Shown: piece after piece, positions 1-64,000 of the stretch
Layout of the letters: each line of letters begins with the position of its first letter
Position numbering within the stretch: position 1 is the stretch's first letter
NCBI RefSeq assembly: GCF_016901995.1
Contig: NZ_JACJLE010000011.1
Span: 1 to 64,000 of the forward strand
Direction of reading: 5' to 3'
DNA: 64,000 nt
From: Bacteroides caecigallinarum
GTDB taxonomy: Bacteria > Bacteroidota > Bacteroidia > Bacteroidales > Bacteroidaceae
Position numbers and translations under genes: made by a program
The notes under the pieces: generated by a model
What the model was told of the DNA's origin: nothing
Databases searched by the model: none
The model's input: only the letters and a program-made list of their open reading frames with translations

Positions 1-320
1 GTTTTGTCTCTGTTCAGGATACCGTTTTATATTCAATTGACGGTTTATTCTTACTTTTCATCACATCATATATATAATGTGACGCTTGTACTACATTCTG
101 TTTGTTTATTTAAAATCTTTCAAAGAACTCTTTTCTTATCGCTTCACTTTTTTAGAAGAGAAAGCATTTGCAAAGTTACGGACTTTCTTTTTAAGATGCA
201 AATTTTTCGGAAGTTTTTTTTCAAATACCCATTATTACACCTTCACCGTGTCAACTCAACGTCTTTCCCTCTCGAAAGCGGATGCAAAGGTACAAACATT
301 TTCCATTCCCGCAATACTTT
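1..320 (-). promoter_or_regulatory. Likely rRNA operon promoters and leader (16S off the left edge)
   Basis: Read on the minus strand, this stretch has two Bacteroidetes promoters in tandem. The upstream one has a -7 box TACCTTTGC at 292-284 and an ATTG-type -33 box at 315-312 (19-nt gap). The downstream one has TAACTTTGC at 178-170 and TTTG at 202-199 (20-nt gap). A leader follows with GAGTTCTTTGAAAG (around 127-117), which resembles the boxA antitermination site of rRNA leaders, and then an AGTACAAG stretch that I recall from Bacteroides pre-16S leaders. A short hairpin (TCACAT...ATGTGA, about 62-84) could be part of a processing stem. The 16S gene itself is not in the window, so this is inference from leader architecture. 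The open frame across 4-420 on the plus strand is AT-rich and unlikely to be coding. Confidence 0.68.
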
Positions 321-420
321 TGACAAACTTTTTTTTCAGAAAAATTATATGAAATATGATATCTCTTTGTTAATCAATATTTTTAATCCTAACAAGCATA
401 TTACACAAATTTCCCAATAA

Positions 421-600
421 TTAGAGTCTGTTTAAATTTTCCAATAAATTAATGTTATATCATTTTCTTTTGAGTTTGTTTCCTGCCTGTTTTCCCGATT
501 TTATTCGTCAGATAGCCCGCTATCATCCTCGTAAAATCAGAAAAATATTCTCGAAAACAATTCTCAAAATAAACATGAGCAAAATTTAAACAGGCTCAAA
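421..600. mobile_element. MITE-like element with terminal inverted repeats
   Basis: The ends are 20-bp inverted repeats with 18 matches: TTAGAGTCTGTTTAAATTTT at 421-440, and the complement of TTTGAGCCTGTTTAAATTTT at 581-600. Between them is about 140 bp without a reading frame, including an internal hairpin with GATTTTA/TAAAATC and GATAGC/GCTATC arms (about 498-540). No target-site duplication is obvious. The size and ends fit a non-autonomous element mobilised by a transposase encoded elsewhere. It could instead be an old insertion-sequence remnant. Confidence 0.6.
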
Positions 601-691
601 ACGTGAGTTCGATATAAGACCCGTAACCACATGTATCGCGCCGGTGCCTAAGGCAGACCGCATCATACATGCGCTTTTCCGGAGAGACACA

Positions 692-776
692 GTTTCCGGT
701 GGGAGGAAACTAGAATTTCCTCAGTAGGAAACGACAATTTCTCTTCGAGGAAACGAGCGTTTCCTCGAAGAGAAAC
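692..776. repeat. Array of four tandem palindromic units, about 22-bp period
   Basis: Four imperfect palindromes of the form GTTTCC...GGAAAC occur at 692-710, 716-732, 738-754 and 759-776. Their TTTC starts are 22-23 bp apart. Units 3 and 4 together form a perfect 18-bp inverted repeat (738-755 with 758-775) separated by AG. The array lies just 3' of the lipocalin-like gene at 787, so in RNA it would fold into consecutive hairpins and could end or protect the transcript. In DNA it could be a set of protein-binding sites. Confidence 0.75.
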
Positions 777-786
777 AAAACAGCAA

Positions 787-1290
787 TCAATCGCCCTGCT
801 CTTTCCGAGCCTCTTCTTCTATCTCATCAGGAACGGCATCTACACGCACATATTTGCACACGTCAGTCTCGTCTCCCACTGCAGTCCACACCATGGAGCC
901 ACTCTCTAGCAGGTCTGTCACCACATAGTCATTGTTCCAGTCACCGTTGTCATAGTCGTACACGCCGCTAATGACATAACCCTTGTATGGATCGTCCTCT
1001 ATACTATAGGTTCCAGTGATGTAGCGGGCGTACATACTGTCGAACTTCTGGTAAATTTCGAAAGTACGTTCCCGGCGGCTGAAAACCACATAACAGTATG
1101 TCCCCTCCGCCAACGGAGCACCGTTCCATTCGGAAAGCTGCCATGTACCGTTTATGTTGGCCGGAGTGACATCCATTCCTGAGCCTCCGGAGTGGGAGCC
1201 GGAGCCGGAATGAAAGTCGTCTTCGCATGAGGCGAGACAAAACATTAGAGAGAATAAAAATATTGTCTTAAATAAATTTTTCATATACAT
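787..1290 (-). CDS. Lipocalin-like small lipoprotein
   Basis: A 167-residue protein with a lipoprotein signal ending in the lipobox LASC (Cys 22), followed by a Gly/Ser/His-rich spacer and a domain starting around residue 45 with the pattern NINGTWQLSEWNG. That pattern resembles the first strand of lipocalin-like lipoproteins common in Bacteroidales. The start may be Met 3 (position 1284). It is the last gene of the SusC/SusD locus, in the same direction as the others, and probably sits in the outer or inner membrane by its lipid anchor. Its ligand cannot be told from sequence. The family call is a pattern match and only moderately sure. Confidence 0.7.
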   Translation of the reverse strand: MYMKNLFKTIFLFSLMFCLASCEDDFHSGSGSHSGGSGMDVTPANINGTWQLSEWNGAPLAEGTYCYVVFSRRERTFEIYQKFDSMYARYITGTYSIEDDPYKGYVISGVYDYDNGDWNNDYVVTDLLESGSMVWTAVGDETDVCKYVRVDAVPDEIEEEARKEQGD

Positions 1291-1327
1291 TGTTTTTTAT
1301 TTTGCAAAAATACAGAATAAAACCAAA

Positions 1328-2161
1328 TCACTTGTCCATTGCAACGTTCACAGTGATAGTCCTGTCGGACGGTTTTCCGCCAACTCCTTCCACTATCAGC
1401 CGGAAAGACTTGTTCCCATTTCCGGCAGTTAAAAATACGTCAGCATCTATTCCTATCACAATGTCGGCCTCGCATCCGGGGTCTATCACTTCCGGCTCAG
1501 TCCTGAATGAAACGAACGACGGTACTATCACGGCGGAAAGCCTTAACGGAGTCGAGCCACTGTTGCCGCACAATATTCTCACTTCAGGCTTTTTGCCGGG
1601 GGCTACCTCATCGATACTCACCGACTTTGTCTTGAGCCTGAGCTTACCCATGGAGTACCTGAATCTTGCCCAAACGTCCTTTCCGGGCAAAACGTTTCCC
1701 AATAGTGTCAATCTGGCCACAGGGCTTTTTCCCATTCCCTCCACATAGACAAAAGCGTTCGTATCTATGGTTCCGGGATGGTTCTTAGGCACGTACTTCA
1801 GCGTCACCGAACCTTTTTCGCCTGACGGTATCCTTCGGGCTTCCACACCGGCAGACACGCATCCGCACGTCGTCCGGACTCTATCTATCAGTACAGGTTT
1901 GTCACTTACATTGGTGAAAGAGAAACGCACCGTCTTTGGGGAATCGTCCTCAGTAAGGGTACCGAGATGACACACGATACTGTCGAATTTCAAAATATGG
2001 GCAGCGTTCTCTTCCAAAGGAGGATTGACTATCGCCTCTACATCTTCATCGGGAAACCCGGCTTTGACCTGTGACATCAAGTCGCATGACAATGCCAGGC
2101 CCGTGAATAGAAGTATTGATTTTATTCCGATATTATCCATCATTAAAATAATTACATCCAA
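1328..2161 (-). CDS. DUF1573 domain protein, exported
   Basis: A 277-residue protein with an N-terminal hydrophobic signal; ALSC near residue 25 could be a weak lipobox. About residues 55-150 form a DUF1573 domain, recognised from FDSIVCHLGTL, the FTNVSDKPVLI stretch and TTCGCVSA. A second Ig-like segment follows (around 170-275). DUF1573 domains have an Ig-like fold and are frequent in exported Bacteroidetes proteins; their role is not established. The longest start overlaps the protease gene by 10 bp, and Met 7 or Met 8 (2143 or 2140) may be the real start. The tight spacing argues for co-translation with the protease. Confidence 0.8.
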   Translation of the reverse strand: MDVIILMMDNIGIKSILLFTGLALSCDLMSQVKAGFPDEDVEAIVNPPLEENAAHILKFDSIVCHLGTLTEDDSPKTVRFSFTNVSDKPVLIDRVRTTCGCVSAGVEARRIPSGEKGSVTLKYVPKNHPGTIDTNAFVYVEGMGKSPVARLTLLGNVLPGKDVWARFRYSMGKLRLKTKSVSIDEVAPGKKPEVRILCGNSGSTPLRLSAVIVPSFVSFRTEPEVIDPGCEADIVIGIDADVFLTAGNGNKSFRLIVEGVGGKPSDRTITVNVAMDK

Positions 2162-4269
2162 CCGTTATCGTTAGCGGAGTTTCGAACCGTAACAACCACA
2201 GTCTGCTCTTCTCCTGCAGAAGTAGTGACGGTAAGGTTTGTAGAGCCGGCTTTCACACCGGTTACTTTCATCACGCTGCCATCTACTGTCACCGTAACCA
2301 CTGAAGAGTCTGCCACACTGCAAATGTAAGTTTTCGTCTCACCGGCCTTGAAGTAGCCGGCAAGGTTTATTGAACTGGTACCACCAACGGCTACATATAC
2401 GTTAGGCACTTTCATGTCTGTTCCGGCACCGGCCACATTCTTAAGAAGCAGTCCGGCATCGATAAGGCCGGTACCCATCTTCCCTACATATTCGGAAAGA
2501 ACCATCTCAGTAAGAGGCGCGGAAAAATTGGAATGTCCGTAGTAGTATGTCTTCTTGCCTGTATAATATTCATCGTATATGTCTTTTACTGAAGACTTAA
2601 CAAGTTCGATGAATTCCTCAGCCTTGAAGTGGCGACGTTCCTTAACGGCATATGACAGACCTAACGCCACGACTCCGGACACGTGAGGGCATGCCATAGA
2701 GGTACCGTCCATGTATCCGTAAACAGGCTGACCATTGCGTATCAAGGTTGACAATATGGAGCCTTGCGAAATGTAGTTGTTCTTATCGGCATCAATGTTC
2801 ACGTCCACATATTCCGGAGCTGATTGGCCTAAAAGGTCATAATACTCGCCGTCGCCGCCAGGGGCGCACACGTCTGTCTCAACACCGTAATTGGAGTAGC
2901 TCGCCGGAGTATAACTTGCATCGACCGCGGCTACGGTTATACATTTTGAATATGCGCCGGGGAATGCCGGTTTTGCGGCATATTCATTACCTGCCGCGAA
3001 CACCACTATTCCGCCTTCCACTACACCGTTCGGCGAGCCGGCATTGTTAATGAAATAATCCAACGCGTCCTTTTCGAGTGGATAAGTGGCGGCCCATTCT
3101 TCCTCCGTCTCAGGTCCGGGTGTGAAGCCCATCGCCATATTGGCATAGGCAGAGTTATACCCCCAGCTGCACTGGAGAATGACCGCACCGTTGTCGGCGG
3201 CATATTTTATGGCTTTTGCCTCTCCGTCGAGGGTCACGCCGTTCTCACCGTCGAACACCTGACACGACATTATCTTCACACCGGAATTCTGGGTGCCGTC
3301 GCCGCCGGCGATACCGCATACTCCTTCATTGTTGTTCATGGCTGCTATAGTACCGGCCACGTGAGTGCCGTGGCCTGTGTCTGACTCGTCAGACCATGAC
3401 ACCAATGGCGAGTTCTTCACGAAGTTGTATCCGTAAAAGTCACCCTTATATCCGTTGCCGTCATTATCATCGCCGGAAAGGTATGTCTCGTCTTCATTTT
3501 TCCATATATTACCTTCCAAATCCGGATGAGTATTCATCACGCCCTCGTCCAGAACGGCCACGATGATTGACGGATCGCCGGTGCAAAGCTGCCACGCCTC
3601 CTCGCAATTGATGTCGGAGCCGGCCTTGGAATGCGAAGCGACACCTGTTTCATCTAAGTTCAGGTCATCGAACGGATAATTGCCAACGTTGTTATAATGC
3701 CATTGGTATTTGTATCCGGGGTCGTTAAAGAAACCGTTGGAAGCGGAAAGAGCCGAGGTACGGCTTTCCAGCGCGGCCGCGCTGACGTATGTCCTCTTCA
3801 TGTCGGTGCGGTATGCACGCTTTATCTCGTGGTTGGCCTGTACGGCTGAGACCTCTCCCAGTCTTGCAAGACTGTTGGCAGCCTCCTGAAGACTAGCGTT
3901 TTCATCGAATTTCACCACATACCACAGGTGAAGTCCCACCGCGCGGGTACGTTCCTCAGTGGCTTCGTCCACCGGGAAAACCCTCTCGAAACGGTATCCT
4001 CCAAGGATTTCCAGCACTTCGTCGGTAGAAGGTATTCCCGAGCGGCTTGCCGCCCCTCCGCTTCTGGAAACGGCGGAGAGTGTCTTGTCAAGGATTTCTG
4101 TCATCTCCGGCTTGAACTTGATAAGTAGTTCGCCGGATTTTGCCCCGGCGGGAATGGTTACTTCCGTTTCCGCCTCGGGGGCATCTATGGCAGGTGTAAG
4201 GGTATCGTCCGTACACGCCGCAAGCGACAGCGCGAATATCGCAGAATATAATATTTTATTATTCATCAT
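2152..4269 (-). CDS. Subtilisin-family (S8) surface protease lipoprotein
   Basis: A 705-residue serine protease with a lipoprotein signal (lipobox LAAC, Cys 19). Residues about 45-152 look like an inhibitory prodomain of the fervidolysin type. The S8 catalytic domain spans about 185-610 with Asp 241 (AVLDEGV), His 300 (DTGHGTHVAGT), oxyanion Asn 428 (AAGNEY) and Ser 524 (DGTSMACPHVSG), so the full triad is present. The last 85 residues or so form an Ig-like/Big2-type domain. It lies within the SusC/SusD locus and is the only degradative enzyme there. That suggests it cuts proteins at the cell surface to supply peptides to the SusC/SusD importer; this role is inferred from context. Confidence 0.92.
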   Translation of the reverse strand: MMNNKILYSAIFALSLAACTDDTLTPAIDAPEAETEVTIPAGAKSGELLIKFKPEMTEILDKTLSAVSRSGGAASRSGIPSTDEVLEILGGYRFERVFPVDEATEERTRAVGLHLWYVVKFDENASLQEAANSLARLGEVSAVQANHEIKRAYRTDMKRTYVSAAALESRTSALSASNGFFNDPGYKYQWHYNNVGNYPFDDLNLDETGVASHSKAGSDINCEEAWQLCTGDPSIIVAVLDEGVMNTHPDLEGNIWKNEDETYLSGDDNDGNGYKGDFYGYNFVKNSPLVSWSDESDTGHGTHVAGTIAAMNNNEGVCGIAGGDGTQNSGVKIMSCQVFDGENGVTLDGEAKAIKYAADNGAVILQCSWGYNSAYANMAMGFTPGPETEEEWAATYPLEKDALDYFINNAGSPNGVVEGGIVVFAAGNEYAAKPAFPGAYSKCITVAAVDASYTPASYSNYGVETDVCAPGGDGEYYDLLGQSAPEYVDVNIDADKNNYISQGSILSTLIRNGQPVYGYMDGTSMACPHVSGVVALGLSYAVKERRHFKAEEFIELVKSSVKDIYDEYYTGKKTYYYGHSNFSAPLTEMVLSEYVGKMGTGLIDAGLLLKNVAGAGTDMKVPNVYVAVGGTSSINLAGYFKAGETKTYICSVADSSVVTVTVDGSVMKVTGVKAGSTNLTVTTSAGEEQTVVVTVRNSANDNGWM

Positions 4270-4287
4270 TTTTATCCGTAAATATAG

Positions 4288-6258
4288 TTATTGTTTAGAA
4301 GTAGTTTCGCCGGCATCCGTGCTTCCGGGTTTCCAATCCTTTCCTCCACCCACGAACTTGTTATAATAGCCCGGATAGGCTACGCTTATATCCTCAGGAT
4401 AGCCGGACTCTGTTTTGCCGTCGCCGTAATAATATACGTACCTGGTATTCACCACGTCATTCCTGTTGCTGAAACCTACCGACTTGCCATCGCTGTCTTT
4501 TCCCTGTTCCCACTGGTTCATGACAAGCGACTCCGGATCCCATTCCATTAAGAACGGGTGGAAAAGCAGCCAGTTAGGCAACTCTCCGGTAATGAAGTTC
4601 AGATTTATGCTGAAATTATGCATTCTCGGGAGCACCCTTGCTATGTCGGTGCCTTTCACTTTTTCACCAAGAAGTTCCACCTCCCTGTCGGTAAGAAGCC
4701 AGCCGCACGTATCCTTTGAAATTTTCTCGTACTTATATGCGTCGCCTTCAAAGAAGTCACTAGACAGATAGCTACCGAAGTTTGCGTCCGGTTCCATCAA
4801 CTCCTCGTCTGTAGGCAACTCGCCTTCTATGAACATGTAAGAGAGTCCGAGATACTCGAGTTTTTCCCACTTGAGGAGCTCTATAAATTCCTGTCGTCCT
4901 TCGCCCGGAGAGTCCTGCGTTCCCAAATCAATATGAAGACCCAGTTTCTCGGTCGCCCAGTCAATTCCCGCCAGTTCTGAAGTGGTATCGTTTTTGCGGC
5001 AAGTAGAAAGTTCAAGGCCCTTCAGTTTTTTGAAAGTATCTTTGTCAACAACCTCGGTTATATCGGACAATTTCCGGAAATTGTTGCTTCCAAGGTCGAG
5101 GTATTCAAGCGTCCCGGCAAGTTTACCAAAGTTCTCGGGTAGCTTATAAAGCCCGTACGACACAATGGCGAGCCTCTTGAGGTGTTCCAGTTCGCAAACT
5201 TCCTCGCCAAATTCCATATCCTTGGTCTGGCGGTTGGTATTACTTGTTACGGACAATTCTTCCAAATACTTGAGATATTTTATCTCTTTCGGGAAAGTCT
5301 CTTCCTTGTTCAGGTTGAACTGCATGAACGACAGCGAACGGATACGTCCGAGCGCACCATCAGGCATGCCTTCATCGCCTTCCTCCCACAGGGTAACATT
5401 TTCCCAGTTCTCCATCTTGTCGGAGAAATTGTAAGTGAAGAGCGACTGTAGTTTCTCGTTTATCATTACCACGGCAAGAGAGTCTCCCCGGCGGTCATCG
5501 GTAATCCTTACGGCAGCTTCCTGCACCACTGTCACCACCACGTCGCCCGTAGGGTTTCCATCCTGGTCAACAAGCACCACACTTTCGTCGGTAGGGACAA
5601 GCCTGATCTTCGCTATGCGGCTGTAAGGTGCCGTATTCATGTCCCAGCGGAAACGGATGTTCACCGTTCTCGGGCGGTCCTTCCTGTCGAGGTCCACTTC
5701 AGTGTTTTGCGGCGCCGTAATCCATCCGGTGAGGTCGCTGTCCGTCAATCCGTCTTCCGAAGTCGGTTCGCCGTCCCATTCGTAGGTGATGTTTTCGTCC
5801 ACCTTGAACTCAACGTTTGTGGAAACTGTCAGGTCGAAATGACGCTCGTCATACGTGCCTGAACTCTCTATCCGGATTTCGCTCTCCGAAGGTATAATCT
5901 GTTTTCCGTATCCGAACTGGTTTATGGTGAGTATCACCTCCTGGTTGTCTTCCTGGCGGTAACGTACCTGCGCCGTGCGCGCTGTCACCTCAAGGGTGGA
6001 GTCGATGGCAAGCGAGCCTTCCACGGAGCCGAAACCGTTGGCCGGCGACACGGCTACCCACGGTCTGGAGGCACTGGATACCCAGTTCCTGCCTGCGGTG
6101 ACAACAATGCTCTCTGTTCCGCCGTCAGGGCCTATGGCTATGGTTTCCTTGTCGAGGGATATTCCCATGTTCGAGTCCGCCACTTCATCGTCCTTGCACG
6201 ATGCCAGCAGAGAGGCAAACAGTCCCAGGCCCAACGTTATCTTACTTATATATTTCAT
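4288..6258 (-). CDS. BACON and leucine-rich-repeat surface lipoprotein
   Basis: A 656-residue lipoprotein (lipobox LLAS-Cys 21). Residues about 30-115 have the BACON pattern (NWVSSASRPWVAVSPANG and the following strands), a domain linked to surface glycoproteins and substrate binding in Bacteroidetes. A second Ig-like segment follows to about 235. Leucine-rich repeats cover roughly 280-430, for example LKYLEELSVTSN, LEHLKRLAIVS and LEYLDLGSNNF. The C-terminal part is less regular. It is 18 bp from the protease gene and next to another LRR lipoprotein, so the two probably act together as surface binding proteins. The ligand is unknown; protein binding is typical of LRRs. Confidence 0.82.
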   Translation of the reverse strand: MKYISKITLGLGLFASLLASCKDDEVADSNMGISLDKETIAIGPDGGTESIVVTAGRNWVSSASRPWVAVSPANGFGSVEGSLAIDSTLEVTARTAQVRYRQEDNQEVILTINQFGYGKQIIPSESEIRIESSGTYDERHFDLTVSTNVEFKVDENITYEWDGEPTSEDGLTDSDLTGWITAPQNTEVDLDRKDRPRTVNIRFRWDMNTAPYSRIAKIRLVPTDESVVLVDQDGNPTGDVVVTVVQEAAVRITDDRRGDSLAVVMINEKLQSLFTYNFSDKMENWENVTLWEEGDEGMPDGALGRIRSLSFMQFNLNKEETFPKEIKYLKYLEELSVTSNTNRQTKDMEFGEEVCELEHLKRLAIVSYGLYKLPENFGKLAGTLEYLDLGSNNFRKLSDITEVVDKDTFKKLKGLELSTCRKNDTTSELAGIDWATEKLGLHIDLGTQDSPGEGRQEFIELLKWEKLEYLGLSYMFIEGELPTDEELMEPDANFGSYLSSDFFEGDAYKYEKISKDTCGWLLTDREVELLGEKVKGTDIARVLPRMHNFSINLNFITGELPNWLLFHPFLMEWDPESLVMNQWEQGKDSDGKSVGFSNRNDVVNTRYVYYYGDGKTESGYPEDISVAYPGYYNKFVGGGKDWKPGSTDAGETTSKQ

Positions 6259-6288
6259 TTTTCTACGTTTGTTAGTTTGTTTTCATTT

Positions 6289-9066
6289 TCAGTTTTCAAT
6301 GTCCAAAGCATCGCATCCGCGTATATCCTGTGTCTTGTCATAGATAAGCATCCACAGACCGGCGCTGATGTAGGAACATACGCTCGTAACGTCCAGCGTT
6401 ATGCTCGGGTTGTCCTTGACTTCCACTATCCACAGCTGTGGTGTCATCTCCTCGTCCACCTTGCGGATATCGTTGGAGCCTATCTGGAGCTGTAGCAGGC
6501 TGGGGCATTCCGTGATGCCGACAGGCCATTCGCGCAGGATTCTCCTTCCTTCCGCGTCGCGCTGGTGGCGCACTCCTATGGCTTCAAGCTCGCTACAGTT
6601 CAAAGGCTGTTCCGGAACCTTGCTGAAACAGTTGTAGCTTACGTCGAACCCTCTCAGGTAAGGAATACCCGTAGCCCTGAAGTCGTCGGGCAGCGAACTA
6701 AGCTTGTTGAAACGGAGGTCGATGGTAGAAATAAGGTTGGCATTCTTGTTCCTGCCTCCTGCCCTGTTGTTCACTATGTCACCTTCTTCTATCTTCTCGA
6801 TGCCGTTGCCAGCCAGGTTAAGTGTAGTTATCGGCGATTCAGCCTGGAACAGTTCCTTAGGGAATTTCACCAGCTTGTTGTTGGACAGATTGACGGAGCT
6901 GGCGTTTATACCTTTGAAATTGTCCGGATCTGCCACGCCTGTTATCTGGTTGCCGGAGAAGTCCACACCGCCCATCACGTAAAGCGATGAGGCATCGAAT
7001 ATGTTCGGTATCCGCTCTATCTTGTTATTGGCGAAGTTCAATGTCTCTACATCATTCGAGAAGCTGCAGAACTTGTCTCCTATCTCGGTTATCTCGTTGT
7101 CGCTAAGCAGAAGCTGTGACAAAACTATATCTGAACCGAAACCTTCCACCTTGCCTTTTACCCCGCTGCTGGTGCAGTCGAGCATGTGGAGGTTCTTCAT
7201 ATGGCTCAACACTTTAAGCGGCGGGAAATTGTTGTCTTCGTTGTCTTCATCCCCGAAATCGTTATAGCCGAGATAAAGCATCTGTATCTTTGAGGCTACC
7301 GTAGTGGGATCTTCTGAACCGTCCCCGCTTGTACTGCCGGTAACGAGCCTTATCCACTGCTCCTTCATTTTCATTCCGCGGTTGCACGCAAGGTTCAGCA
7401 CCTGCAGTTCCGGAAGATGAAGCACAAATTCCGGTATCTCGGTAAAGTTCTTACAGTTGTAAAGCTCCATGTCGGTAAGGTCTTTGAAGTTTCCCCAATC
7501 CCATGATTCATCCTTCCATTCTTCCTCGTAATCCCTTGTAGGAACGCCTTCAACCGGATTTGGAACCCAATCTGTAAATACTTTATCCGCCGTTATGGTA
7601 GAGTTCGCGATAAACAGGTTCTGCAGTTTTGTTAGTCTCATCACCGCCTTGGATATTTCCGTAATCTCGTTCGTGACCGCACCTATCTGCACGTCTTTCG
7701 GGCTTATGCGGGTACTTTTCTTTATGGCTTTCTGCTTCGGGTCTCTGTTTATAACCCACTGCAGCATTTCCGACAAGTCCTCGCGCGAGTCTTTCTTCAG
7801 GAATAGGTTGGCGTAATTCTCGCGCACTTTCTTTTTGTCAGCTTCGCTCATGTCGGCTCTCAGCGAGGCTGTGATGTTGCCTCCCAGCTTCTCGTCGTGC
7901 GCTCCGAAAGCCAATATCCTCAGTTCCGTGAGCTGGCCTATCGCATCAGGCACTACTCCTTTCGCTCCGAATCCGGCTATTGTGAGAGCCGTCACTCGGC
8001 CATTGTCGTCCAGCTGTACGCCCGGCTGTACGCCCCACATATCTTTCTCCTTGTTGAAGTTCCAGTTGGCTCCCGCCGGATAAGCCTCTCCCACATAGTT
8101 CCATTCCGGACCGTTCAAGGCCTTCCATATCTCATAAAGAGCCATGTAGTCTTTTATCTTTTCCGAAGTCTCAGAGAGCAATACGGGTACTTCGGCGTCC
8201 TTGGTCACTTGGTTGTCTTCCACGGTGAACGCTGTTCCCTCTACTCCCGTGCCTATTTCGAGATTGTAAGTTACCGCTCCCGACTTCCTGTAAGTGGAGT
8301 ATTCCACCACCTGGTATTCGCCCGCGGGAACCCATACAAGTGAGTCCGTATAGGCAATCTCGCTTGAATAATACTTGTCGCCAGTCTCGGAAGGCACGTC
8401 GCCCTGTTCCGAGTCGCTATAGTTCAGTTCTTGTCTCACAGGAATCTTTTCAAGTTCCACCGTAGCCTGTGTAAAAGTATTCCTCAGTGTAATGTCCACC
8501 ATGTCTATGTCGCTGAACAGGTATGTCTCTTCCGACGGTGTCGAAGCTCGTGAGTCGCTCACCCACGACTTCATCAGTTTGAACTGTACCTGTCCCCTCT
8601 CCTGCACTTCGGCGGTAAGGTCGTGCACGGTAAGCTCTCCCGGACGTACCTCTATATCGCCCGACGCATTGTAGCTGCTTACCACCTCGTCCACCTTGTC
8701 GAGCAGTCTGTAGCCCACCATGGTGTATGTTCCTGCCATCAATTGCAGTTTGTCGCTACGCATGCCGTACTCCGCATTTTCCGAGTTGTAAGAGTTCAGC
8801 ACAAGTGTCTGTGTGATGGAAGTACCGTTGTAATTAAGCTCGACCTCCACTTTCTGTATGTCACTCAGCATTTCTGAAGCAGCACGCGAAGCCGGTGTTT
8901 CCTCCGCCGGCTGGTACGAGGCTGCCTTGTAAAGCTTGAACTGCACATAGCCGTACTCGCTGCCCTGCAGTCCTTCGTCGTCCTTACAGCCTGTCACTGC
9001 CGTACAGAAAAGTACGGCAATGATAGGTGCAAGAAACAGTTTTATTATTTTATTGTATGTTGTCAT
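6289..9066 (-). CDS. DUF4458 and leucine-rich-repeat surface lipoprotein
   Basis: A 925-residue lipoprotein (lipobox VTG-Cys 27). The N-terminal third holds two copies of a DUF4458-like domain, each opening with VQFKL (about residues 40 and 156) and each containing a DI.KVE/DIDMVDI strand; this looks like an internal duplication. LRRs start around residue 370 (LTELRILAFGAHD) and dominate 560-890, with regular units such as SSVNLSNNKLVKFP and ITTLNLAGNGIEKI. It lies 15 bp from the DUF5003 gene and 30 bp from the other LRR gene, within one minus-strand operon. Surface display and protein or peptide binding are likely but inferred. Confidence 0.85.
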   Translation of the reverse strand: MTTYNKIIKLFLAPIIAVLFCTAVTGCKDDEGLQGSEYGYVQFKLYKAASYQPAEETPASRAASEMLSDIQKVEVELNYNGTSITQTLVLNSYNSENAEYGMRSDKLQLMAGTYTMVGYRLLDKVDEVVSSYNASGDIEVRPGELTVHDLTAEVQERGQVQFKLMKSWVSDSRASTPSEETYLFSDIDMVDITLRNTFTQATVELEKIPVRQELNYSDSEQGDVPSETGDKYYSSEIAYTDSLVWVPAGEYQVVEYSTYRKSGAVTYNLEIGTGVEGTAFTVEDNQVTKDAEVPVLLSETSEKIKDYMALYEIWKALNGPEWNYVGEAYPAGANWNFNKEKDMWGVQPGVQLDDNGRVTALTIAGFGAKGVVPDAIGQLTELRILAFGAHDEKLGGNITASLRADMSEADKKKVRENYANLFLKKDSREDLSEMLQWVINRDPKQKAIKKSTRISPKDVQIGAVTNEITEISKAVMRLTKLQNLFIANSTITADKVFTDWVPNPVEGVPTRDYEEEWKDESWDWGNFKDLTDMELYNCKNFTEIPEFVLHLPELQVLNLACNRGMKMKEQWIRLVTGSTSGDGSEDPTTVASKIQMLYLGYNDFGDEDNEDNNFPPLKVLSHMKNLHMLDCTSSGVKGKVEGFGSDIVLSQLLLSDNEITEIGDKFCSFSNDVETLNFANNKIERIPNIFDASSLYVMGGVDFSGNQITGVADPDNFKGINASSVNLSNNKLVKFPKELFQAESPITTLNLAGNGIEKIEEGDIVNNRAGGRNKNANLISTIDLRFNKLSSLPDDFRATGIPYLRGFDVSYNCFSKVPEQPLNCSELEAIGVRHQRDAEGRRILREWPVGITECPSLLQLQIGSNDIRKVDEEMTPQLWIVEVKDNPSITLDVTSVCSYISAGLWMLIYDKTQDIRGCDALDIEN

Positions 9067-9081
9067 TTAATTGTTGTTTTA

Positions 9082-10815
9082 TTAGTTTCCTAATTCCAAT
9101 CTACAGAATGAAGCGATAGTACCGTCAGAATTCTTGACTACTATATCATAATGGTCAGTAAGAGTACCGGATATAGACAAGCCATATATATCAACATTAG
9201 ACATTTCGGATTGTATCCATAATGAACCTTGACGCTTATCTTCAGAGCATGTTATACCACTATCGGTTGACAAATTGGACATGGTCTGTCCATCTCCTCT
9301 GCCAACAGCCTCAATAATGATTGGCATGCCGCTAACTAACCCCATTTCATAAATATCTTTTGGTATAACAATTTTCCAAACATTTGATACATCGGCTAAA
9401 TCTGCATATTCTGATTTTATACTTTCAAGTTCAGAGCTTTCAATTTTTACAGACTCAATATTTGATAATCCTACATCACTATAAGACATCAACGTTCCAC
9501 CACCATCTATCGCTCTCGAAATAAAACTGATTTCTTCTTGAGCCACATTTTTCTTAGCTTGAGTAATAGAAGCCATTACGAATGTACTGAATTCTGACTT
9601 CAAATCTCCAGCCGTAAGAGGATTACCCTCACTGTCAACATCTCCTTCACGAATCAACAAATAGTCATTATAGTTTGTTCCATATTCATCGACCAAAGCC
9701 TTTGGCAGAAGCACAACTATCGCCTCCCTTTCTTCTTCGGAATCATTTGCTTTTACTGACAAAGTCACAACACCATCAGTTGTAGGCTGCGTTACTTCCA
9801 CCCAGTTCAGTTCTTGTTCAAAATCATATCTATAAGCAAAACTTTGGTCAATCATTCCACCCTCTCCATCTGAAATATCAGGAAGTTCGTACTTCTCAAC
9901 CAATCCTTTCAAAATTACAAAATCATTAGAGTTCGCAGTAATAGTCGAAGAAACCGACTGTTTCTGACCTTCCTCAGTATTGATTGTTCCATCAGCATCT
10001 ACAGACAATCCATTGTGAGCCGATTGGATAACCAAAGCCCTCTTGTCGAAACCTTCATAAGAAACCGGAATGTCTATTCTTCTTACTTTGTCTGTTTCCG
10101 CTGTTTCAGCGTCAGAGGTATAAAAAGATATTACATCACCTGTGTTTTCTATCGGATATCTGATGTCGTTTTCACTTTCAGTATTGAAAGTAAAGTCATA
10201 GGCTCCAGTTTCCTGATTAATACTCATCGTCAACCATTCCGGATATTGAAGACCTATCTCCATGCCGGCTTCGGCGGAAGCTCTCAACGAAGTAGTTACA
10301 ACATTTGCATTATTGCCTTTTATTTCCAACGGAGTTGAAGAACTGTAAGATATGTCTCCTGCCTCATTCGTAACCACAAGGTTCTGATATTCCCTCATTC
10401 CGCGGGTTATCTTATAAATAACCTGCTCCTGCGATGCCATAGAAAGTGTAATCTGCGCAACGTCTGCTGAAGTATAGTTCCAGCTTGCATCGGAAATCTC
10501 TACTTTCAGAGTCTGGTCGCCGGCCTTTCCCGAAGCTGTCGTTTCTTTGATCTCTCCGTTTACGAACCTGCACCATGCGGCATCGCTCTTCAGGGTCCAG
10601 TCGAGGTTCGCGCTAAATGTTATATCGAGGCTTGCAGAAAATACATTATTTCCATTTTCGTCCGTAGTCTCAGTAAGAGTAACCGTCTGTTCCTTCAAAT
10701 CCGGGAACTGCGGTGTAACAACTTCTTCATCGTCCTTACAGCCTGCTAATACCGCAACAGCGGACAGCGCGAGCATAAGGTAAAACTTTACTGACATTTT
10801 CTTTAAGTTTTTCAT
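9082..10815 (-). CDS. DUF5003/BACON-type surface lipoprotein
   Basis: A lipoprotein of 577 residues if it starts at the ATG at 10815. An in-frame start at 10839 would add eight charged residues ahead of the signal, and the AAAGGAATT stretch just upstream of 10815 favours the shorter form. The lipobox is LAG-Cys. Several Ig-like, BACON-resembling modules follow (LDITFSANLDWTLKSDAAWC near the N-terminus). I recognise the whole as a DUF5003-type protein of SusC/SusD loci. Its 3' two-thirds (about 9082-10340) are visibly more AT-rich than the gene start and its operon neighbours, suggesting replacement by recombination. Confidence 0.78.
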   Translation of the reverse strand: MKNLKKMSVKFYLMLALSAVAVLAGCKDDEEVVTPQFPDLKEQTVTLTETTDENGNNVFSASLDITFSANLDWTLKSDAAWCRFVNGEIKETTASGKAGDQTLKVEISDASWNYTSADVAQITLSMASQEQVIYKITRGMREYQNLVVTNEAGDISYSSSTPLEIKGNNANVVTTSLRASAEAGMEIGLQYPEWLTMSINQETGAYDFTFNTESENDIRYPIENTGDVISFYTSDAETAETDKVRRIDIPVSYEGFDKRALVIQSAHNGLSVDADGTINTEEGQKQSVSSTITANSNDFVILKGLVEKYELPDISDGEGGMIDQSFAYRYDFEQELNWVEVTQPTTDGVVTLSVKANDSEEEREAIVVLLPKALVDEYGTNYNDYLLIREGDVDSEGNPLTAGDLKSEFSTFVMASITQAKKNVAQEEISFISRAIDGGGTLMSYSDVGLSNIESVKIESSELESIKSEYADLADVSNVWKIVIPKDIYEMGLVSGMPIIIEAVGRGDGQTMSNLSTDSGITCSEDKRQGSLWIQSEMSNVDIYGLSISGTLTDHYDIVVKNSDGTIASFCRLELGN

Positions 10816-10879
10816 AATTCCTTTTTTTAAGTCATACAATAATATAATAAAATGTATATGTTTTTTTAATGTTTAATTT

Positions 10880-11118
10880 TATGTACTTTTTCTTTCGCTT
10901 GTCCGAAAGAAAAAGATACCAAAAAGAAAGTACACCGTCTGCGCCCGTCGGGCTACTCCGAAGCCTCTTCCGGCCACTCAAGCTGAAATCCGTCCGGAGT
11001 AGCCCCGGAGCGTCAGCGCTTGACTTTTTTCTTTTGGTATCTTTTCTTTTTGTGTCAAGACAAAAAGAAAAGTACATCCAACGAAAGAAAAAGTACATCC
11101 GACAAAAAGAAAAGTACA
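10880..11118. repeat. Large imperfect inverted repeat with nested hairpins
   Basis: This intergenic block inside the SusC/SusD operon is built of nested inverted repeats. The left hairpin is 10886-10915 (12-bp perfect arms, 6-nt loop) and the right hairpin 11041-11072 (13-bp perfect arms). The A-rich stretch around 10904-10931 is largely complementary to 11021-11050. A GC-rich core pairs GGCTACTCCG (near 10951-10960) with CGGAGTAGCC (near 10994-11003). The right end carries tandem copies of AAAAAGTACAT-type units. It looks like a dispersed Bacteroidales repeat. The open frames across it on both strands are low-complexity and probably not genes. Confidence 0.75.
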
Positions 11119-11122
11119 TACA

Positions 11123-12046
11123 TCAATATCCATCTTCCATCAAGTCCTCCGCCTCGCCGTCGCTTATCCACTCGTAGATGGTAGCGTAAGTACCTACGGT
11201 TCCGTAAAGGCTACCATCCTTGTTGAACACCTGTACGGAGACGTACTGCATGACGAAGTTCTCGCAGGAACTGTAGTAAGACACATATCCCGAAGGCTGG
11301 GTCATCATCAGTTTGCCGTCGCCATAGACGGTATTGAAAGCCTCGCCTGTGGTGCCGCACTGAGTGTCGTCCATCTCTATATATGGTTCGGCCACGTCGT
11401 CCGTCTTGAACTTCAGCTTCACGTCGTATCCCTCATAATAAGGCCCGTGGAGTATCACTGTGTTTTCCTCGTCGGGCGACACCTCCGTCTTTATGAGGCG
11501 GCTCGTCAGCCCCTGAGTGTTGTTAACGGTACTTGAATAGTCAAGAAAATACAGCGATGTGACCAAGCAATATCCCGAAAAGGCGTTTATGTCGAAAGGA
11601 CATACCTTCTGCAATACCACGTTGGCATCCGTCCCGTACAAATCCCACTTGTATTCGTCGGGCACTATAAGGCGCAGCGCGAAGCCGAGCGAGTCCGAAA
11701 TCCCGATATTCTCGTATATACCCTTCACCTCCACGTATCCGGCCATCTCGCCCGCCTTGATGGTGACATTATTGTTAAGCAGGCGGTAATGCTTTCCTTC
11801 CACGGCGTTGCTCTTGCTGTCTATCACCTCAACGGCGAAAGTACGGTCACGGTCTGACTTCACGGTGGCTGACACCGGAACTTTGAACGTCTCGCCGCTT
11901 TCCTGCACGGGATAGTTGTAAATGGTATCGGAAAACATAAGATAATCGGGTCCGCTGTAGGACACCCTCTTCTCGTCGCATCCCGACAGCCCTGCCACGG
12001 CGGCAACGGCCGCCATACATCCAATAAATAAATTCTTCATTACCAT
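11123..12046 (-). CDS. DUF4984/DUF4843-type lipoprotein of a SusC/SusD locus
   Basis: A 307-residue lipoprotein (lipobox LSG-Cys 23; the start may be Met 3). Residues about 30-140 have the DUF4843 pattern (PDYLMFSDTIYNYPV, then VPVSATVKSDRDRTFAVEV and KGIYENIGISDSLGFALRL), an Ig-like domain. Residues about 150-300 match DUF4984. Proteins of this class follow susD in many Bacteroidales loci and are thought to be extra surface binding subunits. Here it is 12 bp from susD. Recalled parallel: the peptide-binding BT2261-2264 complex of B. thetaiotaomicron also has accessory lipoproteins beside its SusC/SusD pair. Confidence 0.82.
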   Translation of the reverse strand: MVMKNLFIGCMAAVAAVAGLSGCDEKRVSYSGPDYLMFSDTIYNYPVQESGETFKVPVSATVKSDRDRTFAVEVIDSKSNAVEGKHYRLLNNNVTIKAGEMAGYVEVKGIYENIGISDSLGFALRLIVPDEYKWDLYGTDANVVLQKVCPFDINAFSGYCLVTSLYFLDYSSTVNNTQGLTSRLIKTEVSPDEENTVILHGPYYEGYDVKLKFKTDDVAEPYIEMDDTQCGTTGEAFNTVYGDGKLMMTQPSGYVSYYSSCENFVMQYVSVQVFNKDGSLYGTVGTYATIYEWISDGEAEDLMEDGY

Positions 12047-12058
12047 ATGTTTTATTTC

Positions 12059-13573
12059 TTATTTGTTACTTTCATTCGGTTGCACTTCGGAACCCGGCGA
12101 ATCTAGCTCGTGCTGCGGTATCGGCCATACGAAGAGAGGGTCGTCGGCTTCCACCTTCAGGCTGCTGCCGTTGGACAACGACTGTTCCTGCGGCTCGCGC
12201 TCGAAGCCCTTGTGCCAGCGTTTCAGGTCGTTCAGGCGGAAACCCTCCATGTAGAGTTCCTTCACGCGTTCCTCCTCTATAATGTCCATGGCGTCATCCT
12301 CGCTCATGGAAACGCTTCCGCTGAAGGAGGAATAGCGCGCGCGGCGTATTGATGCTATGTCGTCGCCAGCGTCGCCGTATCTGCCGTTCTGCACATAAGC
12401 CTCTGCACGTATCAGGTACTGCTCGGAGAGGCGGAACACCTTAGGCATCGTGACGTGGTATATGTTATACGAGATGAACTGCTCGTTGCCGAAATACTTG
12501 ATGAGCAGCGGCCATGTAAGCCCGTGGGTGTAGCCGGTGGTAATATTGCTGAAGAAAGCGTCATACCTCAAGTCGCTCGCGTCATAAAGATTGAGCACCC
12601 ACGCAGCCGGCACATAGTCCGGACGGAACGACACCATGTCGTAGTTGGCAAAGACCTGGCCCAAGGCTCCCCCGTAGGAATTGATGGTGAACGCCACCTT
12701 CCATATTATCTCGGTAGAGGTATCGTATGACCACATATACTGGTAATAGCTCTGCGAGCTGGTGGCCATCAGCGTAGAACTGGAAAGAGCGTAATAGCCG
12801 CTGTCTATGACCTTGGACGAATATTCTATAGCCGCGTCCCAGTCCTGCATGTAAAGAGCCACGCGTGCGCGGAGGGCATAGACCGTATATTCGCAAAAAT
12901 ACTCCAGGTCGTAAAGTCCGCCCTCGTAATCGTCCTCCACCTTCAGAAGCTCCGCCGCGCGGTCGAGGTCGTTTATCACGAATTCATATGAAGTCTTCAG
13001 GTCGGAACGAGTCATAGTCTCGTCGCCACCGTAGTGTTCCGTAAGGATTACACCCAGTTCCTGCGTCATGTCCCGGTCTTTCTCATAAGGCTTGCAGAAC
13101 AGCTTTATAAGCTCCGAATAAGCCAGGGCGCGCGCGAAATACGTCTCGCCGCAACACTGGTCGAGCTTGTCCAGCTGGTCGTCGTCGGTAGTGCTTTCGC
13201 GTACCGCGTCCACCCTGTCGAGCAGGAAGTTGCAACGGTTTACGACATCATAAAGAGAACCGTAAACGCCTTCTATGTCCGTATTGGTGGAAAGTATGTC
13301 GTTCCATCTCCAAACCTCGCCGTAAACATTCGTGTTGTTGTTTATGCCATACACAAGGTCTGTCTGTATGTCCGGCAGGAGCGTCAACGCCCCGGAATAG
13401 AGGTACGAGCTTTTGAAAGCGTCGTAAATGCCAATCACGGCCAGATTGACGTCGTCCACCGTCTGTATGGACTCGTCGAACGTCATGGCGTCGGACGGAT
13501 ATTTGTCGAGGCATGACACCGTAGAGAACGCCAATACCGCCGGAAGCAGGTAATATCTGATTTTTCCAAACAT
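12059..13573 (-). CDS. SusD/RagB family surface lipoprotein
   Basis: A 504-residue lipoprotein (lipobox STVS-Cys 21) with the SusD N-terminal region (YPSDAMTFDESIQTVDDVNLAVIGIYDAF) and the C-terminal SusD region with IIEEERVKELYMEGFRLNDLKRW, a hallmark of the family. It is the lid of the SusC channel at the cell surface and helps capture the substrate. The gene lies 45 bp after susC. Length is normal for the family. The substrate is not readable from sequence. The neighbouring protease and lack of glycoside hydrolases favour peptides. Confidence 0.96.
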   Translation of the reverse strand: MFGKIRYYLLPAVLAFSTVSCLDKYPSDAMTFDESIQTVDDVNLAVIGIYDAFKSSYLYSGALTLLPDIQTDLVYGINNNTNVYGEVWRWNDILSTNTDIEGVYGSLYDVVNRCNFLLDRVDAVRESTTDDDQLDKLDQCCGETYFARALAYSELIKLFCKPYEKDRDMTQELGVILTEHYGGDETMTRSDLKTSYEFVINDLDRAAELLKVEDDYEGGLYDLEYFCEYTVYALRARVALYMQDWDAAIEYSSKVIDSGYYALSSSTLMATSSQSYYQYMWSYDTSTEIIWKVAFTINSYGGALGQVFANYDMVSFRPDYVPAAWVLNLYDASDLRYDAFFSNITTGYTHGLTWPLLIKYFGNEQFISYNIYHVTMPKVFRLSEQYLIRAEAYVQNGRYGDAGDDIASIRRARYSSFSGSVSMSEDDAMDIIEEERVKELYMEGFRLNDLKRWHKGFEREPQEQSLSNGSSLKVEADDPLFVWPIPQHELDSPGSEVQPNESNK

Positions 13574-13618
13574 ATTATTCTTTACTATATATTATATTTA
13601 TGATATTCTTTCAAATTC

Positions 13619-16555
13619 TTAGAATGATAGTTCCACACCCATGGTGAACTGTCGTGACGCCGGATACTGTGCCTGATAAACATTGGCCGCCACTTCCGGG
13701 TCCAATCCCGTGAAGCCGGTGAACGTCAGCAGGTTCTGCCCCTGCACGTAAATCTTTGCCGATGTGAAGAAGTTGGTCTTCCTCAGCCACAGCTGCGGCA
13801 GGTTGTAGGCAAGCGTCAGGTTCTTCAGGCGCAGGAACGACGCGTTCTCGAGGAAACGGTCGTCAAGCTGGGGCGTAACGCCGTGGCGCGGTATGTCCGT
13901 TATGTCGCCCGGATTTTTCCAGCGGTCGTAAAGCAGACGTTTCGACTGGTTGTAAGCGGTATAAAGCCCGTTGCTCTCCTCGAAATAGCGGTCGTTGTTC
14001 ACTACCCACTTGTCGGCCATCCAGCTGAACTGTGCCGAGAGCGAGAGTCCTTTCCACGAGAGCGTGGTACCGAAACCTCCGGCCCATGGAGCATCATACG
14101 ACTTGCCCGTCATCACCTTGTCGCTCTCGTTGTATTCGGTGGTTATCTCTCCATCCTTAGTGTACCAGAGGGCATCACCGTTGGCCGGGTTAACTCCGGC
14201 GTACCTGTTCATGAAGAACTCGCCCACCGGATGTCCCACCTGGTATTTCAGTCCGGTAGTGGAGTTAACGTACTCCTGTACCCCGTTATACAATTCCACC
14301 AACTTGTTCTTATTATACGACACGTTAGCACTCACGTTCCATGTGAAGCCTTTCACACGGAGCACGTCTGCCGCCACGTTCAACTCTACTCCCCTGTTCA
14401 CCATCGCTCCGATGTTTTCCCAACGGTAGCCCTCGCCGGTCACGGCATACGACTGCGGCACCAGCATAAGCATGTCCGTGGTCTTCTTATTATAAAGGTC
14501 GATATCCACATTTATCCTGTCAATGAACGCAAGACGGAAACCGAGGTTGTTTGCCCACGTTTTTTCCCATCCCAAATCCTCGTTGCCGCTCTGCATCGGG
14601 TATATACCCGCCTCGTCGGCATAGTTCGGACCGCCGCCCACGAGTGCCAGATGGTCATAGTCCGGTATCTCGGAGTTACCTGAAGTACCTGAGCTGAGTG
14701 TCACCTGCGCACCGGTCAGCCAACTTACATCCTTAAGGAATGCCTCGTTCTTCATATTCCACATCAGACCCACAGACCAGAACGCACCCCAACGGTTTTT
14801 GCTACCGAAACGCGAGGAAGCATCGGTACGCACGGAGAAATCGGCGTAATACAAATCCTTATAATTGTATTCCCCACGAAAGAAGAACGAGAGGTATGAA
14901 TACGATGATGTGCTGTCCGTCCATGAAGAGGCACGTGTTCCGGACGATACGTTCGTGAGCAGGTCGTGCGTCTGGCCGGCAGTAACGACCTGGAAACCTT
15001 CCGACATGTAGTTCACGGCTTCCTGTCCGAGGAGGAAGTTGAACGAATGGTCTTCATTATAGTTCCAGCGATAGTTGGCCGTGGTCGTCTCCGTAAGATT
15101 GAGCATGTCCGACGCACTGCGTCCCGCGCTACCCATGCCATCGTTGATGATATAGCTCGGGAACGACCTCATAAATCCCTTGGAATATGTGTAATCCGCT
15201 CCGAACTGGCTCCTGATGGTGAGGTTTTCTATCGGCGTAATCTCCGCGTAAATGGTGGACAACATCTTGTATTTAGTATATTCCACAGGGTTCATGTCCA
15301 TCCACTCTATAGGGTTCTGCCCCGTGCCCTGCCACGAACCGTCGTTCTGCGAGGCTATGGAACCGTCCTCATTATATGGATTCCAATACGGGAGCATGAA
15401 GCGGCATGCCGAAATAGGAGTATAGAGGGCGTATGAGCCTGACTCCGCCTGCTGTATTTCCTCGTATGCCGCCATTGTGTTGGTACCCATCTTCAGCCAG
15501 TTGCTAGCCTTCACTTCGGCATTGGCGCGTATGTTATAACGGCGGAACGTAGAGCCTTGGGCTATACCGTCCTGGTCATAGAAACCGCCAGACACGTAAT
15601 AGTTAAGCCTGTCCGTGGCACGGTTGACCGACAGTTCGTAGCTCTGTAGCGGGGCAGCGTCCTTGAACACGGCGTCAAGCCAATCGACATCCACACGCGA
15701 GAGCAAGTCATAATCCTGTCCGGAATCGAGCCCCACTTCCTTTTCATAAGCTATACGCTCCTCCGTGTTCATCAAATTCCATTTGCCGGTGTTGGCAAGC
15801 TGTGAGAAACCGAACTGCGCACGCAACGTCACTTTCGCCTTATCCATGGAAAGTCCTCGCTTTGAGGTGATTACAACCACTCCATTTGCCGCACGCGCTC
15901 CATAAATGGATGTGGAAGAAGCGTCCTTCAGCACGGAAATAGACTCTATATCACCCGGGCTGATGGCATTGAAATCCGAACTTGAAATAGGTACACCGTC
16001 AAGAATGAAGAGCGGCGCCGTACCTGAATTGATGGAGTTTGTACCACGAATCTGGAAAACGGCCGGCTCGCTCGGCTCTCCCGAATTCGAGATTACGGAC
16101 AAACCCGGCGTCTGCCCCTGCAAAGCCTGGTCGAAACTTGCGGCAGGCACATCGGCCATCTTGTCGGCCGAAACCGTTGACACGGCACCCGCTATGGTTC
16201 CTTTCTTACGAACGCCGTAAGCTACCACCACCACCTCGTCTATCATCTCCGCATCGGATTTCAAAACAACGTTCAAAACTCCGGTGGAAGCATTGACCTG
16301 ATGGCTCTGCGACTGCATACCGATATAAGAGAATACCAAGGTCGCATCTGACGCGCCTTTAACCTCGAAGCTGTAATTACCGTCCATGTCGGTAACTACA
16401 CCGTTAGTAGTCCCCTTCTGCAATACCGTCACTCCTATCAGCGGGCTACCGTCCTCGTGGGCGGTAACGGTACCTTTCACCACAAAACCTTGGGCAAAAA
16501 CCGAATGGAATGAGAATAAAGCAAAAGAGAAAAACAAAAGAATAAATCTTTTCAT
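13619..16555 (-). CDS. SusC/RagA family TonB-linked outer-membrane transporter
   Basis: A 978-residue outer-membrane protein. The signal peptide ends at FAQ (about residue 22), a carboxypeptidase-regulatory-like domain follows (24-100), then a TonB-box region (DEVVVVAYG near 106), the plug (about 120-230, with the SusC signature SSTSIYGARAANGVVVITSKRG) and a beta-barrel ending in Phe. There is no STN domain, so it does not look like a sigma/anti-sigma signalling receptor. It is the first gene of the locus and imports oligomers in a TonB-dependent way with the SusD partner. No dedicated regulator (ECF sigma, SusR or hybrid two-component) is next to it in the window. Confidence 0.97.
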   Translation of the reverse strand: MKRFILLFFSFALFSFHSVFAQGFVVKGTVTAHEDGSPLIGVTVLQKGTTNGVVTDMDGNYSFEVKGASDATLVFSYIGMQSQSHQVNASTGVLNVVLKSDAEMIDEVVVVAYGVRKKGTIAGAVSTVSADKMADVPAASFDQALQGQTPGLSVISNSGEPSEPAVFQIRGTNSINSGTAPLFILDGVPISSSDFNAISPGDIESISVLKDASSTSIYGARAANGVVVITSKRGLSMDKAKVTLRAQFGFSQLANTGKWNLMNTEERIAYEKEVGLDSGQDYDLLSRVDVDWLDAVFKDAAPLQSYELSVNRATDRLNYYVSGGFYDQDGIAQGSTFRRYNIRANAEVKASNWLKMGTNTMAAYEEIQQAESGSYALYTPISACRFMLPYWNPYNEDGSIASQNDGSWQGTGQNPIEWMDMNPVEYTKYKMLSTIYAEITPIENLTIRSQFGADYTYSKGFMRSFPSYIINDGMGSAGRSASDMLNLTETTTANYRWNYNEDHSFNFLLGQEAVNYMSEGFQVVTAGQTHDLLTNVSSGTRASSWTDSTSSYSYLSFFFRGEYNYKDLYYADFSVRTDASSRFGSKNRWGAFWSVGLMWNMKNEAFLKDVSWLTGAQVTLSSGTSGNSEIPDYDHLALVGGGPNYADEAGIYPMQSGNEDLGWEKTWANNLGFRLAFIDRINVDIDLYNKKTTDMLMLVPQSYAVTGEGYRWENIGAMVNRGVELNVAADVLRVKGFTWNVSANVSYNKNKLVELYNGVQEYVNSTTGLKYQVGHPVGEFFMNRYAGVNPANGDALWYTKDGEITTEYNESDKVMTGKSYDAPWAGGFGTTLSWKGLSLSAQFSWMADKWVVNNDRYFEESNGLYTAYNQSKRLLYDRWKNPGDITDIPRHGVTPQLDDRFLENASFLRLKNLTLAYNLPQLWLRKTNFFTSAKIYVQGQNLLTFTGFTGLDPEVAANVYQAQYPASRQFTMGVELSF

Positions 16556-17390
16556 CTTCCGCTAGTAAATATTAAATTAAAAATTAAATGAATATTCATG
16601 CAAAACAGGCAAACGAAAAAACAGGCATCATTTTTTCCACCGAAAGCATGATGCACCACGATTACGCCATTCACCTGGTAATAGCTACAAGATACACAAG
16701 TACTTATGAAAACACTTTTTCATAAATAACTCTCAACGCAAATTAATTTTTAGAAAGAATCCCGTGCTTTGACGTTACGAAACACGATATCCCAATTGTT
16801 AAAAAATAGAGAACATTCCAAATTTGTTTCCATTTCTATTCCTTTAACTTTATTACACCTATATTCTATTCCTTAATTCTTTGTGGGCGCAAAATTACAA
16901 AAGTATGGCATAGCATAAAATAAATTAATGAAGTTATTTCATTACAATATATAACCTGCTTATTACATAAACATATTCATCCTTTACAAAAAAACACACA
17001 GACACGCATTTTTCATTTAATTATGTCACACAATAAGTATAACAGGAACACATTAAGCAATAATATTACACAAATATGAAAGCACCAATTTGAAAGTATA
17101 AATATTGTTAATGTGAATATTTATAAGATTTTTAATCAATACAAGAATATAAATTATAAAAAATACTTATTCTGAACATCCATTTTCAGAGCTATCGAAA
17201 ATCTGTAATACATATTGTAAGCAGTAAAACAAATAAAAAAGAACGGATTCTCGTCATAAATAAATTATCATTTCATAAAACATTGTGAACAAATACATAT
17301 ACAAATCTAACATTATAAAATGGATGCTATTCGGTTCATAAAACATTTCATCTTTTATTGCATTTCAACTCATTCTTAATTATCCCCCCC
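16556..17390 (-). promoter_or_regulatory. Long AT-rich leader and promoter region of susC
   Basis: This 0.8-kb stretch has no recognisable protein gene. On the minus strand a -7 box TAATTTTGC lies at 16897-16889, which would give a leader of about 330 nt before susC. Inside the leader are a 27-codon reading frame starting at 16833 and stopping at 16750, preceded by AAAGGA, and a hairpin with 7-bp arms GCATCAT/ATGATGC (16625-16631 with 16648-16654). From 16900 to 17380 the sequence is very AT-rich and I see nothing definite in it. Confidence 0.5.
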
Positions 17391-17418
17391 CAAAAAACCG
17401 CCCATAATAGAGCGGTTA
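17391..17418 (-). terminator. Rho-independent terminator of the CBS-domain protein gene
   Basis: On the minus strand, stem AACCGC/GCGGTT (17417-17412 with 17401-17396) is followed by TTTTTT and a G run. It starts 10 bp after the stop codon at 17428. Confidence 0.8.
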
Positions 17419-17427
17419 AAATCTTTT

Positions 17428-18705
17428 CTAATCATGTTTGACCTGAGTAACAAGAACCTTATCAATTCTTGCCCCGTCCATATCAACTACTTCGAAATTA
17501 AATCCATTCCATTGCAGAGTCTCCCCACTTTGAGGTACATGCTGCAGGTGTTGTAATATAAGTCCTCCAAGGGTATGGAAATCTGATTTTTCAAACAATT
17601 CAGGACGGTTGAAATAATTAAGGAAGTCGTACATAGGACACTGTCCGTCAACCAACCACCCGTCGTTATTTACTCTCTTGATAATGTCTGGTTCATCATC
17701 GGCTTCATCTACATTTCCTACCAGTCCTTCAAGAATATCTTTCAATGTAATAATACCAGTACATGCCCCAAATTCATCACATACAAGAGCCCGGCTTATC
17801 TTCTTCATCTTCATTTGCTCAAGCACCTTATATACATTCATGTTTTCATGGAAGAACACCGCTTCCTGTGTCAAAGAAACAAGATTAAAATCATTTTCAT
17901 GCAGATGCAAAACGAGATCTTTCAAATGAATAACACCTTTTACATGATCCAAATCACCATCAGCAATAGGATAGAATTCATAAAGATTGTCATTCACAAT
18001 GCTTTTTACATCATCTACGGTCATATCTGTGTCCAGCCATACGATATCCGACTTATGCGTCATAATAGAGCTTACCTTCAAATCGCCCAAAAGAAATACC
18101 CTCTGCATGATATCCTGCTCAACCGGTTGCACCTCACCGTCTTCGGCTCCCTCTTTAATAATAGACTTGATTTCTTCTTCTGTCACCTTATTATCCTCCT
18201 CTTTTACTCCAAGAAGATTGAAGATAACCTCAGTGCTTTTTGCTAGCAACCAAACGAAAGGAAGAGCTATTACAGAAAGTATGTTCATCGGCTGAGCCAT
18301 TACCTTTGCAGCCTTTTCAGCCATACTCATACCTATACGCTTAGGAACAAGCTCGCCAAATATAATAGTGAGATATGTCACGACTACAACTATAATTCCC
18401 TGGGCCAAGCCAAAAGCGTATGTAGAAGAAATTCCCCAAGATTTCATAGCTTCTGTAAGGTCAACCGCAATCTGGTTTCCGGAATAAATACCGGTGAGGA
18501 TTCCTATAAGAGTAATACCGATTTGTACTGTTGAAAGAAACCTGTCCGGTTCATTAGCAAGTTTAAGGGCTGTTTTGGCCGATTTGTTTCCGTTTTTAGC
18601 GTCAGCGGAAAGACGTGATTTACGGGCTGATATGAGCGCCACCTCGGACATTGCGAAAACTCCATTAAGCAATATCAACCAGATGATTATAAAAATTTCG
18701 TTCAT
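17428..18705 (-). CDS. CNNM/CorC-family membrane protein with CBS pair
   Basis: A 425-residue protein in three parts: a DUF21/CNNM membrane domain (about 1-190, several hydrophobic segments, starting MNEIFIIIWLILLNGVFAMSE), a pair of CBS domains (about 205-330), and a C-terminal CorC/HlyC domain (about 345-425, ending with the GGLILQHLQHVPQSGE and VVDMDGARIDKVLV patterns). The family was first named as haemolysins; several members act in magnesium or cobalt efflux and tolerance. It is monocistronic, with a minus-strand -7 box (TATTTTTGC) at 18738-18730 and a terminator just downstream. The exact ion is unknown. Confidence 0.9.
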   Translation of the reverse strand: MNEIFIIIWLILLNGVFAMSEVALISARKSRLSADAKNGNKSAKTALKLANEPDRFLSTVQIGITLIGILTGIYSGNQIAVDLTEAMKSWGISSTYAFGLAQGIIVVVVTYLTIIFGELVPKRIGMSMAEKAAKVMAQPMNILSVIALPFVWLLAKSTEVIFNLLGVKEEDNKVTEEEIKSIIKEGAEDGEVQPVEQDIMQRVFLLGDLKVSSIMTHKSDIVWLDTDMTVDDVKSIVNDNLYEFYPIADGDLDHVKGVIHLKDLVLHLHENDFNLVSLTQEAVFFHENMNVYKVLEQMKMKKISRALVCDEFGACTGIITLKDILEGLVGNVDEADDEPDIIKRVNNDGWLVDGQCPMYDFLNYFNRPELFEKSDFHTLGGLILQHLQHVPQSGETLQWNGFNFEVVDMDGARIDKVLVTQVKHD

Positions 18706-18729
18706 AGATATATATAAATATTTTCAACA

Positions 18730-18738
18730 GCAAAAATA
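18730..18738 (-). promoter_or_regulatory. -7 box of the CBS-domain protein gene
   Basis: TATTTTTGC on the minus strand fits TAnnTTTGC and lies about 25 nt upstream of the start codon at 18705. Confidence 0.55.
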
Positions 18739-18819
18739 ATAGATTGTTCACGCTCAAGACGAATTAATAACATTCTATTAGAAAGTTTTAACAATATGTT
18801 TATTGTCCATTTTGGGCAA

Positions 18820-18912
18820 TACCTAAAAATGATTAGTAATACATACAAAAAACAGCATGAAATATACCTAAAAATTGCGATTGTGGGAAAATGCTCATGG
18901 CAGTAACTTTGC
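18820..18912 (+). promoter_or_regulatory. Promoter and direct repeats upstream of the xusA-like gene
   Basis: The -7 box TAACTTTGC is at 18904-18912 and an ATTG-type -33 box ends at about 18883 (20-nt gap). Two copies of the 11-mer TACCTAAAAAT sit at 18820-18830 and 18865-18875, 45 bp apart, the second just ahead of the -33 box. That placement suits an operator, perhaps for iron control, but no regulator is identified. Confidence 0.6.
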
Positions 18913-18958
18913 ATCCGGAATTAAAAGATTAGAAAATATATTTATAAGGTATTAGTTT

Positions 18959-21343
18959 ATGAGCAAAAAGCTGTGGAGTCAGTATTTTAAATTTGTGTTT
19001 CTTTTTGCCGCAATGACATTATGTATGACAGTCAAAGCGGAGGTACAGAAGATTATCTTATCCGGTATAGTAAAATCTACAGACAAGAGTCCTGTGGATT
19101 TTGCAACCGTCTATCTGAAGAACACCAACTTCGGATGTACTACTAATGAAAAAGGAGAATACAGACTTAACGCTCCTGCTGGAGAATACACACTTGTAGT
19201 TTCGGCCATAGGTTTCGAGACTTACGAAAGAAAGATCAATGTCGGTCATCACAACAGCAGACACATAATAACATTAAAACCGTCAGTAACAGAACTGGAC
19301 GAAGTAGTTGTAGTATCAAACGGAGTGAGTCGTCTGAAACGTTCAGCATTCAATGCAGTGGCTGTTGACACAAAGGAGATGAAGAACAGTACCAAAAGCC
19401 TGAGTGATGCTCTAGCCAAAGCTCCTGGAATGAAACTCAGAGAATCAGGAGGTGTAGGTTCGGACATGCAGCTAATGCTTGACGGTTTCAGTGGAAAGCA
19501 CGTGAAGGTTTTCATTGACGGCGTTCCGCAGGAAGGCGTTGGAAGTTCGTTCGGCCTGAATAACATCCCGGTAAACTTTGCAGAGAGAATAGAAGTATAT
19601 AAAGGTGTAGTTCCAGTAGGCTTCGGCTCGGACGCCATAGGAGGAGTTATCAACATTGTCACGAACAAAAAGAGACAGAACTGGTTCCTTGATGCTTCGT
19701 ATTCATACGGTTCTTTCAATACTCATAAATCAAACATTCATTTCGGACAGACTTTGAAAAACGGATTTACCTACGAGATAAATGCTTTTCAGAATTATTC
19801 GGACAACAATTATTATATAGACGGACCTATAAAAGACTTTGAAACCGGAAACATCAACGCAGGAACAGGCAGAGTAAAAAGATTCAATGACACCTACCAC
19901 AATGAAGCTGTAATCGGGAAAATTGGTGTAGTAGATAAGAAATGGGCAGACCGACTAATGTTCGGATTTACATATTCAAATATGTATCAGGACATACAGA
20001 CAGGTGTACGTCAGAATATCGTCTATGGCGAAAAGCACAGAAAAGGACATTCGCTTATGCCTTCAGTGGAATACAGTAAAAGAGACCTTATTATTAAAGG
20101 ACTTGAACTGATGATAACAGGTAACTACAACAGAAATACTACTTATAATGTAGACACTGCAGCATACGAATACAACTGGCTAGGCGACAAGAAACTGATG
20201 AATACCCGTGGAGAACAGTCGTATCAATATTCGCGTGCAGACAATGATAACTGGAACAATACAGTAACACTGAACTACAGAATAGGTAAGGCACATTTCA
20301 TTACATTTAATAATGTGTTCAATGCATTCAGACGCGAAAACACTTCTCTACTAACCAAAGAAGAACAGACCGACCCTATAGACAAACGTACAAGGAAAAA
20401 CATCAGCGGACTGTCATACAGACTTATGATGTCGGAAAGATGGAACTTTTCAGCTTTTGCAAAACAATATTTACAGTATGTATCAGGTCCGCAAGCCACA
20501 GATGCTAATAATTCAGACTTTGTACGTACAGACAGAAAAGTCAGTTCAACCGGTTATGGAGCAGCTGGTACATTCTTCGTAATACCTTCATTGCAGGTAA
20601 AACTCTCGTATGAAAAAGCCTACCGTCTGCCTACCATAGAAGAAATGTTCGGTGATGAAGACCTGGAAATGGGTGATGTAAGTATTCGCCCTGAGAACAG
20701 TGACAATATAAATCTGAATATAAGCTATAACAAGACTTTTGGCAAACATAGTGTTTATCTGGAAGGTGGACTTGTATATCGTGATACAAAGGATTATATA
20801 CAGAGAAACATTGCCGACCTCAGCGGTGGCAAAATGGCTGCAACATATATCAACTATGGAAAGGTTCTTACCAAAGGAGTAAATGCTTCAATAAGATACG
20901 GATTCAGCAATTGGCTGAGTATCGGAGGGAATTTCACCCGAATGGATGTAAGGGACAATCAGGAAAAGGCAATAGGTACCAACCAGCCTAATCTGGCTTA
21001 CAAGGAACGTATGCCAAACATACCTTATATGTTTGCCGATTCGGACATAAACCTATACTGGCACAACCTGTTTGAGAAAGGCAACACGCTGACCTTTACA
21101 TACGACAACCAGTATCTGCACAGCTTTTCATACTATTCGCAGGTGATAGGCTCAAGCAGCGACTACATTGTTCCAAACCAGTTTTCGCACAACATCAGTC
21201 TTTCGTACAGCATGAAGAAAGGAAGATATAACATTTCCTTCGAATGCCGTAATCTGACAGACGAAAAACTGTACGACAATTTTAGTTTACAGAAAGCAGG
21301 AAGAGCATTCTACGGAAAAGTAAGAGTATATTTTGGTAAATAA
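18959..21343 (+). CDS. xusA: TonB-dependent receptor, XusA-like (siderophore-iron uptake)
   Basis: A 794-residue outer-membrane receptor with a signal peptide (cleavage after about residue 27), a carboxypeptidase-regulatory-like domain (about 30-105), a TonB box region ([10 protein letters not shown] near 115), the plug (about 125-235, [21 protein letters not shown]) and a barrel ending in FGK. The following genes are a DUF4374 lipoprotein and a PepSY membrane protein. This trio and order match XusABC (BT2065-2063) of B. thetaiotaomicron, which takes up iron bound to siderophores made by other bacteria. The assignment rests on gene order and family; the ligand here is inferred. Confidence 0.85.
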
Positions 21344-21359
21344 AAGAATACAATCTAAA

Positions 21360-22772
21360 ATGAGCAAAAAAATGAGTAAAAAAAATTTTATCAGAAACAT
21401 GGCCATATTACTTGGCGTAGCAGTATCTGCAACTTCATGCAGCGAGGAGACAGTTGACAACAACAATAATAACAACAATACAGACCAAAAAGGTCAATAT
21501 GTAATAGCTGCATCGGTCACAGCATCCGGAAATACCACTAACGTACTTCTTACAGCCTCATCGCTAGACGAAGGAACTGTTTCAACCAAAAACAACGGAC
21601 TTGTTAACGACGGAGCTACACAGTGGATATACTATAACAACCAGTATCTTTACGGGCTGGCATACAACCAAGGTAATGCGGGGGTCACAACATCATTCAT
21701 CCTTGACGCAAACAATAATATTAAAAAGAGAAACGGAGAATTTGCCATAAGACGTTTTACTACTTTTGGCACATACGGAAAGTATATCATGACTACTTCT
21801 ACCGGCGACGGACCTACAGAATGGAACGATGAAAACGGTTATACACCGAAATCATTCCTCATTTCTTATTTGGATGCCGCAGGAGAAGTTTATACAACTA
21901 ACGATACTCAAAACGAAAAGTATCTGTCGGAAAACTTCCTTGGAAACGGAGAATATGTTACCTTAGCAGGTCTTCTTGAAAATAACGGCAAGATATTTTC
22001 GGCAGCCATACCTATGGGATTGAGCCAGTACGGAACCAAATTTGAAAACGGGAAATGGGTTCTGCCAGGCAATGAGGATTTGGTAAAGACTGAATCAGGT
22101 GGTAGCGGAAGTAGTGCGTATGACAAAGATGAACTTCAGTGGACTCAGTACCCAAACGAATGCCACATAGCTATATTCTCTGACGAGACTCTCACAGAAA
22201 AGAAAATCATAACGACAGACAAGATAAGCTATGCAGCCGGAAGAATGAAATCGCAGTACTACCAAATGGTATGGAGTGCAGGCAACGGTGATATTTACGT
22301 ATTCTCACCAAGTTATGCCAAAACGATGAAAGACAGCCGCCAGCAGACTACACTGCCTGCCGGAGTTGTGAGAATTCCTGCCGGAACAGAAGCTTTTGAC
22401 GATTATTACTGCAATATAGAAGAGAAAACAGACGGAAAATCATTCATGCGCTGCTGGCCTATAGCTGACGACTATTTCCTTTTGCTCATGTACGACCGTC
22501 CATTCTCAGAAACAGGTTATACAGCAAACCAGCTTGCTATTTTCAAGGCTGAAGACAAGAAGCTTACATACGTAACAGGCATGCCTTCGGACGTAAGCGG
22601 ATTCGGAAACACTCCATACATAGAAAATGGAAAAGCTTATGTAGCAGTTACTACCACTTCCGGATATCCTGCCATCTATAAGATAGACCCTACTACAGGA
22701 GTTGCGACAAAAGGACTTACCGTAGAGGCGACTCAGCTTTCAGGTGTAGGAAGACTTAATGTAACAGAATAA
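21360..22772 (+). CDS. xusB: DUF4374 lipoprotein, XusB-like
   Basis: A 470-residue lipoprotein from the ATG at 21360; a TTG at 21333 is in frame but overlaps the receptor gene and lacks support. The lipobox is SATS-Cys 27, followed by an Asn-rich linker of eight asparagines. The rest has the blade-like spacing of a DUF4374 beta-propeller (repeated [25 protein letters not shown] and [10 protein letters not shown] strands). In the characterised system XusB binds the ferric siderophore and works with the receptor at the cell surface. It starts 17 bp after the receptor gene. Confidence 0.85.
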
Positions 22773-22782
22773 CATTGATAGC

Positions 22783-22816
22783 ATTATAGGAGAGCTTCCA
22801 TCTCCTATAATATTTT
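22783..22816 (+). terminator. Hairpin between the xusB- and xusC-like genes
   Basis: A perfect 11-bp inverted repeat, ATTATAGGAGA (22783-22793) and its complement (22801-22811), with a 7-nt loop, is followed by ATTTTATT. It may be a partial terminator or an RNA-stability hairpin setting a lower level of the membrane protein than of the surface proteins. Confidence 0.6.
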
Positions 22817-22833
22817 ATTACAAAAAAATAAGA

Positions 22834-23952
22834 ATGAATAAAACATTACACAAGATACATCTCTGGCTTTCTATCCCATTAGGGCTGATAATCACTGTGA
22901 TATGTTTCACCGGAGCCACACTTGTATTCGAACAGGATATCACACGTGCCCTAAACAAAAATCTGTATCAGGTGGAAATACCGCAAGGCAAGGAAAGACT
23001 CAGTCCTTCTGAGGTCATAAATATATTACAGGAGAAGCACGATGGAATGAAGATTTCATCAGTAAGGATTCCTAACTCTCCCAAAGAAACTTATCAGATA
23101 AGCTTCAGCAACGGAGGAAAGAAAGTCCTGTTCGTCAATCCTTACACAGGAGAAAGCATAGGATGGTCGAAATCATATCCTTTCTTTCAGACTATGAGGA
23201 AACTCCACAGATGGTTTCTTGATATTCCTAAAAGTAAAGGCAGCATGTCAACCGGTAGACTTATAGTGGGTATTTCTACAATAGCCATGACAATAATCCT
23301 CATAAGCGGACTGGTGATATGGATTCCACGTACCCGTAAGGCTCTGAAAAACAGACTTACAGTGGCGTGCGGCAAAGGTACAAGACGACTGATGTACGAC
23401 TCTCACGTAGCACTCGGTTTCTATGCCACAATATTCCTACTGATTATGGCACTGACCGGACCTACATGGTCGTTCGGATGGTATAGGGAAGCCGTGTCCT
23501 CACTTCTTGGAGCCGAGCCTCAACCACAGAGCCAACAAGCCGGATACGCTCACGGACATGGACATGATGAGAAAAAAGAAAACGGCAAGACAGAACGCCG
23601 ACAGGAAACAAGCATAGCATACGATGCTGCCTTGAAGGAGATACAAAATCTCTATCCCGAATATAACTATATCAAGCTGAGCAAAAATGAAGCCACTGTA
23701 TCATTGAATAAAAACGGATACAGACAGAAATCTGACAACATAAAGTTCAATCCCCAAACCGGCAAAATAACCGAAATCAGAAAATTCGAGGATAACAGTG
23801 TCCGGCAGAACCTCAAAGGATTGATATATTCGCTGCACGTAGGAACATGGGGCGGTCCTGTAACCAAAGTCCTTTACTTCCTGGCAGCACTGATAGGTGC
23901 AACTCTCCCACTTACGGGATATTATCTTTGGCTTAAAAAGAAGATGAGGTAA
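22834..23952 (+). CDS. xusC: PepSY-domain inner-membrane protein, XusC-like reductase
   Basis: A 372-residue protein of the PepSY-associated transmembrane family. It has one TM helix near the start (about 8-32), a periplasmic PepSY-like part (about 45-110), TM helices near 140-165 and 195-220, a His-rich loop (HGHGHDEKKE near 245), a second PepSY-like part (about 260-330) and a final TM helix (about 342-365). Membrane histidines in WFLD/LHRW and SLHVGTWGG could bind haem. Such proteins are thought to reduce ferric siderophore iron in the periplasm. It is the last gene of the iron operon. Confidence 0.83.
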   Translation: MNKTLHKIHLWLSIPLGLIITVICFTGATLVFEQDITRALNKNLYQVEIPQGKERLSPSEVINILQEKHDGMKISSVRIPNSPKETYQISFSNGGKKVLFVNPYTGESIGWSKSYPFFQTMRKLHRWFLDIPKSKGSMSTGRLIVGISTIAMTIILISGLVIWIPRTRKALKNRLTVACGKGTRRLMYDSHVALGFYATIFLLIMALTGPTWSFGWYREAVSSLLGAEPQPQSQQAGYAHGHGHDEKKENGKTERRQETSIAYDAALKEIQNLYPEYNYIKLSKNEATVSLNKNGYRQKSDNIKFNPQTGKITEIRKFEDNSVRQNLKGLIYSLHVGTWGGPVTKVLYFLAALIGATLPLTGYYLWLKKKMR

Positions 23953-24010
23953 CAAAACTCCAGACAACATATCTGAAAGTTCGTAACGGGCTTACATATT
24001 CTGTAAATAG

Positions 24011-24092
24011 AACTTGTGTTTGTATAAACAACAGTGTGGTTTATATAAACACAAGTTCTGTTTTTATAAACCACACTGTTGTTTATAGAAAA
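24011..24092. repeat. Array of four tandem 21-bp palindromic units
   Basis: Cores close to GTTTATATAAAC start at 24018, 24039, 24060 and 24081, exactly 21 bp apart (the fourth is degenerate). The spacers alternate and are complementary: AACTTGT with ACAAGTT, and AACAGTGTG with CACACTGTT. So 24011-24021 pairs with 24047-24057, and 24023-24045 pairs perfectly over 23 bp with 24065-24087, interlocked like a pseudoknot. It lies 60 bp after the xusC-like stop. The rest of 23953-24263 holds only this array and the next operator and promoter. Confidence 0.8.
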
Positions 24093-24174
24093 TAAGCTGA
24101 AGAAAATACTTTTTCGACGGCAAAAACCAAACATTTTATAGCAGTAAAGCAGTTTCTCAATTCAAAAACATATC

Positions 24175-24241
24175 ATAAATTGCCAAATCTTCAAAAATAT
24201 ATGAGATTTGGCAATTTATATGGATTTTTTATACTATATTT
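24175..24241 (+). promoter_or_regulatory. Perfect inverted repeat over the promoter of the ATPase gene
   Basis: A 16-bp perfect inverted repeat (24175-24190 with 24204-24219; core AAATTGCCAAATCT) has a 13-nt spacer. Its right arm contains TTTG at 24207-24210. A -7 box TATATTTGT follows at 24233-24241, about 22 nt downstream, and the ATPase gene starts at 24264. The placement suits an operator over the -33 region. Confidence 0.65.
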
Positions 24242-24263
24242 GTTAAAGTAAAATTCAACAGTT

Positions 24264-25679
24264 ATGATAATTGGACGAAAAGAAGAGCAGAAAACATTAC
24301 TTTCGGCAGCACAGTCGGAGTATTCGGAATTGATAGCAGTCTATGGTCGCAGACGCGTAGGCAAAACATATCTTATTCGTGAAACTTTTGGCTATAAGTT
24401 TACATTCCAGCATACAGGCTTGGCCAATGCCAAAACCAAAGACCAATTGTTCAGTTTTGCTATCTCACTTCGCGATGCAGGTTACGACGATTGTCCTACT
24501 CCGAAATCATGGCTGGAAGCATTCAGTCTGTTATCTCATTTTCTTAAGAACTCAACAGACGAGAAAAAGATAGTATTCCTTGATGAGCTTCCGTGGATGG
24601 ACACCCCCCGTTCGAATTTCATTTCTGCTTTTGAACACTTCTGGAATGGATGGGCTTCAGCCCGCAAGGATATTGTTTTGATTATATGCGGATCTGCCAC
24701 ATCGTGGATTATCAATAAGGTGATTAACGACCACGGAGGACTTCATAATCGTGTGACACAACGTATTGCCCTTCAACCATTTACTCTGAAAGAGTGCGAA
24801 ATGTTCGTCCAAAACAAGGGAATTGAAATGAGCCGGTATCAAATTGCCGAGTGCTATATGGTATTGGGAGGCATACCATTTTATTGGAACTTGCTTGAAA
24901 AAGGACTTAGTCTTGCTCAAAACATCGATAAAATGTTCTTTTCCAGAAATGGGAAATTGACAAATGAGTTTAACCAACTCTATGCTTCTCTGTTTAAATC
25001 GCCTGAACAATATATAGATGTAGTAACAGCTCTCGGCAGAAAAAAGGCAGGTATGACTCGCGAAGAAATTATAACAGCAACAGACAAGCAAAGCAATGGT
25101 GCATTGAGCAAAGTGCTTGACGAGTTGGAATACTGCGGATTTATACGGAAATTCAATGGTTATGGAAAAAAAACAAAAGAGGCAATCTATCAATTGACAG
25201 ACAACTATACGCTCTTTTATTTCAAATTTATCCGGCAAAACACAAACAATGACGAGCACTTCTGGTCGGTTTCTATTGATTCTGCAACGCATAGAGCATG
25301 GAGTGGTTTGGCTTTTGAACGCCTGTGTATGGCTCATACGCAGCAAATCAAGGCAGGATTAGGCATTTCCGGAGTATTAAGCAACATCTACTCATGGCGA
25401 AAGGAAGCAGATGAAAATGGCGAAGGAGCACAAATAGATTTGTTGATAGACCGCAATGACCAGGTAGTGAATATATGCGAAATGAAATACTCCCTGTCAG
25501 AGTTTTCTATCGATGCTGAGTACGAACGTAACCTACGCAACAAAAAGAGCGCATTCATCGAGACCACAAATACGCGCAAGGCTGTACATATTACTATGGT
25601 AACGACATACGGAATCCGTAAGAACTCTCACTCCGGTATAGTGCAAAGCGAAATAACGTTGGAAGATTTGTTTGCATAG
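24264..25679 (+). CDS. ATP-binding protein of the archaeal-ATPase/DUF234 type
   Basis: A 471-residue protein. The N-terminal half is a STAND-like/AAA ATPase with Walker A in GRRRVGKTYLIRE (about 27-39) and Walker B in KIVFLDELPWMD (about 112). A winged-helix part follows (about 255-330, REEIITATDKQSNGALSKVLDELEYCGFI). The C-terminal DUF234-type region has GAQIDLLIDRNDQVVNICEMKYS, which fits a PD-(D/E)XK nuclease core (D...EMK). Such solitary ATPases are numerous in Bacteroidales and archaea; their function is unknown, and defence or mobile-element roles have been suggested. It stands alone with its own operator-like repeat. Confidence 0.85.
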   Translation: MIIGRKEEQKTLLSAAQSEYSELIAVYGRRRVGKTYLIRETFGYKFTFQHTGLANAKTKDQLFSFAISLRDAGYDDCPTPKSWLEAFSLLSHFLKNSTDEKKIVFLDELPWMDTPRSNFISAFEHFWNGWASARKDIVLIICGSATSWIINKVINDHGGLHNRVTQRIALQPFTLKECEMFVQNKGIEMSRYQIAECYMVLGGIPFYWNLLEKGLSLAQNIDKMFFSRNGKLTNEFNQLYASLFKSPEQYIDVVTALGRKKAGMTREEIITATDKQSNGALSKVLDELEYCGFIRKFNGYGKKTKEAIYQLTDNYTLFYFKFIRQNTNNDEHFWSVSIDSATHRAWSGLAFERLCMAHTQQIKAGLGISGVLSNIYSWRKEADENGEGAQIDLLIDRNDQVVNICEMKYSLSEFSIDAEYERNLRNKKSAFIETTNTRKAVHITMVTTYGIRKNSHSGIVQSEITLEDLFA

Positions 25680-25680
25680 C

Positions 25681-25724
25681 GTTTAATCAGCGTTTAAACA
25701 CCATTTAAACAGTATTTAAATACA
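25681..25724. repeat. Four tandem 11-bp repeats with GTTTAAAC cores
   Basis: Starting two bases after the ATPase stop are four units of 11 bp: GTTTAATCAGC, GTTTAAACACC, ATTTAAACAGT and ATTTAAATACA. One unit is about one helical turn. The block lies 75-120 bp upstream of the sigma-54 promoter, where enhancer sites are normally found. Confidence 0.65.
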
Positions 25725-25733
25725 AAACCGTAC

Positions 25734-25764
25734 AAGGTGTCCGTTTTCGGACACCTTATTTTTT
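25734..25764 (+). terminator. Terminator of the ATPase gene, or regulator palindrome
   Basis: A perfect 10-bp stem AAGGTGTCCG/CGGACACCTT (25734-25743 with 25748-25757) has a TTTT loop and is followed by ATTTTTT. As RNA this is a good rho-independent terminator. As DNA, GTGTCCG-N4-CGGACAC is a palindrome centred about 65 bp upstream of the sigma-54 -12 element, so it could also be the binding site of the NtrC-type regulator encoded downstream. Confidence 0.7.
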
Positions 25765-25797
25765 CGTCTTTCACTGATAATCAACGGATTAATATTT

Positions 25798-25813
25798 TGG
25801 CACACATCTTGCA
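25798..25813 (+). promoter_or_regulatory. Sigma-54 promoter of the export operon
   Basis: TGGCACACATCTTGCA matches the sigma-54 pattern TGGCAC-N5-TTGCA. GG is at 25799-25800 and GC at 25811-25812, the required 12-bp step. Transcription should start near 25824, about 36 nt before the adaptor start at 25860. The operon encodes its own sigma-54 activator, which supports the reading. Confidence 0.88.
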
Positions 25814-25859
25814 TAATAAAAAGCGTCATAACGAACAATTTTATTCAAAACAGATTATT

Positions 25860-27110
25860 ATGGATAGAGAAATACCAAAAGAAGTTCTGAAAAAAGAACG
25901 TAACAGACGAATATTAAAATATGGAAGTATAGGAGGTGGCTGCATTGCCCTCATCCTAATACTTTTTTCCCTGATGCGCAGCAGTGTGAAAGAAAAAGAC
26001 CTGGTATTCTCGGAAGTAAGCAAGGGTACTATAGAGGTTAGCGTCAGCGCTTCAGGAAAGGTGGTTCCCGCATTCGAGGAAATTATCAACTCCCCTATCA
26101 ACACACGTATATTGGAAGTATATAAAAAAGGTGGAGACAGCGTAAATATAGGTACACCAATTCTTAAACTGGATCTGCAGAGCGCCAAGACAGAATACAA
26201 TAAGCTGCTGGATGAGGAACAGATGAAACGCTACCAACTGGAACAGCTGAAAGTGAACAACAGTACGTACCTGAGTGACCTTGAGATGAAAGTAAAGGTG
26301 GCTGAAATGAAACTGAACCGCATGAAAGTGGAACTACGCAATGAGCGTTACCTCGACAGTCTGGGTTCGGGTACTATGGACAGGGTTCATCAGGCAGAAC
26401 TGAATTTCGAAACAGGAAAGCTGGAACTGGAACAGCTGCATCAGCAACTCGCCAATGAACGAAAGGTCAAGGCCGCCGACCTGAAGGTAAAACAACTGGA
26501 GTATGAGATTTTCCTTAAAGGACTTGCCGAGACAAAACGTACGCTTGACGAGGCACAGATACGCTCGCCACGCAAGGCTATCCTGACGTATATCAACAAT
26601 CAGATTGGAGCTCAGGTAAACGAAGGTTCGCGTATAGCAGTGATTTCCGATTTGAGCCATTTCAAGGTTGAGGGTGAGATAGCCGACACTTATGGTGACC
26701 GTGTTGCGGCCGGCGGAAAGGCCGTAGTAAAGATAGGCAGTGAGAAACTTGAGGGACAGGTGAGCAGTGTGACACCGCTTTCAAAGAACGGAGTCATTTC
26801 ATTTACCGTTCAGCTGGAAGACGACAGTAACCGCCGTCTCCGCTCAGGACTGAAAACAGATGTGTATGTGATGAATGCCGTAAAGGAAGATGTTTTGCGC
26901 ATTGCCAATTCAAGCTATTACGTCGGACGCGGCGATTATCAGCTTTTTGTACTTGACGGTTCAGATGAGCTGGTAAAACGAAAGGTCCGTCTGGGAGATT
27001 CCAATTTCGAATATGTGGAAGTGGTATCAGGACTTCAGCCCGGTGACAGAGTTGTTATAAGCGACATGAGTCAGTATAAAAACAAGAACAAGTTGAAACT
27101 AAGAAAATAA
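25860..27110 (+). CDS. Periplasmic adaptor (HlyD/MacA family) of tripartite exporter
   Basis: A 416-residue adaptor from the ATG at 25860; an in-frame codon at 25737 lies upstream of the promoter and is rejected. It has one N-terminal TM helix (about 18-40), a biotinyl-lipoyl-like half (about 60-100), a long coiled-coil hairpin (about 105-225, KTEYNKLLDEEQMKRYQLEQLK and so on), the second lipoyl half (AQIRSPRKAILTYINNQIGAQVNEGSRIAVI) and beta-barrel domains to the end. It would link inner-membrane permeases to the TolC-like channel encoded six kb downstream. It is the first gene of the sigma-54 operon. Confidence 0.92.
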   Translation: MDREIPKEVLKKERNRRILKYGSIGGGCIALILILFSLMRSSVKEKDLVFSEVSKGTIEVSVSASGKVVPAFEEIINSPINTRILEVYKKGGDSVNIGTPILKLDLQSAKTEYNKLLDEEQMKRYQLEQLKVNNSTYLSDLEMKVKVAEMKLNRMKVELRNERYLDSLGSGTMDRVHQAELNFETGKLELEQLHQQLANERKVKAADLKVKQLEYEIFLKGLAETKRTLDEAQIRSPRKAILTYINNQIGAQVNEGSRIAVISDLSHFKVEGEIADTYGDRVAAGGKAVVKIGSEKLEGQVSSVTPLSKNGVISFTVQLEDDSNRRLRSGLKTDVYVMNAVKEDVLRIANSSYYVGRGDYQLFVLDGSDELVKRKVRLGDSNFEYVEVVSGLQPGDRVVISDMSQYKNKNKLKLRK

Positions 27111-27124
27111 ATACAGCGATAAGT

Positions 27125-28429
27125 ATGATAAGGAATTACTTCAGACAAGCATGGACACTTGTCAGACAACACAAACTTTTTACCGGTATATACGTGGTGG
27201 GTACTGGTCTGTCCATTGCGTTAGTGATGACTCTCTTTATTATCTTCTACGTAAAGTTCGGTCCTGTCTATCCTGAATACAACCGTAATAGGACACTCGT
27301 TGTCAAACCGATAAAACGCTACCCGAAGGGCAAGCCCGAAAACTGGACTATCAACGGTGGTATGGCTTATTATGTGATTGATGAAATACTTACAGACCTG
27401 CCCCATGTGGAGTTGGTAGCCGGTAGTATGTTTGATTCTTGGGAAAACTATCAGGTGTCTGCTACGGGTGTAAAGCCTTTCAAGGCAGTTCCACGTTTTG
27501 CCAACGAAGACTTCTGGAAACTCTTTTCTTTCCGTTTCATCGAAGGCCACCCTTTTACACAGGAAGATGTTGAAGCCAAGTCACCGGTAGCCGTCCTTAG
27601 CGAATCACTGGCCAGACGTCTGTTTGCTACGGTCGAGGGAGTAACGGGACGTCATTTCAGTTTCAATGGACGTGATTACCGTGTGTGTGGCGTGGTACAG
27701 GACGTATCCAATGCCACACCAGAAACGGTGGGCGATCTTTGGCTGCCATTGCTCAATGCACAATACATCCAAAAAGAGTTGGACCGTATGGGATTGCTGG
27801 GTAATGTGTACGCTTACCTGTTGGTTGACGATAAGGCGAATATTGAAAAGGTACGTAGTGAGGTACAGGATGTGTTCCGCCGGTATTCACAGCAGGACAA
27901 AGACTATGAATACGACCTTATGGGACAACCGGACATATATTGGCTCAGCACCTTCCGTCAGGATTTGGATAAGGTTCCGGACACGATGGATCTGGCTAAA
28001 GATTTTCTTTATATCCTGCTGGCTTTACTTTTCATTCCGGCATTGAACTTGAGTGGAATGATTTCTTCGCGAATGGATAGCCGTATTTCAGAATTGGGTC
28101 TCCGCAAGGCATACGGAGCTACCCGTCGATGTTTGTTGGAGCAGGTGCTTTGCGAGAATCTATTATTGACCTTATTGGGAGGACTGGTTGGACTGGTATT
28201 CTCATACTTGATTGTATTGACGGCCAGCGACTGGATTCTGACACTATTCGACAAGAACATTTACGATACTTCCCTTTCCACTTCGTTCACGGTAGAAATG
28301 TTGTTCAATCCTGCGGTATTCGGCATTGCCTTGGCCGTGTGCGTTGTGCTCAATGTGGTGTCGGCGCTTGTACCTGCTTTGTATGCGTTGCGACATACCA
28401 TCACAGAATCGTTGAACTCGAAAAGATAA
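27125..28429 (+). CDS. FtsX/MacB-type ABC permease, pair 1, A type
   Basis: A 434-residue permease. One TM helix lies near the start (about 20-42), a large periplasmic MacB-PCD domain spans about 50-275, and three TM helices close the protein (about 290-310, 340-365, 390-420) in the FtsX pattern, including ISELGLRKAYGATRRCLLEQV. The opening (RQHKLFTGIYVVGTGLSIAL) and the YPEYNRNRTL that follows TM1 are shared with the permeases at 30488 and, more loosely, 33150, which defines an A type. It lies 14 bp after the adaptor gene and 6 bp before its B-type partner, so the two probably form a heterodimer. Confidence 0.9.
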   Translation: MIRNYFRQAWTLVRQHKLFTGIYVVGTGLSIALVMTLFIIFYVKFGPVYPEYNRNRTLVVKPIKRYPKGKPENWTINGGMAYYVIDEILTDLPHVELVAGSMFDSWENYQVSATGVKPFKAVPRFANEDFWKLFSFRFIEGHPFTQEDVEAKSPVAVLSESLARRLFATVEGVTGRHFSFNGRDYRVCGVVQDVSNATPETVGDLWLPLLNAQYIQKELDRMGLLGNVYAYLLVDDKANIEKVRSEVQDVFRRYSQQDKDYEYDLMGQPDIYWLSTFRQDLDKVPDTMDLAKDFLYILLALLFIPALNLSGMISSRMDSRISELGLRKAYGATRRCLLEQVLCENLLLTLLGGLVGLVFSYLIVLTASDWILTLFDKNIYDTSLSTSFTVEMLFNPAVFGIALAVCVVLNVVSALVPALYALRHTITESLNSKR

Positions 28430-28435
28430 AATGTC

Positions 28436-29746
28436 ATGATACGAACTATTTTACACCAACTATGGAACCAGCGCCGTCAGAACGGCTGGATATTCTTGGA
28501 ATTGCTGGTTGTCAGTTTTTTCTTGTGGACAGTTATCGATCCTATCTATGTATTGACCGCCAACCGTGCTATCGACCGTGGCTATAATCCCGAAGGACTT
28601 TATGTGATGAACATCGGCATGTACGACGCGACGAACGGGAACTTCAATCCCGATATGGCTTCCGACTCTATGAATCTGGTGGCTTACCATCGTATCGCCC
28701 GCATAGTGCGTGAACTGCCAGAAGTGGAATACTGGACAATTTCCGGTAATCAAAGTTTTCCTAATAGCAACTCGTGGATCGGAACAAAAGTTTTTGCTGA
28801 TACCACCTCTTTACACAAAAATGAAGGATTCGTACATGCTCAAAAATACAGCTTTGTGGCAACAGAAGGAAGCGACATGCTCCAAACATACGAAATAAAG
28901 GATGCACTTACCGGTAAAAACCTCCGGTTGCCGGAACAAACAGACGGCAAAGCTTTTATCTCGGAAAGGCTTGCAAAACGCCTTTTTGAAAGTATTGATG
29001 TAATAGGAAAAAAAATCTACCAGGAAGATGAGACATTAGAGATAGCCGGAGTATTCGTCGATTTCAAACACCGCGACTACGAACAACCTTACCCACTCAT
29101 TATCACTACTTACAGCGAAATGTATGGAAGCAAGTATATGCCATGGTGGTATAATTTTATCATCCGTCTGAAACCAGATGTAGACGAATCAGCCTTCATA
29201 CAGCGTTTCCAGCAGGAAGTGGGGCCTCAACTATCCATTGGCAATTTCTATTTTGACAGTCTGAAAAAATTTTCAGACATGAGTGAGGCCTATGCGATGG
29301 CAAGCGGCGTAACCAACAAGCTCCGCCTGCAATATGCCTTGACTGGTTTCGCCCTGCTTTGCATCTTCTTGGGTATGGTGGGAACCTTCTGGATTCGTAG
29401 CAATGCCCGTCGGGAAGAGATAGGTGTTATGCGTAGTATAGGAGCATCGCAAAGGTGTATTGTGCGACAATTCCTTATCGAAGCATGGTTATTATTGACA
29501 ACAGCTTTCGTGCTGGTCATTCCTTTCTTGCTTTATCATGCACAAACCAACGGACTATATGCAGTGGAAATGAACCGTTATTTCGTACCGAATCCTGAAT
29601 ACTGGCAGAACCGCTTCGGCTTCCACTTCTCAATAGTTCTGATAATCAGTTATCTGATATTGCTGATAATAGCGCTGATAGGGACATATATTCCGGTTGT
29701 ACGGGCTGCACGCACTTTGCCGGCCGATGCTTTGAGAAACGAATAA
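28436..29746 (+). CDS. FtsX/MacB-type ABC permease, pair 1, B type
   Basis: A 436-residue permease with the B-type opening (LHQLWNQRRQNGWIFLELLV) shared with those at 31812 and 34503. TM1 is at about 20-40, the periplasmic domain at about 45-280 and three TM helices at about 290-310, 345-365 and 395-425. The FtsX motif is REEIGVMRSIGASQRCIVRQF. The protein ends in PADALRNE, a C-terminal signature of the B type here. It starts 6 bp after its A-type partner. The substrate is unknown. Confidence 0.9.
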   Translation: MIRTILHQLWNQRRQNGWIFLELLVVSFFLWTVIDPIYVLTANRAIDRGYNPEGLYVMNIGMYDATNGNFNPDMASDSMNLVAYHRIARIVRELPEVEYWTISGNQSFPNSNSWIGTKVFADTTSLHKNEGFVHAQKYSFVATEGSDMLQTYEIKDALTGKNLRLPEQTDGKAFISERLAKRLFESIDVIGKKIYQEDETLEIAGVFVDFKHRDYEQPYPLIITTYSEMYGSKYMPWWYNFIIRLKPDVDESAFIQRFQQEVGPQLSIGNFYFDSLKKFSDMSEAYAMASGVTNKLRLQYALTGFALLCIFLGMVGTFWIRSNARREEIGVMRSIGASQRCIVRQFLIEAWLLLTTAFVLVIPFLLYHAQTNGLYAVEMNRYFVPNPEYWQNRFGFHFSIVLIISYLILLIIALIGTYIPVVRAARTLPADALRNE

Positions 29747-29795
29747 AGATTTATAATAAAAAAACATATAACTAACAATTAAATTATAACAGACT

Positions 29796-30467
29796 ATGAA
29801 CATGATTGAACTGACAGGGATCAACAAGATTTACCGTACTAACGAAATAGAGACACAGGCTTTGGAAAATGTAAACCTGAATGTGGAAAAAGGTGAGTTT
29901 CTAAGTATTATGGGACCTTCCGGTTGTGGAAAATCAACATTGCTGAACATTATGGGACTGCTGGATGCTCCTACAAGCGGAACTATTAAAATAGCAGGAA
30001 CAGTAGTAGAAGGGATGAAAGACAAGGAACTGGCTGCTTTCCGTAATAAGAACCTGGGATTTGTGTTCCAGTCGTTCCATCTTATCAATTCATTGAATGT
30101 GATTGACAATGTGGAACTTCCACTTCTGTACAGAAACGTATCGGCAAAAGAACGCAGACAACTGGCAGAAGAGGTTCTGAAGAAGGTAGGACTGAGCCAC
30201 CGTATGCGACACATGCCTTCACAACTATCCGGCGGTCAGTGCCAGCGTGTTGCGATAGCACGCGCAATTATCGGAAATCCGGAAATCATACTTGCCGACG
30301 AACCGACTGGTAATCTGGATTCAAAAATGGGTGCTGAAGTAATGGAACTGCTGCATCAGCTCAATAAGGAAGACGGACGCACGATAGTGATGGTTACACA
30401 CAACGAAGAACAGGCAAAACAGACTTCAAGAACTATACGTTTCTTCGACGGACGTCAGATAGGATAA
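29796..30467 (+). CDS. ABC transporter ATPase (LolD/MacB type)
   Basis: A 223-residue ATPase with Walker A GPSGCGKST (about 40-48), Q-loop in FVFQSFHL, signature LSGGQCQRVAIARA (about 146) and Walker B EIILADEPTGNLDS. It lacks membrane segments, unlike MacB itself. It is the only ATPase in an operon with six permeases, placed between permease pair 1 and pair 2, so it probably drives all three pairs. Length is normal for the LolD group. The start could also be Met 3. Confidence 0.95.
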   Translation: MNMIELTGINKIYRTNEIETQALENVNLNVEKGEFLSIMGPSGCGKSTLLNIMGLLDAPTSGTIKIAGTVVEGMKDKELAAFRNKNLGFVFQSFHLINSLNVIDNVELPLLYRNVSAKERRQLAEEVLKKVGLSHRMRHMPSQLSGGQCQRVAIARAIIGNPEIILADEPTGNLDSKMGAEVMELLHQLNKEDGRTIVMVTHNEEQAKQTSRTIRFFDGRQIG

Positions 30468-30487
30468 AAAGATTTAAAGATTTCTAT

Positions 30488-31807
30488 ATGATAAAAACAT
30501 ACTTTAAACAAGCCATTGAATTGATGAGGCAGGACCGCCTCTTCAGTACTCTTTACATTACAGGAACAGGCCTTGCAATTGCAATGACGGTTATCATGGC
30601 TGTGATTTACTATGTAAAGCTGGCACCGGTGTATCCCGAAGAAAACCGGAGCAACACTTTATATTTGACTAATGCCATGTTTCATTCGGAAAAAGAGAAA
30701 TCCAACTTGAATGCAGGCCTAAGTTATCGCGCCTTACAGGAATGGATATATCCTCTAAAAAACGTTGTAGCGGTTTCAGCCCATTTGGGAAGCGGAATGT
30801 CTGGAGCCGGATATATCCAGCCAGCTGACCGCAGCGGAGATTTTCGCCCGGCATTAAAGCTGGTGGACCCTGCTTTCTTCCGTATCTACCCATTACGTTT
30901 TGTAGATGGCAACCCATTCACTGATTCTGATTTGGAAAGCGGCATACGTACAGCTGTCATATCGGATGATCTAGCCCGACGACTTTTCGGAAGCACAGAT
31001 GAAGTGGTGGGACGTTCGTTCACACTTGACTATATTGACTATCGTGTATGTGGAGTAGTCCGTGGAGCAAGTTACCTTACAAATGAATCATATGCACAGG
31101 TCTATCTGCCCTATTCGGTTATTCCGAATTATAAGGAACCACTCACAGAAATGTTTCCATATTGCGGACAATATAACATTACTTTCCTTGTTAGGGATAA
31201 CGCACAGGCTGACACCCTTCGTGCCGAAATAAAGGAACTGACAAGACGTGTAAATCTGGAATATAAGGATTTCTGGAGTATAGAATTGTGGGAGCAACCA
31301 ACTTCACACTTCGCAAGTGTTTTTCAGGAACGTCCATCAGATGTCAGCTTCAGTTTCTGGAAAACGGCAGGATATATTATTGTAGTGGTATTGGTACTCC
31401 TGCTGGTACCTGCCCTGAACCTGAGCGGACTCATTGCCAGCCGTATGGAAAACCGCCTGCCGGAGATGGGTGTCCGCAAGTCATTCGGAGCCAACAGAAG
31501 CGCACTTCTGTCGCAGGTTATGTGGGAAAATCTCTTTCTTACCGTAGCAGGCGGCATTATAGGGCTGATTGTGGCATGGACAACCGTCTATTTGGGACGT
31601 GAATGGATTTTCACTCTACTCAGCGACTGGCCGACGGCCACTCCTGAAGGTGCTAACCTTTATGTGTCCGGCGAAATGCTTTTCGCGCCTACGGTGTTTG
31701 GCATTGCCTTTCTGCTCTGCCTTTTGCTGAATCTTCTATCAGCATTACTTCCGGCATGGATGTCGCTCCGTAAACCTATTGTATATTCTCTTTATGAAAA
31801 AAGATAA
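30488..31807 (+). CDS. FtsX/MacB-type ABC permease, pair 2, A type
   Basis: A 439-residue permease of the A type: RQDRLFSTLYITGTGLAIAM opening and YPEENRSNTL after TM1, nearly the same layout as the gene at 27125. The FtsX-type C-terminal region holds MENRLPEMGVRKSFGANRSALLSQV. It starts 20 bp after the ATPase gene and ends just before the B-type partner at 31812. Four TM helices and a large periplasmic domain are predicted from hydrophobicity. Confidence 0.9.
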   Translation: MIKTYFKQAIELMRQDRLFSTLYITGTGLAIAMTVIMAVIYYVKLAPVYPEENRSNTLYLTNAMFHSEKEKSNLNAGLSYRALQEWIYPLKNVVAVSAHLGSGMSGAGYIQPADRSGDFRPALKLVDPAFFRIYPLRFVDGNPFTDSDLESGIRTAVISDDLARRLFGSTDEVVGRSFTLDYIDYRVCGVVRGASYLTNESYAQVYLPYSVIPNYKEPLTEMFPYCGQYNITFLVRDNAQADTLRAEIKELTRRVNLEYKDFWSIELWEQPTSHFASVFQERPSDVSFSFWKTAGYIIVVVLVLLLVPALNLSGLIASRMENRLPEMGVRKSFGANRSALLSQVMWENLFLTVAGGIIGLIVAWTTVYLGREWIFTLLSDWPTATPEGANLYVSGEMLFAPTVFGIAFLLCLLLNLLSALLPAWMSLRKPIVYSLYEKR

Positions 31808-31811
31808 TATT

Positions 31812-33113
31812 ATGCTTAAACTTATACTTAAAAACTTATGGTCACGCCGCCGCAATAACGGTTGGCTTATGGCTGAACTGATATTGGTAGCTGTACTTTC
31901 GTGGATTATATTCGACCCAGTGATTGTAGTTACATACGACCGTCAACGTCCACTTGGCTATGATGCAGACCGACTATGCATGGTATCGGTAGCCATGCTT
32001 CAGCCACAAGCACCCGGCTATGATGCCCAAAGCACGGATTCAGCTTCTCTGATGCAAGCATACATGAATATTGTTGAACGTACACGGCAACATCCGGATG
32101 TAAAGAATGCCACTCCTATGGTTTCTTTCGTATATCCATGCTCTGTGGGCAGCAGCAGTTCCAGCCTGACAGCAGAAGGCGATTCTACAGATTTCAGCAT
32201 CATGAATATTTACTTCTGGCCACATACCAATTTCTTTGAGACATACGGTTTCAAGCGTGGAGAAGGCAGTATGAATGTAAGCCAACTTTCCGACTATACT
32301 TATAACGAGTCCGATATAATACTGACAGAGGATGCTTTGGAAGGCATGTTTCACACCAATACCTATAACAGGCAGCGCTGTTGGGAGGCAGAGGGAAAAG
32401 ATACCATCTATATGTCTGTTGTGGGTACTGTAAAACCTTTCAAATATGCCAATGATCTTCGTCCTTTGCCGACTGTATTCATTCCAGAAAGTCATCCCGA
32501 CATTCTTGATAATCTGGAAGATATGCATATTGTGGTCCGTATAAAAGAAGGAGTCAGCATGGAACGCTTCCTTAATGATTTCAAGCCATGGATGCTTCGT
32601 GAGATGCGGGCGGGCAATCTTTATGCACGCGACCTTCAGTCGTATGACGACCTTATTGCGGATAGCGAATTTTACAGCAGTACTTCACTATATCGCCGAA
32701 ATCTGAGTGTAGCTATGTTCTTCCTTATAAATCTTTGTCTCGGCGTCATAGGTACCTTCTGGCTACAGACACGTACACGACGCGAAGAAGTCGGTGTAAT
32801 GCTGTCGTATGGAGCTACTCCACACAACATCCGACTGCTACTGCTTGGTGAAGGTGCGGTACTGACAACCATAGCTACACTTATAGGCTGCATAATATAT
32901 ATGCAATATGGTCTCAGTGAAGGGCTACATGAGGTAAGCAGCTATATCAATGCCATAACACAACCTTGTTGGATTGACAATTTCGGACAGCACTTCCTTA
33001 TAGTGTCATTCATCATCTATCTCATCCTGCTTCTGGTAGTACTGACAGGTATCTATATTCCAGCACATAGGATAAGTAATATTGCCCCGACTGAAGCTTT
33101 GAGAGACGAATAA
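31812..33113 (+). CDS. FtsX/MacB-type ABC permease, pair 2, B type
   Basis: A 433-residue permease starting at the ATG at 31812, four bases after its partner's stop. In-frame codons further upstream (31779, 31795) lie inside the partner gene. It has the B-type opening (LKNLWSRRRNNGWLMAELIL), the motif REEVGVMLSYGATPHNIRLLL and the ending PTEALRDE. The periplasmic domain (about 45-290) is only loosely similar to the other B permeases, so the pairs may recognise different substrates. Confidence 0.88.
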   Translation: MLKLILKNLWSRRRNNGWLMAELILVAVLSWIIFDPVIVVTYDRQRPLGYDADRLCMVSVAMLQPQAPGYDAQSTDSASLMQAYMNIVERTRQHPDVKNATPMVSFVYPCSVGSSSSSLTAEGDSTDFSIMNIYFWPHTNFFETYGFKRGEGSMNVSQLSDYTYNESDIILTEDALEGMFHTNTYNRQRCWEAEGKDTIYMSVVGTVKPFKYANDLRPLPTVFIPESHPDILDNLEDMHIVVRIKEGVSMERFLNDFKPWMLREMRAGNLYARDLQSYDDLIADSEFYSSTSLYRRNLSVAMFFLINLCLGVIGTFWLQTRTRREEVGVMLSYGATPHNIRLLLLGEGAVLTTIATLIGCIIYMQYGLSEGLHEVSSYINAITQPCWIDNFGQHFLIVSFIIYLILLLVVLTGIYIPAHRISNIAPTEALRDE

Positions 33114-33149
33114 AACAGTTTTTTGTTTGATTCATAAACGATTTAAACT

Positions 33150-34499
33150 ATGAAATATGCTTGGATACATAATTTACAGATACTTTTCAACCAACTGAAT
33201 CAGCACCGTTTCTATACGGCGGTGTGTGTAGTAGGAACGGCGGTTACCATGGCCTTTGTGATGGTGGTGGTGATGGTTTATGATTTCCGTACGGCAGATA
33301 TAGCACCGGAGACACGTCGTAGTCAGGTACTTTACAACTATGGCACTCAGTGTATGCGTCCCGACGGTACAAATATGTGGGGATACCGGGGATTGGGACC
33401 GACATCCTTCCATGCTTTTTTTGACGACCTGCCGGGAGTAGATGACCTGACATGGCACGGAGGTTTAAGGAAGTCTGTATGTGCTCTGCCGGCCTCATCC
33501 GACCGTCACTCTGTATTGCTACGCCCAGTAGCAGCCAATTGGTTTGAATTTTTCAGTTATGATTTCCTGGCTGGACGTCCGTTTACTCAGGCTGAGTACG
33601 ATGCCGGACAATCTGCTTTCGAAAAGGCTGATAACGAATGGAGACTTGTTCGCAACCAAAATGATGGAGTGGTACGCCGTTTCGTTGTTATCACTGAAAA
33701 ACTGGCGAGGGAGTTGTTTGGAGGAAGCGTTGAGGCGGTAGGCAAACAATTCTTACTGGACTTTCAGGAAGTCCGTGTAACAGGTGTGGTACGTAATGTC
33801 AGTTCAATTTTCCAAACGGCATACGCTGATATATGGGAACCTTTTACGTTGACCTATGAAGAAAACGTTGATCCTTGTACCAGTACAGCTGGTCTGATAG
33901 GATTTCATTATACTGTTCTCCACTTGTCGTCAAATACTTCACCAAATGAGATACGTGCTGAAGTGAACCGTCGGATGGAACTGCTAAACAAGCAGGGTCT
34001 GGAATATATTCTCCAGGATCCGCATCTATATACGCATACGGAGTACACCTTTTTCCGCGATGGAAGTATCAATTCTGGATTGGTTTATGTGTTGTTACTA
34101 GTGATTCTACTGGTAGTACCAGCCATAGGTATATCAGGACTGGTTCATGCCCAAATGCAGAGCCGGTTAGGCGAGATAGCCATCCGTAAGGCGTATGGGG
34201 CTTCTAATGCCAACATTATCGGACGATTGTTTTTCGAGAGCCTGACTACCACTTTGATAGGAGGCATGTTGGGTTATGCATTGTCGTGTGTTTTGGTATT
34301 GGCATGTGGTGCTTGGTTGTTTGGTACAGGTGGTGTGGAACTGGAAGGTATCGTGTTGAGTAGCGATTTGTTGTTGCGTCCTTCGTTGTTCCTGACAGTA
34401 CTTGCGATTTGTCTGGTGTTTAACGCCTTGTCAGTACTGTTACCAGCATGGATAGCCGTACACAGAAGTATTTCATATACATTAACTGGAGGAGAATAA
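33150..34499 (+). CDS. FtsX/MacB-type ABC permease, pair 3, A type
   Basis: A 449-residue permease of the A type, the most diverged of the three (opening LNQHRFYTAVCVVGTAVTMA). The FtsX region has LGEIAIRKAYGASNANIIGRL. TM1 is near residues 20-42, with three helices in the last 140 residues. It starts 36 bp after the previous gene and ends 3 bp before its B-type partner, the same pairing seen twice upstream. Confidence 0.88.
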   Translation: MKYAWIHNLQILFNQLNQHRFYTAVCVVGTAVTMAFVMVVVMVYDFRTADIAPETRRSQVLYNYGTQCMRPDGTNMWGYRGLGPTSFHAFFDDLPGVDDLTWHGGLRKSVCALPASSDRHSVLLRPVAANWFEFFSYDFLAGRPFTQAEYDAGQSAFEKADNEWRLVRNQNDGVVRRFVVITEKLARELFGGSVEAVGKQFLLDFQEVRVTGVVRNVSSIFQTAYADIWEPFTLTYEENVDPCTSTAGLIGFHYTVLHLSSNTSPNEIRAEVNRRMELLNKQGLEYILQDPHLYTHTEYTFFRDGSINSGLVYVLLLVILLVVPAIGISGLVHAQMQSRLGEIAIRKAYGASNANIIGRLFFESLTTTLIGGMLGYALSCVLVLACGAWLFGTGGVELEGIVLSSDLLLRPSLFLTVLAICLVFNALSVLLPAWIAVHRSISYTLTGGE

Positions 34500-34502
34500 A
34501 CT

Positions 34503-35756
34503 ATGTGGAAACAAATTTTCAATCAGATATGGAACCAGCGGCGCGTCAATGCCTGGCTTTGGAGTGAATTATGTATCGTAACCGTATTGTTGTGGTATGG
34601 TATCGATTTAGTGTACAATTACGAAGGGGCAGCCTGGAAACCCAAAGGATATGATACCTCGTGTGTATTCGACCTGACAATGGGTACCAAACCGTTGGAA
34701 TTTATTAACGATGCCGACAACCTGCGGGCAGGAGAAGATTTCACTTATCTGTACAACCTGATAAAAGATTATCCCGGAGTGGAAGAGGTTTGTGCCTATT
34801 ACGGAAGTGTCCCTTATACGAATGAGGTGATGTTCGAAGGCTATGCACCGCATACCGATTCTACGCATGTTGTAAATTGTTACATCAGATACGTGACATC
34901 TTCCTATTTCAAGGTGTTCCGCCTGGAACCTTTGACCGGACATTTGAATAAGGAACACTGGTCATCAACCGAGAATCCCGTTCCCGTGCTGATGAGTGTG
35001 GACTTAGTAGATTCTCTTTTCCTATTGCCTCATGCTAGCGATGCAGTAGGCAAGACTTGCTTCAATCCCTATAGTACGAACACTAAGCGTCAAGTGACAA
35101 ATTACCGTGTAGCCGCTATTCTACCCCGTCACAAGCTGGGTGACTATGACCGATACGAGCCTTTCATATACCTGCCTGCTGACAAGGCTTTGTTCTGGCA
35201 GCATGTAGCAATACGAGTTTTACCAGACCAGGTGGCAGGTTTTGCCGAACGTTTCCGCCGCGATATGCAGCCGGTGTTCGACCGTGGAATCTTCTATTTG
35301 GATAATATCAGTTCGTATGATGATATGAAAGAGGCTTACGATATACAGAGAGGAACTGTAAACTACCTCAATACAGTTTATGCTGTAGCCGCCTTCTTCC
35401 TGTTCAATGTTTTCCTGTGTGTTTGTGCTACCTTCTGGTACCGTACCCGCAAGCGTCGGTGTGAGATTGCTCTACGTATGGCATTGGGAAGCAGTCGCCT
35501 GAGGGTAATGCAATATTTTCTATTGGAAGGACTCATTCTTTTGATATTAGCAGTGATACCTGCGCTGGTAATTGCTTGCAACATTCAATTGGCTGACCTT
35601 ACAGTACATACACTAGTCGATGTTTCGACGCTCCGTTTCGTGGAGTGTTTTGCAGGAGCATTTCTACTCATGGTACTGATGATTGTTATGGGTATCTGGT
35701 ATCCAGCCCTCCGGGCCATGAAGATACAGCCTGCAGAAGCATTGCACGATGAATAA
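34503..35756 (+). CDS. FtsX/MacB-type ABC permease, pair 3, B type
   Basis: A 417-residue permease with the B-type opening (FNQIWNQRRVNAWLWSELCI), the motif CEIALRMALGSSRLRVMQYF and the ending PAEALHDE. It is slightly shorter than the other B permeases, with most of the difference in the periplasmic domain. It closes the third pair and is followed 27 bp later by the TolC-like gene, keeping all parts of the tripartite exporter in one operon. Confidence 0.88.
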   Translation: MWKQIFNQIWNQRRVNAWLWSELCIVTVLLWYGIDLVYNYEGAAWKPKGYDTSCVFDLTMGTKPLEFINDADNLRAGEDFTYLYNLIKDYPGVEEVCAYYGSVPYTNEVMFEGYAPHTDSTHVVNCYIRYVTSSYFKVFRLEPLTGHLNKEHWSSTENPVPVLMSVDLVDSLFLLPHASDAVGKTCFNPYSTNTKRQVTNYRVAAILPRHKLGDYDRYEPFIYLPADKALFWQHVAIRVLPDQVAGFAERFRRDMQPVFDRGIFYLDNISSYDDMKEAYDIQRGTVNYLNTVYAVAAFFLFNVFLCVCATFWYRTRKRRCEIALRMALGSSRLRVMQYFLLEGLILLILAVIPALVIACNIQLADLTVHTLVDVSTLRFVECFAGAFLLMVLMIVMGIWYPALRAMKIQPAEALHDE

Positions 35757-35783
35757 ACATTATTGAAAATTCTATTTTGAATT

Positions 35784-37283
35784 ATGAAACGAAGCATTAT
35801 ATTAATTTACTCTCTAATCTCTCTTAACATTAATTTGGTGTCTGCAACCGGAGAAACAGACTCTCCGGTGCAGCGGCGCACCATATCACTGGACGAGGCT
35901 ATCACACTGGCACGCGTACAGAGTGTGGATGCAGCCGTAGCTTTGAACGAGCTGAAGACAGCCTACTGGGAGTATCGTACGTTCCGTGCAGACCTGCTGC
36001 CTGAAATAAACTTTTCTGCAAATCTGCCTTCATACAATAAGAATTACAATTCTTATCAGCAGGATGACGGCTCATACACATTTGTCAGAAACAACTATAT
36101 GCAGATGAACGGACAGCTTTCCATCGACCAGAACATCTGGTTTACGGGAGGTAAACTGTCATTGAACACTTCACTCGATTTCCTGCGTCAGATGGACGGA
36201 ACTGCTGAAAATCGTTTTATGTCCGTCCCTCTCGCACTGACTTTGAGCCAGCCTATTTTCGGAGTAAATAACATCAAATGGAACCGCCGTATAGAACCGG
36301 TACGCTATGCCGAAGCCAAAGCAGCTTTTCTAAGCGCAACCGAGGAAGTGACAATGACAACCATAAATCATTTCTTCAATCTGCTGCTGGCAAAGGAAAA
36401 TGTAATGATAGCACGTCAGAACCTTGCCAATGCCGAAAAGCTTCACGAAGTGGCAAAAGCTAAACGCCGTATGGGACAGATCAGCGAGAATGATCTGCTG
36501 CAACTGGAGCTGAATGTGCTGGATGCCCGTTCTACTCTGACTTCAAATGAAAGCTCGTTGAAGAGCTGTATGTTTACTCTACGTTCTTTCCTCGCCTTAA
36601 GTGAAGACGAAGAACTCGAACCAATAGTTCCCGATTCTGTACCGGACGTACGGTTAGATTATGATGATGTACTCCAGAAAGCTCTTGCCAATAACTCTTT
36701 CGCCCACAATATACGTCGCCGACAACTTGAGGCTGATTATGAGGTGGCAAAGGCAAAAGGAAATATGCGGGAAATTACTCTCTTCGCCCAGGTAGGTTTC
36801 ACTGGTACAAACAACAATTTCGACAGTGCCTACCGCCGGTTGAAAGACAATCAGGTTGTGGAAGTAGGATTCAAGATTCCAATACTGGACTGGGGAAAGC
36901 GTCGCGGACAGGTAAAAGTGGCACAGAGTAACCGCGAAGTGACAGAAAGCAAACTGCGTCAGGAGTCCATGAATTTCAATCAGAATATCTTTATACTGGT
37001 TGAGCAGTTCAACAACCAGCAGACACAGCTTCATCTGGCAGATGAGGCTGATCAGATAGCAAGAAAACGCTATCACACCAATGTAGAGACTTTCATGATA
37101 GGAAAGATTTCCACACTCGACCTGAACGACTCGCAAAGCCAGAAGGATGAGGCACGCCGCAAGCATATCAACGAACTGTTTTATTACTGGTATTATTATT
37201 ATCAGTTGCGCAGTCTGACACTTTGGGATTTCGCGACGAACACCGGAATTGATGCAGACTTTGAAAAGATTGTCAGAAGATAA
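35784..37283 (+). CDS. TolC-family outer-membrane channel
   Basis: A 499-residue outer-membrane efflux protein. The signal peptide ends near VSA (about residue 21), with no lipobox. Two TolC-type repeats follow (about 35-230 and 275-470), each opening with a helical stretch (ISLDEAITLARVQSVDAAVAL; LDYDDVLQKALANNSFAHNI). It would form the exit duct for the adaptor and permeases of the same operon. Its start is 27 bp after the last permease gene. Confidence 0.93.
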   Translation: MKRSIILIYSLISLNINLVSATGETDSPVQRRTISLDEAITLARVQSVDAAVALNELKTAYWEYRTFRADLLPEINFSANLPSYNKNYNSYQQDDGSYTFVRNNYMQMNGQLSIDQNIWFTGGKLSLNTSLDFLRQMDGTAENRFMSVPLALTLSQPIFGVNNIKWNRRIEPVRYAEAKAAFLSATEEVTMTTINHFFNLLLAKENVMIARQNLANAEKLHEVAKAKRRMGQISENDLLQLELNVLDARSTLTSNESSLKSCMFTLRSFLALSEDEELEPIVPDSVPDVRLDYDDVLQKALANNSFAHNIRRRQLEADYEVAKAKGNMREITLFAQVGFTGTNNNFDSAYRRLKDNQVVEVGFKIPILDWGKRRGQVKVAQSNREVTESKLRQESMNFNQNIFILVEQFNNQQTQLHLADEADQIARKRYHTNVETFMIGKISTLDLNDSQSQKDEARRKHINELFYYWYYYYQLRSLTLWDFATNTGIDADFEKIVRR

Positions 37284-37323
37284 AACCACAGATTAAAGGA
37301 ATTATATTTACTTTTGCAGAGTT

Positions 37324-38679
37324 ATGATACTGATAATTGATGATGATAGTGCAATACGTTCCTCGCTCAGTTTCATGCTGAAGCGGGCAAAGTACGATGT
37401 TCTGGCTGTTTCCTGTCCTAAAGAGGCTATAGAAACAGTCCGTTCCGTTACACCACAACTTATTTTGATGGATATGAATTTCAGTCTTTCCACCAATGGC
37501 GAAGAAGGACTGATACTGCTCAGGCAGGTCAAACTGTTCTGCCCTGATGTTCCTGTAATATTGATGACAGCGTGGGGAAGTATCCCGTTGGCAGTACAGG
37601 GTATGCAGGCAGGAGCTTTCGACTTTATCACAAAGCCATGGAATAACGCTACCCTTATGCAACGCATAGAAACAGCTCTGGAACTTACATCAAAAGACAA
37701 GTCTGCAGATACGGTTTTAACTGACGATGACGGATTCGACCGCAGCCATATCATAGGCAAGAGCAAGGCATTGCTTGATGTTCTTACTACAGTAAAAAGA
37801 GTGGCACGTACAGGTGCTTCGGTACTGGTAACAGGCGAAAGCGGAACAGGCAAGGAACTTATTGCTGAGGCCGTACATATGAACAGTCCGCGCAGGAACA
37901 AGCCGTTTGTAAAAGTCAATCTTGGAGGTATCTCACAGACTCTTTTCGAAAGTGAGATGTTCGGACATAAGAAAGGGGCATTCACCGATGCCGTGACGGA
38001 CCGTAAAGGACGTTTTGAACTGGCGGACAAAGGAACAATCTTCCTCGATGAAATAGGTGAGCTGGATCTGTCATGTCAAGTCAAGTTGCTACGTGTCCTG
38101 CAGGAGCAGACATTCGAACCTCTTGGCGAAAGCCGTCCGCGAAAGGTAGATGTGAGAGTGGTGTGCGCCACAAATGCTAATCTGGAGCAGATGGTACGTG
38201 AACACACATTCCGCGAAGATCTTTTCTATCGTATAAATCTGATAACGGTACATCTTCCGGCATTGCGCGAACGAAGGGAAGACATACCATTACTTGCACG
38301 TCATTTTGCCGACAGTCGTTGCAAAGCCGATGGACTTTCTCCAGTTGAATTGACTGACGATGCTCTGGATTACCTGAGCCGCCTGCCCTACCCCGGAAAC
38401 ATACGTGAGCTGAAAAATCTGGTAGAACGTACATTACTGGTATGCGGCAAACAGCAGCTTACAGCAGATGACTTCAAGGCACAGTATCATCCGACTTCTA
38501 CTACATCCGTAACTGAAAACCTGCAAGGTCTGACCTTGGAGGAACTGGAGAAACGTACCATCATGCAGGCACTTGAAGCACACGGCAATAATCTTTCTCA
38601 AGTTGCCCTCTCATTAGGTATCAGCCGCGCGGCTCTATACCGCCGTCTGGAAAAATACGGCATTTCGTTCAACGACTAA
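37324..38679 (+). CDS. NtrC-family sigma-54 response regulator
   Basis: A 451-residue regulator: receiver (1-120; acidic pocket DDD 6-8, phospho-acceptor Asp 50, Thr 82, Lys 104), AAA+ domain (about 140-380; Walker A GESGTGKE 171-178, Walker B GTIFLDE 237-243) and a Fis-type HTH (NNLSQVALSLGISRAALYRRL near the end). The sigma-54 contact loop reads GAFTDA (218-223) instead of the usual GAFTGA. It is encoded in the operon headed by a sigma-54 promoter, so it most likely activates that promoter in response to the kinase encoded next. Confidence 0.95.
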   Translation: MILIIDDDSAIRSSLSFMLKRAKYDVLAVSCPKEAIETVRSVTPQLILMDMNFSLSTNGEEGLILLRQVKLFCPDVPVILMTAWGSIPLAVQGMQAGAFDFITKPWNNATLMQRIETALELTSKDKSADTVLTDDDGFDRSHIIGKSKALLDVLTTVKRVARTGASVLVTGESGTGKELIAEAVHMNSPRRNKPFVKVNLGGISQTLFESEMFGHKKGAFTDAVTDRKGRFELADKGTIFLDEIGELDLSCQVKLLRVLQEQTFEPLGESRPRKVDVRVVCATNANLEQMVREHTFREDLFYRINLITVHLPALRERREDIPLLARHFADSRCKADGLSPVELTDDALDYLSRLPYPGNIRELKNLVERTLLVCGKQQLTADDFKAQYHPTSTTSVTENLQGLTLEELEKRTIMQALEAHGNNLSQVALSLGISRAALYRRLEKYGISFND

Positions 38680-38690
38680 ACCCAATAAGG

Positions 38691-39998
38691 ATGAAACTGA
38701 AAAACCTGTTCTTTCTGCTGGCTATATTACTGATGTTCGCATGGGGTATCCTGTTCTTCTTCACTTTAAAAGAAAAGGGAACACTCCACTATGTAGGCGA
38801 GGCAGTCATAACGCTCAGCCTTATTGTTCTGGTTTATTTCTACCGCAAAGTGGTAAAACCTCTGGACAGTATAGCCAACGGAATGGATTTGCTTCGCGAG
38901 CAGGATTTCAGCAGCCGTCTCGCTCCTGTAAGACAGGCTGAAGCAGACCGTATAGTAGATATGTTCAACAGAATGATGGACCAGTTGAAAAACGAACGTT
39001 TAAGACTCCGCGAACAGAATTACTTCCTTGATTTGCTCATCAATGTTTCCCCAATGGGAGTTATCATACTCGATTTCGACGGAAAGATTTCCATGCTTAA
39101 TGCTGCCGCACTACGATTTCTGGGATACACAACGACAAACGAACTGATAGGAAAAGAGTTCAAGAATCTGGAATGTCCGCTGGCTGAAGAGATAGACCGG
39201 TTGCCCAAAGATACGACCGACACTATCCGCCTGAGCGACTCGATGATTTACCGCTGCTCACGGCTTTCGTTTGTTGACAGAGGGTTTGCACACCCCTTTG
39301 TTCTGATAGAAAGTCTGACTGCCGAAGTGGTTAAAGCCGAAAAGAAGGCATACGAGAAGGTTATCCGCATGATAGCCCACGAGGTAAACAATACCACGGC
39401 CGGAATCACATCTACTCTGGAAACAGCAAGCGAGGCACTGAAAGAGATGGAAGATACGGAAGACGTACAGGAAGTTATGAAAGTATGTGTGGAACGCTGT
39501 TATGGCATGAGCAGCTTCATAACCAATTTTGCAAATGTAGTAAAGATACCGGAGCCAAATCTTGAACAGGTAAGGCTGAACGACAGAGTTTCCGCCTGCC
39601 GGATGTTTATGGAAACTATCTGTCGCGACCGTAAAATAACTCTCCACAACGAGCTTTGTCCGGAAAATCCTGTTGTAAAAATAGATACTGTACTGTTTGA
39701 ACAGGTACTGGTCAATATAATAAAGAATGCCGCTGAAAGTATCGGCGAGTGTGGCGACATATACATCCGTACTACGGATTCACCAGTAACGCTAGAAATA
39801 GCAGATACAGGTAAGGGTATCAGCCGGGAAGTTGAAGCCAAACTTTTCAGCCCTTTCTTCTCCACAAAACCGAACGGCCAGGGTATCGGTCTGATATTCA
39901 TCCGTGAAGTACTGACCAAGCACGGATGTACTTTCTCGCTGCGTACATATTCCGACGGACTGACCCGTTTCCGCATCTCTTTCCCCAATATACAATAA
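38691..39998 (+). CDS. Membrane sensor histidine kinase (NtrB type)
   Basis: A 435-residue kinase with two TM helices close together (about 5-26 and 34-51), a HAMP-like stretch (54-105), a PAS domain (about 110-205), a phospho-acceptor His 230 in MIAHEVNN and a catalytic domain (N box NIIKNAAESIG, G1 DTGKGIS, FFSTKPNGQGIGL). The periplasmic part is very short, so the signal probably arises in the membrane or cytoplasm. The HEVNN form is typical of NtrB-like kinases. It is 11 bp after its regulator and ends the export operon. Confidence 0.93.
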   Translation: MKLKNLFFLLAILLMFAWGILFFFTLKEKGTLHYVGEAVITLSLIVLVYFYRKVVKPLDSIANGMDLLREQDFSSRLAPVRQAEADRIVDMFNRMMDQLKNERLRLREQNYFLDLLINVSPMGVIILDFDGKISMLNAAALRFLGYTTTNELIGKEFKNLECPLAEEIDRLPKDTTDTIRLSDSMIYRCSRLSFVDRGFAHPFVLIESLTAEVVKAEKKAYEKVIRMIAHEVNNTTAGITSTLETASEALKEMEDTEDVQEVMKVCVERCYGMSSFITNFANVVKIPEPNLEQVRLNDRVSACRMFMETICRDRKITLHNELCPENPVVKIDTVLFEQVLVNIIKNAAESIGECGDIYIRTTDSPVTLEIADTGKGISREVEAKLFSPFFSTKPNGQGIGLIFIREVLTKHGCTFSLRTYSDGLTRFRISFPNIQ

Positions 39999-40002
39999 AA
40001 AA

Positions 40003-40032
40003 GTAGTATAGCACACATTGGTACTATACTAC
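40003..40032 (-). terminator. Terminator of the aldo/keto reductase gene
   Basis: A perfect 9-bp inverted repeat (GTAGTATAG 40003-40011 with CTATACTAC 40024-40032) is followed on the minus strand by TTTTTTATT. It sits 23 bp beyond the stop of the minus-strand gene at 40055 and may also end the export operon on the other strand. Confidence 0.75.
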
Positions 40033-40054
40033 CTCCATATATAGTCTGTTAAAA

Positions 40055-41059
40055 TCAACCTTTTATAATTTCATCAATACGCTTGAGTTCAGTCTCATCG
40101 AACGATGTGTTGTTCAAAGCCTTGATATTATCGGATAACTGCTCCACAGAGCTTGCGCCTACTATTACGGATGTCACCTTATTATCCTTCAGCAACCATG
40201 CCAATGACATTTCGGCAAGAGTCTGTCCACGTTCCAAAGCTATACGGTTCAACTCAGCTATCTTCGCCAACATCTCAGGGGTGAGCGCTTCTTTCTTCAA
40301 GTATCCACCACGTGCGACTCTTGAATCTTCGGGTATTCCATTCAGATATCTGTCTGTCAGCAAGCCTTGGGCAAGTGGAGAGAAAGCTATAAAGCCAACA
40401 CCTGTATTATAAGCTTCATCCAGAACACCTTCTTCCTCAGGCTCACGGTTAATAATATTATATCTGCCCTGATACAACAGACACGGTACTTTTTCGGATT
40501 TCAGATATTCGTATGCGAACCTGGCCTTGTCGGCAGGATATTTCGATATACCGACATATAATGCCTTGCCCATTCTTACTATATCCACGAGCGCCTGCAA
40601 TGTTTCTTCCAACGGAGTTTCAGGGTCATACCTGTGGGAATAGAAAATATCGACATATTCGAGGTTCATTCTTTTAAGACTCTGGTTAAGGCTGGCAAAA
40701 AGATATTTCCTTGAGCCCCACTCTCCGTATGGTCCGGGCCACATATCATGTCCGGCTTTGGTAGAAATAAAGAGTTCGTCACGATACGGAGCGAATGATG
40801 TCTTCATTATATGCCCGAAGGTCTCTTCCGCTGAACCGTACGAAGGTCCGTAATTATTGGCCAAATCTATATGGGTTATACCATTATCGAAGGCAAAATG
40901 CAACTTTTTCCTACTGTTTGACAATGTATCAACATCGCCGAAGTTATGCCACAATCCCAATGAAATTTCAGGGAGAAGAATTCCACTTTTACCGCATCTG
41001 CGATACTTCATCTTCCCGTCATATCTGTCGGGAGATGCAGAATATACCGGTTCTATCAT
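40055..41059 (-). CDS. Aldo/keto reductase, YghZ/MgrA-like
   Basis: A 334-residue aldo/keto reductase. The opening YRRCGKSGILLPEISLGLW and HIDLANNYGPSYGSAEETFG (catalytic Asp and Tyr), FISTKAGHDMWPGPYG (catalytic Lys) and the NADPH-binding end (VIVGASSVEQLSDNIKAL) are all present. The GPYGEWGSRKYL segment is typical of the YghZ/L-glyceraldehyde-3-phosphate reductase group, which clears toxic aldehydes. It is a single gene; the minus-strand -7 box TATCTTTGT is at 41104-41096. Confidence 0.93.
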   Translation of the reverse strand: MIEPVYSASPDRYDGKMKYRRCGKSGILLPEISLGLWHNFGDVDTLSNSRKKLHFAFDNGITHIDLANNYGPSYGSAEETFGHIMKTSFAPYRDELFISTKAGHDMWPGPYGEWGSRKYLFASLNQSLKRMNLEYVDIFYSHRYDPETPLEETLQALVDIVRMGKALYVGISKYPADKARFAYEYLKSEKVPCLLYQGRYNIINREPEEEGVLDEAYNTGVGFIAFSPLAQGLLTDRYLNGIPEDSRVARGGYLKKEALTPEMLAKIAELNRIALERGQTLAEMSLAWLLKDNKVTSVIVGASSVEQLSDNIKALNNTSFDETELKRIDEIIKG

Positions 41060-41095
41060 AATTATACCAGATTTTAGTATTTAAGTTAATCTGTT

Positions 41096-41161
41096 ACAAA
41101 GATAAAAATATTATATGAAACTGCTTTCCATCAAAAAAACAAATAAATACATTATCTTTGC
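41096..41161. promoter_or_regulatory. Divergent promoters of the aldo/keto reductase and aroA
   Basis: Minus strand: TATCTTTGT at 41104-41096. Plus strand: TATCTTTGC at 41153-41161. Both fit TAnnTTTG. The plus box lies 30 nt before the ATG at 41191 and rules out a TTG at 41158 as the aroA start. Confidence 0.7.
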
Positions 41162-41190
41162 AATCTAAACGAACACTGAAAGATTGCAAT

Positions 41191-42420
41191 ATGGGTAGAA
41201 TAAAAGTTTCAGCACCTGAAAATATAAATACAAACATACTTTTACCGTCGTCAAAGAGTATATGCAACAGGGCTCTTATTATAAAAGCACTGTCAAAACA
41301 TGACGGGAAAATAGAGAACTTGTCCGAATGCGACGACACTTTCGTGATGGTGCGCGCACTTAGTGAAATGACCGACACTATAGACATCATGGCGGCAGGT
41401 ACAGCCATGAGATTTCTCACTGCATATCTTTCGGTTACAGAAGGCGAACATATCATTACGGGGACTGAAAGGATGAGACAACGCCCTATAAAAATTCTGG
41501 TGGATGCCTTGCGAAGCTTAGGAGCAGACATTGAATATACCGAAAAAGAAGGTTTCCCTCCACTGAAAATCAGAGGAAAAGAACTTAATGGGAATTCTAT
41601 CTCACTGCCGGGAGACATCAGTTCACAATACATATCCGCTCTTATGATGATAGGTCCTACTCTTAAAAACGGACTTACTCTAAACCTGACAGGCAATATT
41701 GTTTCAAAACCATATATCAATCTTACAATCCAGATAATGAAAGAGTTCGGAGCTGATGCCGTATGGGCAGACGAACACACTATATGCATAAGCAACGATA
41801 CTTACAAACCTACTCCATACTATGTGGAAAGTGACTGGAGCGCTGCTTCTTACTGGTATGAGATGACAGCCCTGTCGGACAACGCTCGTGTGGAACTTCC
41901 AGGACTTTTCGAAAAGAGTTTTCAGGGCGACTCAAAAGTGGCAGAACTGTTTGAGCAACTGGGTGTAACAACCGAATATGGAGACAAGAATGTAGTTCTG
42001 ACCAAAAGCGGAAAAGTAACAGACAAAATGGAATACGATTTCGTAAACCAGCCAGACCTGGCACAGACGTTCGTAGTGACCTGTTGCATGATGGGAATAC
42101 CGTTCCGTTTCAGTGGTCTGCAAAGTCTAAAGATAAAGGAGACAGACCGTATGGCTGCACTTATAAACGAGATGAAGAAACTGGGATACGTAATATCGGA
42201 AAGCGACAGTTCGGTATTGTCGTGGGACGGAGAAAGATGCGAAAGTGACGCAAACCCAGCCATAGACACATACGAAGACCACAGAATGGCAATGGCATTT
42301 GCACCAGCAGCACTGAAGCTGAAGAACATCAGAATAAACAATCCGCAAGTGGTATCAAAATCATATCCCGGTTTCTGGAATGATTTGACCAAGGCAGGTT
42401 TCAACATAATGGAGGAATAA
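41191..42420 (+). CDS. aroA: 3-phosphoshikimate 1-carboxyvinyltransferase (EPSP synthase)
   Basis: A 409-residue enzyme of the shikimate pathway that joins shikimate 3-phosphate and phosphoenolpyruvate to give EPSP. Visible motifs are LPSSKSICNRAL near the start (substrate-binding Lys), AGTAMRFLTAYL, GDISSQYISALMM, LKIKETDRMAALINEM and YEDHRMAMAFAPAAL. The protein is about 20 residues shorter than the E. coli enzyme, which is usual in Bacteroidetes. It heads an operon with four small genes and a terminator at 44395-44436. The shikimate kinase gene is elsewhere in the window (63068). Confidence 0.96.
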   Translation: MGRIKVSAPENINTNILLPSSKSICNRALIIKALSKHDGKIENLSECDDTFVMVRALSEMTDTIDIMAAGTAMRFLTAYLSVTEGEHIITGTERMRQRPIKILVDALRSLGADIEYTEKEGFPPLKIRGKELNGNSISLPGDISSQYISALMMIGPTLKNGLTLNLTGNIVSKPYINLTIQIMKEFGADAVWADEHTICISNDTYKPTPYYVESDWSAASYWYEMTALSDNARVELPGLFEKSFQGDSKVAELFEQLGVTTEYGDKNVVLTKSGKVTDKMEYDFVNQPDLAQTFVVTCCMMGIPFRFSGLQSLKIKETDRMAALINEMKKLGYVISESDSSVLSWDGERCESDANPAIDTYEDHRMAMAFAPAALKLKNIRINNPQVVSKSYPGFWNDLTKAGFNIMEE

Positions 42421-42424
42421 AGAC

Positions 42425-42844
42425 ATGTGGATACTCGTTTTAGCACTCATCGGTGTTGCGCTGTTCGGACTTATTGCCGGATACTTCTATAACCGCAACA
42501 TCCAGAAGAAAATTGAAAAAGGAGAAATAACCGAAGAGCCGCAAGTGGTTGAGGTGGACAGCGAATGCTGCGGTCAGCACGAGACATGCGAGAAGGATAG
42601 TCTTCTGGCAGCCGTAAGCAAGAAAATAGAATACTACGACGATGAAGAGCTGGACCGTTTCAAGGGACGTACATCAGATAGCTACACCGAGGAAGAGATA
42701 GAAGAATTCAGAGACATTCTTTACTCCACTCAGGAAGTAGAGGTGGCAGGATGGTGCCGAAGCCTGCAATTGCGCGGCATTGAACTGCCGGACGAACTTA
42801 AGGACGAACTGTTCCTGATTGTGGGAGAAAGAAGAATACATTGA
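42425..42844 (+). CDS. Small single-TM protein of unknown function
   Basis: A 139-residue protein with an N-terminal TM helix (about 2-24), then a soluble, strongly acidic part. It contains a Cys/His cluster (ECCGQHETC near 48-56) and a helical region (YTEEEIEEFRDILYSTQEVEVAGWCRSLQLRGIELPDEL). It lies 4 bp after aroA and 26 bp before the metal-permease gene. I do not recognise a family with a known function. The Cys/His cluster could bind metal, which would suit the neighbouring permease, but this is a guess. Confidence 0.75.
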   Translation: MWILVLALIGVALFGLIAGYFYNRNIQKKIEKGEITEEPQVVEVDSECCGQHETCEKDSLLAAVSKKIEYYDDEELDRFKGRTSDSYTEEEIEEFRDILYSTQEVEVAGWCRSLQLRGIELPDELKDELFLIVGERRIH

Positions 42845-42870
42845 TTTAGTTAAGAACAAAAAAACTAATT

Positions 42871-43680
42871 ATGACCGATTTCATAGAACTGTTCCAATAT
42901 ACATTTTTCCAGAATGCACTGCTGGGAAGTCTTTTTGCAAGTATTGCCTGTGGAATAATAGGTACATACATCGTGACAAGACGCCTGGTCTTCATCAGCG
43001 GAGGCATAACCCATGCTTCATTCGGAGGAATAGGAATAGGGCTATATACAGGTATTTCGCCGCTTCTTACAGCTGCCATATTCTCTGTGTTGTCGGCATT
43101 TGGAGTGGAATGGCTAAGCAAGAGAAGCGACATGCGGGAAGACTCCGCCATTGCCGTGTTCTGGACTTTCGGTATGGCAGTGGGAATTATCTTCAGTTTT
43201 CTCGCTCCGGGATTTACGCCTGAGCTTTCTTCATTCCTCTTTGGAAATATTCTGACCATTACTCCCGGTGATATCATACTGCTTGGCATAATAAGTCTCG
43301 CACTCGCCGTATTCTTTGCAATATTCCTGAGACCTATAGTATCAATAGCATTCGACAGGGAGTTTGCACGCTCACAGCGTCTGCCGGTGACACTGTTCGA
43401 ATATACGCTGATGATGTTCATTGCACTGACCATAGTGGCTTGTCTAAGAATGATAGGTATAGTTCTTGTCATCTCATTGCTTACACTGCCACAAATGACA
43501 GCAAATCTATTTACATACAGTTTCAAGAAGATTATCTGGCTGTCAATACTGATAGGCTACATAAGCTGTCTGGGTGGTCTGATACTGTCATATCAGCTTC
43601 AAGTACCCTCAGGAGCATCAATCATATTTACTTCTATAGTGATTTATGCCATAGCGAAGATTATAAGAAGGAAAAGTTAA
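42871..43680 (+). CDS. ZnuB-like metal ABC transporter permease
   Basis: A 269-residue membrane protein with about eight hydrophobic helices and the family pattern SIACGIIGTYIVTRRLVFISGGITHASFGGIGIG near residues 20-55. It belongs to the ZnuB/MntB group that moves zinc or manganese inward. Neither an ATPase nor a binding protein gene is beside it, so the partners must be encoded elsewhere. It sits in the aroA operon between two small genes. Confidence 0.9.
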   Translation: MTDFIELFQYTFFQNALLGSLFASIACGIIGTYIVTRRLVFISGGITHASFGGIGIGLYTGISPLLTAAIFSVLSAFGVEWLSKRSDMREDSAIAVFWTFGMAVGIIFSFLAPGFTPELSSFLFGNILTITPGDIILLGIISLALAVFFAIFLRPIVSIAFDREFARSQRLPVTLFEYTLMMFIALTIVACLRMIGIVLVISLLTLPQMTANLFTYSFKKIIWLSILIGYISCLGGLILSYQLQVPSGASIIFTSIVIYAIAKIIRRKS

Positions 43681-43720
43681 TGAAGTTAAGTATTAAAGGA
43701 TTCAACAAACTCATATAATT

Positions 43721-44143
43721 ATGGAAATAAAGATTAATTCACTGGAACAGATCCATGAAGCAGCGAAACAATTCATCGCTGAAATGGGCGACAATACAGT
43801 CTTTGCTTTCTACGGCAAGATGGGTGCAGGAAAAACCACATTCATCAAGGCTGTGTGTGAAGAACTTGGAGTGACAGATGTTATAAACTCACCTACTTTT
43901 GCTATCGTAAACGAATACCGTTCTGAAACTGCAGGCGAACTGATTTATCACTTCGATTTCTACAGAATCAAGAAGCTGGAAGAAGTTTACGACATGGGAT
44001 ATGAAGATTATTTCTATAGTGGCGCACTCTGCTTCATAGAATGGCCTGAACTGATAGAGGACGTGCTTCCGGGTAACACCGTAAACGTATATATAGAAGA
44101 GACAGAAGACGGAACACGTACCGTACGTTTCGAAACTGAATAA
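43721..44143 (+). CDS. tsaE: tRNA threonylcarbamoyladenosine biosynthesis ATPase TsaE
   Basis: A 140-residue ATPase with Walker [14 protein letters not shown] (about 31-43), the [10 protein letters not shown] motif (about 57-66) and [23 protein letters not shown]. TsaE works with TsaB and TsaD to make the t6A modification at position 37 of ANN-decoding tRNAs. Length is normal. It is 2 bp upstream of the small membrane-protein gene. Confidence 0.94.
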
Positions 44144-44145
44144 CG

Positions 44146-44370
44146 ATGATTGCACACTACATAATACAATCGGTTTTTGTACTGGTAGGGATTTTGTCTC
44201 TCATGGCATCAGTCTTTAACTGGGAATGGTTCTTCACAGCACAGAACTCACAGTTCATAGTGAGAACTCTTGGGAGAAACAAATCCAGAATATTCTATGC
44301 AATACTTGGTTTGGCTATGATTGCGGCAGGGATATATTTCTTTCTGTCCGTACGCGAAGCCTACAAATAG
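44146..44370 (+). CDS. Imm17-like small two-TM membrane protein
   Basis: A 74-residue protein with two TM helices (about 5-25 and 48-66) joined by a loop with NWEWFFTAQNSQFIVRTLGRNKSRIFY. The loop and helix pattern resembles the Imm17 family, which was predicted from polymorphic toxin loci to be an immunity protein. No toxin gene is nearby; it follows tsaE by 2 bp in a housekeeping operon, so an immunity role is doubtful here. It is the last gene before a strong terminator. Confidence 0.72.
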   Translation: MIAHYIIQSVFVLVGILSLMASVFNWEWFFTAQNSQFIVRTLGRNKSRIFYAILGLAMIAAGIYFFLSVREAYK

Positions 44371-44394
44371 ACAATTATTATTTTACATAATCAA

Positions 44395-44436
44395 AAAACA
44401 GCCGGTCAGGAAAAATCCCAACCGGCTGTTTTTTCA
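44395..44436. terminator. Strong bidirectional terminator
   Basis: A 12-bp perfect stem AAAACAGCCGGT/ACCGGCTGTTTT (44395-44406 with 44421-44432) has a run of T after it and a run of A before it, so it can end both the aroA operon (plus) and the acyl-CoA synthetase operon (minus, stop at 44497). Confidence 0.88.
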
Positions 44437-44496
44437 TAAAATAATATTGTATTCCGAGAAAAGTTTCAGATTTATATTCAGGACTTTAATCTACAG

Positions 44497-46152
44497 TTAC
44501 TGATTATCTTTCTGACGAATTTCCACACGACGGATCTTTCCACTGATAGTCTTTGGGAGTTCATCCACAAACTCTATCACACGAGGATATTTGTATGGAG
44601 CGGTAACACGCTTCACGTGATCCTGAAGTTCCTTTATCAACGCATCGCCTGCCTTATCCTTATAATCCTTTGCAAGGATAATTGTAGCCTTGACCACCTG
44701 TCCGCGGATTTCGTCAGGAACTCCTGTAATGGCACATTCAACTACAGCAGGGTGTGTCATCAACGCGCTTTCCACTTCAAACGGGCCTATACGGTAACCG
44801 GAACTCTTGATTACATCATCAGCACGGCCAACAAACCAGTAATAACCGTCTTCATCGCGCCATGCCACATCGCCAGTATAATAAACACCGTCATGCCAAG
44901 CCTCGTGTGTAAGCTCAGGGGCACGATAATACTCCTTGAACAATCCTAATGGCTTGCCATGATTTGTACGTACCACAATCTGTCCCTGCTCGCCATCTTC
45001 GGCACTGCGTCCGTCTGGCTTGATAAGATCTATCTCATACTGTGGATTAGGCACACCCATACTTCCCGGTTTCGGTTCCATCCATGGGAATGTGGCAAGT
45101 GTCAATGTTGTTTCTGTCTGTCCGAAACCTTCCATCAGGCGTATTCCTGTTATCTTGAGGAATGTTTCATATACTGAGTAGTTCAAAGCCTCACCGGCAG
45201 TAGTACAGTATTCCAATGATGAAAGATCGTACTTGGACAGATCTTCACGTATGAGGAAACGATATATTGTAGGAGGCGCACAAAGAGATGTGATATGATA
45301 GTCGTGTATCTTCTGAAGAATATCTGCAGGAGTGAACTTCTCATGATCATATACAAAGACTGTTGCACCTGCTATCATCTGTCCGTACAATTTTCCCCAA
45401 ACAGCCTTACCCCATCCGGTATCGGCAATAGTAAGATGAAGACTGTCCTTATGAAGATTATGCCAGAAACTTCCTGTAACGATGTGTCCCAACGGATAAG
45501 TGAAGTCATGTGCCACCATCTTAGGTTCGCCTGTGGTACCGGATGTGAAATACATCAATGATATATCGTCGTTGGTATTTACATGCTCAGGACGGACAAA
45601 AGGAGCCGCATTATCTATTCCCTTATGAAAATCAAGGAAGCCTTCAGGTATGTCAGGACCTATGCTAACGAGTTTCTCTACTGTAGGAGACTCAGGCATT
45701 GCATCTATCACATGTTTTGTAATCACTTCTTCGCCCGCCATTACAATCATCTTGATAGATGCAGCATTGCAGCGGTAAACAATATCTTTTTTGGTAAGAA
45801 GGTGTGTAGCAGGAATTACAACAGCACCTAATTTGTGAAGAGCAATAATGGAATACCAGAACTCATAACGGCGCTTTAGGATAAGCATAACCTTATCACC
45901 ATGACCAATACCGAGACTCTGAAAGTAAGATGCAGTCTGATCAGTATATTTCTTAAGGTCGGCATATGAAAAATGAATGCATGCACCTTTATCATTTGTC
46001 CATAATATCGCTTCTTTTTCCGGCTCTTCGGCAGCCCACGCATCCACTACATCGTAGCCGAAATTGAAATTTTCAGGAACTTCTATCCTGAAATTCTTTA
46101 TAAAATCCTCCTGTGAGGTAAAATGTGTCTGTTTTACAAATCTCTCTAACAT
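44497..46152 (-). CDS. AMP-forming acyl-CoA synthetase (medium-chain type)
   Basis: A 551-residue member of the acyl-adenylate family. It has the ATP motif MYFTSGTTGEPKMVAHDF (about 205), GFGQTETTLTLA, the YTGDVAWRDEDGYYWFVGRADDVIKSSGYRIGP stretch and the catalytic Lys motif KTISGKIRRVEIR near the C-terminus. It activates a fatty or aromatic acid with CoA; the WTNDKGACIHFSYADLKK part fits the medium-chain acyl-CoA synthetase group. It follows the XRE-cupin regulator by 13 bp, a pairing common in Bacteroidetes, so that regulator probably senses a related compound. Confidence 0.93.
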   Translation of the reverse strand: MLERFVKQTHFTSQEDFIKNFRIEVPENFNFGYDVVDAWAAEEPEKEAILWTNDKGACIHFSYADLKKYTDQTASYFQSLGIGHGDKVMLILKRRYEFWYSIIALHKLGAVVIPATHLLTKKDIVYRCNAASIKMIVMAGEEVITKHVIDAMPESPTVEKLVSIGPDIPEGFLDFHKGIDNAAPFVRPEHVNTNDDISLMYFTSGTTGEPKMVAHDFTYPLGHIVTGSFWHNLHKDSLHLTIADTGWGKAVWGKLYGQMIAGATVFVYDHEKFTPADILQKIHDYHITSLCAPPTIYRFLIREDLSKYDLSSLEYCTTAGEALNYSVYETFLKITGIRLMEGFGQTETTLTLATFPWMEPKPGSMGVPNPQYEIDLIKPDGRSAEDGEQGQIVVRTNHGKPLGLFKEYYRAPELTHEAWHDGVYYTGDVAWRDEDGYYWFVGRADDVIKSSGYRIGPFEVESALMTHPAVVECAITGVPDEIRGQVVKATIILAKDYKDKAGDALIKELQDHVKRVTAPYKYPRVIEFVDELPKTISGKIRRVEIRQKDNQ

Positions 46153-46165
46153 ATCTCGTATCTGA

Positions 46166-46723
46166 TTATTGCATTACTATAGCTAAGAATCTAACGTTGT
46201 TTCCGTCGAGTGCCTTCATTCCGTGAGGAAGAGAGGAATCGAAATACAAGCTGTCGCCCGGATTGAGGATAAGCTCCTTGCCATTGATATCAAGCAACAA
46301 ACGTCCTTCAATCACCATATTGAATTCCTGTCCGGCATGAGTGTTATAATATATAGGTGTGGTTTCAGGCTTAGGTTCTACCGTTACAATAAACGGATCT
46401 GCAATTCTGTTCTTGAAACCTGAGGCCAATGACTCGTACTTGTAAGCCTTTGTTCTTTCCACTGAAATACCTGTTCCACGGCGTGTAAGGAAATATGAGC
46501 GCATATGAGGTTCTTCGCCAAACATAAGTTCATCCAATGAAACTCCAAACTCGGCCGAAATCTTCTGAAGTGTACTTACCGAGAGGTCTGTCTCACCACT
46601 TTCCATAGCGACATACTGTTCTGGAGTTACTCCAATCTTTTCAGCTACCTGCTCAACTGTCAGGTCAAGAGCATCGCGCAATCCATGCAAGCGCATTGCT
46701 ATTTGTTTTATCTGTTCATCCAT
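46166..46723 (-). CDS. XRE-cupin transcriptional regulator
   Basis: A 185-residue regulator from the ATG at 46723; a GTG at 46744 is in frame but overlaps the -7 box TATTTTTGT at 46751-46743. An XRE-type HTH lies near the start (LTVEQVAEKIGVTPEQYVAMESG) and a cupin domain near the end (YYNTHAGQEFNMVIEGRLLLDINGKELILNPGDSLYFDSSLPHGMKAL). Proteins of this layout bind small molecules in the cupin and control the next metabolic gene, here the acyl-CoA synthetase. Confidence 0.92.
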   Translation of the reverse strand: MDEQIKQIAMRLHGLRDALDLTVEQVAEKIGVTPEQYVAMESGETDLSVSTLQKISAEFGVSLDELMFGEEPHMRSYFLTRRGTGISVERTKAYKYESLASGFKNRIADPFIVTVEPKPETTPIYYNTHAGQEFNMVIEGRLLLDINGKELILNPGDSLYFDSSLPHGMKALDGNNVRFLAIVMQ

Positions 46724-46742
46724 AGTCTTTAAGTTATTTGCC

Positions 46743-46751
46743 ACAAAAATA
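46743..46751 (-). promoter_or_regulatory. -7 box of the XRE-cupin/acyl-CoA synthetase operon
   Basis: TATTTTTGT on the minus strand fits TAnnTTTG and lies 20 nt before the ATG at 46723. Confidence 0.55.
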
Positions 46752-46775
46752 ATAAAAAGTATGTCATTATGAAAG

Positions 46776-47858
46776 TTATTCTAAATATAAATAATCATAA
46801 TGTACAAGATAAGGTTTACCGTGAATACCCATTACAGCCTTTGCATCAGCTGATGACATACTTACACGACCTACACCTATCTTCTCGTCATCAGGATTTA
46901 CGATAGTGACAATATCATCCTTCTCAAAATCGCCTATTATATCTGTCACTCCTACAGGAAGAAGACTTACCGCCTTGTCACCACGCAGTTTATCCGCAGC
47001 TTTATGATTGACTACAATCTTACCCTTTGAAAAACCGTCGCTGTGGGCAATCCATTTCTTGATACTTGACACACCGTTCTCCGAAGGAACAAACTTCGTG
47101 CATACGGTTTCTTCAGGATTGGAAATCAGATCAACGAGTATATTGTCCTTCTTTCCATTGGCAATAAATACTGTAATCCCCTCGTCTGCCACCTTGCGGG
47201 CAATGCTGCTTTTAGTCAGCATACCTCCCCTGCCAAATCCTGATTTTTCGGTACTGATATAATCTGACAGATCCTTACCCTGTTCCACTTCTCTGATAAC
47301 AGTCACTCCCGGCTGAGAAGGAGCGCCATTGTATATGCCGTCAATATTGCTTAGAATAACCAATGCCTGAACATCCATCATGGCTGCAATCAGTCCTGAG
47401 AGTTCGTCATTGTCAGTAAACATAAGTTCCGTAACAGAAATAGTGTCGTTCTCATTCACAATGGGAATAACATCATTGTCCAGCATAACCTGCATACAGT
47501 TGCGCTGATTGAGATAATGTCGTCTTGTGGAGAAACTTTCCTTAGTTGTAAGCACCTGACCTACCGTAATTCCATGTTCGCGAAACAGTTCGTAATATCT
47601 GTTTATCAGCTTGGCCTGCCCTACTGCCGAAAACAACTGACGGCTGTCAACACTGTCAAGCTTGCGCAAAGGCTTTACCTCACTGCGTCCGGAAGCCACT
47701 GCTCCAGATGATACAAGTACTATTTCAACTCCTGCCCTGTGAAGTTCTGCCACCTGGTCAACCAATGCGGACATTCGCGTAACATCGAGCGTACCATCCT
47801 TGCGTGTAAGTACATTGCTGCCAATTTTTACCGCTATTCTTTTATATTTACATTCCAT
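46776..47858 (-). CDS. proB: Glutamate 5-kinase
   Basis: A 360-residue kinase from the ATG at 47858 (MECKYKRIAVKIGSNVL). A longer frame to 47915 runs across the -7 box TATATTTGC (47897-47889) and is rejected. The amino-acid-kinase domain has VKIGSNVLT, VSSGAVASG, NENDTISV and a DNDELSGLIA stretch. A PUA domain ends the protein (about 275-350). The enzyme phosphorylates glutamate as the first step to proline. proA is not in the window, while proC lies at 57185. Confidence 0.95.
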   Translation of the reverse strand: MECKYKRIAVKIGSNVLTRKDGTLDVTRMSALVDQVAELHRAGVEIVLVSSGAVASGRSEVKPLRKLDSVDSRQLFSAVGQAKLINRYYELFREHGITVGQVLTTKESFSTRRHYLNQRNCMQVMLDNDVIPIVNENDTISVTELMFTDNDELSGLIAAMMDVQALVILSNIDGIYNGAPSQPGVTVIREVEQGKDLSDYISTEKSGFGRGGMLTKSSIARKVADEGITVFIANGKKDNILVDLISNPEETVCTKFVPSENGVSSIKKWIAHSDGFSKGKIVVNHKAADKLRGDKAVSLLPVGVTDIIGDFEKDDIVTIVNPDDEKIGVGRVSMSSADAKAVMGIHGKPYLVHYDYLYLE

Positions 47859-47888
47859 ACATTTTTTGATTTCATATCTATTAATGAC

Positions 47889-47897
47889 GCAAATATA
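47889..47897 (-). promoter_or_regulatory. -7 box of proB
   Basis: TATATTTGC on the minus strand, 31 nt upstream of the ATG at 47858. It sets the proB start. Confidence 0.6.
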
Positions 47898-48020
47898 AGA
47901 AATTACGGACATCAAATTACAAAATCATGCTGTATTTTTATTTCAGATTACTTATTGACATAATTTTCACAAGAATATTACCAACAGAAAGGCAGCGCGA
48001 CACCGGACTGCCTCACCATA

Positions 48021-48305
48021 TCATAAATCAATATACGTCTTTAATACTGCCACATATTCTTCGAAAGCCTTCCTTCCGGCTTCAGTCATACGGCATGAAG
48101 TTCTTGTCTTCTTTCCGATAAACTCTTTCGTCACTTCAATATATCCTGCACTGCTCAGTTTATCAAGCTGCACACTGATATTACCTGCAGTAGCATTAGT
48201 TTTCTCTTTCAAATAATTAAAATCAGCCTCATCAACTGACAGTAAAAGAGTCATTATCGCAAGCCTTAACTGAGAATGTATCAGAGGATTTAATTCTTTA
48301 AGCAT
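48021..48305 (-). CDS. Winged-helix transcriptional regulator
   Basis: A 94-residue protein that is almost entirely one winged helix: helix 1 HSQLRLAIMTLLLSV, recognition region YLKEKTNATAGNISVQLDKLSSAGYIEV and the wing KTRTSCRMTEAGRKAFEEYV. It belongs to the small MarR/ArsR-like group (HTH_34 type). It overlaps the preceding membrane-protein gene by 16 bp, so both are translated together. GTTTA-N5-TAAAC sites around the shared promoter (49010-49095) are its likely operators. Confidence 0.88.
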   Translation of the reverse strand: MLKELNPLIHSQLRLAIMTLLLSVDEADFNYLKEKTNATAGNISVQLDKLSSAGYIEVTKEFIGKKTRTSCRMTEAGRKAFEEYVAVLKTYIDL

Positions 48306-48922
48306 TGTTGTCTGGAATTTCTGTTAATAATATGTCCAGGTATAATCATCATAAATAGAAAAGCTATTCCGAAATACAAATGCCAATATACTGTGGAATT
48401 GCCATCCGAAACAAGTACTACAAGCATGTACAAACCGATAAAAAATGCCAACAGCGGTGTATAGACAAGAACTTTCATGTTGGTTATGACGCCTGTAATG
48501 GATGTTCCTATTCCTGCATAGAGCAGACTCAACGGAAGCATCAGAGTAAAACTGCATACTCCTGTATGAAAACCGAAAAGAACTATAGCAATAATAGTCA
48601 ACAAGAACATTGAGCCTATAACAGACCATGTATTTGCTATCGCCTTATCCATATACGTCACAACCTGATGCTTCTCTTTTCTGTCCTTGATCTTCATCAC
48701 TATACCCGGAACAAACATCAGAAACCATAAAGCTGCCCATAACGGATTGGCAGTGAAATAAACCATAGCAAAAGCAACAATTGAAATAATAAAAGCCGAA
48801 TAACCATAATAAAGGAAAACATTGCCGCTTCCAACTTCCATATTCTGCTTTGTCTGTTTTAACATCTGGGAAATCAGTTCCAAACTGTCTTTCTCCGAAA
48901 ATAGATTTTCTTTCATACACAA
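48290..48922 (-). CDS. Multi-pass membrane protein co-transcribed with a regulator
   Basis: A 210-residue protein with a charged N-terminal helix (about 1-30) and about six TM helices (near 38-55, 60-80, 98-118, 121-142, 147-170 and 178-198). The start may be Met 3 (48916). I do not recognise a function. Pairs of such a membrane protein and a small winged-helix regulator are frequent in Bacteroidetes; the membrane protein may sense or act on the envelope, but nothing in the sequence proves this. Confidence 0.85.
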   Translation of the reverse strand: MCMKENLFSEKDSLELISQMLKQTKQNMEVGSGNVFLYYGYSAFIISIVAFAMVYFTANPLWAALWFLMFVPGIVMKIKDRKEKHQVVTYMDKAIANTWSVIGSMFLLTIIAIVLFGFHTGVCSFTLMLPLSLLYAGIGTSITGVITNMKVLVYTPLLAFFIGLYMLVVLVSDGNSTVYWHLYFGIAFLFMMIIPGHIINRNSRQQCLKN

Positions 48923-49009
48923 TAATTTTTTAATGTTCTACACTTCTATATGGACGTTTTTGTACAAAAAGCTCATTTCCCGTTTATCAGTTTATTCATA
49001 CATAAATTA

Positions 49010-49095
49010 GTTTATAAAATAAACCATATACTTATTAAAAAAAAGAAGACTTGTCTTCTTTACAGTGCAAATATAAAACAGTTTATTTTATAAAC
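49010..49095 (-). promoter_or_regulatory. Promoter and paired operator-like palindromes of the winged-helix operon
   Basis: The minus-strand -7 box TATATTTGC is at 49075-49067. On either side lie GTTTATAAAATAAAC (49010-49024) and its exact reverse complement (49081-49095), each itself a GTTTA-N5-TAAAC palindrome. A GAAGAC/GTCTTC palindrome (49045-49058) lies between them. The sites suit the winged-helix regulator encoded downstream. The rest of the gap 48923-49273 is AT-rich without a gene. Confidence 0.65.
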
Positions 49096-49239
49096 CAAAT
49101 AAAAAAGCAATTATTTTTATATCTAATACCATTTTAAACAATTGAAATATCATATCGTGTATTATTAAGACAAAGCTCGTACAAAGCATCAGTCAATCAA
49201 TAACCATCCTACATTTTTTCTGATATCAGTTTTTATTGA

Positions 49240-49248
49240 TAACTTTGC
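49240..49248 (+). promoter_or_regulatory. -7 box of the HAD phosphatase gene
   Basis: TAACTTTGC, 25 nt before the ATG at 49274. Confidence 0.6.
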
Positions 49249-49273
49249 CTGACTAAATTACAATTGGACTTTT

Positions 49274-50050
49274 ATGATTAAAGCTATATTTTTCGACATC
49301 GACGGAACACTGGTTTCGTTCAAGACACACAGAGTACCGGAATCAACCAAACAGGCACTTAAAGAGTTAAGAGAAAAAGGTATAAAGGTATTTATCGCTA
49401 CAGGACGCCCGAAATTGCTTATAAACAATCTTGAAGATCTTGAATTCGACGGATATATAACCCTGAACGGTGCCCACTGCTTTACAGCTGACCACAAGGA
49501 TATATACAAGGGACTGATACCTGCCGAAGATATAGAAAGAGTTGTGGAATATACTAAAAACCACGACTATCCGTTCGTCTTTGTGCACGACAATCAATGG
49601 TTTATCACAAAAGTGGATAAAGCGGTGGAAGACATAGCCAAACTGATAGAGATTTCCATTCCTCCTGTTAAACCGGGAGAAGAAGCACTCGGAAAAGATA
49701 TTCTCCAGATTATGGGATACTTCCCTACTGAAGCCGATGAAGAAATCTTCGGCAAGATACTTACTCATTGCGAAACAATGAGATGGCACCCGCTATTTGC
49801 TGACATCATAAATAAAGGTACAAGCAAGAGCCGCGGCATAGATGAAGTAATAAAGCATTACGGCATAAAGCTCGAAGAGACAATGGCTTTCGGCGATGGC
49901 GGAAACGATATCAACATGCTTGAACATGCCGGAATAGGGGTTGCCATGGACAATGCATCGGACAAAGTCAAAGCTGCAGCCGACTATATCACGTCATCTG
50001 TGGATGATAACGGCATCATAAATGCTTTGAGACATTTCAATATATTATAG
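49274..50050 (+). CDS. HAD-family (Cof-type) phosphatase
   Basis: A 258-residue phosphatase of the HAD IIB (Cof) group. Motif I is FFDIDGTLVSF (Asp 9 nucleophile, Asp 11), motif II ATGRP (Thr), motif III includes Lys in the NKGTSKSRGIDEVIKHYGI stretch and motif IV is FGDGGNDINML. The cap between about 85 and 180 is of the C2b type. Such enzymes remove phosphate from sugar phosphates or nucleotides; the substrate is not set by sequence. Single gene. Confidence 0.93.
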   Translation: MIKAIFFDIDGTLVSFKTHRVPESTKQALKELREKGIKVFIATGRPKLLINNLEDLEFDGYITLNGAHCFTADHKDIYKGLIPAEDIERVVEYTKNHDYPFVFVHDNQWFITKVDKAVEDIAKLIEISIPPVKPGEEALGKDILQIMGYFPTEADEEIFGKILTHCETMRWHPLFADIINKGTSKSRGIDEVIKHYGIKLEETMAFGDGGNDINMLEHAGIGVAMDNASDKVKAAADYITSSVDDNGIINALRHFNIL

Positions 50051-50053
50051 TAC

Positions 50054-50992
50054 TCAACGCAGCATTACCACACGGCGCAAGATAAGCTGTTTATACTGCT
50101 TTTTCATATCATCGGGCAAAAAAGAATTATCTATCAGTTCGAACCACTTGGGCAATGCACGGCTGAAGCGGCGGGAAAGATTCTCGATAACTTTCTCGTC
50201 AACTCCCGATGCCGTTATCGCCTTGTAAAAGTCAGCCTTACGCAAACGGCTTTTCTTTCCGTTGAGGGTAAGAGCAAGCTCCTCAGTATCTTCAGGCATA
50301 ACAAGATTTGTGGAAAGCATATCGTATGCCGGTGTAAGTGTGTAACCGCCCATCTGATTATAAAGAGAAAAGTTCTTGAGATGCATGTCGGCATTGCCGG
50401 TTATCCAACAGAAGACCACGACTTCCCAAAAATTTATAACATCAAGTTGCGGCGCAGAAGAGTAACGGCGGATAAGTTTGGCAATCTGTTCGTATGAACC
50501 CTTATACTTATATTCGGTAAGTCTTTCGGATAATTGACACATATCTTCCATAGCTATCTTACGACCATCCGGCTGGCGGTCTATACGGCGGGTAATATAA
50601 CACAGTTCACCATCACTGAAACGTATCAGACTATGGGGAACCACATTGATTTTCACAGCCTCGGCAAGATGCATGGTAACATCCTCCAGTTCGGGCAAGG
50701 CACGGTATGAATGAGTCTGAGGTTTTAGGATGAAACGTCCCCAAAGACCAACTATTGTAAAACGGTCAGGCTCATTGCGTCCGCCCCGGTTAATATCAAG
50801 CGACAACTTGGCCTGCACACCTGTCAGCGTAGTCTGGCTACGTACAACCTGACGAGCCAAATCTCCCAATTGGGCACGTACGTATGGTAACTCAGGTGCG
50901 GTACGAGTTCCGAAGAATTTCTTGGCACATGCAGGATGAAAATCCTTCATGCCTTCTCCTAATTCCTTATAGCAATACAGGCATCTGCTCAT
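50054..50992 (-). CDS. hipT: HipA-like kinase toxin (HipT-like)
   Basis: A 312-residue Ser/Thr kinase of the HipA C-terminal type, lacking the N-subdomain 1 that a separate gene supplies. It starts with a zinc-knuckle-like C4-x2-C7-x11-H19-x2-C22. The Gly-rich loop region reads TLTGVQAKL, placing Thr 55 and Thr 57 where HipT of E. coli has the autophosphorylated SIS serines (57, 59). Lys 90 (FILKPQ), Asp 202 in GNADMHLKN and Asp 224 in PAYDML complete the active site. In known members the targets are aminoacyl-tRNA synthetases. It overlaps the previous gene by ATGA. Confidence 0.88.
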   Translation of the reverse strand: MSRCLYCYKELGEGMKDFHPACAKKFFGTRTAPELPYVRAQLGDLARQVVRSQTTLTGVQAKLSLDINRGGRNEPDRFTIVGLWGRFILKPQTHSYRALPELEDVTMHLAEAVKINVVPHSLIRFSDGELCYITRRIDRQPDGRKIAMEDMCQLSERLTEYKYKGSYEQIAKLIRRYSSAPQLDVINFWEVVVFCWITGNADMHLKNFSLYNQMGGYTLTPAYDMLSTNLVMPEDTEELALTLNGKKSRLRKADFYKAITASGVDEKVIENLSRRFSRALPKWFELIDNSFLPDDMKKQYKQLILRRVVMLR

Positions 50993-51327
50993 AATTTATC
51001 CTCCTCTATTTCGTCGTCGGGTATAACACTTACGGCTCCTATACAATCCTTGCAGCAAGCCAAAAGAAGCGACATACGGTCCCGCTGGTTTATTTTCCAA
51101 CTTCTCTCGGCAATATCCAGCAACCATCCTTCCGGTATCATACCGTCAAAGAACGGGAACAGCACCATATCGTGAAACGGTTTCTCTCCAAGAGGAAGTG
51201 TCAGACTGACTGCGGCTGCATCCGGCAGCTTCAGATAATCTGTGTCGTATGTAAAGGTGAATCCGTTTTCGTCTTCCACCAGTCTGCCTGCCAAGCGGTC
51301 ATGCAGAAATACTTTTGCACGTTTCAT
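50989..51327 (-). CDS. hipS: HipS-like protein (HipA N-terminal subdomain)
   Basis: A 112-residue protein equal to the HipA N-subdomain 1, with the pattern VSLTLPLGEKPF and FFDGMIPEGWLLD (Trp 68). In the HipBST systems this piece is a separate protein and is the one that inhibits the kinase, unlike in classical HipBA. The gene overlaps hipB by one base (TAATG) and the kinase gene by four (ATGA), so the three are translationally coupled. The start at 51327 is fixed by these overlaps. Confidence 0.87.
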   Translation of the reverse strand: MKRAKVFLHDRLAGRLVEDENGFTFTYDTDYLKLPDAAAVSLTLPLGEKPFHDMVLFPFFDGMIPEGWLLDIAERSWKINQRDRMSLLLACCKDCIGAVSVIPDDEIEEDKL

Positions 51328-51551
51328 TACTTATCCTCCCTTGATTTTGGACTCAGCTCAACAGGACCTACCTGACGACCGAAAAGACTGAGAACCTGAT
51401 TTACCTTATCCATACGCAAGGTCTGTTTGCCCTGCTCCAAATCACGAACAAAGCGCAACCCTACTCCGGACTTATCAGCCAGATCGACCTGTGTCAATCC
51501 GAACTGGCGACGCATCTCCTTTACAAAATCTGCTATTACTGTGTATTCCAT
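51327..51551 (-). CDS. hipB: HipB-like XRE antitoxin/repressor
   Basis: A 74-residue XRE-type DNA-binding protein (HTH about 15-50, FGLTQVDLADKSGVGLRFVRDLEQG). It heads the three-gene module. Its likely binding sites are three palindromes close to TATACCC-N4-GGGTATA just upstream, the nearest covering the -7 box. In HipBST systems HipB represses transcription and strengthens inhibition by HipS. Confidence 0.9.
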   Translation of the reverse strand: MEYTVIADFVKEMRRQFGLTQVDLADKSGVGLRFVRDLEQGKQTLRMDKVNQVLSLFGRQVGPVELSPKSREDK

Positions 51552-51554
51552 AAT

Positions 51555-51655
51555 TATACCCTTTCGGGTACAAATATAATAATATATTCGACTTATTATA
51601 CCTTTTAGGGTATAATTCAGTATCCAAAATTATTTTTTATACCCAAACGGGTATA
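51555..51655 (-). promoter_or_regulatory. Promoter with three operators of the HipBST-like module
   Basis: Three palindromes of the form TATACC-N6-GGTATA lie at 51555-51572, 51597-51614 and 51638-51655. Their starts are 42 and 41 bp apart, about four helical turns, so all face the same side of the DNA. The minus-strand -7 box TATATTTGT (51578-51570) overlaps the first palindrome, and the second covers the -33 region. This is a classic autoregulation layout for the XRE protein. Confidence 0.85.
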
Positions 51656-51680
51656 GCTTAAAATTAAGGGCCAATTAAAA

Positions 51681-52418
51681 TTATACCGCAATAGTCAGTT
51701 TTGCCAAATAGTCGTAATGCTCTCCGCTATATACAAGTTCGGTCTTAAAACCATACTGAGATGCATAAAAATTCAGAGTTTCGTAATCAAAATACAGCCA
51801 CTTGAACTGTTCGCCTTTTATCTGCTTATACTGCATACTGAACTCTATCTCGCCATAATAATCGGCAGCCAGATCAATAAGCATACTTCCGTCCTCATCC
51901 TCGAACAGATATTTCAGGTCACTCGAATCCATAAGGATACATCCACCCGGCTTCAACAGCTCCTTCATACGCGTAAAGAATGTCTCCATATTCTGCAAAG
52001 AACCGATAATTCCGGAACCGTTCATTAACATTAATATAGTGTCATAACCACCGACAAACGACGGGTCGAAAAGATTAACCAGACGGGCATTAACCCCACT
52101 CTCTTCCATCACTTTTACAGATAAAGGAGATATATCTATAGCCTCAACATCCTTGCCCATATCTAGCAAAGCGACAGAATGACAACCACTTCCGGCACCT
52201 ACATCAAGAATTTTGCCTGTAGCCATATCCAACGCCTTTCGCTCCAGCTCGGGCATTTCATCATATTCGCGGAAAAGAGTCTCTACAGGAATTTCATCCT
52301 CATCAAACTGTGGCGAGAAAACTCTGAGCCTTCCGGCCTGACCTTTACAGAAGTAATCATAAATGGCATTTCCCATTGGGTCTTTGCCTGTTTCAAGCAA
52401 TCCGTAGTTCATATACAT
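51681..52418 (-). CDS. Class I SAM-dependent methyltransferase
   Basis: A 245-residue methyltransferase with motif I ILDVGAGSGCHSVALLDMG (about 70-88), the acidic ribose-binding residue in VEAIDISPLSV and later strand motifs (YDTILMLMNGSGIIG, LKPGGCILMDSSDL). The substrate is not evident. The -7 box TAACTTTGT is at 52444-52436 on the minus strand, divergent from argR. The start could also be Met 3 (52412). Its end lies 26 bp from the outermost Hip operator. Confidence 0.9.
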   Translation of the reverse strand: MYMNYGLLETGKDPMGNAIYDYFCKGQAGRLRVFSPQFDEDEIPVETLFREYDEMPELERKALDMATGKILDVGAGSGCHSVALLDMGKDVEAIDISPLSVKVMEESGVNARLVNLFDPSFVGGYDTILMLMNGSGIIGSLQNMETFFTRMKELLKPGGCILMDSSDLKYLFEDEDGSMLIDLAADYYGEIEFSMQYKQIKGEQFKWLYFDYETLNFYASQYGFKTELVYSGEHYDYLAKLTIAV

Positions 52419-52435
52419 TATTTATATTACAATGC

Positions 52436-52567
52436 ACAAAGTTACAAAAAAGTTATACATATACCGTACTGATGATTATTTATGCACCAATTTCACATTT
52501 TTTACGAATAAACATATAAAAAACTTCGTATTTATGCATGAAATCAAATAAATAGGTGTATATTTGC
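52436..52567. promoter_or_regulatory. Divergent promoters of the methyltransferase gene and argR
   Basis: Minus strand: TAACTTTGT at 52444-52436. Plus strand: TATATTTGC at 52559-52567, 24 nt before the argR ATG. Two copies of TATTTATGCA (52477-52486 and 52529-52538) are 52 bp apart, five helical turns, the second near the argR -33 region. They are candidate ArgR sites. Confidence 0.6.
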
Positions 52568-52590
52568 GCTCAATATAGAATAATTATACA

Positions 52591-53067
52591 ATGAAAAGTA
52601 AGAGTACAAGGCTTGATGCCATTAAAATGATTATCTCCGTAAAAGAAATCGGAAGCCAGGATGAACTTCTTCAGGAACTGACTAAAGAGGGTTTCAGCCT
52701 GACACAGGCCACGCTTTCAAGGGACTTGAAACAACTGAAAGTGGCTAAAGCTGCCAGCATGAACGGCAACTATGTGTATGTACTTCCGAACAATACTATG
52801 TACAAGCGAATGACCAATCCGCCTGGAGCTACAGAGATGTTGCGCCATAACGGATTCATGGGAATAGAATTCTCAGGAAACATAGCTGTAATCAAAACAA
52901 GACCAGGATATGCCAGCAGTCTGGCATACGATATAGATGATCATAACTTTAACGAAATAATAGGTACCATTGCTGGTGATGATACCATAATGCTGGTAAT
53001 CAGAGAAGGTTATTCACGCCAGAATGTGACAGACACACTTAGACTGATAATTCCAAATATAAACTGA
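52591..53067 (+). CDS. argR: Arginine repressor
   Basis: A 158-residue ArgR-family protein. The N-terminal winged helix (about 1-70) has SQDELLQELTKEGFSLTQATLSRDLKQLKVAK. The C-terminal oligomerisation and arginine-binding domain (about 85-155) contains NIAVIKTRPGYASSLAYDID and GTIAGDDTIMLVIR, with the paired Asp residues that bind arginine. It heads the arginine operon and should repress it and itself when arginine is plentiful. Confidence 0.95.
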   Translation: MKSKSTRLDAIKMIISVKEIGSQDELLQELTKEGFSLTQATLSRDLKQLKVAKAASMNGNYVYVLPNNTMYKRMTNPPGATEMLRHNGFMGIEFSGNIAVIKTRPGYASSLAYDIDDHNFNEIIGTIAGDDTIMLVIREGYSRQNVTDTLRLIIPNIN

Positions 53068-53114
53068 AACAATAGAACATAAAAAAAGCTGAAGGAAACA
53101 ACATACAAAAAACG

Positions 53115-53684
53115 ATGGAAAAAGAAAAACAAATAGACGTAATGGTGGCTGACGCTTCACATGAAAAATATGTGGATTATATACTGGACACCATAAGAGA
53201 GGCTGCTAAAGTAAGAGGAACAGGTATAGCCGAACGTACTCATGAATACGTAGCTACAAAAATGAAAGAAGGTAAAGCTATTATAGCGCTGTGTGGAGAT
53301 GATCTTGCAGGATTTACCTATATCGAATCGTGGGGAAACAAGCAATATGTTGCCACATCGGGACTTATTGTTCATCCAAAATATCGTGGACTGGGACTTG
53401 CAAAAAGGATCAAACATGCTTCGTTCACTTTAGCAAGACTAAGATGGCCTAAAGCAAAAATATTCAGTCTTACATCAGGAGCAGCAGTAATGAAAATGAA
53501 TACAGAACTTGGATATGTTCCAGTAACATTCAACGAACTTACTGACGATGAAGCTTTCTGGAAAGGATGCGAAGGTTGCATCAACCACGAAATTCTGATG
53601 GCTAAGAACAGAAAATTCTGTATCTGTACAGCTATGTTGTATGATCCTGCTTTACACCAGGATGACAAAGTAAACAATTTCTAA
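53115..53684 (+). CDS. GNAT acyltransferase, probable N-succinylglutamate synthase
   Basis: A 189-residue GNAT-fold protein with the acyl-CoA pyrophosphate loop HPKYRGLGLAKRIK (about 94-107) and VATSGLIVH ahead of it. It lies between argR and argG, and neither argA nor argJ is in the window. Bacteroides makes arginine through N-succinylated intermediates, and genetic work in B. thetaiotaomicron, as I recall, assigned the GNAT gene at this operon position (BT3761) as N-succinylglutamate synthase. On that basis it would transfer succinyl from CoA to glutamate. The assignment is by position and family. Confidence 0.82.
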   Translation: MEKEKQIDVMVADASHEKYVDYILDTIREAAKVRGTGIAERTHEYVATKMKEGKAIIALCGDDLAGFTYIESWGNKQYVATSGLIVHPKYRGLGLAKRIKHASFTLARLRWPKAKIFSLTSGAAVMKMNTELGYVPVTFNELTDDEAFWKGCEGCINHEILMAKNRKFCICTAMLYDPALHQDDKVNNF

Positions 53685-53714
53685 AATTAAAGAACCCCAA
53701 AAACTCATACATAT

Positions 53715-54920
53715 ATGGAAAAGAAAAAAGTAGTTGTGGCATTCAGCGGCGGTCTTGATACATCATTCACTGTTATGTATCTAGCAAAAGAAAAAGGATA
53801 CGAAGTATATGCGGCTTGTGCCAATACCGGAGGTTTCAGCCCGGAACAATTGAAACAGAACGAAGAAAATGCTTATAAACTAGGAGCTGTAAAATATGTT
53901 ACTCTTGACGTTACTCAGGAATACTACGAAAAGAGTCTGAAATATATGGTTTTCGGAAACGTACTCCGTAACGGAACCTATCCTATATCTGTAAGTTCGG
54001 AACGTATTTTTCAGGCATTGGCCATTGCACGTTATGCAAACGAAATCGGTGCACACGCCATAGCACACGGTTCTACAGGTGCAGGTAACGACCAGGTTCG
54101 TTTCGATATGACTTTCCTTGTTATGGCTCCAGGTGTTGAAATCATCACACTTACACGTGATATGGCTTTGAGTCGTGAATACGAAATCAACTACTTGAAA
54201 GAACATGGTTTCGAAGCTGATTTCACTAAACTGAAATACTCTTACAATGTAGGTATATGGGGGACTTCAATCTGCGGTGGAGAAATTTTGGACTCTACTC
54301 AGGGATTGCCAGAAAGTGCATATCTGAAGCAGGTAAAGAAAACAGGTTCGGAAGAACTTAGACTTGAATTCAAGAAAGGTGAAATCTGCGCTGTAAACGG
54401 CGAGAAATTTGACGACAAGATTAAGGCTATCCAGAAGATAGAAGAAATAGGTGCTGCTTACGGTATCGGTCGTGATATGCACGTGGGAGATACTATCATC
54501 GGTATCAAGGGACGTGTAGGATTCGAAGCTGCTGCTCCTATGCTTATCATCGGCGCACACAAGTTCCTTGAAAAATATACTTTGAGCAAATGGCAACAGT
54601 ACTGGAAGGATCAAGTTGCCAACTGGTATGGTATGTTCCTTCACGAAAGCCAGTATCTGGAACCTGTTATGCGCGACATCGAAGCTATGCTTACAGAAAG
54701 CCAGCGTAACGTAAACGGTACTGTTATTCTGGAATTGCGTCCTTACTGCTTCTCAACTGTAGGCGTTGATTCTAAGGATGACCTAGTGAAGAACAAGTTC
54801 GGTGAATACGGTGAAATGCAGAAAGGCTGGACAGCCGACGATGCAAAAGGATTCATCAAGGTTCTTTCTACTCCGCTCAGAGCCTATTATGCTAACCATA
54901 AAGACGAGGCGGACGTATGA
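53715..54920 (+). CDS. argG: Argininosuccinate synthase
   Basis: A 401-residue enzyme that joins citrulline and aspartate using ATP. The PP-loop AFSGGLDTSFT lies at about residues 9-19. Other family stretches are AIAHGSTGAGNDQVRFD and YSYNVGIWGTSICGGEIL. The end overlaps argC by four bases (ATGA). Length is normal. Confidence 0.95.
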   Translation: MEKKKVVVAFSGGLDTSFTVMYLAKEKGYEVYAACANTGGFSPEQLKQNEENAYKLGAVKYVTLDVTQEYYEKSLKYMVFGNVLRNGTYPISVSSERIFQALAIARYANEIGAHAIAHGSTGAGNDQVRFDMTFLVMAPGVEIITLTRDMALSREYEINYLKEHGFEADFTKLKYSYNVGIWGTSICGGEILDSTQGLPESAYLKQVKKTGSEELRLEFKKGEICAVNGEKFDDKIKAIQKIEEIGAAYGIGRDMHVGDTIIGIKGRVGFEAAAPMLIIGAHKFLEKYTLSKWQQYWKDQVANWYGMFLHESQYLEPVMRDIEAMLTESQRNVNGTVILELRPYCFSTVGVDSKDDLVKNKFGEYGEMQKGWTADDAKGFIKVLSTPLRAYYANHKDEADV

Positions 54921-55885
54921 TAAAAGTAGGAATTATAGGTGGTGCAGGATATACGGCAGGCGAGCTTATTCGTCTGCTTATCAACCATCCTGAAGTAGAG
55001 ATAGTATTTATCAACAGTTCGAGCAACGCCGGAAACAAGATTACAGATGTTCACGAAGGTCTGTACGGAGAAACAGAACTTACATTTACAGACGAGCTCC
55101 CATTAGACAAGATAGACGTTCTTTTCTTCTGTACAGCTCACGGCGATACAAAGAAGTTCATGGACAGCCACAACGTACCTGAAGACTTGAAGATTATTGA
55201 CCTGTCTATGGATTATCGTATAAAGAGCGACGACCATGATTTCATCTACGGACTGCCGGAACTGAACAGACGCGCTATCTGCCATAGCAAGCATGTAGCC
55301 AATCCGGGATGCTTTGCCACTTGTATCCAGTTGGGACTTCTACCTTTGGCCAAGAACCTGCTGCTCAACGGAGATGTAATGGTTAATGCCATCACAGGAA
55401 GTACAGGAGCAGGAGTAAAACCTGGCGCTACGAGCCACTTCAGCTGGCGTAACAACAACATGAGCATCTACAAGCCGTTCCAGCATCAGCATGTTCCTGA
55501 AATCAAGCAGTCACTGTGTCAGCTGCAGAACAGTTTCGATTCTGATATAGATTTCATTCCTTACCGTGGCGACTTCGCACGAGGAATCTTCGCTACTATT
55601 GTGGTAAAGACTAAAGTAGAACTTGAGGAAATCAAAAAGATGTATGAAGATTATTATGAAGAAGATTCTTTCGTACATATTGTAGACAAAAATATCGATC
55701 TGAAACAGGTGGTAAACACTAACAAGTGTCTGCTCCATCTGGAGAAACATGGCGATAAGCTGCTCATCATATCATGTATCGACAATCTGCTGAAAGGTGC
55801 AAGCGGTCAGGCCGTTCATAACATGAACCTGATGTTCAACCTTGAGGAAACAGTAGGACTGAGACTGAAACCAAGTGCGTTTTAG
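54917..55885 (+). CDS. argC: N-acetyl/N-succinyl-gamma-glutamyl-phosphate reductase
   Basis: A 322-residue NADPH-dependent reductase: Rossmann start VGIIGGAGYTAGELIRLL, active-site Cys in VANPGCFATCIQLGLLPL (about 130) and a His-rich region near HFSWRNNNMSIYKPFQHQHVPE. It turns the acylglutamyl phosphate into the semialdehyde; in Bacteroides the acyl group is probably succinyl. It is translationally coupled to argG. Confidence 0.95.
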   Translation: MIKVGIIGGAGYTAGELIRLLINHPEVEIVFINSSSNAGNKITDVHEGLYGETELTFTDELPLDKIDVLFFCTAHGDTKKFMDSHNVPEDLKIIDLSMDYRIKSDDHDFIYGLPELNRRAICHSKHVANPGCFATCIQLGLLPLAKNLLLNGDVMVNAITGSTGAGVKPGATSHFSWRNNNMSIYKPFQHQHVPEIKQSLCQLQNSFDSDIDFIPYRGDFARGIFATIVVKTKVELEEIKKMYEDYYEEDSFVHIVDKNIDLKQVVNTNKCLLHLEKHGDKLLIISCIDNLLKGASGQAVHNMNLMFNLEETVGLRLKPSAF

Positions 55886-56047
55886 TTAATGAATAATTTA
55901 AAATTAAGAATTAATATTTGGATACAGCGAACTATATTTCAAGTTCAAAATACCAACTATTAATTCTTAATCATATAAAGAATAATTATTTATTGGTATA
56001 GCCAACTCTCAGTTCTTAATTATTAATTATTAATTCTTAATTAGATT
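55886..56047. repeat. AT-rich gap with TTAAGAATTAA-type repeats
   Basis: The argC-argD gap carries several copies of ATTAAGAATTAA in both directions (near 55904, 55970, 56010 and 56030), able to form weak hairpins. Similar units occur at 60092-60140. I see no gene in it. It may separate expression of argD from argC or be a dispersed intergenic repeat. Confidence 0.5.
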
Positions 56048-57172
56048 ATGACCCTCTTCGACGTATATCCCCTTTTCGACGTAAACATTGTGAAAGGTAA
56101 AGGCTGTCACGTATGGGACGCGAAAGGAAATGAATATCTTGACCTGTACGGAGGACATGCAGTAATATCAATAGGACATGCCCATCCGCATTATGTAGAA
56201 GCCGTAAGCAATCAGGTAGCAAAATTGGGCTTCTATTCAAACTCGGTAATCAATACGCTGCAGAAAGACCTTGCCGAAAAGCTTGGAGCTATGTGTGGTT
56301 ACGATGATTATCAGCTGTTCCTGATCAACTCAGGTGCCGAAGCCAACGAAAATGCATTGAAACTGGCTTCATTCTATAACGGACGTACCAGAGTTATTTC
56401 TTTTGCAAAAGCTTTCCACGGACGTACTTCACTGGCAGTGGAAGTGACAAACAATCCTAAAATCATAGCTCCGATAAACGACAACGGACATGTAACATAT
56501 CTTCCTCTTAATGATACTGAAGCTGTAAAGGCAGAACTTTCAAAAGGTGATGTATGCGCAGTTATCATCGAAGGTATACAGGGTGTGGGCGGTATCCAGG
56601 TGCCAAACACAGAGTTCATGAAAGAACTTAGACGTGCATGTGATGAGACAAATACTGTACTCATTCTTGACGAAATACAGTCAGGCTACGGAAGAAGCGG
56701 TAAATTCTTTGCTCATCAGTATATGGGTATCAAGCCGGATATGATTACTGTAGCAAAAGGAATCGCAAACGGATTCCCTATGGCAGCCGTACTTATCAGC
56801 CCTAAGTTCACTCCGGTATACGGACAGCTTGGTACGACATTCGGCGGAAACCATCTGGGATGTGCAGCCGCAATAGCTGTACTTGACGTGATGAAGGAAG
56901 AGAACCTGATAGAAAACGCTGCAAAAGTAGGTGCACACCTTATGGAAGAGCTCAAATCCTTCAAGGGAATAAAGGAACTTCGCGGACTGGGACTTATGAT
57001 TGGTTTGGAGTTTGAAGAACCGATCAAGGAAATCCGCAGCAAACTTCTTTTCGAACAGAAAGTATTTACAGGTGTAAGCGGAACAAATGTCATCCGTCTG
57101 TTGCCTCCTCTCTGCTTGAGTATGGCAGAAGCTGACGAATTCCTGGAAAGACTTCACAATGTAGTAAAATAA
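56048..57172 (+). CDS. argD: Acetyl/succinylornithine aminotransferase
   Basis: A 374-residue class III PLP aminotransferase. PLP contacts are NSGAEANENALKLA, FHGRTSLAVEVT, LILDEIQSGYGRSGKFFAHQ and the Schiff-base Lys in TVAKGIANGFPMAAVL (about 238). It forms N-acyl-ornithine from the semialdehyde. It is shorter than the E. coli enzyme (about 400), typical of this group. proC follows 12 bp later. Confidence 0.94.
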   Translation: MTLFDVYPLFDVNIVKGKGCHVWDAKGNEYLDLYGGHAVISIGHAHPHYVEAVSNQVAKLGFYSNSVINTLQKDLAEKLGAMCGYDDYQLFLINSGAEANENALKLASFYNGRTRVISFAKAFHGRTSLAVEVTNNPKIIAPINDNGHVTYLPLNDTEAVKAELSKGDVCAVIIEGIQGVGGIQVPNTEFMKELRRACDETNTVLILDEIQSGYGRSGKFFAHQYMGIKPDMITVAKGIANGFPMAAVLISPKFTPVYGQLGTTFGGNHLGCAAAIAVLDVMKEENLIENAAKVGAHLMEELKSFKGIKELRGLGLMIGLEFEEPIKEIRSKLLFEQKVFTGVSGTNVIRLLPPLCLSMAEADEFLERLHNVVK

Positions 57173-57184
57173 AGGCAGAAAAGT

Positions 57185-57961
57185 ATGAAAATAGCAATTA
57201 TCGGTGCAGGAAACATGGGTGGCGCCATTGCGCGCGGCCTGGCACACGGACAGTATATTGATGCAGGCAGCATAACAGTTTCAAATCCAAGCAACGCAAA
57301 GCTTGAGAAACTGAAAGAAGAATATCCTGACATAAACATAACCAACAACAATAAGGAAGCGGCCGACGGAGCTGACATAGTAATCCTTGCTGTGAAACCA
57401 TGGAAGATGGAAGAGGTGCTCAAGCCTCTACGTCTGCGACAGCCACAGATTCTGGTATCAGTTGCAGCAGGACTTACCTTCGAGGATCTGGCTCATTTTG
57501 TTGATCCGGAGATGCCTATATTCCGTGTAATTCCTAACACTGCAATTGCCATAAACGAAAGTCTTACACTAATAGCTTCAAGAAACGCTTCGACAAAACA
57601 GACTGACATGATGATCAAGCTGTTCAATGAGATGGGAGTTGCCATACTGATAGAAGAAAAGCTTTTTCCGGCAGGCACTTCGCTCACATCGTGCGGAATA
57701 GCATACGTTCTCAAATATGTTCAGGCAGCCATGCAGGCAGGTATCGAACTTGGATTCAAGCCAAAGGAAGCAAAGAAAATGATTGCACAGACCATGCTTG
57801 GCGCCGCACAGATTCTACTTAATGATGAGGACTCACATCCGGCTACTGAAATAGAAAAGGTTACCACTCCTGGCGGTATAACCATCAAGGGGCTGAACCG
57901 ACTGGAACATGACGGATTTACATCGGCTGTGATAAATGCAATAAAAGAAACTTGCATCTGA
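57185..57961 (+). CDS. proC: Pyrroline-5-carboxylate reductase
   Basis: A 258-residue reductase, the last step of proline synthesis. The Rossmann motif IGAGNMGGAIARGL opens the protein, and the C-terminal signature is EKVTTPGGITIKGLNRLEHDGFTSAV. It is placed last in the arginine operon, linking proline and arginine synthesis from glutamate. Confidence 0.95.
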   Translation: MKIAIIGAGNMGGAIARGLAHGQYIDAGSITVSNPSNAKLEKLKEEYPDINITNNNKEAADGADIVILAVKPWKMEEVLKPLRLRQPQILVSVAAGLTFEDLAHFVDPEMPIFRVIPNTAIAINESLTLIASRNASTKQTDMMIKLFNEMGVAILIEEKLFPAGTSLTSCGIAYVLKYVQAAMQAGIELGFKPKEAKKMIAQTMLGAAQILLNDEDSHPATEIEKVTTPGGITIKGLNRLEHDGFTSAVINAIKETCI

Positions 57962-58005
57962 AAATAACTTGACATATATCAATACGCCATATTGGAATAA
58001 TGACG

Positions 58006-58014
58006 TAACTTTGC
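58006..58014 (+). promoter_or_regulatory. -7 box of the MATE exporter gene
   Basis: TAACTTTGC, 23 nt before the GTG start at 58037; the -33 box is weak. Confidence 0.5.
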
Positions 58015-58036
58015 AGCCGGAAAAATCAAAAGCCAA

Positions 58037-59395
58037 GTGGACAAAGTTATTCAACAGACTAATATTAAAAGGGGACTTACCAAACTGGTAGTCCCTATTT
58101 TTATAGAAACGCTCCTGATAATGATGCTGGGAGCTATCGACACAGTGATGCTTAGCCAATATTCCGACGAAAGTGTAGCTGCAGTTGGAGTGGTAAACCA
58201 AATAGTAATGTTCGCATTCCTCATATTCGAGGTTATAAACATCGGAACATCAGTACTCTGTTCTCAATATCTGGGAGCCAAACTACAACAGAAAATGGTA
58301 CAGGTGGTAGGAGTATCACTATTGTTAAACCTTGTTGTAGGACTAATAGTCAGTGCTATATTGCATTTCGGTGCTGTAACCCTGTTAAACTGGATGGGAC
58401 TTCGCCCCGAACTTCTCCAATATGGTATAGGCTATATGGAAATAGTAGGAGCGTTCGCTTTCTTCCAGGCAATATCACTCACCATTTCAGCATCACTCCG
58501 TAGTGCCAACAAGGCCATTTACCCTATGCTTGTCACTGTCCTGGTGAATATAATGAACATAATAGGAAACTATATCCTCATATTCGGAAAATTCGGTTTC
58601 CCTGCCATGGGTGCCGAAGGTGCCGCTATATCAACATCCATAGCAAGAGGTGTAAGTATGGTAGTATTGTTCGTGATTCTTTTCAGAAAACATATTTCAC
58701 GATTTCCTCTTGAACTGTTCAGACCATTCCCATGGATTGAGCTTAAAAACCTGCTTAAAATAGGAATACCTTCTGCCGGAGAAAACATGTCATACAGTTT
58801 CTCACAGGTTGTAATCACTTATCTGATAAATATATTGGGCAACAATGCACTTGCCACACGTACATACACCGTAAACATTGTGATGTTTGTCTATCTGTTT
58901 GCCATCGCAATGGCTCAGGGTGGCGCAATCAGCATCGGACACCTTGTGGGACAAAACAAGATACGTGCCGCATATTTGTTAGGCAAGTTTGTAATGCGTA
59001 TTTCCATCCTGGTATCTCTCATCCTTTCATGTATCTGGGCTGTATGCGGTCATGCCATATTCAGCATGCTCACAAACAACGAAGAAATAATCAAACTGGG
59101 GGTTACTATTCTTATGATAGACGTACTTGTGGAAATAGGTAGAACCGTAAACATATATGCTACAAATGCACTTCGTTCTGCAGGAGATGTTAACTTCCCG
59201 TTCTACCTTGGTGTCATCGTACAGTGGAGTGTCTCTGTAGGATTGAGCTACATGCTCGGTATTTACTGGGGATGGGGACTCGTAGGAATGTGGGTAGCAT
59301 TCCTATTCGACGAGAACATTCGTGCCATAGTTTTTGTAAAACGATGGAACAGCATGAAATGGGCCAAGAAAAGCTTTACAAGAAATCGGTCTTGA
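58037..59395 (+). CDS. MATE-family multidrug exporter
   Basis: A 452-residue membrane protein with 12 predicted TM helices and the two-fold repeat of the MATE family. It starts at GTG 58037, because the next Met codons lie inside TM1 (IETLLIMMLGAIDTVMLSQY). Family stretches are VVNQIVMFAFLIFEVINIGTSVLCSQYLGA and MAQGGAISIGHLVGQNKI. Such proteins use a sodium or proton gradient to expel drugs or metabolites. Its 3' end overlaps the convergent peptidase gene by 20 bp. Confidence 0.93.
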   Translation: MDKVIQQTNIKRGLTKLVVPIFIETLLIMMLGAIDTVMLSQYSDESVAAVGVVNQIVMFAFLIFEVINIGTSVLCSQYLGAKLQQKMVQVVGVSLLLNLVVGLIVSAILHFGAVTLLNWMGLRPELLQYGIGYMEIVGAFAFFQAISLTISASLRSANKAIYPMLVTVLVNIMNIIGNYILIFGKFGFPAMGAEGAAISTSIARGVSMVVLFVILFRKHISRFPLELFRPFPWIELKNLLKIGIPSAGENMSYSFSQVVITYLINILGNNALATRTYTVNIVMFVYLFAIAMAQGGAISIGHLVGQNKIRAAYLLGKFVMRISILVSLILSCIWAVCGHAIFSMLTNNEEIIKLGVTILMIDVLVEIGRTVNIYATNALRSAGDVNFPFYLGVIVQWSVSVGLSYMLGIYWGWGLVGMWVAFLFDENIRAIVFVKRWNSMKWAKKSFTRNRS

Positions 59396-60086
59396 ATTTA
59401 CGGAGTTGTGCCCTGAGCTGATGTGAATTACCTTCAGTCATACTGTCAAGCAGTTTCCAGAATTCAGGCCCGTGATTCATTTCTTTTGTATGTGCCAATT
59501 CGTGCAAGATGACATAATCCATCAGATGAACAGGTAACAGCATCAGATAACATGAAAGACTGATAGTTCCACGCGAGGTACAGCTTCCCCAACGCGATTT
59601 GGCTCCGGTTATTCTCACCTTACGATATGACATACCGTACTTTTCAGCCCAAAATCCGAGCAAAGGTGGCAAAAATTCTTCGGCACTTTTCTTCATGGCT
59701 CGCACAATGGCTGCATTAAGTAATTTCTGTGTCTGCGAAGAACTGAAATCCACATTTTGTGGACATAGAATCTTCATAACTCCCTCTTCCTCACGACGGA
59801 CAGAGAAACACTTCATCCCTCCCACTCCAACGGTAAGCTTGAAACATGGAGCATCAATCGAAAATCCGTCTGTTATCATCTTCGGGGATACCTTGGTGAA
59901 AGAGGCAAGTAGTTTCTGCCTGTAATCGGCTATAACCTGCATAATGCGTTCTGTCTTAGTGAACGGAGGAACAGTGACATAAAGACCATCTTTCTTTATG
60001 CGTATGGAAATGTTTCTGGCATTTATGCGTGTACCTATCACTATCTTACCAAAATCATCATCAGGGATTATTCGTTTTGTTGCCAC
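59376..60086 (-). CDS. YgjP/DUF45-type zinc metallopeptidase
   Basis: A 236-residue protein of the YgjP family, related to SprT and WSS1. The zinc motif HELAHTKEMNHGPEFW (HExxH with a third His) is near residue 195, and the conserved TGAKSRWGSCTSRGTISLSCYLMLLP stretch comes just before. The cellular substrate is not known. Confidence 0.9.
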   Translation of the reverse strand: MATKRIIPDDDFGKIVIGTRINARNISIRIKKDGLYVTVPPFTKTERIMQVIADYRQKLLASFTKVSPKMITDGFSIDAPCFKLTVGVGGMKCFSVRREEEGVMKILCPQNVDFSSSQTQKLLNAAIVRAMKKSAEEFLPPLLGFWAEKYGMSYRKVRITGAKSRWGSCTSRGTISLSCYLMLLPVHLMDYVILHELAHTKEMNHGPEFWKLLDSMTEGNSHQLRAQLRKFKTDFL

Positions 60087-60186
60087 GTTTTGAATTAAGA
60101 ATTAAAAATTAAAGAATTAAGAGTTAAAGGGTGAAGGTTGATGAAGTCAATTTTATCACATTTAGTTTTGGTAAAAATCATTAAAG

Positions 60187-60214
60187 AAAAGGGGCGGAAT
60201 CAAAAGTCCACCCC
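60187..60214 (-). terminator. Terminator of argB
   Basis: On the minus strand AGGGGTGGA and TCCGCCCCT form a 9-bp stem with one G-U pair, followed by TTTTCTTT. It lies 15 bp after the argB stop. Confidence 0.75.
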
Positions 60215-60228
60215 TATATCCAGTATAA

Positions 60229-61005
60229 TTAATCATTTCTGATAACAGTTCCTGCAGAAACATCTCCTATATCCGATGCCTGTTTTATTATTACCTGCTT
60301 CACACCATTGTCGATAGCAGAGAAAGAGTTCTCCAGCTTTGGAATCATACCTCCCTGGATTACACCCTCTTCAGTATATTTGCGGAAGAGTTCAGGAGTA
60401 ATGACAGGTATTACGCTGTCATCATCGTTTTCATCACTAAGAACACCCTTCTTTTCGAAGCAGAACACCAAAGTGACATCGAAGTAAGGAGAAAGACCTT
60501 TTGCAGTTTCTCCGGCTATGGTATCTGCATTTGTGTTCAGGATATTTCCCTTGCCGTCGTGAGTAAGCGGAGCCATTACAGGAACTATACCCTGGGAAAT
60601 AAGCGCAGAAAGCATCTTTCCGTTCACTTCCTTAACATCGCCCACAAAACCATAGTCCACATCCTTGACAGGACGTTTTACAGAAAGAATGGCATTCATA
60701 TCCGCACCTGTCAGACCGATGGCATTCACACCTCTAGCCTGTAATCCGGCTACTATATTCTTGTTCACCAAACCGCCATAAACCATAGTAACGACTTTCA
60801 AAGTCTCAGCATCGGTTACACGGCGACCGTTCACCATAGTGCTTTCTATTCCCAACTGTGCAGCAACCTTAGTGGCAGAACGTCCACCGCCATGCACCAG
60901 CAGTTTATATCCTGGTATTGAAGCGAAATCGTCAAGCAGGCGTGCAAGCGTATCAGATTCCTCTACAATCTTTCCGCCCACCTTTATAATAGTAAGTTTT
61001 TCCAT
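60229..61005 (-). CDS. argB: N-acetylglutamate (or N-succinylglutamate) kinase
   Basis: A 258-residue amino-acid kinase: VGGKIVEES near the start, LLVHGGGRSATKVAAQLG (about 35-52), NTNADTIAGETAKGL and VIQGGMIPKLENSFSAIDNGV. It phosphorylates the acylated glutamate, the step between the GNAT enzyme and argC of the separate arginine operon. Because Bacteroides uses succinylated intermediates, its natural substrate is probably N-succinylglutamate (inference). It lies downstream of speA. Confidence 0.92.
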   Translation of the reverse strand: MEKLTIIKVGGKIVEESDTLARLLDDFASIPGYKLLVHGGGRSATKVAAQLGIESTMVNGRRVTDAETLKVVTMVYGGLVNKNIVAGLQARGVNAIGLTGADMNAILSVKRPVKDVDYGFVGDVKEVNGKMLSALISQGIVPVMAPLTHDGKGNILNTNADTIAGETAKGLSPYFDVTLVFCFEKKGVLSDENDDDSVIPVITPELFRKYTEEGVIQGGMIPKLENSFSAIDNGVKQVIIKQASDIGDVSAGTVIRND

Positions 61006-61021
61006 AAATGTTTTTTTAGGT

Positions 61022-61088
61022 TACAAGTTAACAAGTTGACAAGTTAACAAGGTTACCATCCGGATGGAGAACCTTGTCAACTTGTAAC
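61022..61088. repeat. 8-bp tandem repeats and hairpin between speA and argB
   Basis: AAGTTAAC-like units repeat every 8 bp from about 61025 to 61052. Arms 61038-61054 and 61070-61086 pair at 15 of 17 positions around a perfect 12-bp palindrome CCATCCGGATGG (61056-61067). In RNA this is a long hairpin lying before argB in a speA-argB transcript. Confidence 0.6.
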
Positions 61089-61114
61089 TGAAGCCTTGTT
61101 AACTTCTAACAAAA

Positions 61115-63007
61115 TTACTCAAGATAAGTATATCCATAAAGTCCAGAACGATAGTTAGAGAGGAATTCCTTTCCTTCTTCGAGCGAGATACGTCCTTCTT
61201 TCACAGACTTGGTAACCCAAGTTTCCAGCGTACGCACAAGTTTCTTAGGATTGTACTGTACATAGTCGAGCACTTCCGCTACAGTCTCACCGTCTATCAC
61301 CTGGTCGATGCTGTAACCCTTCTCGTTTACAGTTACGTGAACCGCATTTGTATCACCGAACAGATTGTGCATATCGCCAAGGATTTCCTGATAAGCACCT
61401 ACAAGGAATACACCGATATAATACGAATCCTTGCCTTTAAGAGTATGAACAGGCAAATCATGGGATACACTCCTTGAAGAAACGAAGTTGGCAATCTTAC
61501 CATCAGAGTCACAAGTGATATCCTGCAGAGTAGCTGTACGGTCAGGTTTCTCATCAAGACGCTGTATAGGCATGATAGGGAAAATCTGGTCGATAGCCCA
61601 AGAGTCAGGCAAAGACTGGAAAAGAGAGAAATTACAGAAATACTTGTCGGCAAGCAATTTGTCTATATTTCTGAATTCTTCAGGTACATGCTTCAATCCT
61701 GAAGCTATCTGGGTTATTTCACGTGTGACAGACCAGTAAAGTTTCTCAATCTGCGCTCTTGTCTTCAAATCTACGATACCATGGCTGAACAGGTCAAGAG
61801 TTTCCTCGCGAATCTGCTGAGCATCATGCCAAGCCTCCAGCATACGGCTTTGGTTCAGATTATCCCAGATTTCGTAAAGTTCCTGCACTAGTTCATGATC
61901 ATCCGGTGACACCTCAAAATCATCATCCATAGCAGGTAATGAAGCTGTTTCGAGCACTTCGAAAATCAATACAGAATGATGGGCAGTAAGCGAACGTCCA
62001 CTCTCTGTAATAATATTAGGATGAGGGATACCGTTCTTGTTGCTGGCATCCACCATTATAGAAATTGAGTCGTTCACATATTCCTGAATAGAGTAATTCA
62101 CACTACTTTCGCTGTTAGGAGAACGGGTACCGTCGTAATCTACTCCCAGACCACCGCCTATATCGACAAACTCTACAGGGAATCCCAACTGATGTAGCTG
62201 CACATAGAACTGTGAGGCCTCTCTGAGGGCAGTCTTGATACGGCGAATTTTTGTCACCTGGCTACCGATATGGAAATGGATCAACTTCAGACAGTCCTTC
62301 ATATCCTTCTTTTCTATGAAGTCGAGTGCTTCAAGAAGTTCGCTTGAAGTCAGTCCGAACTTACTTGCATCGCCACCGCTTTCTTCCCATTTACCACTAC
62401 CAGACGAAGCCAACTTGATACGGATACCAATGTTAGGACGGACATTAAGCTGTTTTGCCATCTTGGCAATCAGTCTCAGTTCGTTCATTTTCTCCACTAC
62501 AAGGAAAATACGTTTACCCATCTTCTGAGCCAGAAGAGCCAGTTCGATGTAGCTTTCATCCTTATATCCATTACAGATTATAAGAGAATCAGAATCGGTA
62601 TTGATGGCTATCACGGCATGCAGTTCAGGTTTTGAACCGGCTTCCAGTCCTAGATTGAATTTCTTTCCGTGGCTGATTATTTCCTCCACCACAGGACGCA
62701 TCTGATTCACCTTGATGGGATAGATGATGAAGTTTTGAGCATTGTAGCCATACTCCTTCGATGCCTCTACAAAACAATTCGAAATTTTCTCAATTCGGTT
62801 GTCCAGGATATCCGGGAAGCGCACCAGCATAGGAGCTGTGACATCCCTAAGCTGAAGTTCGTCCACCAATTCCTTCAGATCCACAGCCACTCCGTCCTTT
62901 CGCGGAGTAACCACCACATGTCCCTTCTCGTTTATTCCAAAATAAGAAACACCCCATCCGGTGATGTTATAAAGCTCTTCCGAGTCTTCAATACGCCATT
63001 TTCGCAT
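61115..63007 (-). CDS. speA: Biosynthetic arginine decarboxylase
   Basis: A 630-residue PLP enzyme from the ATG at 63007 (MRKWRIEDSEELYNITGWG); a longer frame to 63064 adds residues not expected in the family. The fold-III decarboxylase barrel has IIYPIKVNQMRPVVEEI (PLP Lys), IHFHIGSQV and FVDIGGGLGVDYDGTRS. The C-terminal beta domain completes it. It makes agmatine from arginine, the first step to putrescine. Length is normal for SpeA. aroK lies upstream in the same direction. Confidence 0.95.
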   Translation of the reverse strand: MRKWRIEDSEELYNITGWGVSYFGINEKGHVVVTPRKDGVAVDLKELVDELQLRDVTAPMLVRFPDILDNRIEKISNCFVEASKEYGYNAQNFIIYPIKVNQMRPVVEEIISHGKKFNLGLEAGSKPELHAVIAINTDSDSLIICNGYKDESYIELALLAQKMGKRIFLVVEKMNELRLIAKMAKQLNVRPNIGIRIKLASSGSGKWEESGGDASKFGLTSSELLEALDFIEKKDMKDCLKLIHFHIGSQVTKIRRIKTALREASQFYVQLHQLGFPVEFVDIGGGLGVDYDGTRSPNSESSVNYSIQEYVNDSISIMVDASNKNGIPHPNIITESGRSLTAHHSVLIFEVLETASLPAMDDDFEVSPDDHELVQELYEIWDNLNQSRMLEAWHDAQQIREETLDLFSHGIVDLKTRAQIEKLYWSVTREITQIASGLKHVPEEFRNIDKLLADKYFCNFSLFQSLPDSWAIDQIFPIMPIQRLDEKPDRTATLQDITCDSDGKIANFVSSRSVSHDLPVHTLKGKDSYYIGVFLVGAYQEILGDMHNLFGDTNAVHVTVNEKGYSIDQVIDGETVAEVLDYVQYNPKKLVRTLETWVTKSVKEGRISLEEGKEFLSNYRSGLYGYTYLE

Positions 63008-63067
63008 TTTGTAAGTTGTGAATTTATGAGTTAATAAGTATCTGAGTTTGTAAACCGCCCCCAATTA

Positions 63068-63601
63068 TTAGTTATCAATATTTATTATCAATTTTCTAAG
63101 TTCTTCCACTGTTTCGTCTATCTGACTTCTGCTTTCAAGTCTGCTTCCATCCAGCCTTATCGCAGCCTGCGAGTAGAAAGGCATTCTGTGTTCCAGTCCA
63201 TCGGCAATTGTCTGTTTAAGCTCATCATCCGATTTTCCTGCCACCAAAGGCCTGTTGGCCGCTGCCTGTTTCAACCTTCTGAACAGTACATCGGATGCCG
63301 TATCCAAAAAGACAGTTACCCCACAGCTGTTCATAAACTCCATATTGTCAAAAAAACACGGAGTACCTCCACCACATGCAACTATCACATTCTCGAATTC
63401 TGCGACTTCTAGAAGCATCTTTCTCTCGAGTTGACGAAAACCATCTTCCCCACGGGTTGCAAATATATCGCGTATGGTAGAATGCATACGCTCCTCGATA
63501 TACCAATCCAGGTCAATAAAACTAAGACCACATGCCCTAGCATAAGCTTTACCAAGAGTAGTCTTACCCGATGCCATATATCCGGTCAGGAAAATTCTCA
63601 T
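63068..63601 (-). CDS. aroK: Shikimate kinase
   Basis: A 177-residue kinase with Walker A GYMASGKTTLGKA (about 7-19), shikimate-binding FIDLDWYIEE and the ACGGGTPCF motif. It phosphorylates shikimate at C3, one step ahead of AroA, which is also in this window. It lies between topA and speA, all in the same direction. Confidence 0.95.
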   Translation of the reverse strand: MRIFLTGYMASGKTTLGKAYARACGLSFIDLDWYIEERMHSTIRDIFATRGEDGFRQLERKMLLEVAEFENVIVACGGGTPCFFDNMEFMNSCGVTVFLDTASDVLFRRLKQAAANRPLVAGKSDDELKQTIADGLEHRMPFYSQAAIRLDGSRLESRSQIDETVEELRKLIINIDN

Positions 63602-63626
63602 TGATTTCTTTAGTTTTTAGTTATCG

Positions 63627-63683
63627 GTTGTTAGTTTTTAGTTCTTTTTTATTAGAAAAATACCAGAACTAAAAACTAACAAC
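63627..63683. repeat. Perfect 19-bp inverted repeat after topA
   Basis: GTTGTTAGTTTTTAGTTCT (63627-63645) and its exact complement (63665-63683) are separated by 19 nt. It lies between the topA stop (63695) and aroK and may be a terminator or a dispersed hairpin; related TTAGTTTTTAG units lie next to it. Confidence 0.65.
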
Positions 63684-63694
63684 TCTTACTATAC

Positions 63695-64000
63695 TTATTT
63701 CTTTCTTTTTCGTGTCTCAGCCTTTGTTTTCTGCAGTTCAATCACCTTGAAACAAGCCTCTGCAGTAAGGTCGGCAGGCTCTACACCAGAAGGTATCTTG
63801 TAATTCTTTCCTTCACTTGCAATGTAAGGTCCGTATCTTCCGTTCAACACCTGCAGGTCAGGATAATCAGCAAATACTTTTATTACCTTCTTTGCTTCTG
63901 CATCCTGTTTGTCCTTTATCATCTGTACAGCTTCTTCCAAAGTAATTGACAAAGGATCCTTATCCTTAGGTACAGACACATATATATTGTCATACTTGAC
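63695..64000 (-). CDS. topA: DNA topoisomerase I, C-terminal end (partial)
   Basis: The last 101 codons of a gene that continues past the right edge; the frame stays open from 64000 (VKYDNIYVSVPKD) to the stop at 63695. The pattern LNGRYGPYIASEGKNYKIP is the C-terminal repeat of bacterial topoisomerase I in Bacteroidetes, and a basic tail (ETRKRKK) follows. The catalytic part is not in the window, so the call rests on this repeat. Confidence 0.85.
   Translation of the reverse strand, partial: VKYDNIYVSVPKDKDPLSITLEEAVQMIKDKQDAEAKKVIKVFADYPDLQVLNGRYGPYIASEGKNYKIPSGVEPADLTAEACFKVIELQKTKAETRKRKK

Follow-up and report, generated by a model that had tools for sequence, protein, structure and literature searches.

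REP and BIME elements of enterobacteria are short palindromes that lie between genes and are dispersed in lineage-specific sets. Phased operator arrays, with dyads in helical register at promoters, one of them the regulator's own, are known from IHF and Lrp sites, and octameric Lrp-type proteins wrap DNA with four dimers. The arrays studied here resemble both. Like REP/BIME sequences they are dispersed extragenic palindromes, but they have a four-module lattice of 21 bp, are placed more often between divergent than between convergent genes and are linked to an HU-type protein. Like phased IHF or Lrp operators they consist of helical-register dyads at promoters, including that of the presumed regulator itself; they differ from these in forming a standard four-site unit that recurs throughout the genome and whose word varies between lineages. 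By profile score the associated protein belongs to the HU-HIG/HU_rel family (PF18291, TIGR01201). What the present data add for this family are a candidate cognate site, copies of it dispersed over the genome and a proposed self-regulation, none of which we found for it in the open literature. Searches of that literature, outside which most subscription journals lie, returned nothing on the array, on a cognate site or on a link to HU-HIG, and no paper defining the HU-HIG family. The parts are of known kinds; their combination looks new. Judging from the sequence comparisons below, we consider it likely, with good confidence, that the array is the operator of a self-regulated DNA-bending protein of HU-HIG type and that its dispersed copies are composite sites of the same protein.

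The array lies in a window of 64,000 nucleotides at the start of a Bacteroides caecigallinarum contig. It consists of four 17-bp dyads with a period of 21 bp and runs from a TTCTGT end at about 23999 to an ATAGAA end at about 24090; neither the array nor its modules are assigned a strand. The cores GTTTGTATAAAC, GTTTATATAAAC, GTTTTTATAAAC and GTTTATAGAAAA start at 24018, 24039, 24060 and 24081, exactly at the 21-bp spacing given by an earlier, sequence-only reading of this DNA, which had set the start of the array at 24011, too far right and cutting into the first module. The dyad units have the form AAA-N11-TTT, start at 24005, 24026, 24047 and 24068 and are separated by linkers of four bases. 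Half-sites of type A, AA-N-TT, are found in module 1 (AAATAGAACTTGTGTTT, 24005-24021) and module 3 (AAACACAAGTTCTGTTT, 24047-24063), half-sites of type B, CA-N-TG, in module 2 (AAACAACAGTGTGGTTT, 24026-24042) and module 4 (AAACCACACTGTTGTTT, 24068-24084). Spacers 1 and 3 (24009-24017 and 24051-24059) are reverse-complementary at all 9 bases and so are spacers 2 and 4 (24030-24038 and 24072-24080), as had been claimed. Two interlocked pairings had also been described. The perfect pairing of 23 bp around spacers 2 and 4 was found as stated (24023-24045 with 24065-24087), whereas the one around spacers 1 and 3, put at 11 bp, has a perfect run of 13 bp. Both are part of the two inverted repeats that head the list for the window. 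The exact design GTTTN4AAAC-N9-GTTTN4AAAC had no second site in the genome, and relaxed searches find the family elsewhere there. The 4x21-bp dyad score of the array was 27; shuffling the whole window 60 times with dinucleotides preserved gave at most 22. The model R2, in which the four dyads are modelled as pairs and which was built from 36 arrays with the window array among them, matched 23999-24090 over its full length (1-92) on both strands with an E value of 7e-13.

Both neighbouring genes are encoded on the plus strand. The left one (22834-23952, 372 aa), by reading of its sequence a PepSY-like membrane protein, has its stop codon 46 bp before the array; the right one (24264-25679, 471 aa) reads as ATPase-like. 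A TATATTTG box at 24235-24242 may be the promoter of the right gene, judged by the Bacteroidetes promoter consensus. Between the array and this gene, at 24175-24219, a perfect 16-bp inverted repeat with a loop of 13 nt, followed shortly by a T run, is an ordinary terminator candidate.

Another stretch of the window, 692-776, had been likened to the array and thought likely to form one class of elements with it. The likeness in design is real: the stretch contains four imperfect dyads of the type GTTTCC...GGAAAC, with modules 3 and 4 perfectly complementary. Its period by reading, however, is 22 bp, it is absent from the R2 matches up to an E value of 10 within the window, and a DNA search of the genome gave no second copy of it. 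Its membership of the family is thus unsupported. It closely follows a minus-strand frame (787-1290) on that frame's 3' side. A class of elements as such does exist, with four units and a two-turn period, dispersed in this genome and its relatives.

The genome-wide search that had been proposed did find more arrays. In the B. caecigallinarum genome the sequence model R1 located nine arrays in full, a further one truncated where contig C199 ends, and part of another on C90, besides three weaker candidate places on C232, C210 and C236, and a DNA search with the neighbourhood of the array returned more copies both there and in relatives. R1 matched in at least 27 of the 61 genomes of the genus and R2 in at least 47 of 301 Bacteroidaceae genomes, spread over 14 of 30 genera; a limited number of candidates was scored per genome for both counts, so that genomes scored as array-negative may still contain some. 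When named genomes were scanned with a pattern, 18 stretches came up in Phocaeicola, Bacteroides (faecalis, faecichinchillae, bouchesdurhonensis and isolate STD2_73) and an uncultured Bacteroidales. Deeper scans of five genomes yielded 20, 67, 78, 90 and at least 150 rows, which count both strands and correspond to about half as many places; over the six genomes scanned more deeply, dispersed copies number from about 10 to at least about 75 per genome. Contigs end inside an array (L146) or within about 200 bp of one (L169, L172, L183, L185 and L194), and draft assemblies may for this reason undercount arrays.

For further analysis 141 arrays were assembled, 81 from a Phocaeicola-dominated set and 60 from further genomes; ten scanned loci (L146-L149, L209 and L211-L215) had no array by the filter used and were left out. 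The four-module score was 23-30 in the 60 further loci; shuffling one 7-kb locus 20 times gave at most 20. For 138 arrays the flanks were long enough to extend the count: the four modules had on average 6.4 of 8 pairs, the adjoining lattice positions outside 2.0 and those further out 2.3. The standard unit is four modules and the next lattice positions are at background level, although both detectors require four modules and shorter copies are missed by them.

All arrays have the geometry and the AT-rich linkers in common. The words of the dyads agree within a lineage and differ between lineages: CCACAGTGTGG and TACAACTTGTA in the group of the window genome, CCACGATGCCG in G009, CCCCGACGGCG in G002, CGGCACTGCCG in G128, TATCACTGATA in G140 and CCAAACCTTGG in G168, among others. 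The two halves of a dyad covary. In 36 diverse arrays 84.8% were paired versus 71.5% in shuffles, and two-sided changes numbered 163 versus 88. Such strong self-complementarity, together with the position of the window copy shortly downstream of a stop codon, might point to an element acting in RNA, where tandem hairpins in the transcript would serve as terminator, attenuator or processing site; the array would indeed be transcribed where a -7 box precedes it. Mismatches inside the dyads argue against this. Among 1620 cells, G-T (181) and A-C (171) mismatches were about equally frequent, with no bias per array (chi2 of 74 on 80), and because the two kinds are equal, the dyad symmetry is a property of double-stranded DNA, not of RNA. 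Nor does the placement fit: among the 130 arrays for which both neighbours were called, convergent gene pairs enclose 19, divergent pairs 46 and co-directional pairs 65 (genes taken by a longest-frame rule instead of a gene caller, with orthologues included in the count). Rfam gave no match at gathering score in the window, and none on the array in ten loci. We consider an RNA-level element very improbable. The earlier remark that an ordinary terminator would not need such a structure was borne out as well, and an intrinsic terminator was rejected on the two criteria scored, wobble mismatches, which show no strand bias, and placement.

In the Phocaeicola-dominated set, G140 and G128, module 3 repeats module 2 more often in direct than in inverted orientation; G301 and G009 lack this preference. 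At least some arrays therefore have a polarity.

The complementarity of alternate spacers had been understood as part of the design. Most modules of eight related AT-rich genomes belong to the AA-N-TT, CA-N-TG or AATCT/AGATT type. The window array has the order A-B-A-B, as have its orthologues in G051 and G004, and the orthologues in G012 and G003 show A-A-A and a variant. Over the 81 arrays of the Phocaeicola-dominated set, complementarity between spacers i and i+2 exceeded within-genome permutation with z = 4.0 (3.6 with one array per orthologous cluster, 3.0 without the window locus). Direct identity of i and i+2 was raised too (z = 3.3, 2.3 and 2.05 in the same three samplings), and the difference between complementarity and identity was not significant (p = 0.16, 0.06 and 0.12). 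Both i/i+2 pairs together reached at least 9 of 11 in 5 of the 60 arrays of the eight related genomes, namely at the window locus (L137) and its orthologue L067, at the orthologous loci L142 and L187, and at L164; counting one array per locus, this makes 3 of 32, compared with an expectation of 0.5 (p = 0.006). None of these 60 arrays pairs doubly in a nested or adjacent way. In the other genome sets the i/i+2 excess was absent from five of six, G110 giving z = 1.6-1.7. As a rule for the whole family, alternating complementarity was thus rejected, and what holds of the earlier claim is a weak tendency in the Phocaeicola set. The window array is an extreme case of this weak but real tendency, and we take the alternating pattern to be two near-palindromic words taking turns.

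The genes next to dispersed arrays are, by reading of their sequences, functionally mixed with no obvious functional group. At one locus, an array stands ahead of a SAM-II riboswitch and a gene that reads as a putative metK, and positions 2280-2347 of L142 match the Rfam family BTncRNA_FopS of paralogous Bacteroidetes small RNAs. With orthologues removed, the promoter boxes lying no more than 150 bp from a dispersed array point away from it in 60 cases (2 of them inside the array itself) and towards it in 19 (6 inside). In G168 (L271-L283), 7 of 13 arrays are followed, 6 bp after their last module, by an outward TAnnTTTG box; this sequence is the -7 promoter element of Bacteroidetes.

The positions of the arrays are lineage-specific. 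Between dialect groups no pair of arrays shared both neighbours and 48 pairs shared any neighbour, which would also fit the copying of an element. The arrays might accordingly be a non-autonomous mobile element, MITE- or REP-like, which carries the HU-HIG operator and is spread by transposition or template copying, most copies having no function for the host. Long conserved arms extend beyond the four modules in G128 and G110, and ends with inverted repeats such as TTCTATAAA/TTTATAGAA are found, like the terminal inverted repeats of MITEs. The complementarity of the arms is specific to the copy in G110 (p = 0.013, 0.001 and 0.005 for the first three stretches), weak in G140 and in the first stretch of G128, and absent from the other five sets. 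The copy-specific arms of G110 and the long arms of both G110 and G128 suggest spreading by copying. Against a mere mobile element speaks the behaviour of the arrays in close species: several of these keep them at orthologous loci with changed words and intact geometry, and for this reason the arrays are unlike decaying dead copies. Comparison of the C25 locus of the B. caecigallinarum genome with seven relatives, the one locus studied in detail, revealed neither a clean empty site nor a target duplication; six of the relatives have the same left flank and no convincing array beside it, and the DNA beyond the flank differs. At a second locus compared for empty sites, a full-length match was present in one genome alone and was 100% identical. 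On balance a mobile element is a possible explanation, but one that we rather doubt.

Contig C211 of the B. caecigallinarum genome (L141) and contig C33 of G046 (L409) are 100% identical over 2001 bp, the other compared loci being about 79-90% alike; this may reflect recent transfer or a binning error. A B. finegoldii sequence annotated as a plasmid was dismissed as an array-bearing plasmid, as it carries recA and clpB and looks like a mislabelled piece of chromosome. A link to phages was rejected as well, the four phage matches being only 25-27% identical, and no relative was confirmed among the viral contigs searched.

We return to the reading of the array as the operator of an HU-HIG-type protein. 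Across dialects one neighbour recurs, a protein of about 210 aa of the HU-HIG/HU_rel type. Three such proteins were scanned and scored 65.6-73.8 bits with PF18291 (HU-HIG, cut-off 26.2) and 90.2-99.6 bits with TIGR01201 (HU_rel, cut-off 68.6). The N-terminal part matches solved HU/IHF chains (best E value 5e-5), and from the alignment we read the C-terminal region as helix-turn-helix-like; a single-sequence structure model with a pLDDT of 36 was set aside as too poor. A search with a profile from five array-adjacent neighbours gave protein hits in 119 of the 301 genomes. At 55 loci the 600 bp upstream were scanned for any four dyads at 21 bp, without use of the array models and with p ≤ 0.01 taken as significant. 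Among 38 close homologues (E ≤ 1e-45), 29 had an array upstream, at a distance of 27-159 bp from the gene, once 451 bp, with a median of 86 bp, and none of the 37 testable ones had one downstream. The 38 are made up of the best 30 loci of the protein search, not picked for arrays, of which 22 had one (20 of 28 without the two genomes that seeded the profile), and of 8 loci from genomes chosen for having arrays, of which 7 did; some of the sampled lineages are close relatives. The nine close homologues without an array at p ≤ 0.01 are those of G266, G058, G131, G095, G298, G233, G154, G128 and G009 (p = 0.04 for the last), and the P. massiliensis homologue showed no clear array. Among homologues of an intermediate class, 3 of 7 had an array upstream and one had it downstream (G304, p = 0.007), and 3 of 10 weak paralogues had it upstream. 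Several of the genomes (G048, G331, G290, G201, G278, G150 and G081) had no R2 match, and their words are ones that this model would miss. In Bacteroides finegoldii the array precedes a gene annotated as HU family DNA-binding protein, and in Parabacteroides distasonis, from another family of the order, it precedes a homologue, a case to which the significance test was not applied.

The word before the gene is that of the dispersed arrays. In 12 of 12 genomes it fits those of its own dialect group best, with the genome itself in first place in 8, and when words were assigned to the seven dialect groups in all 5040 ways, the observed word-match sum was reached by the true assignment alone. In G109 and G094, and less cleanly in G226, genomes with two homologues each, a different word stands before each gene. 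The gene and the arrays also occur together: the gene was found in 33 of 47 array-positive and in 86 of 254 array-negative genomes (Fisher p = 4e-6, a test that assumes the same 301 genomes in the array and protein searches), and 14 of the 47 array-positive genomes had no protein match at E ≤ 1e-25. Since the array also sits before the gene of the HU-HIG-type protein, this protein probably reads it. The protein could instead be a hitch-hiker and the arrays be read by another one, for example an octamer of the Lrp/AsnC type, whose wrapping of DNA by four dimers would suit an array of four dyads. However, the same protein family stands beside arrays of many words, with the array on its 5' side and in the word of that genome, and we regard a hitch-hiker as improbable.

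The promoter geometry at the gene agrees with an operator read by the HU-HIG-type protein. Of 34 upstream arrays, 12, belonging to 8 lineages as we group them, have a TAnnTTTG box whose first base lies exactly 24 bp ahead of module 1, where 0.8 arrays would be expected for a box anywhere in about 40 bp; in 10 of the 34 a box occurs between array and gene, against 1.2 expected. These 34 are the 35 arrays at p ≤ 0.01 minus L342 and L371 plus L337 (p = 0.04); L372, whose row in the box scan had a wrong gene position, is not among the -24 matches. Dispersed arrays do not have this geometry, with one box at -24 among 266 array sides. With the -24 box, transcription would begin at the array, which is what an operator for self-repression would call for.

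From these data we infer a mechanism in which one protein dimer would bind each 17-bp dyad, the four dyads being in helical register, with the HU part bending the DNA and the C-terminal part recognizing the word. At the promoter of its own gene, the array would confer self-regulation, most likely repression since it begins about where the transcript should start in many lineages. The dispersed arrays, intergenic and apparently mostly upstream of other promoters, would act through four bent dimers that fold about 90 bp into one complex, which may set or shield local transcription. As the specificity of the protein drifts, the sites would follow, giving each lineage its own half-site word. A bolder extension would see in the arrays a self-propagating, fast-evolving chromatin code, in which arrays spread, four-dimer particles insulate or bookmark promoters, and protein and site co-evolve towards an own word per lineage and sometimes per paralogue; we think this unlikely in its full form. 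If the operator reading is true, a poorly characterized histone-like family of major gut bacteria would have a concrete and predictable DNA target. The arrays would then mark promoters in many species that are possibly under control of an HU-HIG-type protein, and the matched pairs of protein and site would form a natural series in which to follow the evolution of DNA recognition and of nucleoid particles.

The main result against a working system in the B. caecigallinarum genome is a truncated gene on C90 (L147, about 10700-10970), where the first 34 or so codons of an HU-HIG-type gene stand behind a partial array, two modules of which are clear, and then give way to other sequence. No close homologue was found in G013. 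The arrays of both genomes keep their geometry despite the missing intact close homologue, and the partner appears to have been lost recently, to be replaced by another paralogue or to be absent from faulty drafts.

Two further repeats were noticed in the window. Directly 3' of the ATPase-like gene, at 25678-25720, TTTAAAC is part of a four-fold repeat of 11 bp. In the relative G012 (L389) a similar TTTAAAC array adjoins the shared flank at the place where the B. caecigallinarum genome has its 4x21 array on C25, and one type of array may be replacing the other. At 11060-11126, finally, ACAAAAAGAAAAGTACATCCA is repeated in about three copies with a period of 21 bp.
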